The notes beneath the pieces are model-generated. The model was not told where the DNA came from. It saw only the letters and a list, made by a program, of their open reading frames with translations, and ran no database searches. 64,000 bases of DNA from Anaerolineae bacterium (GTDB lineage Bacteria; Chloroflexota; Anaerolineae; Aggregatilineales; Phototrophicaceae): positions 1-64,000 of the forward strand of contig JAJEBK010000014.1 in NCBI GenBank assembly GCA_022823945.1. The letters are read 5' to 3'. The position numbers were made by a program, and so were the translations under genes. The first letter of the stretch is position 1. The number at the start of each line of letters is the position of its first letter. Shown one piece after another: positions 1 to 64,000 of the stretch.

Positions 1-2
1 TC

Positions 3-128
3 GAGGTAGTCTACAATCAGCTACGACCGCATAGCGCTCTAGGCTACAAGACGCCGGCAGAAACCGAGGCGCAGTGGCAGCAGCAAAACTCCCTCAAAGT
101 TTCTGAGATTTTGTGTCCAATAAAATAG
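3..128 (+). pseudogene. C-terminal tail of IS3/rve-type transposase (truncated by window edge)
   Basis: Frame 3 reads EVVYNQLRPHSALGYKTPAETEAQWQQQNSLKVSEILCPIK*; YNxxRPHSALGYxTPAE is the classic C-terminus of IS3-family integrase-core transposases. Not in the ORF track because no start lies in the window. Confidence 0.85.
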
Positions 129-199
129 GACCATTACAGGTTGTCGCGGCGTCTGCGCTATACTCGCCGCCATTGTGCCAGCAGCCGGAGCCAAAACAG

Positions 200-1168
200 A
201 TGAAAGCCGTTCAGATCATCGCGCGCGGCAAACCCGTCTTTGTCGATGCGCAGAAGCCCGCCCTCCAGCCCGAAACCGCCATCGTTCGCACCCTGCGCAC
301 CTCGCTGTGTGGCAGCGACATCCGCCATTTGCATCACCTGCCCGCAAGCAGTTATCCCACCGCGGCGGGGGAAACCGGACACGAAATGGTCGGCGTCGTC
401 GAGGCGATTGATTCCAGCGCCAGCTCTGTGCAGCCGGGTGATCGCGTGCTTTGTCTTGCGCCCGATCATCGCGCCATGTGCGAGTATTACCGCGCGCCGG
501 TCGACTTTCTGCTGCCGCTGGTTGCCGATGTACAACTGGAACATGCCGTGCAGGCGCAGCAGCTGGGCACGGTGCTCTATGCTTGCCAGGCGCTGCCAGA
601 TCTGCGCGGCAAGTCGGTGGTGGTCATCGGGCAGGGCTCGGCGGGCTTGTGGTTCAACGAAGCGCTGCGGCGGCTGGGCGCAGACAAGATAATCGCGTTG
701 GATACAAAAATGTATCGGCTTGCCTACAGCGGCCATTTCGGCGCGACGCACACCATTTGCAATGCGGACGCATCGCCCGTGGCGGCTCTGCGCGAGGTTT
801 GTGGCGGGGCGCTGCCCGATGTGGTCATAGAAGCGGCCGGCGAGGAGGAGTCGATACGCCTGGCTGTCGAGATGGCGCGCATCGGCGGTTTCATTTTGTG
901 GTTTGGCGTGCCTCGCTTCGAGACGATGGACTTCCCATTCTTCAATATGTTCTGGAAACGAATTGCCACGCGCGGCATGGTGGGGGCGGCTGAAGATCCT
1001 GGGCATGCCTGCACGCGCCGGGCGCTGGATTGGATCAGCCGTGGCGAAGTCGATGCGGCGGCGATGATCACGCATACTTTCAAGTTTGACGATGTATTCG
1101 AGGCTTACGCCCTGCACCGCCTGCAAGACGAAGGCGCAGTGAAGATCGTGATTGATATGGAGGGGTGA
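200..1168 (+). CDS. Zinc-binding/medium-chain alcohol dehydrogenase family protein
   Basis: MKAVQIIARGKPVF..., CGSDIRHLH, GHEMVGVVEA, VVVIGQGSAGL Rossmann motif; ATG at 200 is preferred over the ORF start at 113, which lies in the IS end. Confidence 0.85.
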   Translation: MKAVQIIARGKPVFVDAQKPALQPETAIVRTLRTSLCGSDIRHLHHLPASSYPTAAGETGHEMVGVVEAIDSSASSVQPGDRVLCLAPDHRAMCEYYRAPVDFLLPLVADVQLEHAVQAQQLGTVLYACQALPDLRGKSVVVIGQGSAGLWFNEALRRLGADKIIALDTKMYRLAYSGHFGATHTICNADASPVAALREVCGGALPDVVIEAAGEEESIRLAVEMARIGGFILWFGVPRFETMDFPFFNMFWKRIATRGMVGAAEDPGHACTRRALDWISRGEVDAAAMITHTFKFDDVFEAYALHRLQDEGAVKIVIDMEG

Positions 1169-1287
1169 AATACGAACTACAACTGGGAGACCGAAGGAGT
1201 AACGAGCGAGAAAGCGCCTTGCCCCTACGCAGATTTTGTAGGAGGCCTGGTGAGAATTAAGGGTATATGTATGGTAAAATCATTGCC

Positions 1288-1923
1288 ATGAACCTCATCG
1301 ACTATGCTGGCATTCTCATCCGCCGCGGCTGGATCATGTTGCTGCTCGCTGTCATTGCTGCGGGCGCGGCATTTTTCTTCAGCCGCACGCTTGACCCCGT
1401 CTATCGCTCGACCCAGAAAGTGCTCATCGTGCCCAGTCGCAGCGACTTCGGTTTGACGCAAGCCATCAAGCAGACTCTCAACAACCATGTCGCCTGGCTG
1501 GACAGCTCCTTGCGCGCCGCAGAGGCCATCGACCGGTTGCAGATGGATATGACGCCGCTGCAGTTGCGCGCCGATGTGCGCATCGCGCCGGATATCGACC
1601 GCCTGCTCATCCAGATTGATGTCGAGCATCAGGATGTCAACCAAGCCCAGCGCGTAGCCGCCGAATATGGGCAGATGCTGGTGCAATATCGCAACGACCT
1701 CAACCAGCAAGCGCGCCGCGAAGACCGCATCGAAGCCAGCCTGCAAGACAATCCTGTCACCGTGCGCGCCAGACCGAATGTGACCATCAACACCTTGGTT
1801 GGCTTGATCGCCGGCGCCTTCGTCGGCGGCATCATCGTCTTCGTGCTGGAATACCTGGAAAGCGCTGTGGTGCGCCGTCGCGAAGATGTGGAACTGCCTC
1901 TGCTGGCTGTCGTGCCGGAATAG
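1288..1923 (+). CDS. Wzz/chain-length-determinant-like membrane protein
   Basis: N-terminal and C-terminal TM segments with coiled-coil-like middle; MNLIDYAGILIRRGWIMLLLAV...; alternative ATG at 1267. Confidence 0.7.
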   Translation: MNLIDYAGILIRRGWIMLLLAVIAAGAAFFFSRTLDPVYRSTQKVLIVPSRSDFGLTQAIKQTLNNHVAWLDSSLRAAEAIDRLQMDMTPLQLRADVRIAPDIDRLLIQIDVEHQDVNQAQRVAAEYGQMLVQYRNDLNQQARREDRIEASLQDNPVTVRARPNVTINTLVGLIAGAFVGGIIVFVLEYLESAVVRRREDVELPLLAVVPE

Positions 1924-1925
1924 GC

Positions 1926-2873
1926 TCAGGCTGGCTGCAGGATAGCGGACAAGGTCTCCAGGTCGATATTGCCGCCGCTGACGACGCAGACCACTTTGCC
2001 CCCGCCAGCGCCCCCCGAAAGCGCCGCTGCCACACCCGCTGCGCCTGCGCCTTCCGCGATGACCCGCGCCCGCAGCGCCAGAACGCGAATCGCCGCGCGC
2101 GTTGCGTCTAGCGAAACAACCAGCGATCCGTCCAGCAAGTTGTGGACCATATCCCACATTTCAGGCAACACAGCCGAGCCGCCGATGCCATCGACGAAGC
2201 TGGGCGTGTAGGCGATTGTGACCGGTTCGCCAGCGTCCAGGGAGGCCGCAAGCGGCGCAGCGGATTCGACTTCGGCAGCAAAAATGCGTGTATCGGGCTT
2301 GATAGCGCGTAGGGCGGAAGCGATGCCGGCGCTGAGCCCGCCCCCGCCGTAAGGGACCACGACCGCAGCCACATCCGGCAGGTCGCGCAGAATCTCCAGT
2401 CCGATCGTGCCATTGCCCGCGATGACGGCCGGGTCGCTGACGGGATGGATGAAAAGCCCGTCCAAGCCCGCGAATTCGCCGCTGACCAGCGTGTTCCACC
2501 AGGTTGCGAAAGGCACGGGGATGATCTGGCCGCCCAGCCGCTTGATAGCATTCAACTTGGTCTGGGGCGCGTGGTCGGGCACCACCACATGACACGGGAT
2601 GTCCAAACGGCGCGCGTGCCAGGCGACTCCCTGCGCCATATTGCCCGCGCTGGCTGTCCAGACGCCTCCCGCCAGCTCATGGGGGTCTGCCAGTTGGATG
2701 GCATTGCCCGCGCCGCGCAATTTGAAGCTGCCTATGGGCTGCAAGTTTTCCAGCTTGAGGTAGATCTGGCAGGGCGCATCATTAAAATGCAAGCGCAGCA
2801 GCGGCGTGCGGATAGTGGAGTCGATGATGCGCTCGGCGGCGCGCTGAATATCGGCCAGCGGAACGGCGTTCAT
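1926..2873 (-). CDS. PLP-dependent threonine/serine dehydratase family protein
   Basis: FKLRGAGNAI PLP-lysine motif, TASAGNMAQGVAW, VPYGGGGLSAGI glycine loop; start codon in a 4-bp ATGA overlap with the upstream gene. Confidence 0.85.
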   Translation of the reverse strand: MNAVPLADIQRAAERIIDSTIRTPLLRLHFNDAPCQIYLKLENLQPIGSFKLRGAGNAIQLADPHELAGGVWTASAGNMAQGVAWHARRLDIPCHVVVPDHAPQTKLNAIKRLGGQIIPVPFATWWNTLVSGEFAGLDGLFIHPVSDPAVIAGNGTIGLEILRDLPDVAAVVVPYGGGGLSAGIASALRAIKPDTRIFAAEVESAAPLAASLDAGEPVTIAYTPSFVDGIGGSAVLPEMWDMVHNLLDGSLVVSLDATRAAIRVLALRARVIAEGAGAAGVAAALSGGAGGGKVVCVVSGGNIDLETLSAILQPA

Positions 2874-4000
2874 ACCAGATGCGCCAAAAGAAAGTCCATA
2901 TCCACATCGATGCCCAAGCCCGGCGCAGTGGGCACAGGCACATAGCCATCCACGGCAGCGAAGCGCGGCCCGGTGATATTGTCGCGCAGGGGATTTTCCG
3001 AGCGGTCGAATTCCAGCAGCGGCTCGGGCAGGCGCAGGCGTCCGGGCACGACATCCAGTGTGCTGACCAAGTGCAAGCCCGCCGCGAAAGCCACGCCTGT
3101 GCCCCAGCTGTGCGGCGTGAAGTTGATCTGGAAAGCCGATGCCAGCGCCGCGATACGCTTGCATTCGGTCAGTCCGCCAGCGCCACAGATATCCGGCTGG
3201 GCGATATCCACACAGCGACTCGCCAGCAACCGCCGGAAACCCGCCAGCAGAAATTCGTTTTCGCCGCCCGCGATAGGGATGGTCGTGCGCTGCCTCAGCT
3301 CGCGGTAGCCCTCATAGTCTTCGGGCGAAAGCGGCTCTTCGAACCAGCCGATTTTGTATGGCTCGAGCAGCTGTGCCAGACGCGCAGCTTCTGCCAGCGA
3401 ATAGGCGCAGTTGGCATCAACCATCAGGTCGATATCATCGCCGATTGCCGCCCGCACCGCCCGAACATTCTGCAAGTCGCTTGCAATACCCAGCCCGATC
3501 TTCATTTTCATGGCAGAAAAGCCTTGCGCCACATAGCCGCGCGCTTCGTCCGCCAACGCGCCGGGCAGGTCGGCGGTTTCTGTGAAGTAGAGCCCGGTGG
3601 CATAGACCTTGACCTGGTCGCGCCGGCGACCGCCAAGCAACGCCGAGACCGGCTGTCCCAGCAGCTTGCCGCGCAGATCCCACAAGGCAATGTCGACAGC
3701 GCTGATAGCCGATACCAGCACACCACTCCGCCCAAACACGCCAATCTTCTTGCGCAGTTCGCTCCAGATGGTTTCGATTTGCAGCGGGTCGCCGCCGATG
3801 ATCAAGGGCACCAGCCAGTCTATTGCCGCGCGCGCAACAGCCGGCGGACCATATACTTCGCCCCAGCCATACGCGCCTTCTTTGTCGGTTATTTTGACCA
3901 GGCAGACAACGCGCTCTGTAAAAGCGCTTTGTGAAAAGTAAAATGGCGTTTCCAGCGCCGCCTTGGCAACAAATGTCTCTACCCGCTCAATCTTCGCCAT
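2870..4000 (-). CDS. Mandelate racemase/muconate lactonizing enzyme (enolase superfamily)
   Basis: MKMKIGLG, DLMVDANCAYSL, WFEEPLSPEDYEGYREL, IAGGENEF, DIAQPDICGAGGLTE motifs. Confidence 0.88.
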   Translation of the reverse strand: MAKIERVETFVAKAALETPFYFSQSAFTERVVCLVKITDKEGAYGWGEVYGPPAVARAAIDWLVPLIIGGDPLQIETIWSELRKKIGVFGRSGVLVSAISAVDIALWDLRGKLLGQPVSALLGGRRRDQVKVYATGLYFTETADLPGALADEARGYVAQGFSAMKMKIGLGIASDLQNVRAVRAAIGDDIDLMVDANCAYSLAEAARLAQLLEPYKIGWFEEPLSPEDYEGYRELRQRTTIPIAGGENEFLLAGFRRLLASRCVDIAQPDICGAGGLTECKRIAALASAFQINFTPHSWGTGVAFAAGLHLVSTLDVVPGRLRLPEPLLEFDRSENPLRDNITGPRFAAVDGYVPVPTAPGLGIDVDMDFLLAHLV

Positions 4001-4269
4001 GCTGCGCCTCGCTGTCAGCAGTTTGCCAAGCCGTTATTGTAGCGGCTTATGGCAGCCAGGGAATTCTTTTGTGCGATATTGAGATTCTATCGGGCGAGAC
4101 AAGTCTCACTCCTACAAGGCTTGTCCGCTATTGGGGTTCGAGCGTCTCTTCTATAGGGCGACACCCGTATTATAAGAAGATGTTGTACGGATGCCCCGGT
4201 CAAGACGCAGAGCCAGGCGCTGGCGGAATACCTGGCCGACAGCCAGGCGATCTCGCGCGGCATCTTCGG

Positions 4270-4437
4270 TCATCGGTAGGGTCTGTCACCGAGCAGGATG
4301 TAAACAGCGGTGAGTAGCAGCACGATGAGCAGGACCATCATTCCAAAGGCAAAAGGCAACGCCAATTCTTCAGGCATAAACTGCGCAAGCCACCTTTCGA
4401 TTGCCCAGACGATGAAGAGGCGGGGATCGGAGGACAT
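4270..4437 (-). CDS. 55-aa predicted single-pass membrane miniprotein
   Basis: Reverse strand MSSDPRLFIVWAIERWLAQFMPEELALPFAFGMMVLLIVLLLTAVYILLGDRPYR*; AGAGGA upstream of ATG; below the ORF-track length cutoff. Confidence 0.5.
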   Translation of the reverse strand: MSSDPRLFIVWAIERWLAQFMPEELALPFAFGMMVLLIVLLLTAVYILLGDRPYR

Positions 4438-4503
4438 CAGATTCCTCTCATGAATAATTCAAGCAAGGTAGCACGGTTTCACAGTGTAAGCAAATAGATT
4501 TGC

Positions 4504-4596
4504 GCACTCGGTGGCAATGCCTATGCGCAAGCCTGGGGCGTCCAGCCCGTCTACGAACGCTCGGGCGGCAACGTGCCAATCTGTTTCGGCTGCTCA
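4504..4596 (+). pseudogene. Remnant of M20-family peptidase (dipeptidase-like)
   Basis: Frame reads ALGGNAYAQAWGVQPVYERSGGNVPICFG, resembling the M20 segment 'A...WG..PV..R.GGS.P'; no intact ORF around it. Confidence 0.5.
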
Positions 4597-4688
4597 GTCT
4601 CTTTTTGTCCTCAAATTATTTTGAGAGCCAACCACACCCCTACAGAGCGCAAACCCAACATCCTGTGTAGAGCGAAAGACAGCCACAA

Positions 4689-5072
4689 ATGGACATAATA
4701 GAATACGACCAGCTAGCCAACTGGCTCACCCGCTGCCGTGCAATCGTCAAGAAGATCGACACCGCGCAGGATTACTTGCAGCCCGACTTGCCTCTCTCGG
4801 CCAGCGAAAACCTGGACTACGCCAAGCAGGAAACCAAAGCGCTGGAGCGCGAGATCAATCTGCGCGTCAAGGTACTGCACACGAAACTACAAAACGAACT
4901 GCCCTTACAGGCGAAATCTGGCAGGCGATTGAAACAGAAGCAACACGCCAATTGCCCGTATGAAGATTTGAGGCAGAATCGGGCGACCAGACAGATCGCC
5001 CCTGCTCTTGCTGGCAAAGCGCTCGAACAGCTTATTCGCAAGCGCCTTCGGTCTGTAGCAGGTCGATGCTGA
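4689..5072 (+). CDS. Hypothetical protein (C-terminal part doubtful)
   Basis: ORF only; N-terminal ~75 aa look protein-like (MDIIEYDQLANWLTRCRAIVKKIDTAQDYL...); the tail overlaps the convergent gene. Confidence 0.3.
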   Translation: MDIIEYDQLANWLTRCRAIVKKIDTAQDYLQPDLPLSASENLDYAKQETKALEREINLRVKVLHTKLQNELPLQAKSGRRLKQKQHANCPYEDLRQNRATRQIAPALAGKALEQLIRKRLRSVAGRC

Positions 5073-7155
5073 TCCAGCCGCTTTGACCGAGATAGTCGAC
5101 CAGGAACCAATTGGCCGTGCGCCCTTCCACCGACATCGCGATATTGTAGGGCACAAGCGCCAGGATGTTGCTGCCGGCTGGCGCATCCCGCAACTGGGCG
5201 ACATTGCTGGTGGTAACCTGACATTCCCGCAACGGGATCGACTCGGCATCGGTCAGCGGCGCCACATGCACAACCTTGCCCGCGCCCGGCACCTGCGCGC
5301 AGTACATGCCGCCTTTTGCATAGATCGAAAGCCGCGCTACCAGCGCCGGGAAGGTGCTGGCATCTTCAAAGACCACCGTGCCGGCACCGTTGAAGCAGAA
5401 CTCGACCCCCGCCGCGACTTCGCCCCAGATATTCAACGCTTGCTCTACACCGGCATTCATCAGCGGGTGCTTGTCGATATCGGCGATGACCACCGGCTGG
5501 CAGCGCACATCATTGCTGACAGTCAGCACCAGATAACCGGCTGGCACATCGGGGCAGATATAAGGCTCTTCCGGAGACTGAGGATAACAGTTGGGCACTT
5601 CGATAATCTGACCGACGCTCAGGATATCGTCGGAGAGTTGATTGAGCTCGTGCAGCGCCTCGACCGTGGTGTCGTATTGCAGCGCGATGCGGTAGAGGTT
5701 TTCGCCAGCCGCTACAACATGCTCGCAGACGGGCAGCGGCGTCGGCGTCACTGTCGGCGTCACTGTCGGAGTTGGAGGTGGTGGCGGGTTGGTCGCTGGT
5801 GGTGACGTCGGTGCTGGTGGTGGGTCGGGCGGGTCGGGCGGATCAGGCGGGTCGGGCACCGGGAATTCCCAGGCACCAATGTCACAAGCAGAACCTTGGG
5901 GACGCCGCGTATCGACCACATCATCGTCCGGGTCGTCCAACTGGAGGCAAAGATCATTATCGGCAGCATCAATCGCCGGGTTGCCCTCTAGCAACTCGTG
6001 ATAAATGACATCCTCAATTGCTCGCAGCGAGCTCAGTTTCAGCGCCGCCAGTTCTTCTTCAGCAGACTGGATGCTCAATTCAGCATCGTCCCCAGCCGCT
6101 TGCGCTTGTGATTCGGTATTGGCGTCAGGGCAGGAGTTGTCCTGAATGTAATTGGCTGAATTGTCCAGGATGCTGTAGGGGCTAATGCCAGGATCGCAAT
6201 GGAGAATGTCGCCAGCCAGCGCGCCGGATATCCAGGTGTTGCCGATGCGCAATGTGGCATTGATGCCGGTCATGGCGATCGAGCCGCCGCGCTCCGTTGC
6301 CGTGTTGCTCGTGAATGTATTGTGCACCAGCACCACCGAACCCGTTGAGACCAAATCTGCCCCGGCGTTGATTGCGCCGCCCTCGCGCGCGCTGTTGCTG
6401 TTGAGCGTCGTGTTGTGCATCACGAGATCCCCATTCCAGATCTCAATCACGCCGCCTTCATCCGCGCTGTTGCTCTGGAAGCCGCTCTTCTTGATTTCCA
6501 CTGTGCCGCCAGCCGCATGGATCGCGCCGCCATCCTGAGATGCCGCGTTGCCAGAGAACATGCTCTGAGAAATCGCCAGCTTGTGCGTGTTGTCGGGAGT
6601 GCCGGCAATGTATATGCCAGCGCCGCCGCCACGACCAGCGATGTTATTCTTCACGACGGTGCTGGTGAGCGTGACTCTGGCATCGTTGGCATAGATGCCG
6701 CCGCCCGAATCCAGCGCCTGGTTGTTTTCTATGCTGCTGTTCGTGAGCGTGAGGCTGCCGCCGTCAATATAAAAAGCCCCGCCGCGCGTGCCGGTCAAGC
6801 CGTTGCTGATTGTCAGGTTGCGGATGGTGACATTGGCGTTATCAATCGTAAAGATAGCGCTCAAATCAGCAGCTGAAAGCGTGTTGTCGCCGCCATCAAT
6901 GGTGAGATCAGCAGTGATGGTGGGCAGCGCCGAGCCGCCCAAAGTTACATCGCTGGTCAGCGTGATTGTATCGGCACCGCTGCCGGCTGTGCATCTGCCT
7001 TGCACCAGATCGAGGTTGGCGGATACGATGGCGGCGCTGAGCGAGCAGTCTTCGTCCACAGATATGCTAGCCGCGAGAACGGGCGCGCCGGACAAGCCAA
7101 CAACCAAGAGCAGCCAGAGTATGATTCGAGCCAATGCGGCGCGTATATGACACAT
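5032..7155 (-). CDS. Secreted right-handed beta-helix (choice-of-anchor/CSLREA-like) protein with Pro-rich linker, LysM and SH3-like C-terminus
   Basis: Signal peptide; ISVDEDCSLSAAIVSANLD N-terminus; repeated GGxIxxxxxxxxxxNSxFxxNxA; PDPPDPP/TPTVTPTVTP linker; LysM CEHVVAAGENLYRIALQYDTTVEALHELNQL; SH3-like VAQLRDAPAGSNILALVPYN...WFLVDYLGQSGWIS. Confidence 0.85.
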   Translation of the reverse strand: MCHIRAALARIILWLLLVVGLSGAPVLAASISVDEDCSLSAAIVSANLDLVQGRCTAGSGADTITLTSDVTLGGSALPTITADLTIDGGDNTLSAADLSAIFTIDNANVTIRNLTISNGLTGTRGGAFYIDGGSLTLTNSSIENNQALDSGGGIYANDARVTLTSTVVKNNIAGRGGGAGIYIAGTPDNTHKLAISQSMFSGNAASQDGGAIHAAGGTVEIKKSGFQSNSADEGGVIEIWNGDLVMHNTTLNSNSAREGGAINAGADLVSTGSVVLVHNTFTSNTATERGGSIAMTGINATLRIGNTWISGALAGDILHCDPGISPYSILDNSANYIQDNSCPDANTESQAQAAGDDAELSIQSAEEELAALKLSSLRAIEDVIYHELLEGNPAIDAADNDLCLQLDDPDDDVVDTRRPQGSACDIGAWEFPVPDPPDPPDPPDPPPAPTSPPATNPPPPPTPTVTPTVTPTPLPVCEHVVAAGENLYRIALQYDTTVEALHELNQLSDDILSVGQIIEVPNCYPQSPEEPYICPDVPAGYLVLTVSNDVRCQPVVIADIDKHPLMNAGVEQALNIWGEVAAGVEFCFNGAGTVVFEDASTFPALVARLSIYAKGGMYCAQVPGAGKVVHVAPLTDAESIPLRECQVTTSNVAQLRDAPAGSNILALVPYNIAMSVEGRTANWFLVDYLGQSGWISIDLLQTEGACE

Positions 7156-7209
7156 AGAATAGCCGTCCTTATCTATACAATCGCCAGCGGCACAGGCTGA
7201 CTCTCGCGC

Positions 7210-7237
7210 ATTCTATTGCAGAGTGAAAAAGCGGCAA
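7210..7237 (-). promoter_or_regulatory. Putative promoter of upstream-conserved repeat unit, copy 1 (TTGCCG-16-TAGAAT on minus strand)
   Basis: Conserved with the copy at 9673-9700, about 55 bp before the start codon in both. Confidence 0.4.
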
Positions 7238-7406
7238 GCCGATTCACAATGGAATCCGCGATTGTCGCTCGCAGCGTTGGAATATGTTGCAAGTCGACAG
7301 CGCCTCCCTGCCCGATCTCTTTTCATGGCGGGGAAGCCGATGCGTTCGACAAGTAGCACTGCCCCCTCGCGCAACAAGCGGAGGGGGACCTGCAGGGGAT
7401 GTCCGA

Positions 7407-9617
7407 TTATTCGCAAGCGCCTTCAGTCTGCACCAGGTCGAGGCTGATCCAGCCGCTTTGGCCGAGATAGTCGACCAGGAACCAATTGGCAGTGCGCGCC
7501 TCCGCCGACATCGCGATATTGTAGGGCACAAGCGCCAGAACATTGCTGCCGGCTGGCGCGTCCCGCAACTGGGCGACATTGCTGGTGGTGACTTGGCATT
7601 CTGTCAGCGGGATAGACTCGGCATCGGTCAGCGCCGCCACATGCACAACCTTGCCCGCGCCCGGCACTTGCGCGCAGTGCATGCCATCTTTTGCATAGGT
7701 CGAGAGCCTCGTCACCAGCGCTGGCGAGCTGCCGGTGTCTTCATAGACCACCGTGCCGGCACCACTGAAGCAGAACTCGACCCCCGCCGCAACTTCGCCC
7801 CAGATATTCAACGCCTGCTCCACGCCAGCATTCATCAGCGGGTGCTTGTCGATATCGGCGATGACCACCGGCTGACAGCGCACGCCCTTGCTGACGGTCA
7901 GCACCAGATAGCTGGCTGGCACATCGGGGCAAATGTACGGATCTTCAGGCTGTTGCGGTTGACAATCGGGCAAATCAATCACCTGGCCGATGCTCAAAAT
8001 ATCGTCGGAGAGTTGATTGAGCTCGCGCAGCGCCTCGACCGTGGTGTTGTATTGCAGCGCGATGCGGGTGAGGTTTTCGCCAGCCGCTACAACATGCTCG
8101 CAGACGGGCGGCGGCGGCGGCGTAGCTGTCGCAGTTGGCTGATCGGGTGGCGGTTGGCTGATCGCTGTGGGCGTCGGCGAGGCTGGTGGTAACGTAGGCG
8201 AGGCCGGTGGATCGGGCGAATCGTCATCGTCTGTCTCAGGGTCGGGCGGATTGAGTGGCGGGCTGGGACCATCAACCGGGAATTCCCAGGCGCCAATGTC
8301 GCAAGCGGAGCCTTGGGGACGCCGCGTATCGACCACATCATCTTCCGGGTCGTCCAACTGGCTGCAAAGGTCATTATCGGCGGCATCAATCGCCGGGTTG
8401 CCTTCCAGCAACTCGTGATAAATGACACCCTCAATTTCTTGCAGCGAGCTCAGTTTCAGCGCCGCAAACTCCTCATCAATGGTCTGGACAACCAGCTCGG
8501 TGTCTTCTGCAACCACATACACCACAAACGGTTCCACATTTTCGGCGCTTGCTTGCGCTTGAGCTTGTGAATCTGCATCTGCTCGATCGGGACAGGAGTC
8601 GTCCTGAATATAATTGGCTGAGTTGTCCAGGATGCTGTAGGGGCTAATGCCAGGATCGCAATGCAGAATGCCGCCAGCCAGAATGCCGGATATCCAGGTG
8701 TTGCCGATGCGCAATGTGGCATTGATACCGGTCATGGCGATCGAGCCGCCGCGCTCCGTTGCCGTGTTGCTCGTGAATGTATTGTGCACCAGCACCACCG
8801 AACCCGTTGAGACCAAATCTGCCCCGGCGTTGATGGCGCCGCCCTCGCGCGCGCTGTTGCTGTTGAGCGTCGTATTGTGCATCACGAGATCGCCATTCCA
8901 GATCTCAATCACGCCGCCTTCATCCGCGCTGTTGCTCTGGAAGCCGCTCTTCTTGATTTCCACTGTGCCCCCAGCCGCATGGATCGCGCCGCCATCCTGA
9001 GACGCCTCGTTGCCAGTGAATACGCTCTGAGAAATCGCCAGCTTGTGCGTGTTGCCTGTTGTGCCGGCAATGTATATGCCAGCGCCGCCACCGCGACCGG
9101 CCGTGTTATTCTTCACGACGGTGCTGGTGAGCGTGACTCTGGCATCGTTAGCATAGATGCCGCCGCCCGAATCCAGCGCCTGGTTTTCTTCTATGCTGCT
9201 GTCCGTGATTGTGAGGCTGCCGACATCAATGTGAATCGCCCCGCCGCGCGTGCCAGTCAAGCCATTGGTGATTGTCAGGTTGCGAATGGTGACATTGGCA
9301 TCTTCAATACGAAAGATGGCGCTCTTTTTGTCAGCCGAAATCGTGTTGCCGGCGCCATCAATGGTCAGATCGGCGGTGATGATGGGCAGCGCCTCGCCAG
9401 TCAAGGTGATATCGCTGGTCAGCGTGATTGTATCGGTGCCGCTGCCGGCTGCGCATTTGCCTTGCGCAATGTCAAGGTTGGCAGACCCGATGGCGGCAAC
9501 AATTGTGCAGTCTTCGTCCACAGATATGTCAGCCGCAAGCACGGGCGCGCCAGACAAGCCCACAGCCAGGAGCAGCAAAGGCAAGAAACGAGCAGAAAAA
9601 GCGCGTACATGACACAT
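7407..9617 (-). CDS. Paralogue of the 5032-7155 beta-helix/LysM/SH3 secreted protein
   Basis: Same domain order; long near-identical block (GGGIYANDARVTLTSTVVKNN...NYIQD.SCPD); start MCHVRAFSARF aligned with MCHIRAALARI of the first copy rather than the longer ORF start. Confidence 0.85.
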   Translation of the reverse strand: MCHVRAFSARFLPLLLLAVGLSGAPVLAADISVDEDCTIVAAIGSANLDIAQGKCAAGSGTDTITLTSDITLTGEALPIITADLTIDGAGNTISADKKSAIFRIEDANVTIRNLTITNGLTGTRGGAIHIDVGSLTITDSSIEENQALDSGGGIYANDARVTLTSTVVKNNTAGRGGGAGIYIAGTTGNTHKLAISQSVFTGNEASQDGGAIHAAGGTVEIKKSGFQSNSADEGGVIEIWNGDLVMHNTTLNSNSAREGGAINAGADLVSTGSVVLVHNTFTSNTATERGGSIAMTGINATLRIGNTWISGILAGGILHCDPGISPYSILDNSANYIQDDSCPDRADADSQAQAQASAENVEPFVVYVVAEDTELVVQTIDEEFAALKLSSLQEIEGVIYHELLEGNPAIDAADNDLCSQLDDPEDDVVDTRRPQGSACDIGAWEFPVDGPSPPLNPPDPETDDDDSPDPPASPTLPPASPTPTAISQPPPDQPTATATPPPPPVCEHVVAAGENLTRIALQYNTTVEALRELNQLSDDILSIGQVIDLPDCQPQQPEDPYICPDVPASYLVLTVSKGVRCQPVVIADIDKHPLMNAGVEQALNIWGEVAAGVEFCFSGAGTVVYEDTGSSPALVTRLSTYAKDGMHCAQVPGAGKVVHVAALTDAESIPLTECQVTTSNVAQLRDAPAGSNVLALVPYNIAMSAEARTANWFLVDYLGQSGWISLDLVQTEGACE

Positions 9618-9672
9618 AGAGTAGCCGTCCTTATCTACAACGGTCGCCAGCGGCACAGGTTGACTCCCGCGC

Positions 9673-9700
9673 ATTTTATTGCAGAGTGAAAAAGCGGCAA
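9673..9700 (-). promoter_or_regulatory. Putative promoter, copy 2 (TTGCCG-16-TAAAAT on minus strand)
   Basis: See copy 1 at 7210-7237. Confidence 0.4.
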
Positions 9701-9823
9701 GCCGATTCACAATGGAATCTGCGATTGCCCTGCCCGACGAGGCAGCCCGCTTGAATTCGCGCGCCTGCGCTCGCATAATCTGAATTGGTGACCGATCTTC
9801 ACAAACCCGGCATTCACTGTTCT

Positions 9824-10237
9824 ATGACTGCTTGCGCGCTGCCAACCCGACTGCTGCTCTTGTGCTCGCTGTGGCTGGGCGCATGCAATCTCGCCACGCC
9901 CACGCCCACACCCCTGCCCAGCCCGACCCCGGCGCTGCCCCAGGCGCAGATTCTCTTCCCCGCGCACAATCAGCAAGTGATAGAAGGGCTTGTATTTGAT
10001 ATTGATATCCTGGCGCGAGACCCTGTGCAGGGCATCGCTCGCATCGAGCTGCATGTGGATGGCGAGCTGGCGCAGACCATTGAAAGCGAGGCGGGCGCGC
10101 TCAACGAATTCCGCGTAACCATGAACTGGTTTGCCAAAGGCATCGGCTGGCACAAGTTTGCGGCGGTGGCCTACCGTCCCGATGGCGAGAAGAGCAACCC
10201 GGCCATCATCGCTCTGGAAGTGGTGCACGCGCCATGA
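9824..10237 (+). CDS. Lipoprotein with Ig-like (Big_7-type) domain
   Basis: LLLLCSLWLGAC lipobox, TPTPTPLPSPTP linker, ILFPAHNQQVIEGLVFDIDILARDPVQGIARIELHVDG Ig-like pattern. Confidence 0.7.
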   Translation: MTACALPTRLLLLCSLWLGACNLATPTPTPLPSPTPALPQAQILFPAHNQQVIEGLVFDIDILARDPVQGIARIELHVDGELAQTIESEAGALNEFRVTMNWFAKGIGWHKFAAVAYRPDGEKSNPAIIALEVVHAP

Positions 10238-10314
10238 GGCAGCTCGCGGCAATTGGACGACCTGCCCGGATACGATAAACTTGGCAATCAAGAAGAAGCT
10301 CGGGGATTGCCGGC

Positions 10315-11814
10315 ATGAATATCGAACTCCGCCATATTGACAAGCGCTTCGGCGCTGTGCATGCCAACAACGACATCAATCTGCGCTTCGTGCAGGGGCG
10401 CATCGTCGGCATTCTCGGTGAAAATGGCGCGGGAAAGTCCACCCTGATGAAGATCCTCAGCGGCTTCCAGCCAGCCGACTCGGGCGCGATATTGATCGAC
10501 GGGCGCGCAATCGACTACACCGGTCCCATCGCCGCCATCGCCAACGGCATCGGCATGCTGCAGCAAGACCCGCTGGATGTCGGCGCGTTCACTGTGCTGG
10601 AGAATTTCATCTATGGCAGTGGCGTTGGCCTCAACCTGCAGCGCGCGCAAGCCGAGGCGCGGCTGGGCGAGTTGAGTGGGCGCTTCGGCTTTGCGCTCGA
10701 CCCGCACCAGCCTATCGACAACCTGCTCATCGCCCAGCGTCAGCAACTGGAGATCGTGCGTCTGCTGGCTTTGGGCGTGCGCACGCTGATTCTGGACGAA
10801 CCGACCACCGGCATTTCCGCCGAACAAAAAGAAGTGCTTTTCAACGCCTTGCGTCAGCTATCGCATGAAGACGGCATGATCGTGCTGTTGGTATCGCACA
10901 AGCTGGAAGATGTCATCGATTTATGCGACGAGGTGGTGGTGTTGCGGGCGGGCTGTATGGTCGGCAGGCTGGATATGCCAGCCAGCCAAGACCTGAACAG
11001 CGCTATCATCGCCAAAACAAAGCGGCAACTGGTGACCATGATGTTTGGCGAAGCGCTGGATGCGCAGAGTCGCCCGCATTATGAATTGGACGCGCCGGTG
11101 TTGGTGACGCGCGAGCTGGTGGCGCAGGACCTGCGGCTGGATATGCAGCCAATATCACTGACCGCGCGCGCTGGCGAAGTGATCGGGCTGGCTGGGCTGG
11201 GCGGCAGCGGACAAGAGTTGTTCATGCGCGCCTGCGCTCGTCTGGAGCGAGTCGCCGGCGGTTCGCTGGAATTCGCCGGGCGCGATATCCTGGGCGCGAG
11301 TTATCGACAACTGTTTCGGCGCGGGCTGGTGTTTGGCGCGGCCGGGCGGCTGGAAGAAGGGTTGATCGCCGGCTTGACGTTGACCGAGCACACAGCGCTG
11401 GTAGCCGACGATAATCTGCAAATCGACTGGAAAGCCATGCGCAAGCAGACCGCCGCGCGCATCGAGCAGTATCGCGTCAAGGGCAGCGCCGACGATAACA
11501 TCGAACAGCTTTCTGGCGGCAATCAGCAGCGGGTTCTGGTCGGACTGCTGCCAGACGCCCCCAAATTGCTGATCATCGAGCAGCCGACGCGCGGGCTGGA
11601 TGTCGATTCGGCGCGCTGGATCTGGACGCAGCTGCTGGAGCGCGGGCGGCGCGGCGCGGCCATCCTGTTTAGTTCCGACGAGCTGGAAGAACTGGTCACC
11701 TACAGCGACCGCATCATTGTGTTCTTCGCCGGGCGCGTGCACGAAGTCGCCGATGTATCCGCGACCAGCATTGACGAACTGGGCTATCTCATCGGCGGCG
11801 AATTCCCCGCATAG
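10315..11814 (+). CDS. ABC transporter, duplicated ATP-binding protein (nucleoside/BmpA-type)
   Basis: Two ABC cassettes; GENGAGKSTLMKIL Walker A, LLVSHKLEDV, second signature QLSGGNQQRVLVGLLPD; permeases of the matching type lie at 15224 and 16408. Confidence 0.9.
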   Translation: MNIELRHIDKRFGAVHANNDINLRFVQGRIVGILGENGAGKSTLMKILSGFQPADSGAILIDGRAIDYTGPIAAIANGIGMLQQDPLDVGAFTVLENFIYGSGVGLNLQRAQAEARLGELSGRFGFALDPHQPIDNLLIAQRQQLEIVRLLALGVRTLILDEPTTGISAEQKEVLFNALRQLSHEDGMIVLLVSHKLEDVIDLCDEVVVLRAGCMVGRLDMPASQDLNSAIIAKTKRQLVTMMFGEALDAQSRPHYELDAPVLVTRELVAQDLRLDMQPISLTARAGEVIGLAGLGGSGQELFMRACARLERVAGGSLEFAGRDILGASYRQLFRRGLVFGAAGRLEEGLIAGLTLTEHTALVADDNLQIDWKAMRKQTAARIEQYRVKGSADDNIEQLSGGNQQRVLVGLLPDAPKLLIIEQPTRGLDVDSARWIWTQLLERGRRGAAILFSSDELEELVTYSDRIIVFFAGRVHEVADVSATSIDELGYLIGGEFPA

Positions 11815-11831
11815 GTCCCCTGGCGCGGCTT

Positions 11832-11950
11832 GTTGCCCCCATCCCCCACAGCCCCTTGCCCCCAGAACGAGGGAAGGGGAGTTTTCCCTCATATTCGCAG
11901 GTACTGAAGCCCTCCCTCATTTTGGGGGAGGGGTTTGGGGTGGGGGCTCT
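11832..11950. repeat. Family A palindromic repeat (two-arm)
   Basis: CCCCCATCCCCCACAGCCCCTTGCCCCCAGAACGAGGGAAGGGG...CCCTCCCTCATTTTGGGGGAGGGGTTTGGGGTGGGGG. Confidence 0.85.
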
Positions 11951-12094
11951 CATATCCACACAACTTGACACACAACCAAGCAAGCCGCTTCTGGCGACAA
12001 GCGTCCCATTTTGTACTATCATATCTGCGCGTGGCGTTGCCAGCACAATCAGACGCCGCGCGCATAGCTGTGCCACTTGCCAGGAGAGCAGCCG

Positions 12095-13183
12095 ATGCCC
12101 CTCAGCGACAAACACACCGAAACCAAGACCTACGATGACATCCTCAATGCCGGGCCGCCGTTGAATCAACTCGCCAAAGAATTCGTCACGCCCAACAAGC
12201 TCTTCTTCGTTCGCAACCATACCTGGATCCCGCACTTCCAGCTGGAAAGCTATCGGCTGCGCGTACACGGCCTGGTCACCCGCGAGCTGTCGCTGAGCCT
12301 GGACGAGATCAAGCGCGACTTTGAGCGGCATGCGCTGACGGCGACCCTGCAATGCGCGGGCAATCGGCGCGAGGAAATGGTCAGTTACAAGCCCATCGAC
12401 GATCAGCTGGCTTGGGGCATCGAAGCCATCGGCACGGCGGAATGGGCGGGGGCGCGGCTGGGCGATGTGCTTTGCGCCGCTGGCATCAGCAGCGAAGAAG
12501 CCGCTCATGTCGCTTTCCTGGGCTTGGACGAGATCCTGCACGATCATGCAAACGAGGCGTATGGCGGGTCGATCGCTTTGGACAAAGCGCTGGCTTGCGA
12601 GGTGCTGCTGGCTTATGAGATGAATGGCGAAGACCTGCCGCTGGCGCATGGCTGCCCCTTGCGCGTGGTGGTGCCGGGCTACATCGGCGCGCGCAGCGTC
12701 AAATGGCTGAGCGAAATCTGCGTGCAAGCCGAGCAAAGCGACAACCACTTCCAGCAGGTCGGCTACAAGCTGTTTCCGCCGCACATCACACTGGACAATG
12801 TCGACTATGCCGATGGCATGCCGCTCACGAAGCTGCCGGTCAATTCGGTCATCGTGCGTCCGCAGGCTGGCAGCCAGTTACAGGCGGGCAAAGTCGTCGT
12901 GGAAGGCTATGCCATGAGCGATGGCGAGCACGAAATCACCTGGGTGAGCGTGTCGGCGGATGGCGGCGAAACCTGGCAGCGGGCGGACTTCACCCACGAG
13001 CCGCGGCTGTGGAGCTGGCAGTTGTGGCGGGCGGAGTTCGAGCTGCCGCCGGGCGAACACGAGATGGTCGTTCGGGCTTGGGATAGCGCCGCCAACAGCC
13101 AGCCGGAGACGATCGCCAGCGTGTGGAACTTCAAGGGTTATGTCAACAACGCCTGGCATCGGCTGCGGGTCGTGGTGGCGTAG
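12095..13183 (+). CDS. Sulfite oxidase-like molybdopterin-dependent oxidoreductase
   Basis: LQCAGNRREEM Moco-binding motif, GCPLRVVVPGYIGARSVKWL, C-terminal dimerisation domain (VSVSADGGETW). Confidence 0.9.
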   Translation: MPLSDKHTETKTYDDILNAGPPLNQLAKEFVTPNKLFFVRNHTWIPHFQLESYRLRVHGLVTRELSLSLDEIKRDFERHALTATLQCAGNRREEMVSYKPIDDQLAWGIEAIGTAEWAGARLGDVLCAAGISSEEAAHVAFLGLDEILHDHANEAYGGSIALDKALACEVLLAYEMNGEDLPLAHGCPLRVVVPGYIGARSVKWLSEICVQAEQSDNHFQQVGYKLFPPHITLDNVDYADGMPLTKLPVNSVIVRPQAGSQLQAGKVVVEGYAMSDGEHEITWVSVSADGGETWQRADFTHEPRLWSWQLWRAEFELPPGEHEMVVRAWDSAANSQPETIASVWNFKGYVNNAWHRLRVVVA

Positions 13184-13251
13184 GCGGACTTGGCACCATA
13201 AGTGGCGCCGCTATCATCATTGCCGCAGGTCAAGTTAATAAAGGCACAAAC

Positions 13252-14235
13252 GTGGCCACAGCCGACGACTTCTACCAGCGCGTACTCGAGAAAAACACAT
13301 TCTATTATTTTGACGAGTCTGTCGAAGAGAAATACGACGCTGGGCACATTTCCGCCTTAACGACCATCTTGCTGAATTTAAGAGAGTCTGTAACACGCGG
13401 CGGAGTTCAGCGTTCGTATTTCGACGAAGTCCTAACCAAAGAAAATGGCTTGACGGCGATTCTCGCGCTGAATGGATTGTCGCTGGAGAATCTCAAGCGG
13501 CTGACGACGGTTGCGCGAGCAGCAAACGACCCTAGTCTGAATGAATTGCTTTGCCGTAGCGACTGGAATGTGCACGACACTGGCAATCCTCGCGACATAT
13601 CCGAGTGGGGCAGCGAACGGATTGCAAAGCTGGCGCGGACAGACCGAGCTTTTAGGGCAGGATTGGTCAATCTGTTCTTTGAAGGCGCGTCAAATCCGTA
13701 TCTTCGCAGGCATTTTCCGCCATTCCATTTGAGGAAATTGAGCATTCAGAAGCTCAGCTTTAGCAGCGACGGGATCCTCGACACGCTGGTCAGATACAAG
13801 GAAGGCGGCTCTCATTCTGGACAGAAAGATACAAATGCTGACAATCAGATTTCAGCGATTCTGGATACTCTTGGTATTTCGTATGTCAGCGGCGTCGTGC
13901 TTGATCGCTTGAGCAGCACCAGCGACGACACCGACCGCACGATGGATTTCATAGTGCCCGACCAGGCAGATCCTCGAATAATCATTGAGAGCTCCTTTCA
14001 GGCCACGACCAGCTCAAACATGGGCGACAAAGCGAAGACCACAATCAGAAACGGCGAACGAATCCGCGTTCATTATCCCAGCGCACTCTTCATCGGATTT
14101 GTCGACGGGATTGGCTGGTATGTACGAAAGCGCGATCTGCGGCGTATCACTTCAGCGTTTCACGATGTCTTCACATTTCATCAAGACGAAATGGAGCGCT
14201 TTCGCAAGCTGTTGCGGGAGACTTTCGCGCTATGA
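13252..14235 (+). CDS. Type II restriction endonuclease (DpnII/MboI-like, inferred)
   Basis: GTG start; DRTMDFIVPDQADPRIIIESSFQATTSSNMGDKAKT and FIGFVDGIGWYVRKRDL; overlaps by ATGA with a DNA methyltransferase. Confidence 0.7.
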   Translation: MATADDFYQRVLEKNTFYYFDESVEEKYDAGHISALTTILLNLRESVTRGGVQRSYFDEVLTKENGLTAILALNGLSLENLKRLTTVARAANDPSLNELLCRSDWNVHDTGNPRDISEWGSERIAKLARTDRAFRAGLVNLFFEGASNPYLRRHFPPFHLRKLSIQKLSFSSDGILDTLVRYKEGGSHSGQKDTNADNQISAILDTLGISYVSGVVLDRLSSTSDDTDRTMDFIVPDQADPRIIIESSFQATTSSNMGDKAKTTIRNGERIRVHYPSALFIGFVDGIGWYVRKRDLRRITSAFHDVFTFHQDEMERFRKLLRETFAL

Positions 14236-15227
14236 CTGCCAGCCTTAACACCATTGAACACGCCGACTGCCTGGAATACCTGCGCGCGTTGCCCGACGAA
14301 AGCGTCGATGTCACTTTTGCTGACCCGCCCTTTAATCTCAAAAAGAAGTACAACGCCTATTGGGACAACCTGGATGTAACTCAGTATGTAGAATGGTGCC
14401 ACGACTGGGTGCGCGAAATGGCGCGCGTGACCAAACCAAGCGGCAGCATCTTCGTCCACAATATCCCCAAATGGCTCAGCTATTATTGCCAGATTCTCAA
14501 CGAAATCGCCGACTTCCGACACTGGATTTCGTGGGAAGCGATTGGCACGCCGCTGGGCAAAACGCTGCTGCCAACGCACTACGGCATCCTCTTTTACGCG
14601 AAAGACTACAGCCAGCTCAAGTTCTACGATGTGCGCTATCCGCATCACCGCTGCCGCAAGTGCAACACGCTGCGCAAGGACTATGGCGGCAAGAAGAAGC
14701 GACTGCATCCTTTCGGCCCGCTGGTATCGGATGTATGGACGGACTTGCATCGCATCCGCCACAGCAAACGCCGCGACAGACACCCCTGCCAGTTGCCCAT
14801 CCCGCTCATGGAACGGATTATCCTGATGAGCACGGACGAAGGCGACACCGTGCTCGACCCCTTCATGGGCACAGGCACAACCGCCGTCGCCGCTAAACGG
14901 TTGGGAAGAAACTTCATGGGCTGCGACATCGACCCGAAGTATGTGCGCATCGCCACCGACCATGTGGATGTCATCCAGCCGGCTTCGAAAATTGGCGATG
15001 TCTGGGTCAGCCTGTATCTCGACCAAGTCGCCACCATGCGCGACGCGGACTGGGATGAACTTCAGAATCACTTTGATGTGCCGCAGCCGGCGCAGGCGAT
15101 TGACACGGAATCGATCAAGTTCCGAGATGGCAAACTCAAAGCCATCGAAAACGCGGTATATTTGCAGGAACGCAAGAAGCCGACCCTATTTGAGCTTGAG
15201 AACCTGAATACCGACCAACCCCAATGA
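14232..15227 (+). CDS. DNA methyltransferase, N6_N4_Mtase (beta-class)
   Basis: DVTFADPPFNL (motif IV) N-terminal and VLDPFMGTGTTAVAAKRLGRNFMGCDID (motif I) C-terminal, HPCQLPIPLMERII. Confidence 0.9.
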   Translation: MTASLNTIEHADCLEYLRALPDESVDVTFADPPFNLKKKYNAYWDNLDVTQYVEWCHDWVREMARVTKPSGSIFVHNIPKWLSYYCQILNEIADFRHWISWEAIGTPLGKTLLPTHYGILFYAKDYSQLKFYDVRYPHHRCRKCNTLRKDYGGKKKRLHPFGPLVSDVWTDLHRIRHSKRRDRHPCQLPIPLMERIILMSTDEGDTVLDPFMGTGTTAVAAKRLGRNFMGCDIDPKYVRIATDHVDVIQPASKIGDVWVSLYLDQVATMRDADWDELQNHFDVPQPAQAIDTESIKFRDGKLKAIENAVYLQERKKPTLFELENLNTDQPQ

Positions 15228-16411
15228 CCCTCCGACACCCTACCGTCACGCGCATCGCCTTCCTGCTGCTGCCCATCGGCATATCGCTGGCGGTGGCGGC
15301 GGCGCTGGTCATCGCGGTCGGGCGCGACCCCCTGGATGTCGTGGACGCGCTGTGGCAGGGCGCTTTCAAAGACAGTCGCAAACTGGGCGGCGTCTTCAAC
15401 TTCTGGATTCCGCTCAGCCTGGTCAGCATCGGGCTGGTGGTCACTTTCCGCGCTGGTTTGTGGAATATCGGCGTGGAGGGGCAGATGATGATGGGCGCGC
15501 TTTTTGCCAGTTGGGGCGCGCAGTTCATCTTGCTGGACGAAACCCTTGCTCCGCTGCTGCATATTTTGCTGCTGTGCCTGGCGGCGCTGGGCGGCATGTT
15601 TTGGGCTTGGGTCGTGGGCGCGCTGAAGATTCGCCTGGGCGTCAACGAGATCTTCGGCGGCGTGGCTTTGAACGCGCTGGTCAATGTCATTTCGATTTAC
15701 CTGATATCCGGTCCCTGGCAGCCGCGCATCGGTGGCTCGGCGCAAGGCACAGAGCCATTCCCCAAGCCGGCTCTGCTGCCAGAATTCGCGCCGACTTTTC
15801 CGGTCAATATCTTTATGATCGCGCTGGTGGCGGTGGCTTTCGTGATCGTCTATGCCTTGCTCAACCGCACGCGCTGGGGACTGAACCTGAAGGCGGTGGG
15901 CAAAAATATGCGCTCTGCGCAGTTGCTGGGCGTGGCGACAGAACGCACCTCCATGAGCGCCTTTTTGGTCTGCGGAGCGCTGGCGGGCGTGGCGGGCAGC
16001 TATCGCGTGCTCTTCACATTTGACAACCTGCGTCCGCTGGCTTCGGGCGGCATCGGCTTTTTGGGGCTGCTGGTGGTGCTGCTGCTGAGCATCCGCTTGC
16101 TGTGGGTGCCGCTTGTCGCCTTTGCCTTCGCTGCGATATTGACGGGCAGCACCCGTTTGCAGATCGCGCCATCGCTGAAGCTGGACTCGTCGCTGGCTGG
16201 CGTGATGCAGGGCATGCTGGTGCTGTTTGTGATTTTGTTTCAAGGCGTGCGCGAGGTTTTCTTCGACCCCACCCCCGACGAAGACCCCCCATCCCCCGAC
16301 CCCTTGCCCCCACAAAGGAGGGAAGGGGAACTTGACGCAAGCGAACTCGTCAAAGACGAAAAAAGCACCCTCCCTCGTTCTGGGGGAGGGGGTTTGGGGG
16401 TGGGGGCATGA
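15224..16411 (+). CDS. ABC transporter permease (nucleoside-type), C-terminus built from a family A repeat
   Basis: Multi-TM BPD_transp_2-type protein; ATGA overlap with the methyltransferase; C-terminal TPDEDPPSPDPLPPQRREGE...LPRSGGGGLGVGA is encoded by the repeat. Confidence 0.88.
   Translation: MTLRHPTVTRIAFLLLPIGISLAVAAALVIAVGRDPLDVVDALWQGAFKDSRKLGGVFNFWIPLSLVSIGLVVTFRAGLWNIGVEGQMMMGALFASWGAQFILLDETLAPLLHILLLCLAALGGMFWAWVVGALKIRLGVNEIFGGVALNALVNVISIYLISGPWQPRIGGSAQGTEPFPKPALLPEFAPTFPVNIFMIALVAVAFVIVYALLNRTRWGLNLKAVGKNMRSAQLLGVATERTSMSAFLVCGALAGVAGSYRVLFTFDNLRPLASGGIGFLGLLVVLLLSIRLLWVPLVAFAFAAILTGSTRLQIAPSLKLDSSLAGVMQGMLVLFVILFQGVREVFFDPTPDEDPPSPDPLPPQRREGELDASELVKDEKSTLPRSGGGGLGVGA
16263..16406. 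repeat. Family A repeat inside the permease 3' end
   Basis: CCCCATCCCCCGACCCCTTGCCCCCACAAAGGAGGGAAGGGG...CCCTCCCTCGTTCTGGGGGAGGGGGTTTGGGGGTGGGGG. Confidence 0.85.
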
Positions 16412-17430
16412 ATCCCGAATTCCTCAACACCCTGGGCAGCATCGTCGGCACAGCCACTCCGCTGGTCATCGCCAGCCTGGGCGAGACGGTGACCGAGCGC
16501 GCCGGGGTGGTCAATTTGTCGCTGGATGGCAGCTTGACACTGGCGGCGGTTTTGGGCTTTGCGGCTGCCTGGACTGCGCAGGAAGCGGGCGTGCTGGATG
16601 TGCCTGGGCAGCTCGCGCTGGGCATCGCAGTAGCTATGCTGGTCGGCGCGTTGATCGCTCTGCTGATCGGCTTTTCCAGCATCAGGCTGCGGCGCGACCA
16701 GGTGGCGGTCGGCTTCGTGCTGACTCTGCTGGCAGCGGATTTGGCGCGTTTTTTGGGCGCAAACTTCACGCGCATCCCCGGTCCGCAGGTTACGCGCTAC
16801 GCCATCCCGGTTTTGTCCGACCTGCCCGTCATCGGGCCGATCCTCTTCCGCCAGAATCTGTTGGTTTATTTCAGCTATTTGCTGATGTTTGCCATTTGGT
16901 ATTGGCTCTTTCGCACCGGTGGCGGCTTGACCCTGCGTGCCATCGGCGAGCGACCAGAAGCGGCGTATGCTCGCGGCGCGCGCGTGCAACGGCTGCGATA
17001 TTGGTATACGGCGCTGGGCGGCGCATTGGTCGGCTTGGCGGGGGCGGCTTATTCGCTGAATGTCAAGCCGGGCTGGAGCAGTCCGCCGGCCATGCAGGGC
17101 GATGGCTGGATCGCGCTGGCCATCGTGATCTTCGGCGGCTGGCATCCGTTTCGCGTTGTGCTGGGTGCCTATCTGTTCGCGGCATTGCGGGCTGTTTCCA
17201 GCAATATCCAGACCAACGGCTTGTTCATCTTCGGGCAAGAAATCAGCTTCCCTTTCGTGCTGCTCAATACGCTGCCCTGGCTGCTGATGATCGTCACGCT
17301 GCTGGTGGTGAGCGGCGGCTTGACCGAACGGCTGCTGCAATACATGCCGCGCGCGGTGCAGCGACGACTGCGGGCATTCCTGCGCTCCGACCCACCCAAG
17401 GCGCTGGGCACGCGATTCGAACTGGAGTGA
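16408..17430 (+). CDS. ABC transporter permease (nucleoside-type)
   Basis: Multi-TM; ASLGETVTERAGVVNLSLDGSLTLAA is typical of this permease family. Confidence 0.9.
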   Translation: MNPEFLNTLGSIVGTATPLVIASLGETVTERAGVVNLSLDGSLTLAAVLGFAAAWTAQEAGVLDVPGQLALGIAVAMLVGALIALLIGFSSIRLRRDQVAVGFVLTLLAADLARFLGANFTRIPGPQVTRYAIPVLSDLPVIGPILFRQNLLVYFSYLLMFAIWYWLFRTGGGLTLRAIGERPEAAYARGARVQRLRYWYTALGGALVGLAGAAYSLNVKPGWSSPPAMQGDGWIALAIVIFGGWHPFRVVLGAYLFAALRAVSSNIQTNGLFIFGQEISFPFVLLNTLPWLLMIVTLLVVSGGLTERLLQYMPRAVQRRLRAFLRSDPPKALGTRFELE

Positions 17431-17447
17431 GCCACAGGCAAAATCTC

Positions 17448-17924
17448 ATGGGCAAGCGATCCAAACGCAAGCAGCGAATTCGCCCGTTGGCGCTGTGCAT
17501 CTTTCGGCGCGGCGAATTGATCCTGGTGGCGCGCGGCTTCGACAAGTCCAGCGGCGAAATGTTCTATCGTCCCATCGGCGGAAAAATTGAATTTGGCGAA
17601 CGCGGGGAGCAGGCTGTCGCGCGTGAAGTGATGGAAGAACTGGGCGTGGAAGTGGCCGATATCACCTACCTTGGCGCGCTGGAGAGCATCTTCGTCTATG
17701 AAGGCAAGCCCGGACACGAAATCGCGTTGATCTTCGACGGACGGTTCGTGGACAGGTCGCTGAATCGAGATGACGCCCTTTTAATCGGCGAGGACGATAA
17801 TGAAGCGTTGTACGAAGCCAGCTGGCGAACTTTGGACAGCTTTCGCAGTGAAGATGCGCCGCCGCTGTATCCGACCGGACTGCTGGAACTGATTGACGCC
17901 TCCCCGTCAGGACGGAGAGGGTAG
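17448..17924 (+). CDS. NUDIX hydrolase
   Basis: Nudix box GGKIEFGERGEQAVAREVMEELGVE; the 530-aa ORF starting at 16332 is in the wrong frame over the permease. Confidence 0.9.
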   Translation: MGKRSKRKQRIRPLALCIFRRGELILVARGFDKSSGEMFYRPIGGKIEFGERGEQAVAREVMEELGVEVADITYLGALESIFVYEGKPGHEIALIFDGRFVDRSLNRDDALLIGEDDNEALYEASWRTLDSFRSEDAPPLYPTGLLELIDASPSGRRG

Positions 17925-17946
17925 CCAAAGCGGGCGAGTCGCCGCC

Positions 17947-18071
17947 TCGCCCCTACGCGCGGCTGTCTTTGGGACGGAGAAGCGCGCGACCCAATGGCTC
18001 GCCCCTACGCGCGGCTGTCTTTGGGACGGAGAAGCGCGCGACCCAATGGCTCGCCCCTACGCGCGGCTGTC
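17947..18071. repeat. 52-bp tandem repeat (~2.4 copies)
   Basis: tcgcccctacgcgcggctgtctttgggacggagaagcgcgcgacccaatggc repeated with period 52; followed by G13 at 18072-18084. Confidence 0.9.
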
Positions 18072-18158
18072 GGGGGGGGGGGGGCGAGGGTGGTCAAGCC
18101 AGCGACTTGCAAATCGCTGTTATAATGCGGCTTGTCGTCAGTCTATGAGTCGAGGCAA

Positions 18159-18797
18159 ATGGACATTCGCCTGCCACTTCCGGCTGCCTTGCGACAACGG
18201 GTTCAGTACGAAACGCATTTGTGGGCGCATATCGTTTCGCTCATCATCAGTCCGCCGCTGGTTTGGACTGTGTGGGTGTTGGCGGTGACAGTGCCGCCCG
18301 CCAGCGATCGGGGCACGGCGTTGATCTTTGCCGGGCTCTTCGCGCTTTCTGTGTGCATCTTGCCCATGTGCTTCGTGGCTTATATGGTGCGCATTGGCAA
18401 GATCGGCGATATGCATATGCGCCAAAGCAGCGAGCGGTATGTCCCCTACTCCATCGCCATCGTCGCAGGTGCGCTCAATCTGCTGGTCGCGCTGCATTTT
18501 GAAGCCAGCCCGGTCATCGTGCTGGTTACACTGGTCAGCATCATCGAGTTGTCGATCATCTTGCTGGGCACTTTTTTCAGCCACATCAGCCTGCATGCCA
18601 TGGCCATCACCAGCATCGTATCAGCCACAGCCGTCGTGTACGACCTGGGCACTGCGCTGGCTTATATGCCGTTGCTGCTGCTGGTTGTGCTGGCGCGGCT
18701 GGTGCTAAAACGGCATACGCCGCTGCAGATTGTGCAAGGCACGTTGATCGGTTTGCTGACGCCGCTGGCTGTTGTGGCGGTTGTTGGGCTGCTGTAA
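18159..18797 (+). CDS. Integral membrane protein (PAP2-like, weak)
   Basis: Several TM segments; MDIRLPLPAALRQRVQYETHLWAHIVSLIISPPLVW... Confidence 0.6.
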   Translation: MDIRLPLPAALRQRVQYETHLWAHIVSLIISPPLVWTVWVLAVTVPPASDRGTALIFAGLFALSVCILPMCFVAYMVRIGKIGDMHMRQSSERYVPYSIAIVAGALNLLVALHFEASPVIVLVTLVSIIELSIILLGTFFSHISLHAMAITSIVSATAVVYDLGTALAYMPLLLLVVLARLVLKRHTPLQIVQGTLIGLLTPLAVVAVVGLL

Positions 18798-18807
18798 TCT
18801 GGGCAAA

Positions 18808-19854
18808 TCAGAGATTCCAGACGCGCGCTGTTTTGTCCCATGACCACGACAAGATGCGCGTGCCATCGCTATTCCAGACTGCGCCACGCACCAGGTTGTC
18901 ATGTTGGAAGCGCTGCGGCTGTTCGCTCTGCCAAAAATAGACATAAATGTGCGACCAGGACAACACGCGGCTCTCGCTCGCATTCCAGCGCGCGCCGATC
19001 ACCCAGTCTTCATGACGCAGCACCTGCAGGCTCTGCCCCGTTTCCGCCGCCCAGATATGCACCGTGTCATCACCTGCCCAAGACATCACCCGCGACTCAT
19101 CGCGCGACCAGATCGCCCGCTGGACGAAGCTGCTGTGATACACGCCACTGATGCGCCCACGCCCGATATTGACCCCATCCGACTCATAGAGATTGACCAG
19201 CCCGTCGCTGAACCAGGCGAGCACGCGGCTGTCATCGGCATTCCAGGCCAGCCCGCCCAGCAAGCCGCGATGAGGTGGTCGCGCCTGTGTTGCTTCGCCC
19301 GTTTGCAGATGCCAGCTATACACACTGCCAGTCTCTGACCAGGCGCGCACTCGGTCTTCGTTTTCGTTCCAGGCGGCACCGCTTATCTGCGCATCGACTG
19401 CGAAATCTGTGATTGTGCCGCCATCCGCCAGCGAAAGGACCGCGCCCGCGCCGGCATCGGTGAAGATCAGCGCTTGCGTTCCCGCCTCATTGCCTGCCAA
19501 TGCGACCGGCTTGCCCGCAATCTGCCAGCTTTGTATCGCCGCGCCCGTAGTCGCGTCGTTCAATCGTACAAGACCGTTTTCGTCCGCGGACAAGATCGCG
19601 TCAGAACCCAGCCAATGGGCATGCGTTAGCGGGCTATCGCCATGCTCTATCGTCAGCTGCAGCGCGCCACCGTCCACAGACCAGATCTGCAGCAGGCCAG
19701 CTTCGCTAGCAGTGAGGATCTGCGTATCGTCGGCATTCCAGGCAGCGCTGACCACGCCAGAATCGTGCATCAGCAGCAGGTCAGCCTGGCGATCCTGGGC
19801 GGGTGTGGTCATAGCGAAGAGGGATAGGCAAAGCACAACGAGCAAAAGGCGCAT
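18808..19854 (-). CDS. Secreted WD40-repeat protein
   Basis: Signal peptide MRLLLVVLCLSLFAMTTPAQD; repeated AxWNxDxSRVLxWS...xxW units. Confidence 0.8.
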   Translation of the reverse strand: MRLLLVVLCLSLFAMTTPAQDRQADLLLMHDSGVVSAAWNADDTQILTASEAGLLQIWSVDGGALQLTIEHGDSPLTHAHWLGSDAILSADENGLVRLNDATTGAAIQSWQIAGKPVALAGNEAGTQALIFTDAGAGAVLSLADGGTITDFAVDAQISGAAWNENEDRVRAWSETGSVYSWHLQTGEATQARPPHRGLLGGLAWNADDSRVLAWFSDGLVNLYESDGVNIGRGRISGVYHSSFVQRAIWSRDESRVMSWAGDDTVHIWAAETGQSLQVLRHEDWVIGARWNASESRVLSWSHIYVYFWQSEQPQRFQHDNLVRGAVWNSDGTRILSWSWDKTARVWNL

Positions 19855-20058
19855 GGGTATCGAGTCCTTTTTCTGTGGTCGCCGCAAGCTTAGCACAAAA
19901 TGCTTACGAACTGATTATGGCGATGACGGCACCGGAGGCAGACCTGGCTGGCAATTTCCTGACGCGATTGCACGCAAAGCACGTGCTCGCGATTTCCAAC
20001 GAATGGGCCGGCTCAACCGCGCTGAGGTCAGCGGTGACTGCCGGGCGATACATGAGCG

Positions 20059-20931
20059 TCAAACCTCTTCGAGATAGTACTTGAGCATAGCGTCAACAGC
20101 GTGCCCGAGCCTGAGGGGGGCGTCTATATCCTTATGCGCCTCTTTTTCCAACACATGACACATGATCTCGTAGCCAAGTCCCACCGCTTCGATGCCATAT
20201 CCCACCTGATGCAAGTGGCAAGACTCGTGAATGAGCACGCTGGCCAGCCCAATAACAGCCAGTTCGTCCACTCCCAGCCAGGTAAAGGCAGCGGGTTCGC
20301 TGACAAAGATGGTCTTCAGGTTTGATTTCACATAGGCATTGACCGAAATATCGTAGCGCGAACCCTCTTCATAGCCGATGATCTTTCTTGCCGCGTTGTT
20401 GACAAAAGCATGCCACTTCGGCGCGCGCTCCTGCAGAAGCTCAAGCGCCTGGTTGATCTGATTTGCGATCTCTTGCGGTCCTTCAATGGCTATTTCGCCA
20501 TCATTGCCTGCAAAGACCTCGTTCGGAAAAAGGCTCAAAGGCGAGCGAGTGACAAGGCGACAACGATCACTGCGAGATGACCAGTAACCGCCCCATGGAT
20601 AGCTCTCATCTTGCGTCCATTTCATGCCACTCCGACACTTGAGATCCGCAAATCGCGTTTCGATCTGTTTGGCCACGCCCACACGCTGATACGCTACCCA
20701 GTTCGCCATCCAAGCGGTGTCGCCAAATCTGTCGATTTGCAACCAATCGCCTGCTTCTCCTTCTACAACCAGGATGCTGCCCGCGAGGACCAGTTCGTGG
20801 ACTGCGCTGTGCAAACCGGGCGCTACCCTCAGGTTGGTGTTGTAACCTACCTCAATATAGTACTCCTGCGCCGCTGCCACAGGCTGGACGACCAGCGCGA
20901 GAATGATAGCCACCAGCAGTCTGATAGTCAT
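20059..20931 (-). CDS. Secreted SH3-domain protein with HExxH metallopeptidase-like motif
   Basis: Signal peptide; NTNLRVAPGLHSAVHELVLAGSILVVEGEAGDWLQI SH3-like; SVLIHESCHLHQVG. Confidence 0.65.
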   Translation of the reverse strand: MTIRLLVAIILALVVQPVAAAQEYYIEVGYNTNLRVAPGLHSAVHELVLAGSILVVEGEAGDWLQIDRFGDTAWMANWVAYQRVGVAKQIETRFADLKCRSGMKWTQDESYPWGGYWSSRSDRCRLVTRSPLSLFPNEVFAGNDGEIAIEGPQEIANQINQALELLQERAPKWHAFVNNAARKIIGYEEGSRYDISVNAYVKSNLKTIFVSEPAAFTWLGVDELAVIGLASVLIHESCHLHQVGYGIEAVGLGYEIMCHVLEKEAHKDIDAPLRLGHAVDAMLKYYLEEV

Positions 20932-21071
20932 TGCGTCTCTCCCCTATGTTTGCTTGCCATCCAATCTTCCTGAGAACAATCAAAATCCCCGATTGTCGGG
21001 ACGGCTCTTTTTCGCGAGTATGGAGTATATTGAGGCACGGAGGCTCGCGCAATCAACTGCGGTTCACTGCG

Positions 21072-21251
21072 CAGAGCAATCACTTCAAAATGTGGAAGGA
21101 GAATGCCTTAACCACCGAGGATATTGAGTTGATAGAAGGCACCGAGAATTAAGTGTCTTCGTGTCTACTGTGTCTTCGTGTTCTTTGTGAACCCTGTATT
21201 TTCTCTGTGCCTCGGTGGCTTTGTGGCAACTGATGGTCAATTCGATTGCCC
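21072..21251. mobile_element. Diverged/short copy of family M (MITE-like) repeat
   Basis: cagagcaatcacttcaaaatg...gaatgccttaaccaccgagg...ctcggtgg...attcgattgccc, aligns with the ends of the 58468-58763 copy. Confidence 0.5.
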
Positions 21252-21324
21252 ACCCCAACTTGCGACTCCCACACCCATACGCTAAGCTCTCCACCTATCC
21301 GCATCGAACAAAATGGACGGGTAT

Positions 21325-22653
21325 ATGAGCCGGCCAAACTTTCTCTTCATCATCGCCGATGATCACCGCCATTCCGCGATCAGCGCGCTGGGTATCGAAG
21401 CTGCGCAGACTCCGACCCTGGACCAGTTGCTGGCGGAGGGCACGGGTTTCACGCAGGCGCATATCATGGGCTCGACATCGGGCGCTGTGTGCATGCCCAG
21501 CCGCGGCATGCTCATGTCGGGGCAGCACCTTTTTGATACGCCCGATCCCCTGCCGGATGATGCGCCCCTGTTGCCAGAATTGCTGTGGGCGAACGGCTAT
21601 GCCACCTTTGCGACTGGCAAATGGCACAATCGGAGCGGCAGCTTTGCGCGCTGTTTTGCTGACGGCGGCAAAATCTTCTTCGGCGGCATGTCCGACCAGT
21701 ACGCCGTGCCCGTGCAGGATTTTGACCCCAGCGGGGTGTATGCAGCCGAAGACCGCTATATCGCCGATGGCTTTTCCACGACCGTTTTTGCTGATGAGAT
21801 GATCGGCTTTCTGGATGCGCAGGCGAGCGAGGCACAGCCCTTTTTCGCTTACATCAGTTTGACTTCTCCGCACGATCCGCGCACACCGCCAGCGCCCTAC
21901 GACAATATGTACGACCCGGCTGCCATCGCGCTGTCGCCCAACTACGCGCCAGAGCACCCATTCGACATCGGCGTGCGCGATATTCGCGATGAATTGCTGG
22001 CTGGCTATCCGCGCGGCGAAAACGAAATTCGCCAGCACATTGCCGATTATTACGGCATGATCTCCCATCAGGATATGGAAATCGGTCGTATATTGGCGAC
22101 GCTTTCCGCCAATGGTTTGAGCGAAAACACAATCATTGTTTACACGGCTGATCATGGCCTGGGCGTCGGGCAGCATGGCTTGATGGGCAAACAGAATCTC
22201 TACGACCACAGCATGCGCATCCCGTTGATCATGCGCGGGCCGGGCATAGCGGCCGGGGCGCGCTGTGACGCTCGGCTCTACCTGCACGATCTTTATCCCA
22301 CCTTGCTGGAACGAGCGAGCGTGCCAGTGCCGGAAGCATGCGCCGGGCAGAGCATCAATTCCCTGTTGGAAGGCAGCCGCGATAGCCACCGCGATGTCAT
22401 ATTTTCGGCTTATCAAGGCCTGTTTGGGCATCCCGGCGGAGCGCCTTATCAACGCAGCATAAAAGACCAGCGCCACAAACTGATCTTGACCATGGTCGCC
22501 GGCGCAGAGACCTGGCAGCTATTCGACCTGGAGGCTGATCCTTGGGAGACGAATGATCTTGTCGACAGCGCCGACCATGCCGAAATCGTGATGCGCCTGA
22601 AGGATATACTGCGTTTGCAGCAGCGGCGGGTGAACGACCCGGTCGCCCAATAG
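21325..22653 (+). CDS. Sulfatase (Cys-type)
   Basis: FLFIIADDHR, VCMPSRGMLMSG (CxPSR formylglycine motif), YTADHGLGVGQHGLMGKQNLYDHSMRIPL. Confidence 0.88.
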   Translation: MSRPNFLFIIADDHRHSAISALGIEAAQTPTLDQLLAEGTGFTQAHIMGSTSGAVCMPSRGMLMSGQHLFDTPDPLPDDAPLLPELLWANGYATFATGKWHNRSGSFARCFADGGKIFFGGMSDQYAVPVQDFDPSGVYAAEDRYIADGFSTTVFADEMIGFLDAQASEAQPFFAYISLTSPHDPRTPPAPYDNMYDPAAIALSPNYAPEHPFDIGVRDIRDELLAGYPRGENEIRQHIADYYGMISHQDMEIGRILATLSANGLSENTIIVYTADHGLGVGQHGLMGKQNLYDHSMRIPLIMRGPGIAAGARCDARLYLHDLYPTLLERASVPVPEACAGQSINSLLEGSRDSHRDVIFSAYQGLFGHPGGAPYQRSIKDQRHKLILTMVAGAETWQLFDLEADPWETNDLVDSADHAEIVMRLKDILRLQQRRVNDPVAQ

Positions 22654-22689
22654 AAATGGGAGTGCTAAATATGTTGATATGGCGCTATT

Positions 22690-22803
22690 TCCCCCACCCC
22701 AAACCCCTCCCCCAAAATGAGAGAGGGGCTTATATTCCGCGGAATCGGAATCGCTTGCGCGTGCTTTGCCTCCCCCTGACCTGTCGGGAGGACCGAAGGG
22801 GGT
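22690..22803. repeat. Family A half-element followed by family B half-element
   Basis: CCCCCACCCCAAACCCCTCCCCCAAAATGAGAGAGGGG and CCTCCCCCTGACCTGTCGGGAGGACCGAAGGGGGT. Confidence 0.8.
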
Positions 22804-24046
22804 GAGCGAGCATCTGCGCGTAGATGGCGCGCGCCTGTGGCAGAGCATCATGCAGATGGCGGAAATCGGCGCGACAGCCAATGGTGGCAGCCACCGCCTG
22901 ACATTGAGCGACGCAGACAAAACCGCCCGCGATCTCTTTGCCAGCTGGTGCGTCGATGCCGGTTTGAGCATGGAAGTCGATGAACTGGGTGATATGTTCG
23001 CGCGGCGCGGCGGCCACGATGACACGCAAGCCCCGGTCGCCATGGGCAGCCACCTGGACACGCAGCCTTTCGGCGGTCGTTTTGATGGCGTTTTTGGCGT
23101 GCTGGCGGGCTTGGAAGTGGTGCGCACCCTCAACGACCACGGCATCGCCACAACCAAGCCGCTGGAAGTGGTCAACTGGACAAACGAAGAGGGCGCGCGC
23201 TTTGCCCCATCCATGCTGGCTTCAGGAGTATATGGTGGCGTCTTTGCGTTGGATTGGGCGCAATCACGGCGGGCGGTTGATACGAGCGCGACACTGTTGG
23301 ACGAGCTCAGGCGCATCGGCTATTGCGGCGCGCTGCCTGTACACGAGCGGGAGTTCTCCGCATTTATTGAGTGTCACATTGAGCAAGGTCCCATACTCGA
23401 ATCGGCTGGCATTCCTGTGGGCGTGGTCGATGCCGCGCAAGGTTTTCGCTGGTATGACATCTCGCTGGAAGGATTTGCTTCCCACACCGGCTCGACTCCC
23501 ATGACCGGACGGCGCAATGCCTTGCTGGGCATGGCAAAGGTGGCGCTGGCGGTGGATGAGCTCGCGCGGGAACATGCGCCCTTGGCTCGCGGCACGGTGG
23601 GCAGCCAGGTAACAGTCGGTCCCGGCTCGCGCAATGTCATCCCCGGACGCATCGACTTCACGGTTGATCTGCGTCATCCAGCCGCGGCCACTTTGGAGGC
23701 AATGGATGCGACGCTGCGCAGAGCTTGCTCGGAAGCGGCGGCAGAATATGGGCTGAAGCTGTCCTTGGCGCAAATCTCGGATACGCAGCCGGTTGCATTC
23801 GATGCCGATTGTGTCGAGCGGCTCGAACGGGCTTGCGCGCGGCTGGGCATAGCGCATCAGCGCATCACATCGGGAGCCGGGCACGATGCCTGCTATGTAG
23901 CCAAGCGCGCGCCCACGGCCATGCTCTTCGCGCCCTGCAAAGACGGCATCAGCCATCACGAATCGGAAAGCGCCGAACCAGCCGACCTGGAAGCCGTCTG
24001 CAATGTGCTGCTGCATGCCGTGCTGGAACTGGCTGGCGTTGTGTAG
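22802..24046 (+). CDS. M20-family Zn-dependent hydrolase (N-carbamoyl-amino-acid/allantoate amidohydrolase type)
   Basis: MGSHLDTQPFGGRFDGVFGVLAGLE, NEEGARFAPSMLASGVYGG, IECHIEQGPILE, SGAGHDACYVA; GTG start inside the B repeat. Confidence 0.88.
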   Translation: MSEHLRVDGARLWQSIMQMAEIGATANGGSHRLTLSDADKTARDLFASWCVDAGLSMEVDELGDMFARRGGHDDTQAPVAMGSHLDTQPFGGRFDGVFGVLAGLEVVRTLNDHGIATTKPLEVVNWTNEEGARFAPSMLASGVYGGVFALDWAQSRRAVDTSATLLDELRRIGYCGALPVHEREFSAFIECHIEQGPILESAGIPVGVVDAAQGFRWYDISLEGFASHTGSTPMTGRRNALLGMAKVALAVDELAREHAPLARGTVGSQVTVGPGSRNVIPGRIDFTVDLRHPAAATLEAMDATLRRACSEAAAEYGLKLSLAQISDTQPVAFDADCVERLERACARLGIAHQRITSGAGHDACYVAKRAPTAMLFAPCKDGISHHESESAEPADLEAVCNVLLHAVLELAGVV

Positions 24047-24186
24047 GGGAACCCCATAAGCCCCCGAAATGTCAACAGAAAGAGCCAGGCACCGCCTCGC
24101 CCGCCAGGCAAAACGACGCTGCCTCTCTTGGCAGGCGAACGCGCTATGCTATATTTGCGCTTCGTTTAGGCTGAGGAATCGTTTTC

Positions 24187-25341
24187 ATGCGTTGGCGCGT
24201 TATTGTCCTCTTGCTATTGATTGCGGTTGTCGTCATTTTCGGCATCAGCTTGATTGAACCGATGATCAGCGGAACATTGAGCGCGCGCACACAACTGGAC
24301 GCGCCGCCAATGGACATCAGCGGATTCGCCCGTGCGATCAAGCCCTGGGACTGGCAATTCCCGCGAGATCATGGCGCGCATCCCGAATTCCAAACCGAAT
24401 GGTGGTATTACACAGGCAACCTGGCCGACGAGGCGGGCAGACATTTCGGCTTTCAATTCACGATCTTTCGCCGGGCGCTTTCGGCAGCCCTGCCCTCCTC
24501 CACATCGGAATTCCGCGGCAATCAACTCTACTTTGCGCATTTTACCGTGAGTGACATCGCGGGCGGGGCATTTCATCATGATATGCGTTATGCCCGTGGC
24601 GCAGCCGGTCTGGCCGGCGCAGCAAGCCAACCGCGCTATCATATTTGGCTGGAAGATTGGAGCGTCCGCGCCGAAAATAACGAGGCCACGCAGACGCGAA
24701 TCACAGCCGCCAGCGACGACTTTGCCATCGACCTGGCGCTGCAGCAAGTCAAAGCGCCCGCCCTGCAAGGCGAAGGCGGCCTCAGCCCCAAGAGCGCCGA
24801 GATCGGCAATGCCAGTTATTATTACAGCTTGAGCCGGCTGGAGACGCGTGGGCAGATTTTGCTGGGCGGGCAGCGCTTCGCCGTCAGTGGGCACAGTTGG
24901 ATGGATCACGAATTCAGCACATCGGCGCTGGGCGACGACGCGCAGGGCTGGGACTGGTTTGGCTTGATATTTGATGACGGCAGCGAGTTGATGGTCGGGC
25001 AGATTCGCTTGCGTGGCGGTGGCTTGGAAACAGCTTTTGGCGGCTTGCTCATTTATGCGGACGGCCGCACGCGCCGGCTCGAAGCCAACGAAATCGCCAT
25101 CCAAGCGCAAGACACCTGGCGCAGCCCGCACAGCCATGTCGAATACCCGGCTGGTTGGGATATCGCTGTGGCTGGCGATGATGGCTTCCGCATCGCTGTT
25201 GCACCGTTGCTGGCCGACCAGGAATTGCATAGCGCGGGAATCGTCTATTGGGAAGGCGCGGTGGGCATCAGCGGCGACAAGTCGGGCTATGGCTATGCCG
25301 AGCTGACGGGCTATGCCGAGTCGATGCAGAACCGCTTTTGA
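24187..25341 (+). CDS. Lipocalin-like/AttH (carotenoid 1,2-hydratase-like) protein
   Basis: FPRDHGAHPEFQTEWWYYTGNL, SGHSWMDHEFS, GWDWFGLIFDDGSELM. Confidence 0.85.
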   Translation: MRWRVIVLLLLIAVVVIFGISLIEPMISGTLSARTQLDAPPMDISGFARAIKPWDWQFPRDHGAHPEFQTEWWYYTGNLADEAGRHFGFQFTIFRRALSAALPSSTSEFRGNQLYFAHFTVSDIAGGAFHHDMRYARGAAGLAGAASQPRYHIWLEDWSVRAENNEATQTRITAASDDFAIDLALQQVKAPALQGEGGLSPKSAEIGNASYYYSLSRLETRGQILLGGQRFAVSGHSWMDHEFSTSALGDDAQGWDWFGLIFDDGSELMVGQIRLRGGGLETAFGGLLIYADGRTRRLEANEIAIQAQDTWRSPHSHVEYPAGWDIAVAGDDGFRIAVAPLLADQELHSAGIVYWEGAVGISGDKSGYGYAELTGYAESMQNRF

Positions 25342-25345
25342 ACGG

Positions 25346-26140
25346 ATGACACAGTTGAGCAGGCGCGCGCTCTATGACCAGGCGGCAGATCGCTACGATC
25401 GTGCGCGACCGGCCTATCCCGAAGCGCTCTTTGACGACATCCAGTCATTTGCGCAGTTAGACGCAAATGCGCGCATCCTGGAAGTCGGCTGTGGCAGCGG
25501 GCAAGCCACCCTGTCTTTAGCGCAGCGCGGTTATCAGATCGACTGCATCGAATTGAGCAAGCGGCTGGCAGAACTCGCTCGTGGCAATCTGGCGGGCTTT
25601 CCGCATGCGCGCGTTACCAGCGGCGACTATGACAAGCTGCCATTGCCGGCGGCTGCCTATGATCTGCTCGTTGCGGCGACTGCATTTCACTGGCTGGATC
25701 CCGTCACGCGCTTTCACAAGGCGCACAGCGCGCTCAAACCGGGCGGCTGCATCGCCCTGTTTTGGCATCGTCCCGCGACAAGCCAGCTAAGCCGCGATTG
25801 CATGGCGACTCTGCAAAGCGCCTATCGCCAACATGCGCCGGCTTTGGCAGCCAGGTGGCAGCCCCCGCCCCCGCCCGACCAGATGCCCGATGAGTTCAGC
25901 GCGCCAATCGCCGCAAGCGGCTGCTTTCAACCCGCCCATGTCAAGCGCTACCCATACAACCTCTGCTACAGCGCCGATGCCTATATTGATTTGCTCGGCA
26001 CCTTCTCCGATCACCTGGCGCTGCCGACCGACGCGCGGAAGAACCTGCTGGCGGCAATCAAGACGCTGATAATCGAAGCCTGCGGCGGCCGCGTCATCCG
26101 CGAACAAGTGACCACGCTCTACCTGGCGCGTCGACTCTGA
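25346..26140 (+). CDS. SAM-dependent class I methyltransferase
   Basis: ILEVGCGSGQATLSLAQRG motif I, YDLLVAATAFHWLD. Confidence 0.88.
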   Translation: MTQLSRRALYDQAADRYDRARPAYPEALFDDIQSFAQLDANARILEVGCGSGQATLSLAQRGYQIDCIELSKRLAELARGNLAGFPHARVTSGDYDKLPLPAAAYDLLVAATAFHWLDPVTRFHKAHSALKPGGCIALFWHRPATSQLSRDCMATLQSAYRQHAPALAARWQPPPPPDQMPDEFSAPIAASGCFQPAHVKRYPYNLCYSADAYIDLLGTFSDHLALPTDARKNLLAAIKTLIIEACGGRVIREQVTTLYLARRL

Positions 26141-26229
26141 CAGATTGCGTCTGGCTACAGAGCAGTGGCGGCTATTCGCGTGTAGAGTCCTCGTGTAGAC
26201 TGGATGCTGCAAACACGAAAGGATATGGC

Positions 26230-27204
26230 ATGATCCGCGCCTTAATCACTGGCGGCGCCGGCTTCATCGGCAGCCACCTCGCCGAGCGCCTGCTGCGGCA
26301 GGGCTATCAGGTAACCATCATCGACAACTTGTCCACCGGACGGCTGGAGAATATCCAGTTGCTGGAGTCGCAAGCCAACTTTCGTTATGCGGTGGAAGAT
26401 ATCCGCAACATCCATGTCATCGACCGGCTGGTTAGCGAATGCGACATCATCTTCCATCTGGCGGCGGTGGTGGGCGTGCGCAATATCGTCGACCGCCCCA
26501 TCAATACCATTGAAGTCAATATCGGCGGCACCGAGGTCATCCTGAAAACAGCCGCTCGCTATCGCCGGCGTCTTATGTTGGCGTCGACCTCCGAAGTGTA
26601 TGGTAAAGGAGTCAACTTCCCTTTCCGCGAAGACGACGACACACTCAGCGGTCCCACCCTGCGCAGCCGCTGGAGCTATGCCGCATCCAAGGCGATTGAC
26701 GAATTCCTGGCATTTGCGTATCACGCCGAGGTCGGCTTGCCGGTCACGCTGTTTCGGCTCTTCAACACAGTCGGTCCGCGGCAAGTCGGGCAATATGGCA
26801 TGGTTGTGCCGCGTTTTGTGCGTTGGGCATTGGCGAACCAGCCCATCCAGGTTTATGGCGATGGCAACCAGCAGCGCTGCTTTGGCAATGTCTATGATGT
26901 GGTCGCGGCGATCCAGGGCTTGGCAGAAACCGACAACGCAATTGGCGAGCTGTACAACATCGGGAGTACAGAAGAAGTCAGCATCTTGCAGTTGGCGCAG
27001 CGCATCCGCGACCGAGCCGACAGCGCCTCGCAGATCCAGCTGGTGCCCTATGAACAAGCCTATCAGCAAGCGGGTTTTGAAGATTTTCGCAGGCGCGTTC
27101 CCAGCATCGACAAAATCCGCCAGGCGATTGGTTGGCAGCCGACCACCCCGCTGGACGAGACGATCGACCAGATCATCGCCTACTTCCAACAGCAGCTGCT
27201 TTGA
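26230..27204 (+). CDS. NAD-dependent epimerase/dehydratase (GDP-mannose/UDP-glucose epimerase family)
   Basis: ITGGAGFIGSHLAERL, ASTSEVYGK, YAASKAIDE. Confidence 0.9.
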   Translation: MIRALITGGAGFIGSHLAERLLRQGYQVTIIDNLSTGRLENIQLLESQANFRYAVEDIRNIHVIDRLVSECDIIFHLAAVVGVRNIVDRPINTIEVNIGGTEVILKTAARYRRRLMLASTSEVYGKGVNFPFREDDDTLSGPTLRSRWSYAASKAIDEFLAFAYHAEVGLPVTLFRLFNTVGPRQVGQYGMVVPRFVRWALANQPIQVYGDGNQQRCFGNVYDVVAAIQGLAETDNAIGELYNIGSTEEVSILQLAQRIRDRADSASQIQLVPYEQAYQQAGFEDFRRRVPSIDKIRQAIGWQPTTPLDETIDQIIAYFQQQLL

Positions 27205-27276
27205 CGCGCCAGAGTCGGTTTCGCAAAGTCCATGAATTGTCTTGCACCGCTTCTTTTGAAAGTCGCGTGAACAGTC

Positions 27277-28410
27277 ATGCACATCGCGATTAACGGCTGG
27301 TTTTGGGATCAACCAGCCACCGGCAGCGGACAATACCTGCGGCATCTGCTGGCGAGCCTGCGCAAGGTCGCGCCCGAACTGAACTTGTCGCTGGTGCTGC
27401 CGCCACACATCCCGCCGCCGGCCGACTTGCCCGACGGTGTGCGCGCGATCAATGCGGGCAGATGGGGTGGCAAACCGGGCAAGGTGTTCTTCGAGCAGCG
27501 CGCCTTCCCCCAGGCCGCCCGTCAGTTGAATGCCGATATCGCCCATGTGCCCTATTGGGGAACGCCACTGGCTTGCCCGGTCAAGCTGGTGACGACCGTG
27601 CTGGATGTCATCCCCCTGCTCTACCCCGTATATCAGCGCGGCTTTTTCACCAGCCTCTACACTTCGCTGGTCAGCTCGGCAGCGCGAGGCAGCAACCACC
27701 TCATCACCATCAGCGAGATGGCCAAGCTGGATATTGAAGAACAGCTGGGCATGGCAGACGAGCAGATCGCCGTTACTTATCTCGCGCCTGACGAACGTTT
27801 TCATCCGCGGCTGGGCAGCCAACATGATGAAGCTGTGCGCGAAAAGTACGGCCTGCCCGAACGTTTTGTGCTCTATCTGGGCGGCTTCGACTGGCGCAAG
27901 CAAGTCAACATGCTGCTGCTGGCTTATACCTATGTCGGCGAAGCGGATGGAGAGACATTCCCGCTGGTCATCGCCGGGCGCGAGCCAGCCTACGACAACC
28001 GGCTCTACCCCGACCTGCGCGAATATAGTCGCCGCCTGCAAATCGCCGATTATGTGCGCTGGATCGGCTTTGTTGACGAGGCAGACAAGCCAGCGCTGTA
28101 TCGCCTCGCCGATGTTTTTGTCTTTCCCAGCCTCTACGAGGGTTTTGGTTTGATGGCGCTGGAAGCCATGGCATCGGGCACGCCAGTGGTCACTTCAAAC
28201 GCCATCGTCTTTGAGGAGATACTGGAAGATGCCGCCTACATCGTCGATAATGCGCGGGAGATGGCCGGCGCGATCATCGCCCTGCTCATCCAGCAGCCGC
28301 TGCGCGATGCCATGATCAACCAGGGGCTGGCGCTGGCCAGTCGCTATAGCTGGCGAAAGACAGCGCAAGAGACGCTCGCCGTTTATGAGCAGGTGCTGCG
28401 TGACGAATGA
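27277..28410 (+). CDS. Glycosyltransferase family 4/1
   Basis: VFVFPSLYEGFGLMALEAMASGTPVVTSNA. Confidence 0.9.
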   Translation: MHIAINGWFWDQPATGSGQYLRHLLASLRKVAPELNLSLVLPPHIPPPADLPDGVRAINAGRWGGKPGKVFFEQRAFPQAARQLNADIAHVPYWGTPLACPVKLVTTVLDVIPLLYPVYQRGFFTSLYTSLVSSAARGSNHLITISEMAKLDIEEQLGMADEQIAVTYLAPDERFHPRLGSQHDEAVREKYGLPERFVLYLGGFDWRKQVNMLLLAYTYVGEADGETFPLVIAGREPAYDNRLYPDLREYSRRLQIADYVRWIGFVDEADKPALYRLADVFVFPSLYEGFGLMALEAMASGTPVVTSNAIVFEEILEDAAYIVDNAREMAGAIIALLIQQPLRDAMINQGLALASRYSWRKTAQETLAVYEQVLRDE

Positions 28411-28470
28411 CCGGCAACCATGCCAGACCGATATGCGCGCAGACCAGCCCACAATAACGAGACCCCTCGC

Positions 28471-29229
28471 ATGACTGCCGACCGCCGCGAAATGACCCTG
28501 CGCCAAAAGCTCGCCAGCGTGGAAGAGCCACCGCCCTGGGGTTTGCCAAGCGCCACGCTGGCTTTGCTGGCTTTGTTCGTGTGCCTGACCATCGTGGGAC
28601 CAGCGCTGGCATCCATTATGCTGGGCAGCGCAGAACCCGAGCCTGAGCTGCTGATGCTCAGTTGGACGCTGGGCATGGCTTTGTGCAGCGCTTTTGTGCT
28701 GGTGAGCCGCCGCAGCAGCCCGGCGAGTTGGAAAGCATTGAGATTGCGCCGCGGCAAGCAGCCTCTTGCCTTGGCGCTGCTCTATGGAGTCGCCATTGGG
28801 CTGACGCTCGACCTGGTCATCGGTTTGCTGGGCGGGCGCTTCTTGCCCATGCCGTCGCTTTTCGGCTTGCCTGATGCCGGGGCAGAGCTGATCGTGCTGG
28901 GCGCTCTGCTCGTGGTCGTTGCCCAGCCTATCGCCGAATCCCTGGTGTTCCAGGCGATGCTGCTGCCGGTGCTGCGATCGCGGCTGGGCACCTGGGCGGG
29001 AATCATCATCACGAGCGCTTTGATGACTCTGCTGCATCTGCTGGTATTTGTGGCTGCGCTGGGCGACACCTACCAACTGCTCTGGCATGGCATCGTCCTG
29101 CCGGCTGTGCTTGCCTTCGCCTTCTGTCTGCTGCGTGTGCTCGCCGACTCCAGCCTCGCCGTCATTTTGGGGCGGATGGGCGCTGGCATGATATTCCTGC
29201 TGACAGCATTGACGCTGGGCAGCGCCTAG
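28471..29229 (+). CDS. CPBP-like membrane protein
   Basis: Multi-TM; QPIAESLVFQAMLLPVL resembles a degenerate CPBP motif 1. Confidence 0.55.
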   Translation: MTADRREMTLRQKLASVEEPPPWGLPSATLALLALFVCLTIVGPALASIMLGSAEPEPELLMLSWTLGMALCSAFVLVSRRSSPASWKALRLRRGKQPLALALLYGVAIGLTLDLVIGLLGGRFLPMPSLFGLPDAGAELIVLGALLVVVAQPIAESLVFQAMLLPVLRSRLGTWAGIIITSALMTLLHLLVFVAALGDTYQLLWHGIVLPAVLAFAFCLLRVLADSSLAVILGRMGAGMIFLLTALTLGSA

Positions 29230-29234
29230 AGAAG

Positions 29235-29330
29235 ACCCCCCTCAATCCCCCCGACAGGTCAGGGGGAGGCGAATACCTTGACTCCCCTCCCTGACTCGTC
29301 GGGGAGGGGCTGGGGGAGGGGTTGGCCGTC
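29235..29330. repeat. Family B palindromic repeat
   Basis: ACCCCCCTCAATCCCCCCGACAGGTCAGGGGGAGG...CTCCCTGACTCGTCGGGGAGGGGCTGGGGGAGGGGTTGG. Confidence 0.85.
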
Positions 29331-29432
29331 CTGGCGGGGAGGGGTTACAGCAGCCATTGCATTTTGGGGCGCTTGCGCCTACGATTGCGCCGCCGCAATT
29401 CGCATTCATCACAGAGTTTTGGGGGATTTGAC

Positions 29433-30251
29433 ATGTCCGTGCATCAATTCTCGATTGGCGAACTCGAATGCGCCGTGCTGCAAGAAGGCAGCGCTTTCAT
29501 GGACCGCGCCAATGTCATCGCGCGCTATCCCAATGCCGATCCAGCCGATGTCGATGCGGCGCTCGGCGATGACGAGCCCAGCGGCAGCCTGAACCTGCTG
29601 CTGATCAACAGCGGCGGCACACGCATCCTGGCCGATGTCGGCTTTGGCGAGGCGGGACCGCCAGGCATGGGCGGCGTATTGCGCGGGCTGGGCGAATTGG
29701 GTCTTGCGCCTGGCGACATCGACATCATCTTCCTCACGCATTTCCACAGCGACCATATTGCCGGCTTGTGCGACGAGGCTGGCGCGCCCGTATATGCCAA
29801 TGCGCGTTATATCACGACTCAAGCCGAATGGGACGAATGGACGGGGCGCTGGGCGGCATCAAGCTCGGCGGCTGATCAAGCGCTGCTGGAACAATTTCGC
29901 GCCTTCCAAGACCGTTTCACATTCGTGAGCGCCGGAGACGAGATCGCGCCGGGCGTAACGGTCGTCGACCTGGCTGGGCACACGCAGGGGCACGCTGGCT
30001 TGTTGCTGGAATCGCAGGGCGAGCGGCTGCTGCATGTGGTCGATCTGCTGCATCAAGCCTTCCAACTGCAGCATCTTGATTGGCACTTCGGCTTCGACAG
30101 TGACGGCGCTGCGGCCGTCGATACGCGGCGGCGGGTTTTGGGGGAATGCGCCGAGGGGCAGATATTGACGCTCTTCTATCACCTGGACTTCCCCGGGCTG
30201 GGCACGGTCGCGCGGGCTGGGACTGGTTACGGTTTCACGCCAGTCGCCTAG
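29433..30251 (+). CDS. MBL-fold metallo-hydrolase
   Basis: FLTHFHSDHIAGL, DLAGHTQGHAGLLLES. Confidence 0.9.
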   Translation: MSVHQFSIGELECAVLQEGSAFMDRANVIARYPNADPADVDAALGDDEPSGSLNLLLINSGGTRILADVGFGEAGPPGMGGVLRGLGELGLAPGDIDIIFLTHFHSDHIAGLCDEAGAPVYANARYITTQAEWDEWTGRWAASSSAADQALLEQFRAFQDRFTFVSAGDEIAPGVTVVDLAGHTQGHAGLLLESQGERLLHVVDLLHQAFQLQHLDWHFGFDSDGAAAVDTRRRVLGECAEGQILTLFYHLDFPGLGTVARAGTGYGFTPVA

Positions 30252-30382
30252 CCCTCAGCCATCGACATCAAACTGCCGCGCCGTTTTTTGGCGGTCGGCA
30301 AAAATATGTTATAGTGTCTGTTCAGTTGCCGGCGCGATTGTGCTGGCTGCTTCCCTGTTCATTTCGAGAGCGAGGTAATCTC

Positions 30383-31741
30383 ATGAGATTGATGCGCACG
30401 ATTCTTTTTATGCTGGCATTGGCGCTTTTTTTGGCGCTGCCCGTTGGCGGAGCGCTGGCGCAAGATGTCATGGACCCAGCCACCTTTGGCCTGGATGCCA
30501 GCAAGCCGTATGACGGCACGCAACTCAAATTCCTGATCTGCTGCAGCACTGCCCCGCAATTCGCTTCGGCCGCAGTCAAAGGCGCTGCCGAATTCACCGA
30601 GATGACCGGTATCAGCGTCAGTTGGGGCGATCTGCCTTTTGGCTCGTTCCAGGAGCAACTCTATCTTGAAGCCACCAACCCCAATACCGAGTTTGACATT
30701 GTGGCATTTGTGGATGCCTGGGGCACGAATATCTACGACTTCCTGCATCCGCTGAATGACTTCGTCGCCGACGCCGGCATCGACTGGGACGATTATGGTC
30801 CGGCTTATCAGCAAGCTTCGACCGGCAACAGTGATACCATCTATGGCTTGCCTTTCCGCGGACATCCCTTGCTGCTGCATTATCGCGTCGATGTCCTTGA
30901 GGCGGTCGGCATGGAACCGCCGCAGACCTGGCAGGATGTTTCCGCTATCAGCCAAGCCATCGTCGATAGCGGCATGGATATCGCGCCCATGGCCATGTAT
31001 TACGGGCTGAATGTCGACCAGAACCTCTTCAACTGGTACAGCCATCTGTGGGGCGCTGGCACCGATATCTTCGACGAGAATTGGCAGCCGATCTTCAACA
31101 ACGAAACGGGTATCGCCGCCACAGAACAATATCTGAGCTATGTGCGCGATGGCTATAGCCCGGCCGCATCGGTCGCCTGGAACGAGCAGGAAGCCAACCA
31201 GGAACTCGTGCAGGGACGCGCCGCCATGTTTGTGGGCTGGTGGTGGATGGCCAGCCGCATGACCAACGCGGAACTGCCCGAAGTCGCCGACAACGCTGCC
31301 TTTGCGCCTGCGCCGGGCTGGGCTGGTGGCGACACAGCGTCTTATGGCTACCTGTGGCCCGTTGGCGTGCTGGCGCAGTCGGACGATCGGGATGCCGCGC
31401 TGGAATACCTGAAGTGGCTGACGCATCCTATCACCGAGCGACGCATCGTGCTGGATGCCGAAGACCCGGCGCTGGATACCAATGTCGCCGTGCGCTTGTC
31501 GGTGCTGGCTGATGAAGAAGTCAACGAAGTGCACAATGGCTTGCAGGGCGTGGCATCGGCTGTGCTGGCGAATGCGCGGACTATCCCGCTCATCCCCGAA
31601 TACACCGAGATCGTCCCCTATCTGGCCGAGATGATCAACGAGTTGGCCACCGATGCCGGCGCGGATGTGCAAGAAGTGCTGGATCGTGGCGCAGAAGATG
31701 TGCGCAGCGTCATGGAAATGGCCGGCTACTACAACGGCTAA
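30383..31741 (+). CDS. ABC transporter extracellular substrate-binding protein (sugar)
   Basis: Signal peptide; SBP_bac_1-type; followed by two MalFG-type permeases. Confidence 0.88.
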   Translation: MRLMRTILFMLALALFLALPVGGALAQDVMDPATFGLDASKPYDGTQLKFLICCSTAPQFASAAVKGAAEFTEMTGISVSWGDLPFGSFQEQLYLEATNPNTEFDIVAFVDAWGTNIYDFLHPLNDFVADAGIDWDDYGPAYQQASTGNSDTIYGLPFRGHPLLLHYRVDVLEAVGMEPPQTWQDVSAISQAIVDSGMDIAPMAMYYGLNVDQNLFNWYSHLWGAGTDIFDENWQPIFNNETGIAATEQYLSYVRDGYSPAASVAWNEQEANQELVQGRAAMFVGWWWMASRMTNAELPEVADNAAFAPAPGWAGGDTASYGYLWPVGVLAQSDDRDAALEYLKWLTHPITERRIVLDAEDPALDTNVAVRLSVLADEEVNEVHNGLQGVASAVLANARTIPLIPEYTEIVPYLAEMINELATDAGADVQEVLDRGAEDVRSVMEMAGYYNG

Positions 31742-31755
31742 GCAAGCGATTAGCC

Positions 31756-31862
31756 CCCATCCCCCAGCCCCTTCCCCCAAAATGAGGGAAGGGGAGCGGC
31801 AAATCAAGTCTGGGGCAAATAGCCCCTCCCTCTTTATGGGGGAGGGGTTTGGGGAGGGGGAG
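31756..31862. repeat. Family A palindromic repeat
   Basis: CCCCCATCCCCCAGCCCCTTCCCCCAAAATGAGGGAAGGGG...CCCCTCCCTCTTTATGGGGGAGGGGTTTGGGGAGGGGG between SBP and permease. Confidence 0.88.
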
Positions 31863-31872
31863 AATGTAGGCA

Positions 31873-32844
31873 ATGCGAAAGAAACGTTGGGTCCCCTGGG
31901 TGCTGATTGGACCTGCCCTGCTCGTCATCGTCTTGACGACGATTTATCCCCTGCTGGCTGCGCTCTATTACAGCTTTCACAACTACAACCTGCGGCGCGC
32001 TCCACAATTTGCCATCCAGATCGGCGAAAGCGGCATTCATATAGACTGGAGTCTGTTGTCGCTGGAAAATTACACGCGAGCCTTCAGCGACTCGCGCTTC
32101 ATCAACAGCCTGGAAGTTACTTTTTGGTTCACCGTTATCAGCGTTGGCTTGTCGGTGGTCATCGGCTTGTTCATCGCGGTGATCGTGCAAAAAGGTGGCT
32201 GGCTGCACACGCTGACCAAAGTGCTGTTGATCTTTCCCTTTGCGGTCAGCCCGGCGCTGAAAGGCTACAGTTGGCGCTTCATGCTCAACGAGAATTATGG
32301 GGTTTATGACCTGCTCATCGACAGCCTGTTGGTCAAACCCGTGAATGCGCTGCTGTCGCTGTTCAACGCGCTGCCTTTGGTCGAGATTCCCTATATCAGC
32401 GAGTCCATCGTGTGGCTGGGCGACAAATTCTGGGCGCTGTTCATGCTGGCCATGAGCGAGACCTGGGGCTGGGCGCCGCTGATCGCGTTGATGTTTGTGG
32501 GCGCGCTGGGGTCGATCGACGAGCAGATCTTCGAAGCAGCGCGCATCGATGGCGCAAACCGCGTGCAGATTTTCTTCCGCGTTACCTTGCCGCTGCTGCG
32601 ACCGGTCATTTTGATTGTAACCATGCTGAAGACGATTTTCTCGCTGAAGATGTTCGACCAGGTCGTAACCATGACCGGCGGCGGACCCGTGCGCGCGACC
32701 CAGACCATCAACTATTATATTCACCAGATGGGCTTTGTGCGCAGCCTCGATATCGGCTATGCCTCGGCGATGTCCTACATTCTCGTCATCGTGCTGACCA
32801 TCTGCGCGGCGCTGTATGTGGCGCTCGTGCTCAACCGAGACTAA
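31873..32844 (+). CDS. Sugar ABC transporter permease (MalF-type)
   Basis: Multi-TM; EAARIDGANRVQIFFRVTLPLLRPV EAA motif. Confidence 0.92.
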   Translation: MRKKRWVPWVLIGPALLVIVLTTIYPLLAALYYSFHNYNLRRAPQFAIQIGESGIHIDWSLLSLENYTRAFSDSRFINSLEVTFWFTVISVGLSVVIGLFIAVIVQKGGWLHTLTKVLLIFPFAVSPALKGYSWRFMLNENYGVYDLLIDSLLVKPVNALLSLFNALPLVEIPYISESIVWLGDKFWALFMLAMSETWGWAPLIALMFVGALGSIDEQIFEAARIDGANRVQIFFRVTLPLLRPVILIVTMLKTIFSLKMFDQVVTMTGGGPVRATQTINYYIHQMGFVRSLDIGYASAMSYILVIVLTICAALYVALVLNRD

Positions 32845-32847
32845 GCC

Positions 32848-33729
32848 ATGACAAAGTCCCTGTCGCTGGCGAAATTGCTGGAAACGACGGCGCTGCTGCT
32901 GATTATCTTCTTCATCGTGCTGCCCATCGTGTGGCTGGCGCTGACCTCGATCAAACCGCAGGAGAAAGCCTACACCACCGATGTTGTCTTCATGCCGACA
33001 GCGGACAATTTCCGAATCATCTTCTCCGATACTTCCGTCATTATCAACGCAGGCACAGAGCGCGAACGCGGCGAAGTCGGGCGCAACATGCTGCCCAGCG
33101 TGCTCAACAGCGTGGTTGTTTCTGGGGCGACAATCTTGATCGCGATTCCGCTGGCGACTATCGCTGCCTACGCTTTCAGCCGCTACCTGTTTTTGGGCAA
33201 CCGCGCGCTGTTGATATGGATTTTGACGACGCAGTTCATCCCCGCCATTGTGGTGGCGATCCCCTTTTTCACCCTGTTCCGCAGCATTGAGGTCTTCGAG
33301 CGGCCGTTGCTGGGGACGCAGCTGGGCTTGATCATCGTCAACATGTCTATCGTGCTGCCTTATGCCATCTGGATGATCAAGGGCTTCGTAGACGCGCTGC
33401 CGGGCGAAATTGAAGAAGCGGCCTATGTCGATGGCTGCAACGACTTTCAGGTGCTTTTCTTCATTTCGCTGCCTTTGATCCGACCAGGGATTCTCGTGGC
33501 GTCGGTCTTCGCTTTCATCATGTCCTGGAACGAATTCTTGTTCGCGTTGATCATCGGTCGAGAGATGCGCACCATGCAGGTGGCATTGATGACGACCAGT
33601 GGCGCGCGCGGCATTATGTGGGAGCAGATGGCGGCGGCTGGCTTGGTGGTGATGCTGCCGATCTTCTTCCTCGCCATGTTCATCCGCAAGAATGTGGTCT
33701 ATGGGTTAACCATGGGCGCGGTCAAATAA
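32848..33729 (+). CDS. Sugar ABC transporter permease (MalG-type)
   Basis: EEAAYVDGCNDFQVLFFISLPLIRPGI EAA motif. Confidence 0.92.
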   Translation: MTKSLSLAKLLETTALLLIIFFIVLPIVWLALTSIKPQEKAYTTDVVFMPTADNFRIIFSDTSVIINAGTERERGEVGRNMLPSVLNSVVVSGATILIAIPLATIAAYAFSRYLFLGNRALLIWILTTQFIPAIVVAIPFFTLFRSIEVFERPLLGTQLGLIIVNMSIVLPYAIWMIKGFVDALPGEIEEAAYVDGCNDFQVLFFISLPLIRPGILVASVFAFIMSWNEFLFALIIGREMRTMQVALMTTSGARGIMWEQMAAAGLVVMLPIFFLAMFIRKNVVYGLTMGAVK

Positions 33730-33779
33730 ACCCCTCGGTCTCCGCCGCAACCGCGTGTAGGGGCGAGGGGCCGACTCGT

Positions 33780-33870
33780 CCGCTTGCCCCCGTCCCCCCG
33801 TCAGGTCAGCCGCAAGCAGGCTTTGGCTACCCTCTCCGTCCTAACGAGGAGGGGCTGGGGGAGGGGTTGT
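33780..33870. repeat. Family B palindromic repeat
   Basis: CCCCCGTCCCCCCGTCAGGTCAG...GGCTACCCTCTCCGTCCTAACGAGGAGGGGCTGGGGGAGGGGTTG. Confidence 0.85.
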
Positions 33871-33877
33871 AGAGGCG

Positions 33878-35620
33878 CTACTCTTCGGGCGGCGCAAGCC
33901 AGCTTTCGGGGATGGCCACCTGGTGATCTTGTCCGCTCGCGGCAGCATACCAGCGCAACAGCAGCAGAGCGCGCTCAGTCATGGCAGTCGTTTGCGCCAG
34001 CACATCCAGCCGCGCATCGACCAGCAGCCCGCCACGCCCGCCAGCCAAGCGCACAGACAAGCGCCGTTTGCCCGCCACATAAACGCCGCGCCGCGTTTGC
34101 AGCCGCAATTCAATCTGCTCTGCCTGCGCCAGCGGCAAGTGCCAGACATCGCCCACGTTGATTTCCTGCTCGCTTGTTTCGCCATTTCCACGCTTGATGC
34201 GCATCGTCAAGGCCGCCTCGCCGATTGGCGCGCTGCCAGCCAGCCGAATCAAACTGCCCACATCTTGCAGAATCCCGCCATCCAGCAACTGCACAACTGC
34301 ATCGGGCACAACAGACGCCAGTCCGCCCAGCGCCGAGAGCGTGGCATGTGGGTCCGCCTTCACCTGCATCACACCCGCGCAATCCAGCGCATCCGCCAGC
34401 AGCAGCATATTCAAGGCGCCTTGGCTGCTGCCGCCCAGCGCCGCTCCTGCCAGGAAAAGCAAGCCCGGTTGTGGCGAGTCGCCCAACTGTGCCAACGCAT
34501 AGCGAAGGCCCGCCCGCAACAGCGCATATTCAATATAGCGCTCGCGCATATCCAGCGGCACATGCGTCGGACGCAAGCCCTTCTTCAACGCATATTCCGC
34601 CAGCTCGCCCTGGCGCGGATGAAAAGGCAGCCAGCCAGCCAGCTCCGCTTCTCCGACGCGCTCGAGGGTGTCGGTGGCGCTGTGTCCCAAACCAATGTCG
34701 CTGCACAGGACGCTGGTTGCCAAGCCCGCCCGCGCCAGGGTAACCATTGTGCGAGCGCTGCCCACATCGACCGCCAGCACAGCCTGCTTTTCCATGCGAG
34801 AAAAATAGGCTGCGATCGTTTCGATGCCGCGCGCTGTCGGCATAATGCCCGAATCGGATGCGGCAGCCAAGCGTTGAAAAGCGGGCAGACGCCGTTTGTG
34901 CGCGTCAAAGATTTTTGCCAACGCAGCTTGCAGCCCTTCCAGCGACAACACCCCGGCCGCGCGCCGGATATTTGGGGCAATGACCACTTCGACTTGCTGG
35001 CTGAGCATCTCGCGCACGGAAGACGCCAAACTGTTGTTGCCGGCATAGAGCACAGTCGGGCGACTGCCCAGCGGCAGCAACGACAGCGCCTGACGCACCA
35101 GCGAGAGCATCTCCAGCAGGGCAGTGCGCGCGCCGCCATCTGTGCCGCCCGCCACGATGATGAGCTGCGGGCGGCTGTGCACCAGTCGATTGAGCCGTCC
35201 GCGTGCGCCCAGCCCGTCCTGCAGATGGATTTCGGCGACAGCATCCATACCAAATGGAGCGATGGCTCGGCGCAGCCCGGCGATATCCATCTGCGGATAG
35301 AGCCCAATCAGCAGCGCGCGCAAAGGATGTCCAGCGCTGGTGGTCGTCAAGCAATAATCAATGCCGATATTGTCCGCTTGCTCTGGTCGGATGATGCGCT
35401 CGTTCGCGTCCAGCAGCCGGCGAGAACTGTGAGACTCCAGGTCGCGCATGATAGGCAAAACGCCGAAGAGCGCATCATCCTTGGGCGCGCCAATGGTGGT
35501 GCTGCCCGCGCCCTGGTTCACCAGTCGATACGCGCCATCTACTACATCGAAGAGCAAGGCGCGCGTGTTGACGCTGCCGATATCCAGAGCCAGGATCGAA
35601 CTGGGTTGCAGCGTGGTCAC
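33878..35620 (-). CDS. MutL-like ASKHA-fold ATPase (glutamate mutase L family)
   Basis: LALDIGSVNTRALLFDVVDG and VLAVDVGSARTMVTLA phosphate motifs, IVAGGTDGGARTALLE. Confidence 0.82.
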   Translation of the reverse strand: MTTLQPSSILALDIGSVNTRALLFDVVDGAYRLVNQGAGSTTIGAPKDDALFGVLPIMRDLESHSSRRLLDANERIIRPEQADNIGIDYCLTTTSAGHPLRALLIGLYPQMDIAGLRRAIAPFGMDAVAEIHLQDGLGARGRLNRLVHSRPQLIIVAGGTDGGARTALLEMLSLVRQALSLLPLGSRPTVLYAGNNSLASSVREMLSQQVEVVIAPNIRRAAGVLSLEGLQAALAKIFDAHKRRLPAFQRLAAASDSGIMPTARGIETIAAYFSRMEKQAVLAVDVGSARTMVTLARAGLATSVLCSDIGLGHSATDTLERVGEAELAGWLPFHPRQGELAEYALKKGLRPTHVPLDMRERYIEYALLRAGLRYALAQLGDSPQPGLLFLAGAALGGSSQGALNMLLLADALDCAGVMQVKADPHATLSALGGLASVVPDAVVQLLDGGILQDVGSLIRLAGSAPIGEAALTMRIKRGNGETSEQEINVGDVWHLPLAQAEQIELRLQTRRGVYVAGKRRLSVRLAGGRGGLLVDARLDVLAQTTAMTERALLLLRWYAAASGQDHQVAIPESWLAPPEE

Positions 35621-35623
35621 CGC

Positions 35624-36292
35624 TCAAGCCCCATATTGGAATAGAAAAGCGATGCGCTCGGTCAAAATCGTCAAGCTGCTCAAAATAGTCGAGGCATAAA
35701 TCGCGCCCAGCGCCGTGACGATGAGGGCTTTGCCAATGGTTCGGAATACCTTGCCCAGCCCATAGCCTCCGCCATCGCTGGCAGTGGCCTGATAATGAAA
35801 GCTGAAGAGCGCTGTCAATGTGCCCAGCAACACCAGCAGCGACTCGAGCAGCGAGCCGAGGTCGGCATCCAGCGCGGGCAGGCGAGCGGTCGCTTCCAGC
35901 AAAGGCAGCAATGTGCCTCGCAGCGCGCCAACAACGCCGACAGCCGCCCCCATCACCACAACCACCGCCAAGATGCTATTGGTCAGCCAGCCCAGCCGCG
36001 CCACCGGCTTCAGCAGCAACAGCGCCGCGAAGAGCAGCCCCGTAAAGAATATCAACTGATCCGCTTGAGCGCCCAGCGCAGTCCAACTGGTGGCGGGATT
36101 TTGAACATCTTCCCAGAAGGGCAACAGCAGGCTTTCATAACCGACAATCAGGGTGAAAGCCGCGCTCGTGCCGATGAAGATATAGACTGCGATGCGATAC
36201 AAGTGGCGTATCAACGGCAGATCGCCCAACAAATAGCTAAAGACCATGAGCGTGAGCACAAAGCTGATTAGCGCGAGGGTGTTTTCTGGCAT
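35624..36292 (-). CDS. Multi-TM membrane protein of the ASKHA cluster
   Basis: Multiple hydrophobic segments; 3-bp gap to the ATPase gene. Confidence 0.75.
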   Translation of the reverse strand: MPENTLALISFVLTLMVFSYLLGDLPLIRHLYRIAVYIFIGTSAAFTLIVGYESLLLPFWEDVQNPATSWTALGAQADQLIFFTGLLFAALLLLKPVARLGWLTNSILAVVVVMGAAVGVVGALRGTLLPLLEATARLPALDADLGSLLESLLVLLGTLTALFSFHYQATASDGGGYGLGKVFRTIGKALIVTALGAIYASTILSSLTILTERIAFLFQYGA

Positions 36293-36306
36293 CCGCTTCC
36301 GCCCCC

Positions 36307-38184
36307 TCAGCCGCGCCGGACCAACGCGCCGATCGCTGCGACCAGATTGCCCAGCGCGATTGCCAGCACAGCCGCCAAAGTGCCCATCGTCAAGGCTTGC
36401 AAGCGCTGTGCTTCTCCACCGCGTTCTCGCAGTTGGACGATCGCGCCACGCGTGGAGCCTGGAACCGGGTTCGCTTGTGAAAATCGAGGCTCGATATTGC
36501 CATAGCGGCGCGGATAGAAGCGGCTCATCACAGACCGCTCGCGCGCAATGCTCGCCGAATCATCGCCGTTGGACGCAGTTTCTGGCACGAGACGTTCAGT
36601 CACGACGATAGCGGAGATCCAGCCTTCCCAGCCGTTTGACATCGCTATCTTGTACCAACTGGAATCGGCGTTGGCATCCAGCACGGCCAGGGTATCGCCC
36701 TTGTATGCGAGGCCCAGGGTGGCTTGGGCGGTGGAAGGACCGACGCGGATATTGACCGGCGACTGGGGCGATGTAACTTCCACGATGCGTATCATGGCGG
36801 TGGTGCTCGTGGGTGTGGGCACAGGCGTGTTGGTGGGCAGTGGCGTTGGCGTATGGGTCGGGCGCGGCGTGGCGGTTGGCAGCGGCGTCGGGCTGGGCAT
36901 GGTTTGAATCACGCTGCTCGCGTCAAGCGCTGCGCTGCCTGTGGGCGCTGTTTCGACTGCACCATCGGTAGCGGGCACAGCCGCCTGTGGGTCTATGCCA
37001 AAGGTCGCGTCCAACATTGCGCCGTAGGTATAGGCTGCACGCATGCCCACGACCAGCCCATCAAAGCGGTCAATGCTTTCCACATAGGCGCGCGTCAACG
37101 GCTCGGCAGCCAGGCTGGTAGCGGCATATAGACGTCTGGTTCCGGCCTCGGGCAGCGCTTGCTCCACCCAATTGCGCACATCTTCGGCGCTGTCGGCAAC
37201 CAGCAGCAGCATCTTCATATCGGCTAGCGACCCGACGGGCAAGCTGGTGGGCGCGTCACGCATGGACCTGCGGGCAATATCGGCAAAGTTCTCGCTCAAC
37301 TCACGAATGCCCAGCCCGCCGCCGGGCAAGTAATGCAGCAGCAAATAATCCAGCCCATTGACAAGACGCAAACCGGCTTGCGCAGCGCGGTCACGAATAG
37401 CATCAATGATATTCTGCGCATGTAAGTAGGCAATCGGGTTGCTGGTGGCCAGGACTGCTCGGCCGCCCCGCGCAAAAATATGTCGCAGCGCCAGATCCGT
37501 AAGCGCATCCAGCTCGGCGGCCGCGCCCAATCCATATTCCACTGCGACCAGTACATAGTCACCGGGCGAGAGGCTGTCCAGCGCCGCATAGAAGGCCAGG
37601 GCTTGCGGGTCGTCCTCTGCGAAGTCGGCTGGTGGCAAAGCGCCTGGCGCATAATCCGACGAGACAAATGGCAGCGCGACAAACAGCAAAAGCAGCGCCG
37701 ATGCCAGCAGGCGCGGGATATTCGGCAATGACAGAGCAGCCCGACGAACGAGTCCGCGTTTGGCGGGTCGCTGGGCAGTGTCCACTTGCCCGCCGACGAT
37801 CTCCGTCAACAAGTCGACTTGCGCCTTTTGTGCCTGCGACAAAGCAACGGCGCTGATGACACCGCCCGGCTTCTCCTGCAATGCTGGCGAGGTCAGCGCC
37901 TGGTCTGCATCATAGAGTTCTTGCCATTCCTCTTTGTGTTCAATTTCCAGTGAGCGCGCCCGCAGCGCCTGTAAACGTTGGTCCAGCTCGGTCAAGGGGC
38001 GCTCGCTCTGTCCCCCCAAAAGGGCGGTTGCGTCGGGCTGGTCGGCTGGTTGCGAAGCGAGCCTTCGGCGGCGCAATCGTGGCAAGAATCGGCGCAACCC
38101 CCTGCGCTGGCCAGCCGATTCGCCCGCGCCTGGTTGGCTTGCCTCGGGCTGCGGCGCTTCCAGCCAGCTGTAGTCGTCGTTCAT
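36307..38184 (-). CDS. Membrane-anchored protein with Pro/Thr linker and SH3-like domain
   Basis: TM ASALLLLFVALPFV; TPLPTATPRPTHTPTPLPTNTPVPTPTSTT linker; VNIRVGPSTAQATLGLAYKGDTLAVLDANADSSWYKIAMSNGWEGWIS; C-terminal TM. Confidence 0.8.
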   Translation of the reverse strand: MNDDYSWLEAPQPEASQPGAGESAGQRRGLRRFLPRLRRRRLASQPADQPDATALLGGQSERPLTELDQRLQALRARSLEIEHKEEWQELYDADQALTSPALQEKPGGVISAVALSQAQKAQVDLLTEIVGGQVDTAQRPAKRGLVRRAALSLPNIPRLLASALLLLFVALPFVSSDYAPGALPPADFAEDDPQALAFYAALDSLSPGDYVLVAVEYGLGAAAELDALTDLALRHIFARGGRAVLATSNPIAYLHAQNIIDAIRDRAAQAGLRLVNGLDYLLLHYLPGGGLGIRELSENFADIARRSMRDAPTSLPVGSLADMKMLLLVADSAEDVRNWVEQALPEAGTRRLYAATSLAAEPLTRAYVESIDRFDGLVVGMRAAYTYGAMLDATFGIDPQAAVPATDGAVETAPTGSAALDASSVIQTMPSPTPLPTATPRPTHTPTPLPTNTPVPTPTSTTAMIRIVEVTSPQSPVNIRVGPSTAQATLGLAYKGDTLAVLDANADSSWYKIAMSNGWEGWISAIVVTERLVPETASNGDDSASIARERSVMSRFYPRRYGNIEPRFSQANPVPGSTRGAIVQLRERGGEAQRLQALTMGTLAAVLAIALGNLVAAIGALVRRG

Positions 38185-38187
38185 CAG

Positions 38188-38838
38188 CTAGCCCCGAAGC
38201 GAACGGTCTTGCCCCAGCAGCGCGCGCACACCGACCACGATGCTGCCGAGGGCGATGCCCAGCAAGATCGCTCGCGCGCCAGCCTGCACGGGGATGCGCA
38301 GCAACCAGTCGCTCAATGCGGCAATCGGCGCTAGCTCGGGCAATGGCAAGCTGCCCAGCAAAACCACGACTACAACCAGTACGAAGAGAATGCCCCAGAT
38401 GTCGCTGCGCCTGGTCAAAATCCGCGCGCCGCCAGCCACCAAAGTAACACAGAGCAGCGCCGCCAATGCCGACTCGATGGGCAGTTGGATTGTCTCCAAC
38501 AGCGAAAGGTCACCTCGCTGCGTGATATGCCAGCCGATGGTACCGGCAAAACTGGCGAGCAGCACGCCGCTCATCAGCCGGCCACTCACCACGCGCCTGG
38601 TATGCAAGATCAACAAGTTAGCGATGCCAAAGACGATGCTCAGCGCCAGCACAATCACCAGCAGCCGCAGCAGCACAGCGCCGGGCAAAGCAAAGTTCTG
38701 CGCAAGCGCATCAGCCCCCGCGCCATCGCCAAAGAGCGCTGGATTATCACCCAGCAACAGGCTTAGCACAGCAGTGATGCCGACCAGGAAACCGGTTATT
38801 GTCGCCAAAGAAGCGCCAACGCGCGAACGGCGGTTCAT
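38188..38838 (-). CDS. Multi-TM membrane protein of the ASKHA cluster
   Basis: Multiple TM segments; 3-bp gaps to both neighbours. Confidence 0.75.
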   Translation of the reverse strand: MNRRSRVGASLATITGFLVGITAVLSLLLGDNPALFGDGAGADALAQNFALPGAVLLRLLVIVLALSIVFGIANLLILHTRRVVSGRLMSGVLLASFAGTIGWHITQRGDLSLLETIQLPIESALAALLCVTLVAGGARILTRRSDIWGILFVLVVVVVLLGSLPLPELAPIAALSDWLLRIPVQAGARAILLGIALGSIVVGVRALLGQDRSLRG

Positions 38839-38841
38839 TTC

Positions 38842-39678
38842 TCAGCGCCTCCGCCGGATCGTCCACAAGATTGCGCCGAGGACCAGGCCGACCACTGCGA
38901 CAACGGCCAGCAACTGCCCGCTGAGCCAGGGCAACTGCCCCGCCATGCCCAGAACCAGCGCCAGTGTTATCAAAATCATCAGCAGGGCGCGCCAGACATC
39001 CATGACGATCGCATCGGCTGCCGCGCGGGCATCGCCAGAAACATAGGCGGGAGCGGCGAAAAGCTCTTCGCCTATCAACGTTTCGTCAGCCATGGCATAA
39101 GCCACCGCCTGGCCCTCCAACTGGTCGCTGACTGCCAGCGTGGCTTGTCGGTTTCGCCGGGCGCTATCCAAAATCAGCCCCAATTCCGCGCCGAAACTGC
39201 CGGCCAGGATATGGGCTGGGGGGGCGTCATCGCCGATCACAGCTGTCACGCCTGCCGCATAGCCGAGCGCTCGTTTGCCTTGTGGATACCAATGCACATT
39301 GCGCATCCCGCCATCGCCCAGCCAGGCTGCAGCGACTTTCGCGTTTGCCAGCGGGATAGTTGTGGGGGCAGAAGTAGACAGCGCCGGTGGCGTATCGCCA
39401 GCGCTATTTTTTTCGATGATGTGATGAAAAAGTTCCGCGTTTGCCAGGGCGGTGGCGGTGTTGTCTTCGCCAATGCTGGCGCTGCCAAATGCCAGGTGTA
39501 AAGGGCGGTCGGCTTCAATGGCCTGGCTGCTCCAGCCGGGTATGCGCTCAAAGGCAGACACAGGGCGCAGTGTTCGCCGACTGCCCCCCCGCGACTGCAA
39601 AAACCGCGCTGTGTATATCAGCACAGCCGTCGCCAAAACAAACAGAATGCTGAGCACCTGCTGCGTTGTGACATCCAT
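38842..39678 (-). CDS. Membrane protein (possibly DUF6754-like)
   Basis: N-terminal TM, LHLAFGSASIGEDNTATALANAELFHHI, C-terminal TMs; DUF assignment is from memory and needs a search. Confidence 0.7.
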   Translation of the reverse strand: MDVTTQQVLSILFVLATAVLIYTARFLQSRGGSRRTLRPVSAFERIPGWSSQAIEADRPLHLAFGSASIGEDNTATALANAELFHHIIEKNSAGDTPPALSTSAPTTIPLANAKVAAAWLGDGGMRNVHWYPQGKRALGYAAGVTAVIGDDAPPAHILAGSFGAELGLILDSARRNRQATLAVSDQLEGQAVAYAMADETLIGEELFAAPAYVSGDARAAADAIVMDVWRALLMILITLALVLGMAGQLPWLSGQLLAVVAVVGLVLGAILWTIRRRR

Positions 39679-39683
39679 AGCTG

Positions 39684-48473: not shown

Positions 48474-48751
48474 CCAGGACAATTGCATCAAATTGAATCG
48501 CTGTACAGGGAAATCGTCCCTAATGCTTTACCACCGAGTACACAGAGTACATTGAGTACACCGAGAGCAAGCAAAGGCATTGCGCTCTGTCGGCACGACT
48601 TACGCGGCGAAAAAGAGACATCTCGAAATTTGCTTCCATCCAGCGGCGAAACATCCACGCCACAAGTGCACAAAGTACAGCCATTTACAGCATGCCCGCA
48701 TAACAAATTCTCGGTGTACTCGGTGGTAAAAAATTGATGCGATTGTCCTGG
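48474..48751 (+). mobile_element. Family M MITE-like element, full-length copy 1 (278 bp)
   Basis: Left CCAGGACAATTGCATCAAATT, right AAATTGATGCGATTGTCCTGG (inverted); body aligns end to end with the reverse complement of 58468-58763. Confidence 0.82.
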
Positions 48752-48854
48752 CGGCGATTTTACAAATCATTGCCAATCGCGCGCACCCTCGCTAGAATGA
48801 AAGCTGGAGCGAAGCTTCTGTATCTTATCGCGCGATTGCGAAGGAGAAAACTCA

Positions 48855-50180
48855 ATGAAAAGCTTGATCAGACTATTACTTGTACTCAGCATCTTTGGGA
48901 CGCTTGTGATCGGCATTAGCGCCCAAGACACCGAAATCAGCCTGCTGCAGTGGAGCCATTTCGTACCTCGTTACGACGAATGGTTCGATGCCTATGCTGC
49001 CGAATGGGGCGAGGCAAATGGCGTCGGCGTCTCTGTTGACCATGTCAATTTTACAGAGCTGTTTTCTACGCTGGCGGCAGAAATAGACGCCGGCGATGGG
49101 CATAGCATCGTCGAAGTCCTGTTTTCGCCGGCTTCGTTCATCGATGGCTTGCACGATCTGCGCGATATCAACGAAGCCGCGGCCGAGATGTATGGCGAGC
49201 GCGCCAGCACCTGCGAAGCCGCCTCATACCTGCCCGTCTCCGATACCTGGTATGCCTATACCCATGGCTATGTGCCCGATCCCGGCGACTATGACATCGC
49301 CCTGTGGACAGAAGCTGGCTACCCCGATGGTCCCAAGACTTATGACGACCTGCTCGAAGGCGGACGCGCTATCTTTGAAGCCAGTGGCATCCCGGTCGGC
49401 ATCGGCATGAGCCCCGAGCTGGACAGCCGCATGGCAAACCGCGCCGCTATCTGGAGCTTCGGCGGCAGCATCCAGGACGAAAACGAAAATGTCGTGCTCA
49501 ACAGCGATGAGACGATCGCCGCTGTCAAGTATCTGGCACAGCTGCAAAACGAAGCGATGACCGACGAAGTCTTTGGCTGGACAGCCGCCAGCAACAACCA
49601 GGGCCTGATCGCCGGTGAGCTGAGCTACATTCTCAATTCCAACTCGGCATATCGCAGCTTGCAGAAGATCGACGAAGCGGCTGCCGCCAACATCGGCTTC
49701 ACCCCGGCGCTGGCTGGACCAGCCGGTGCCTATGCTTCATCGCATGTCTGGCAAATCTATGTCATCCCCAAATATGTCGAAGGCGACGAACTGGCGGCCG
49801 CCAAGCAGTTCATCCTCGACCACACCGCCAACTACAGCGATGTCACCTATCACAGCGAGCTTTACAACTTCCCCTGCCTGCCCGGCACCGTGCCCGAGCT
49901 GGACGGCTGGCTGGAGGCCGATCCCTGGGGCAGCGAGCCGCCCAACAAGTTCGAGGTGTTGAAGACGGTCAACGACTGGTCGGTGCATCTGGGCTTCCCG
50001 GGCGTCACGAACCCGGCTATCAGCCAGGTCTTCGCCGAAAGCATCATCCCCAACATGGTCGCACAAGTGGCATTGGGCGAGATGGATGCGGAAGAGGCTG
50101 TAGCGCAGGCGCACGAACGAATCGAAGAAATCTTCAATGAGTGGCGCGCCAGAGGTCTCGTCGGCGGCGGGGATATGTAG
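48855..50180 (+). CDS. ABC transporter substrate-binding protein, paralogue 2
   Basis: EISLLQWSHFVPRYDEWFDAYAAEWG; same length and colinear with paralogue 1. Confidence 0.88.
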   Translation: MKSLIRLLLVLSIFGTLVIGISAQDTEISLLQWSHFVPRYDEWFDAYAAEWGEANGVGVSVDHVNFTELFSTLAAEIDAGDGHSIVEVLFSPASFIDGLHDLRDINEAAAEMYGERASTCEAASYLPVSDTWYAYTHGYVPDPGDYDIALWTEAGYPDGPKTYDDLLEGGRAIFEASGIPVGIGMSPELDSRMANRAAIWSFGGSIQDENENVVLNSDETIAAVKYLAQLQNEAMTDEVFGWTAASNNQGLIAGELSYILNSNSAYRSLQKIDEAAAANIGFTPALAGPAGAYASSHVWQIYVIPKYVEGDELAAAKQFILDHTANYSDVTYHSELYNFPCLPGTVPELDGWLEADPWGSEPPNKFEVLKTVNDWSVHLGFPGVTNPAISQVFAESIIPNMVAQVALGEMDAEEAVAQAHERIEEIFNEWRARGLVGGGDM

Positions 50181-50183
50181 GCT

Positions 50184-50352
50184 GACCCCCACCCCCGGCC
50201 CCACCCCCAGCAAGCTTGGGGTGGGGAGTCATTTCGCGGGGACAGAAGTTTGGGCAGGCGCGGTAACGTTTCGTGAGCGCGGCATAAACTCAAGTCAATC
50301 GGATTTCTCCCCCTTCCCCAGTTCACTGGGGCAAGGGGGCCAGGGGATGGGG
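50184..50352. repeat. Family A-like G/C-arm palindromes upstream of DUF559 gene
   Basis: CCCCCACCCCCGGCCCCACCCCCAGCAAGCTTGGGGTGGGG and CCCCCTTCCCCAGTTCACTGGGGCAAGGGGGCCAGGGGATGGGG. Confidence 0.75.
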
Positions 50353-50357
50353 TTAAA

Positions 50358-50774
50358 ATGGCGGATCGCAAAACTATCCAGGCACGGTCGAAACCTAATA
50401 CCCATACAAAGCGAGAGATTTACGATAACATCAAGTCGCTATCAAGACACATGCGCAAGAATCCGACTTCCGCAGAGGACATCCTGTGGCAGCTTATAAG
50501 AAAGAAACAAATGTTGGGATTCCGTTTCCGCCGCCAGTACGCGATTGATCGTTTCATCGTAGATTTCTATTGTCCCAGCGCCAAGCTTGTCATTGAAGTT
50601 GACGGCGAGGTTCATGATTTGCCGGAGCGCGCGGCTTACGACGCAGAAAGACGACATTATTTGGAATCATTGGGAATCACAGTCCTCCGCTTCTCGAATG
50701 AGCAGATTATTGGCTCAAGAAACGAGGTATTGATGAAATTGAACAATTGGTTGTCGCAGCTTACTTCTGCTTAG
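50358..50774 (+). CDS. DUF559-type endonuclease-like protein
   Basis: RHMRKNPTSAEDILWQLIRKKQMLGFRFRRQYAIDRFIVDFYCPSAKLVIEVDGEVHDLPERAAYDAERRHYLESLGITVLRFSNEQI. Confidence 0.9.
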   Translation: MADRKTIQARSKPNTHTKREIYDNIKSLSRHMRKNPTSAEDILWQLIRKKQMLGFRFRRQYAIDRFIVDFYCPSAKLVIEVDGEVHDLPERAAYDAERRHYLESLGITVLRFSNEQIIGSRNEVLMKLNNWLSQLTSA

Positions 50775-50816
50775 CCCCCTCCCTCCTTGTGGGGGAAGGG
50801 GTTAGGGGATGGGGGA
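50773..50816. repeat. Family A half-element downstream of DUF559 gene
   Basis: TTAGCCCCCTCCCTCCTTGTGGGGGAAGGGGTTAGGGGATGGGGG. Confidence 0.8.
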
Positions 50817-50825
50817 GTGGCACGC

Positions 50826-51881
50826 TTGAGCGTCGTGCAAATCAGCGGACTAAAGAAATACTTTGACGCCGTGCATGCGGTGGATGGCGTCGATTTGTCT
50901 ATCCAGCAGGGCGAGTTTCTGGTCATCCTGGGTCCATCGGGCTGTGGCAAGACGACGCTGATGCGCATGATCGCGGGACTGGAAAAACCGACAGCTGGCA
51001 GCATCCACATTGATGGCGCGGATGTGACCGAGCTGCCGCCGCGCAAACGGGGCGTTTCTATGGTATTCCAAAGTTACGCCCTCTACCCGCACATGAATGT
51101 CTACAACAACATCGCCTTCCCGCTGAAGGCGCAGCGTCGCGAGAAAAAGTTCGACAAAGCGACTATGCGCAGCAAGGTCGAAAATATCGCGAGGCTGCTG
51201 GAGATCGACGAGCTGCTCGACCGGCGCCCCCGTCAGTTGAGCGGTGGGCAGCGCCAGCGAGTCGCCATCGCCCGCGCCATGGTAACACAGCCGGCTGTAC
51301 TGCTGCTGGACGAGCCGCTGAGCAACCTGGATGCCAAATTGCGCGCCAATGCCCGCGACGAGTTGAAAGACTTCCAGCGCTCGTCCAATATCACCGCCGT
51401 CTTCGTCACGCACGACCAGATCGAGGCAATGGGCTTGGGCGACCGCATCGTTGTCATGGAGAAAGGCAAGATCCAGCAGATCGGCACGCCCCAGCGCATT
51501 TATGATGACCCCGCCAACGAATTTGTCGCCACCTTCCTAGGCTCGCCCAGCATGAACATCCTGCGCGCCAAAGGCCACCGCTTCGGTTTTCGTCCCGAGC
51601 ATTTCTTGCCCAAGACGCTGCAAGACAACCCGGAAAACTCCGTGAGCTTTCATTATTTCGTCAAACGAGTCGAATACCTGGGTTCCGACCGCCTGGTATA
51701 TGGCTATGTCGGCGGGCATGAAAACGAGCTGACGCTGGCGAAAGTGCCCTCGAATATCCGCGTCTCGCTGGATATTGACAGCGAATACGAATTTGCTGTG
51801 CATTACGATGACATCAAGTACTTTGACGAGGCTTCGGGCGAGCGGGTCGAAGCACAAGTGGCGGGCGCTGCCTGGCGATGA
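50826..51881 (+). CDS. ABC transporter ATP-binding protein (MalK/UgpC-like)
   Basis: LGPSGCGKTTLMRMIAGLE, LSGGQRQRVAIARAMV, LLLDEPLSNLDAKLR; TTG start likely. Confidence 0.93.
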   Translation: MSVVQISGLKKYFDAVHAVDGVDLSIQQGEFLVILGPSGCGKTTLMRMIAGLEKPTAGSIHIDGADVTELPPRKRGVSMVFQSYALYPHMNVYNNIAFPLKAQRREKKFDKATMRSKVENIARLLEIDELLDRRPRQLSGGQRQRVAIARAMVTQPAVLLLDEPLSNLDAKLRANARDELKDFQRSSNITAVFVTHDQIEAMGLGDRIVVMEKGKIQQIGTPQRIYDDPANEFVATFLGSPSMNILRAKGHRFGFRPEHFLPKTLQDNPENSVSFHYFVKRVEYLGSDRLVYGYVGGHENELTLAKVPSNIRVSLDIDSEYEFAVHYDDIKYFDEASGERVEAQVAGAAWR

Positions 51882-52804
51882 AGCTGCTGCACCTGGGCAA
51901 CTTTCCACTGGACAACCGGCGCTTGATCGGCGCGCTATTTTTGACGCCGGCGCTGCTCTATATTGTGCTGCTGGTCGGCTTCCCATTCGTCCTGTCGATC
52001 GCCTTTGGTTTCTCAGATGTGACCGTCGGCAATACCGACCTCAGTTTCGTCGGCTTTCGCAACTTTCTGGCTGTATGGGAAAATGATATTTTTCGCCAGG
52101 TCTTTGAAACAACCATCCGCTTCACCCTGATTTCGCAAGTATTCATTCTGATCTTCGCCAACATCCTGGCGGTCATCTTCACGCAAGAATTCACTGGCAA
52201 GTGGTTCGCGCGCTTCGTTTTCATCCTGCCCTGGGCGACGCCGGTCTCGCTGGCAATGATCGGCTGGCTGTGGATGCTGGATACCAAATACAGCCCGATC
52301 GACTACCTGCTGCTGCAGCTGGGCTTGCTGGGGCGGGGTGGCTTGCTCAGCGACAATCGCAACCTGTTTTGGCTGGCTGCTCCTGATCTGGCGCAAATCA
52401 GCGTCATCTTCGTGCAAGTCTGGCGCATGACTCCGCTGGCGACCGTGATCTTAATGGCTGGCTTGTCGTCTATCCCCACCGACATCCTCGACCAGGCAGA
52501 AGTCGATGGCTCGCGTTTTATGCGCACGTTGCTGCAGATCAAGCTGCCATTGATCTTGCCGATTATGGTGATTGCCCTGCTCTTCAGCATGATCACCATG
52601 TTCGGCGATATGACCGTGGTCTATGTGCTGACTCGCGGGGGACCGGTCGACTATACCCGTGTGCTGGGTTTGTATTCTTTCCAGGTGGGCATCGAAGGCG
52701 GCAACCTGGCGCAGGGCGCGGCGATATCGCTGTTTGCCTTCCCGCTGCTGTTGGCTATGGCCATCTTCATGCTGCGCACAGCCAGCAGAGCCGAGGTGCG
52801 CTGA
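51878..52804 (+). CDS. ABC transporter permease
   Basis: DQAEVDGSRFMRTLLQIKLPLILPI EAA-like motif; ATGA overlap with the ATPase. Confidence 0.9.
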   Translation: MKLLHLGNFPLDNRRLIGALFLTPALLYIVLLVGFPFVLSIAFGFSDVTVGNTDLSFVGFRNFLAVWENDIFRQVFETTIRFTLISQVFILIFANILAVIFTQEFTGKWFARFVFILPWATPVSLAMIGWLWMLDTKYSPIDYLLLQLGLLGRGGLLSDNRNLFWLAAPDLAQISVIFVQVWRMTPLATVILMAGLSSIPTDILDQAEVDGSRFMRTLLQIKLPLILPIMVIALLFSMITMFGDMTVVYVLTRGGPVDYTRVLGLYSFQVGIEGGNLAQGAAISLFAFPLLLAMAIFMLRTASRAEVR

Positions 52805-53757
52805 TGAATGCGCTGGGCTTCGTACTGACGAACTTCTGGGCGCTGTTGGTCCTGGCGTTTCTGGGGCTGGTGGGCTTGCGCATCGTCTGGCGCGTGCGCA
52901 AATTTGGCGCGACCCGCAGAGAGTTGCGGCATGTGCTGCGGCGCTCGCCCTTTTATTTTGTGGTGCTGGTGTTTTGTTTCTTCGCCGCCGCGCCTTTTTT
53001 GATCATGTTTCTGCACACATTCAAGACCGATGGCGATTTGTATCGTCGGCCGCAGCCCTTTGTGTATCGCCAAGAGCCGACGCTGGAGCACCTGGACGCG
53101 CTCTTCACCAACACCGCCTATCTGGATTTCATCCGCAATTCGGTGCTGGTGGGCGTGGCAGTGGTCATCATCACTTTGCTGCTGTCGCTGCCGGCTGCGT
53201 ATGCGCTGGCGCGGCTGACCGGGCGCTGGGGAGAACGCGCCGGCATCTTGATGTTTCTGGTCTATCTGGTGCCGCCGACCTTGCTCTTCATCCCGATGTT
53301 CCGCATCGTGGTGCTGCTGGGCTTGAAAGACAGCCCGCTTTCGCTGATCGTGGTCTACCCGTCGTTCACGGTGCCATTCAGCATGTGGTTGCTGCAGGGA
53401 TTTTTCAAGGCTGTCCCGCCAGAGCTGGAAGAGGCGGCGCTGGTCGATGGCTACAACCGCGTGGAAGCTTTTTTGCGGGTGGTCTTGCCGCTGTCCTTGC
53501 CGGGCATCATATCAACAGTCGTCTTTACTTTCACACTGACCCTGCACGAGTTCATCTATGGGCTGGTCTTCATCGCCGATACTTCGCAGCGAACCTTGAG
53601 CGTGGGCGTGCCAACCGAGTTGATACTGGGCGATGTCTACTTTTGGCAGCCGCTGCTGGCCGCCGCGCTGATCATTGCCATCCCGGTGGGCCTCGCCTAC
53701 AACCTCTTTTTGGACAGCCTGGTGCAGGGCTTTACCATGGGCGCTGTCAAAGGCTGA
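52804..53757 (+). CDS. ABC transporter permease
   Basis: EEAALVDGYNRVEAFLRVVLPLSLPGI EAA motif; TGATG overlap. Confidence 0.9.
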   Translation: MNALGFVLTNFWALLVLAFLGLVGLRIVWRVRKFGATRRELRHVLRRSPFYFVVLVFCFFAAAPFLIMFLHTFKTDGDLYRRPQPFVYRQEPTLEHLDALFTNTAYLDFIRNSVLVGVAVVIITLLLSLPAAYALARLTGRWGERAGILMFLVYLVPPTLLFIPMFRIVVLLGLKDSPLSLIVVYPSFTVPFSMWLLQGFFKAVPPELEEAALVDGYNRVEAFLRVVLPLSLPGIISTVVFTFTLTLHEFIYGLVFIADTSQRTLSVGVPTELILGDVYFWQPLLAAALIIAIPVGLAYNLFLDSLVQGFTMGAVKG

Positions 53758-53822
53758 CCCAATCATCATCCAGTCATTTATAGGCGCGAGCCATTGTGCC
53801 GCCCGCTTGAACAGAGGTCTCC

Positions 53823-54224
53823 ATGCCCACAATCACAGTGAACATCAATCAGGTCAATGACGCCACCAGCGTCGCGCAAATTCGCAGTCACGCGGTCGAC
53901 ATCGACCGTCCAGCTGCAAAAGGCGGACATGACAAAGGTGCCATGGGTGGCGAGCTGCTGCTGGCTTCGCTGGGCGGCTGCTTCAACAGCAATTTGCTGG
54001 CAGCCATCAAAGCGCGCGACCTGCCCATAGACGACATCGCAATCACCGTAAGCGGCAAACTGGCAGCGACACCGGCGCGATTCAGCTCGGTGGACATGGT
54101 GGTTAGCTCAGCCTATGCCGATCGCAAGACGCTGGGCAAACTGGTGACCATGAGCGAGCGCGCCTGCATCGTCGCCAACACATTGAAGAACGCGGTCGAT
54201 TTGTCGGTGCGCCTGAGCGAATAG
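53823..54224 (+). CDS. OsmC family protein
   Basis: GGELLLASLGGCFNSNLLAAIKARDLPIDDIAITVSG...SERACIVANTL. Confidence 0.9.
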   Translation: MPTITVNINQVNDATSVAQIRSHAVDIDRPAAKGGHDKGAMGGELLLASLGGCFNSNLLAAIKARDLPIDDIAITVSGKLAATPARFSSVDMVVSSAYADRKTLGKLVTMSERACIVANTLKNAVDLSVRLSE

Positions 54225-54237
54225 ACGCGCCGCCGCG

Positions 54238-54726
54238 ATGCCGATATCGGACTACATCAAGAAGATCCGCGCCAAGATCGGCAAGGACTTGCTGCTCGTG
54301 CCGGGTGTGACGGCTGTCGTCATCAATGACCACGCCGAAATCCTGCTGCAGCTGCGACGCGACACAGGCACATGGGCGCCACCGAGCGGCAGCGTCGACC
54401 CGGGTGAGACCATCGCCGAGTGCGCTATTCGCGAAGTCCTGGAAGAGACTGGCATCACAATCTTGCCAGAAGCTGTCGTCGCCGTGCTCTCCGGCACAGC
54501 ATACAATGTGACCTACCCCAACGGCGACAAACTGGCGACAGTGACGACCGTGTTTCGCTGCCGGCCAATGGATGATTCTGCGCCGCGGGTCAACGACGAC
54601 GAGTCACAAGCTATCCGCTATTTCCGCTGCGATGCGCTGCCTGAAAATATGTTGCCGCGCCACCGCTGGATGATCGGCTTGGCGCTGGATGATGGCGAGG
54701 GCGTTTACTTCGACCCGTCGTCGTAA
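54238..54726 (+). CDS. NUDIX hydrolase
   Basis: GSVDPGETIAECAIREVLEETGI Nudix box. Confidence 0.9.
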   Translation: MPISDYIKKIRAKIGKDLLLVPGVTAVVINDHAEILLQLRRDTGTWAPPSGSVDPGETIAECAIREVLEETGITILPEAVVAVLSGTAYNVTYPNGDKLATVTTVFRCRPMDDSAPRVNDDESQAIRYFRCDALPENMLPRHRWMIGLALDDGEGVYFDPSS

Positions 54727-55952
54727 ACCGCGCGGAAGCCCTCGCGTGCAAATTCGGACGGCCACTCGTCTGTCGCACAGAACTGCGCCCCCAGCCGCCC
54801 AATCGCATCGGACGACTTGGCCGCATAGCCATTGCCGCCGGTCGTCACATAGATGCGTCCTGCATCCAGCGCGTCGATATAGGGGTTGCCATGCGCCGTA
54901 TTGGTGATCAGGCAGGGCACGCTGTGATACGACTCCGCCCGCAAGCCAGGAATCATCCTGTGCAGCGCTTCTTTCATCGCCTCGGCGATATCTTGGCGGC
55001 CATCGGTGTGGAACCAGCCCAGCAATTCACTGTCGTTGTGGCGCGCATCAAAGAAGGGCTCGGGCGCTGGCAATTCATCTGTGTTGCCGCTTAGTCCCAG
55101 CTTGATATAAGTTTTGCCATCGGGATAAGGCACAGGCGGCAGCATGTACAGCGAACTGACATCCTCATGCGCGAAAGTGCTGATAATCGAGGGCATTGTC
55201 CGCAGGCGCGCGACTTCATCAGGCGCGACTTCCGCCAGCAAGATAGTATGTCCTTTCGTGCGCAGGTCGAGCTTGCTTTCCAGAAGCGTGTTGCTGTAGC
55301 CGCCAGCACACAGCAAGACCTTCCGCGCGCGAATTGCCTCCTCCTGACCTGTCGGGGGGACCGAGGGGGGTTTGCGCGTGTGTATTGTCACGCCATCCTG
55401 CCCGCATTCGATTGCGGCAACGATCTCGCGGATGACCGCCGCCCCATTCGCACCCGCCGCTGCCAGCTGTGCCGCCACCAGTTGACGAGGATTGATATAG
55501 CCTGCCTCGCCGACCTCGTCCCACGCCACGAAATCATCGCTGAAGCGCAGGTAGGGGTGGGCGGCGCGACAACCCTCGGCATCCAGGCGGCTGTGCGGCG
55601 GCGAAAGCTGCTCGGCGCAGGCATCCAGCTCGGCGATGCGTTCGGGCAGGTCGGTCGCGCGCAGACAGCCGGCGCGATGATGAAAGACAATGCCGCTGGC
55701 TCGTTCAATCGCGGGATATTGCGCGATAGACTCCTGCGCCATCTGTCCCCACATCGGGCTGGGGTCAAGCACGCGCGTGATGCGCCCCTGGTCGTAATGA
55801 CTGGCGAAGACACCATCATGCGTCTTGCGATTTCCTGGCTCGTCCGGTCCGATGATACATACGCGGAGGTTCGGGAAATTCACGGTCAAATGTCGCAGCG
55901 CCGCGCTACCCATCAAGCCTTTGCCAATCACCGCGATATCGTACATTGCCAT
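54705..55952 (-). CDS. FAD-dependent oxidoreductase (DAO/sarcosine oxidase-like) with in-frame family B half-repeat
   Basis: IAVIGKGLMGSAALRHL Rossmann; ARKVLLCAGGYSN preceded by insert KPPSVPPTGQEEA. Confidence 0.85.
   Translation of the reverse strand: MAMYDIAVIGKGLMGSAALRHLTVNFPNLRVCIIGPDEPGNRKTHDGVFASHYDQGRITRVLDPSPMWGQMAQESIAQYPAIERASGIVFHHRAGCLRATDLPERIAELDACAEQLSPPHSRLDAEGCRAAHPYLRFSDDFVAWDEVGEAGYINPRQLVAAQLAAAGANGAAVIREIVAAIECGQDGVTIHTRKPPSVPPTGQEEAIRARKVLLCAGGYSNTLLESKLDLRTKGHTILLAEVAPDEVARLRTMPSIISTFAHEDVSSLYMLPPVPYPDGKTYIKLGLSGNTDELPAPEPFFDARHNDSELLGWFHTDGRQDIAEAMKEALHRMIPGLRAESYHSVPCLITNTAHGNPYIDALDAGRIYVTTGGNGYAAKSSDAIGRLGAQFCATDEWPSEFAREGFRAVYDDGSK
55336..55372. repeat. Family B half-element inside the FAD oxidoreductase CDS
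   Basis: GCCTCCTCCTGACCTGTCGGGGGGACCGAGGGGGGTTT, close to 22766-22803 and 45045-45082. Confidence 0.88.
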
Positions 55953-56044
55953 TCACTCCCGCTTGCTGTCACAGGCAGCTATCCGCGCCCATAGTAATCA
56001 GAAAGCATTTGCAGATACAGAGGCTTTCTTTCCTATCTTGCCGG

Positions 56045-56090
56045 CAGGCAATCGCATCAAATTATTTTGCCACTGAGGCACCAAAATAAG
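56045..56090. mobile_element. Solo end of family M element
   Basis: caggcaatcgcatcaaattattttgccactgaggcac matches the left end at 58468. Confidence 0.65.
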
Positions 56091-56138
56091 TGTAAGTAAG
56101 CCATGCGAAAAAGGGCGATGCTACTCAATTTCCAGATC

Positions 56139-56212
56139 GGTAGGGGCGAGACTTGTCTCGCCCACAACACCACAATGGTTCGTTTGGGCGACTCAAGAGT
56201 CGCCCCTACGCG
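56139..56212. mobile_element. Family C miniature inverted-repeat element, copy 2
   Basis: GTAGGGGCGAGACTTGTCTCGCCCACAACACCACAATGGTTCGTTTGGGCGACTCAAGAGTCGCCCCTAC; inverted ends. Confidence 0.8.
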
Positions 56213-56307
56213 ATTCCATTTGATTGTTGCATCATTTTGTTGGGTCTACTAAATTTAGTTTCAAAGCAGGATAAGGTCATCGGGACACTATATTCACAAA
56301 GGCGATC

Positions 56308-56673
56308 ATGAGCAAACACAGCAGCCAGGTGCCCGCGGACAAGCTGGCGCTCTACAGACAACTGATTGATGCGCATCCAGAGATTGAATTGCGAGGCGGC
56401 CTGAAGTTGCCGTACACCTCGCATCAAGGCAATATGTTCAGCCAGTTGACCAAAGCCGGGGTGTTGGGCTTGCGCATGGGAAAAGCCGAGCGCGCAGCCT
56501 TCATGGCAGAATTTGACGGGGACTTGCTGGAGACTTATGGCACCATTATGAAAGAATATGTCGCAGTGCCCGATCATCTGCTCGAAGACACCCAGCGCTT
56601 GCTGCCTTATCTCGAACAGAGTTATGCCTATGCGAAGACGCTCAAGCCACAGCAGCGCAAGCGCAAGAAATGA
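56308..56673 (+). CDS. Conserved hypothetical protein (possibly TfoX-N/MmcQ-like)
   Basis: HQGNMFSQLTKAGVLGLRMGKAERAAFMAEF; family assignment tentative. Confidence 0.6.
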   Translation: MSKHSSQVPADKLALYRQLIDAHPEIELRGGLKLPYTSHQGNMFSQLTKAGVLGLRMGKAERAAFMAEFDGDLLETYGTIMKEYVAVPDHLLEDTQRLLPYLEQSYAYAKTLKPQQRKRKK

Positions 56674-56681
56674 GGACAGCG

Positions 56682-64000: not shown

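Follow-up and report, generated by a model that had tools for sequence, protein, structure and literature searches.

What occupies the space between two solute-binding protein genes of a Chloroflexota bacterium (3.51 Mb draft genome, 55 contigs), and which enzyme could have placed it there, is the question raised by positions 48474–48751 of the window, the 64,000-nucleotide stretch of DNA analysed here. The initial annotation had described this 278-bp sequence as a MITE-like, non-autonomous element with terminal inverted repeats (TIRs). The genes on either side (47076–48437 and 48855–50180) are tandem duplicates, 70% identical to one another. Elsewhere the window holds two tandem genes (5032–7155 and 7407–9776), 84% identical, whose large protein products are probably extracellular and contain a LysM-like stretch as well as a region rich in repeats.

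Ends, copies and target duplication of family M

The TIRs of approximately 20 bp are present as described, CAGGACAATTGCATCAAATT on the left (48475–48494, + strand) and CAGGACAATCGCATCAATTT on the right (48731–48750, − strand), and the full-length similarity reported earlier to the reverse complement of 58468–58763 was recovered at 77% identity (E 1e-44). The latter segment is a second full-length copy of the same family, M (296 bp, − strand), with a target-site duplication (TSD) of CGGTTTCCAG/CGGTTTTCAG matching at 9 of 10 positions. The original boundaries, which correctly enclosed an element with TIRs, were one nucleotide too wide at each end: because a comparison of copies places the outermost C...G pair (48474 and 48751) in a 10-bp target duplication, the element itself spans 276 bp, 48475–48750 (+ strand). 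Its own duplication has decayed to 7 matches in 10, the left copy being GTGACGATTC (48465–48474) and the right copy GCGGCGATTT (48751–48760).

Two genome-wide checks, for other copies with the same ends and for target-site duplications, came out in favour of a mobile family. The TIR CAGGRCAATYGYATYAAATT has 67 matches in the genome at up to three mismatches, against 0 for a reversed control pattern, and the full element used as query finds 77 matching stretches. TIR pairs 217–326 bp apart were extracted as 30 copies, whose flanks show one sharp peak of identity, 62% at a duplication length of 10 bp vs 23–37% at 5–9, 11 and 12 bp. Duplications matching at 8 or more of the 10 positions occur in 13 of the 30 copies (0.18% in a shuffled-pair null), and five are perfect. 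Within the window the family and its relatives are further represented by a decayed M copy retaining the inner arrays and one TIR (62705–62805), a fragment of a related element with a TIR and an array (56044–56085, + strand), and a decayed related element with a TIR-like end and inverted arrays (21072–21226, + strand). M is short, non-coding, multi-copy and bounded by TIRs, and it has a TSD of fixed length, so that both criteria for a MITE are met and its assignment as a non-autonomous element of this type holds.

An autonomous ISAs1-family partner

The initial annotation had suggested looking for an autonomous transposase that shares the TIRs of M, and one was found in a sister species. Genome G030, of the same genus, contains an intact 1,245-bp insertion sequence (IS) whose TIRs, CAGGGCAATCGCATCAAATC and CAGGGCAATCGCATCAAAAT, are those of M, which is flanked on both sides by a perfect 10-bp duplication (AATCTGTGCC), and which encodes a 380-aa ISAs1-family transposase (NF033564, E 6e-123). 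Because this IS combines the ends of M with a duplication of the same length and an ISAs1 transposase, family M is an ISAs1-derived MITE. In an order-level relative (G039), TIR pairs about 1.2 kb apart are complete ISs with an ISAs1-family transposase and perfect 10-bp duplications (TTCTGTATCC, GTCGCGCCCC). TIR copy number ranges from 0 to 350 across 60 relatives, and from 1 to 350 among congeners, nine of 34 of which carry the transposase or pieces of it. No ISAs1 transposase copy was found in the window's own draft genome, and M may therefore be inactive there.

DDE transposition of M by an ISAs1 enzyme is well supported, in that TIRs, duplication and autonomous partner are all directly documented, while mobilisation in trans remains an inference. 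Like ISAs1-family ISs and their MITEs, M has TIRs starting with CAGG and makes 10-bp target duplications, and its autonomous partner carries the DDE transposase of NF033564/PF13808; unlike the autonomous ISAs1 elements, M has no transposase and contains inverted iteron arrays. No published ISAs1 MITE with the sequence of M was found in the open-access literature.

Iteron arrays inside M and the GxxExxY gene

The inner arrays of M lie at 48530–48567 (ACCACCGAGTACACAGAGTACATTGAGTACACCGAGAG, + strand), a repeat that also makes up the arms flanking the GxxExxY gene of this genome, and, inverted, at 48710–48727 (ACCACCGAGTACACCGAG, − strand). They are present on both sides in 26 of the 30 copies at near-fixed offsets, mostly some 25 and 55 nt from the ends. 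The blocks that they contain, CACCGAGTACACAGAG... and CTCGGTGTACTCGGTGG, are missing from autonomous ISAs1 elements (L095, L092) and occur at many genomic sites devoid of ISAs1 TIRs, and for these reasons they are a module separate from the ISAs1 ends. In M this module takes the form of a geneless pair of inverted arrays of approximately 9-bp iterons (ACC-CACCGAGTA...). It had been remarked that many environmental genomes contain related 'ctcggtg..ctcggtgg' repeats; this is right, but the repeats belong to the distinct GxxExxY-tied module and are not what makes M a MITE.

The genome has a single gene of the PF13366/TIGR04256 (GxxExxY) family, at C46:15073-15417 between two ABC half-transporter genes, with TTACCACCGAGGGCACCGAGTTAGAGGAGTGCACCGAGGGT to its left and an inverted TTACCACCGAGTACACCGAGTTTTGAGAGTACACCGAGAGT to its right, the same iteron arrays as in M. 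The ISAs1 TIRs and the 10-bp TSD are absent at this locus. The encoded protein matches TIGR04256 with E 7.5e-43 and 145.6 bits (curated cut-off 35), and residues D63, E73 and K75, invariant in GxxExxY, correspond to the conserved residues of PD-(D/E)XK enzymes. GxxExxY is assigned to the PD-(D/E)XK nuclease family, its catalytic activity being inferred from these conserved D, E and K residues only, and a PDB sequence search gave no relative at E below 0.1. The open-access literature yielded no description of a function or flanking repeat for TIGR04256 GxxExxY or PF13366 PDDEXK_3. GxxExxY genes were found in none of 50,697 phage records and in 8 of 72,556 plasmid records. One genome (G132:C14:59628-65351) has three of them within 6 kb.

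Array-bracketed genes across phyla

Of 301 sampled genomes of the phylum, 59 contain GxxExxY genes. A broader survey drew 80 loci from about 20 phyla, archaea included; 77 of these loci were usable, and each was scored by the best inverted match between the 300 bp upstream and the 300 bp downstream, a score of at least 30 being considered strong. Strong flanking inverted repeats characterise 61 of the 77 GxxExxY loci, vs 6 of 396 ORFs taken from these loci as controls (p 1e-33; median scores 43 vs 20); the direct orientation gives 22%, and 16 loci have no clear arms. The control-ORF comparison replaces an earlier swap null that was contaminated by iteron types shared between loci.

A typical arm comprises two to four 7-bp iterons with spacers of 1–3 bp, read inwards from ACC, and the iteron types include CACAGAG, CGCAGAG, CACGGAG, CGCCAAG, CACGAAG, CACGAAT and CACAGAT, among others. 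Of the iterons, 579 face inward and 124 outward. Within a locus the arms differ by a Hamming distance of 0.24, vs 1.73 between loci and 1.29 in the best of 5000 permutations, and iteron and protein distances are correlated (Mantel r 0.43, p 0.0002). Bracketed genes are also found in three named-isolate records, Bernardetia, Bacteroides finegoldii and Sphingomonas parapaucimobilis, in the last of which the gene lies between fabD and fabG; the Ramlibacter gene has trpE on one side and trpG on the other, as named from their protein products.

Dispersed geneless arrays and hairpins

Geneless copies number from tens to over 200 per gene-bearing genome. Of the 59 genomes that have the gene, 28 contain at least three CACNGAG arrays, vs 7 of the 242 that lack it; counted by genus, the figures are 17 of 31 vs 5 of 148. 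Such genome counts share ancestry, so that Fisher values overstate their independence and the association is partly confounded by kinship. At the extremes the array type strictly matches the genome's own GxxExxY type, amounting to a double dissociation: genus g70, with GxxExxY arms of the CACGAAG type (L166, L169), has 202–318 CACGAAG arrays and no CACNGAG array, whereas G000, G089, G194 and G229 have 61–267 CACNGAG arrays and no CACGAAG array, and G252 has 253 and one, respectively. Three genomes (G178, G232, G274) have many arrays and no detected GxxExxY gene.

Many of the dispersed copies are intergenic hairpins of 60–71 bp with three iterons per arm, at which no obvious target duplication was seen. 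Of the hairpins tested as single-stranded DNA, most fold far better than shuffled sequences (z −4.7 to −11), an L112 hairpin being the exception (z −1.5). Rfam contains no family that matches M or the hairpins at threshold; the sole above-threshold match was an SRP RNA adjoining one hairpin, and sub-threshold resemblances to miRNAs were set aside as chance hairpins.

Evidence on movement

The ABC–ABC junction that hosts the GxxExxY gene takes several forms within the genus. It is a compact, repeat-free 60 bp in five congeners (G007, G008, G016, G020, G021) and contains the gene in many others, while G011 has both arms and no gene, and G014, G022, G023 and G030 retain remnants. These forms show gain or loss at one site, which alone is no proof of transposition, and are compatible with gene-bearing forms decaying into geneless ones. 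No consistent target duplication was found for GxxExxY elements, the median being that of the null, and neither excision nor recent insertion of such elements was observed.

In genus g70 some hairpins are vertically inherited at orthologous sites, and one intergenic spacer carries different hairpin types in different species. No clean empty site was found for the g70 hairpins, the comparisons yielding mostly conserved sites, rearrangement breakpoints and replacement by another hairpin. Synteny breakpoints between g70 species coincide with hairpin positions (L307 7376-7513 and 886-978), which suggests recombination between hairpins. In Ramlibacter sp. Leaf400 (L221 3405-3450 and 3915-3945) the GxxExxY gene is flanked by a 25-bp direct repeat (84%) that takes in the ribosome site together with the trpG start, as if duplicated by insertion; this locus, and the few others with similar direct repeats, are retained as leads only.

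A two-part model and its alternatives

The best explanation, to which we assign a probability of roughly three in four, is that M is an ISAs1-mobilised MITE and that the GxxExxY gene and its arrays constitute a REPIN/RAYT-like pair. On the ISAs1 side, the DDE transposase would bind the approximately 20-bp TIRs and insert M with a 10-bp target duplication, and M would be a vehicle spreading array pairs by ISAs1 transposition. On the other side, a small, iteron-specific GxxExxY nuclease would act on inverted iteron arrays, recognising its own iterons and cutting or nicking there; repair or strand transfer following the cut could then copy the array-bounded DNA, and this action would spread or maintain array-bracketed genes together with hairpins or array pairs that lack a gene, with a matched iteron sequence particular to each lineage. 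The arrays, their orientation, the identity between arms, the co-variation with the protein and the matched dispersed copies are observations. DNA recognition, cutting, copying and mobilisation by GxxExxY are inferred, no step having been demonstrated.

It is unlikely that GxxExxY is merely a passenger in array-bounded elements moved by another enzyme, even though arrays without the gene are far commoner than arrays with it, three genomes have arrays and no detected gene, and for one family that carries arrays, M, movement by ISAs1 is well supported. Genes bracketed by arrays of differing iteron type are found across about 20 phyla, the arms of a locus match each other, the iteron co-varies with the protein, and the GxxExxY locus has neither ISAs1 TIRs nor a 10-bp TSD. 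The position of the arrays immediately next to the coding region at either end, and of the dispersed copies in intergenic DNA, could alternatively point to operators or insulators of the GxxExxY gene whose scattered copies regulate other genes. This is distinctly unlikely, since a regulator site requires neither an inverted downstream copy nor hundreds of hairpins, and a single spacer holds different hairpins in different species.

Two further alternatives concern M itself. Were its inner arrays subterminal sites bound by the ISAs1 transposase and without connection to GxxExxY, their near-fixed offsets from the TIRs, which hold across subfamilies, would be explained, but autonomous ISAs1 elements lack such arrays, and many places where these arrays are found, those around GxxExxY among them, have no ISAs1 TIRs, making this proposal very improbable. 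Finally, the long hairpin into which M folds as a single strand (z −6.6) is all that speaks for an ordinary conserved regulatory or RNA element that is not mobile; given the 10-bp TSD peak, the autonomous partner, the variation from 1 to 350 TIR matches among congeners and the absence of an Rfam family at threshold, this notion is hardly tenable.

Relation to known repeat systems

GxxExxY genes are annotated across prokaryotes and their role is not known, while short repeats of the 'CACAGAG/CTCTGTG' type are common in many environmental genomes and are here tied to these genes. The link gives an orphan nuclease family a testable function and accounts for a large class of dispersed repeats, and it predicts nucleases whose DNA specificity is readable from their own flanks. 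No description linking GxxExxY to repeats was found in the open-access literature. We favour, by a little over even odds, the broader reading that GxxExxY proteins are pan-prokaryotic selfish or domesticated repeat-spreading enzymes, sequence-specific PD-(D/E)XK nucleases that would recognise lineage-specific inverted arrays and mobilise their own gene along with geneless hairpins, as an independent counterpart of RAYT/REPIN in which DUF559 with its G-rich hairpins is maybe a second case.

On either side of the window's DUF559 (PF04480) gene (50358–50774), at about 50308–50352 and 50774–50817, are G-rich hairpins that end in AGGGGATGGGG and belong to a family represented at least nine times in the window. 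Among three plasmid DUF559 loci, two (L362, L363) have CCCCTAAATCCCC-type hairpins on both sides, and the third (L364) does not clearly do so. DUF559 may thus represent a parallel nuclease–repeat system.

GTAG- and CGTC-tagged REPs are short, dispersed intergenic palindromes (PMC3733652), a description that the arrays share; tag, make-up and linked protein family differ. The closer parallel is REPIN/RAYT (REPtron), in which one nuclease gene has inverted flanking repeats that match dispersed hairpins, and enzyme and repeat co-vary (PMC3116915, PMC8266576). A Y1/RAYT enzyme was ruled out as mobiliser, there being no PF01797 (Y1_Tnp) match in the genome of the window, and membership in the REPIN/RAYT system itself was rejected because that genome has no HUH Y1 transposase and no GTAG-tagged flanking REPs. 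The GxxExxY gene likewise is flanked by inverted repeats, which match hundreds of dispersed intergenic hairpins and co-vary with the protein. Where the REPIN/RAYT enzyme uses an HUH Y1 tyrosine, GxxExxY is assigned to the PD-(D/E)XK family, and where REPIN/RAYT repeats are palindromes with GTAG, GxxExxY arms are ACC-started 9-bp iterons without a GTAG tag. By analogy, the GxxExxY/array module is proposed to work like REPIN/RAYT, with an unrelated nuclease in place of the RAYT enzyme.

Follow-up and report, generated by a model that had tools for sequence, protein, structure and literature searches.

A 36-nt segment within the gene of an FAD-dependent oxidase, at positions 55,336–55,371 of the window (the whole 64,000-nucleotide stretch analysed here), is a copy of a short hairpin repeat, which we call the B repeat. 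We conclude with high confidence that this non-autonomous repeat was inserted into a surface β-hairpin turn of the enzyme before the genomes G000, to which the window belongs, and G003 split, and that it has since been passed on as part of the coding sequence. The analysis establishes the identity of the repeat, its in-frame position, its derived state relative to orthologues, and its location in a predicted loop; at least four further genes show the same result.

Results

The B repeat family

The B consensus, GCCTCCCCCTGACCTGTCGGGGGGACYGAGGGGGGT, is a 36-nt unit with sharp ends across 107 aligned copies. The oxidase segment (plus strand) differs from this genome-wide consensus at one of 36 positions. 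The original prediction, which had named it an in-frame B-family repeat, gave its coordinates, sequence, frame, and peptide correctly. The unit is built from a hairpin and a conserved G/C-rich tail, and its centroid fold is a 9-bp stem with a tetraloop. The stability of the G000 hairpins was not above that of shuffled sequences. The hairpin is nevertheless supported by related repeats in a few distant genera of a class-wide sample of 150 genomes, because a stem pair changes in them from G-C to C-G while the tail is unchanged; G119 and G147 are distant class members with such repeats. No frame of the C-rich strand of the consensus contains a stop codon, whereas at least one frame of the G-rich strand contains one. 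Tandem units are spaced 39 nt, a multiple of three, and tandem growth therefore preserves the reading frame.

The 3.51-Mb genome of G000 contains 130 copies with up to three mismatches, and the reversed-pattern control gave none. Four copies lie in the 64-kb window, against zero expected from dinucleotide shuffles. Apart from the oxidase copy, these are located at 29,235–29,270 (minus strand) and 45,044–45,079 (plus strand), both intergenic and adjoining an A-type hairpin, and at 22,766–22,802 (plus strand). In the pattern count, these three copies stand at 29,236–29,263, 45,051–45,078, and 22,775–22,802, respectively. The original prediction had placed copies at 22,766–22,803 and 45,045–45,082 between genes; the latter is indeed intergenic, but the former runs into the 5′ edge of a called ORF and is probably intergenic, upstream of the real start. 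The window also holds other repeats: three 52-nt tandem units in an intergenic region (17,928–18,083), the last of which ends in a G run, and, within 5,032–9,727, two extended blocks of similar sequence (89–96% identity), separated by approximately 2.4 kb.

The repeat is abundant in G003 (157 copies), G000 (130), and G030 (118), moderate in G027 (21), and rare in the other congeners (0–6 copies, with a single copy in G014). It was not found in 27 sampled genomes of other genera. With a loop-tolerant pattern, the counts were 142 in G000, 161 in G003, 163 in G030, and 36 in G027. A four-gene tree relates these genomes as (((G003,G000),G030),(G027,G014)). The named matches of the oxidase are Anaerolineae/Chloroflexi MAGs, and isolate names hint at a possible association with sponges.

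Placement relative to genes

We analysed 457 kb of sequence around 114 of the approximately 142 copies found with the loop-tolerant pattern, using gene calls from a home-made codon-bias gene finder. Sixty-seven copies were placed between genes, 22 at gene ends, and 25 inside ORFs, some of which are doubtful; approximately 14 of these ORFs look real on inspection. The repeat is thus depleted in coding DNA (25/114 versus approximately 85% coding sequence, p = 8e-51). The C-rich strand is the sense strand in 19 of the 25 ORF-internal copies, and it is read in all three frames, as would be expected if the repeat is tolerated and no single peptide is favoured. Of the copies not embedded in an ORF, 27 have their C-rich tail end no more than 10 nt from a gene 3′ end, against one for the head end. 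Nine copies start on the final base of the stop codon itself. Intergenic copies throughout G000 mostly share one orientation and directly follow stop codons.

The host oxidase and its insert

The host gene (54,705–55,952, minus strand) encodes a 415-residue FAD-dependent oxidase of the DAO family, an assignment on which the Pfam match (DAO, 1.1e-33) and the fold of the model agree. The AlphaFold model (pLDDT 89.8, pTM 0.91) is closest in the PDB to N-methyl-tryptophan oxidase (MTOX, 2uzz), Thermomicrobium sarcosine oxidase, and monomeric sarcosine oxidases. This model was built with paralogues added; it replaced a model from near relatives only, which had a pLDDT of 53. The insert comprises 13 codons (55,335–55,373, minus strand; KPPSVPPTGQEEA, residues 194–206), for which the C-rich strand of the repeat is the sense strand. 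Structure prediction, proposed originally as a check, places it in a loop joining β strands 187–193 and 206–214, with a model confidence of 73–75, below that of the core. In the model, the insert is a surface loop at a β-hairpin turn.

In the alignment of DAO homologues, 19 of 22 congeneric orthologues (G030 and 18 others) lack the insert and have a short turn instead, and the solved relative 2uzz aligns with gaps at this position. By sequence comparison, the insert is therefore derived relative to the orthologues. G000 and G003 carry it; the form in G027 is two codons shorter, and that in G014 has decayed to approximately 71% identity, counted across 42 nt. Given the tree, this pattern takes two events: either a gain and a loss, or two gains at the same site. 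The dS between G000 and G003 is 0.35 for the insert, which has only 13 codons, and 0.28 for the remaining gene; over these 13 codons, the similarity fits shared inheritance by the two genomes. The original prediction had held that conservation of the insert in genomes without the repeat family would speak against it. The insert is instead absent from most orthologues, yet it is not confined to repeat-rich genomes, since its decayed form survives in G014 with one B copy; the insertion event is therefore old rather than recent. A CGCGCGG motif beside the oxidase repeat resembles the flank of intergenic copies, but we discounted it because GCGCG is present there even in orthologues that lack the insert.

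Repeat inserts in other genes

Recurrent coding insertion, as originally proposed, was borne out by a genome scan of B sites against coding frames, which returned several more in-frame copies. Four further G000 genes contain in-frame B copies where orthologues are empty: a sulfatase, an inositol-phosphatase-like gene, a GH116 glycosidase, and a membrane protein. The inositol-phosphatase-like gene has two tandem units and is filled in G000 and G003 only; the membrane protein has three tandem 39-nt units. The sulfatase site is filled in G000, G030, G004, G002, G023, and G024 and empty in G003, the sister of G000; parsimony requires six changes for these six filled taxa, no fewer than with random labels. 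In the GH116 orthologues (L175–L200), one loop holds hairpin-type peptides that differ by species, for example LPPSIPPSQWGEA and ASPHRDGGIERGE. At L106 (G000:C25:5613-5763), tandem units with 39-nt spacing occupy the corresponding position in two neighbouring related genes, in two and three copies.

Adjacent to the oxidase gene, an SMP-30/gluconolactonase gene (56,670–57,614; Pfam SGL, 1.3e-43) contains a diverged B-like in-frame insert, EPLSEPPSGRGEDE, at 57,165–57,206 (plus strand). Among the orthologues seen, only G000 and, in a shorter form, G003 have it. An A-type repeat, related to B, is located at 41,841–41,945 (minus strand) inside a group-1 glycosyltransferase gene (41,288–42,439), and is very probably the glycosyltransferase case to which the original prediction referred.

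Discussion

On our best reading, the B repeat is a non-autonomous hairpin element of Chloroflexota MAGs that is tolerated in genes when it is stop-free, in frame, and located in a turn. It may have spread as a hairpin through single-stranded DNA or template switching, with help from replication and repair or from a trans-acting enzyme. Insertions would then survive selection only if they keep the frame, are read on the strand free of stops, and land in turns that tolerate them. The 13 extra residues are most likely neutral. The insertions showed no target-site duplication, and net insert lengths vary, so that some insertions replaced a few codons. A mobilising enzyme for the B repeat was not identified. 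We considered mobilisation by a RAYT, but G000, G003, G030, and G027, whose genomes are approximately 94% complete, gave no match to the Y1 transposase family (PF01797).

Dedicated machinery that targets gene 3′ ends and particular turns, re-hitting the same loop across species, is an unlikely alternative to passive tolerance of the repeat. It would account for the scatter of the filled sulfatase site over six species with the sister G003 empty, for the different hairpin-type peptides in one GH116 loop, and for the excess of tail ends close to gene 3′ ends. Selection alone would likewise concentrate the survivors in a few tolerant turns, however, and the scatter is explicable by allele exchange between species or by repeated loss; moreover, no enzyme was found. 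Also unlikely is a mobilising system with both orientation and site preference that inserts the hairpin directly behind stop codons and, in separate events in different species, again and again into the same protein turns. If it were true, such a system would keep producing new surface loops.

The decayed version in G014, a genome nearly devoid of the repeat, could be taken to mean that the segment is an old part of the host protein lost by some species, with its likeness to the repeat secondary. This is very improbable, as all deeper congeners and 2uzz lack the segment, and the same 36 nt also occur in unrelated genes and between genes. An assembly or binning artefact deserves the least credence: assemblies break at repeats, and the relatives with names are MAGs, but G003, G027, and G014 have the insert as well, in open frames and differing at synonymous sites, and the adjacent SMP-30 gene is in its proper position. 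The insertion and inheritance of a hairpin repeat thus remains the preferred explanation for the oxidase segment.

On our reading, the B family works like two known kinds of element. Rickettsia palindromic elements (RPE) and their Wolbachia equivalents are palindromic, occur both between genes and in frame within conserved protein genes, and are apparently tolerated (PMC2229807). B copies likewise lie in frame within conserved protein genes whose orthologues lack them; however, RPE are 105–146 bp long (PMC2229807), whereas the B unit is 36 nt with a tandem spacing of 39 nt, and its hosts are Chloroflexota. Intragenic GTAG/CGTC REPs in Opitutus terrae, R. conorii, and Xanthomonas recB are hairpins of 20–40 bp, often grouped, near gene 3′ ends; REP dimers in genes encode 20–30 residues, and recB provides a same-site example (PMC3733652). 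The B repeat resembles them as a short hairpin of high copy number (130 copies) that is found near gene 3′ ends and in genes. In contrast to REPs, its consensus (GCCTCC...GGGGGGT) has no terminal GTAG or CGTC, and none of the four repeat-rich genomes yielded a match to the Y1/RAYT transposase of the GTAG superfamily. The MITE-like units RU-1, RU-2, and RU-3 of enterobacteria are small repeats that form in-frame gene fusions (PMC2759123), but at 103–168 bp they are longer than the 36-nt B unit. Because the tag, length, and transposase features fail, we do not file the B family under RPE or REP; membership in either is not shown.

In-frame palindromic repeats have been described mainly in Rickettsia and in some REP-rich genomes. 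Our literature search found no earlier description of the B repeat family and no report for this Chloroflexota group. The present family provides a clear case in Chloroflexota, where over 30 genomes of one genus allow filled alleles to be compared with empty ones, gene by gene. It thereby offers a natural experiment on the entry of selfish DNA into proteins, on which turns are tolerant, and on the rates at which sites are filled and emptied. Selfish DNA is able to supply proteins with new loops, sometimes at one spot in related species.
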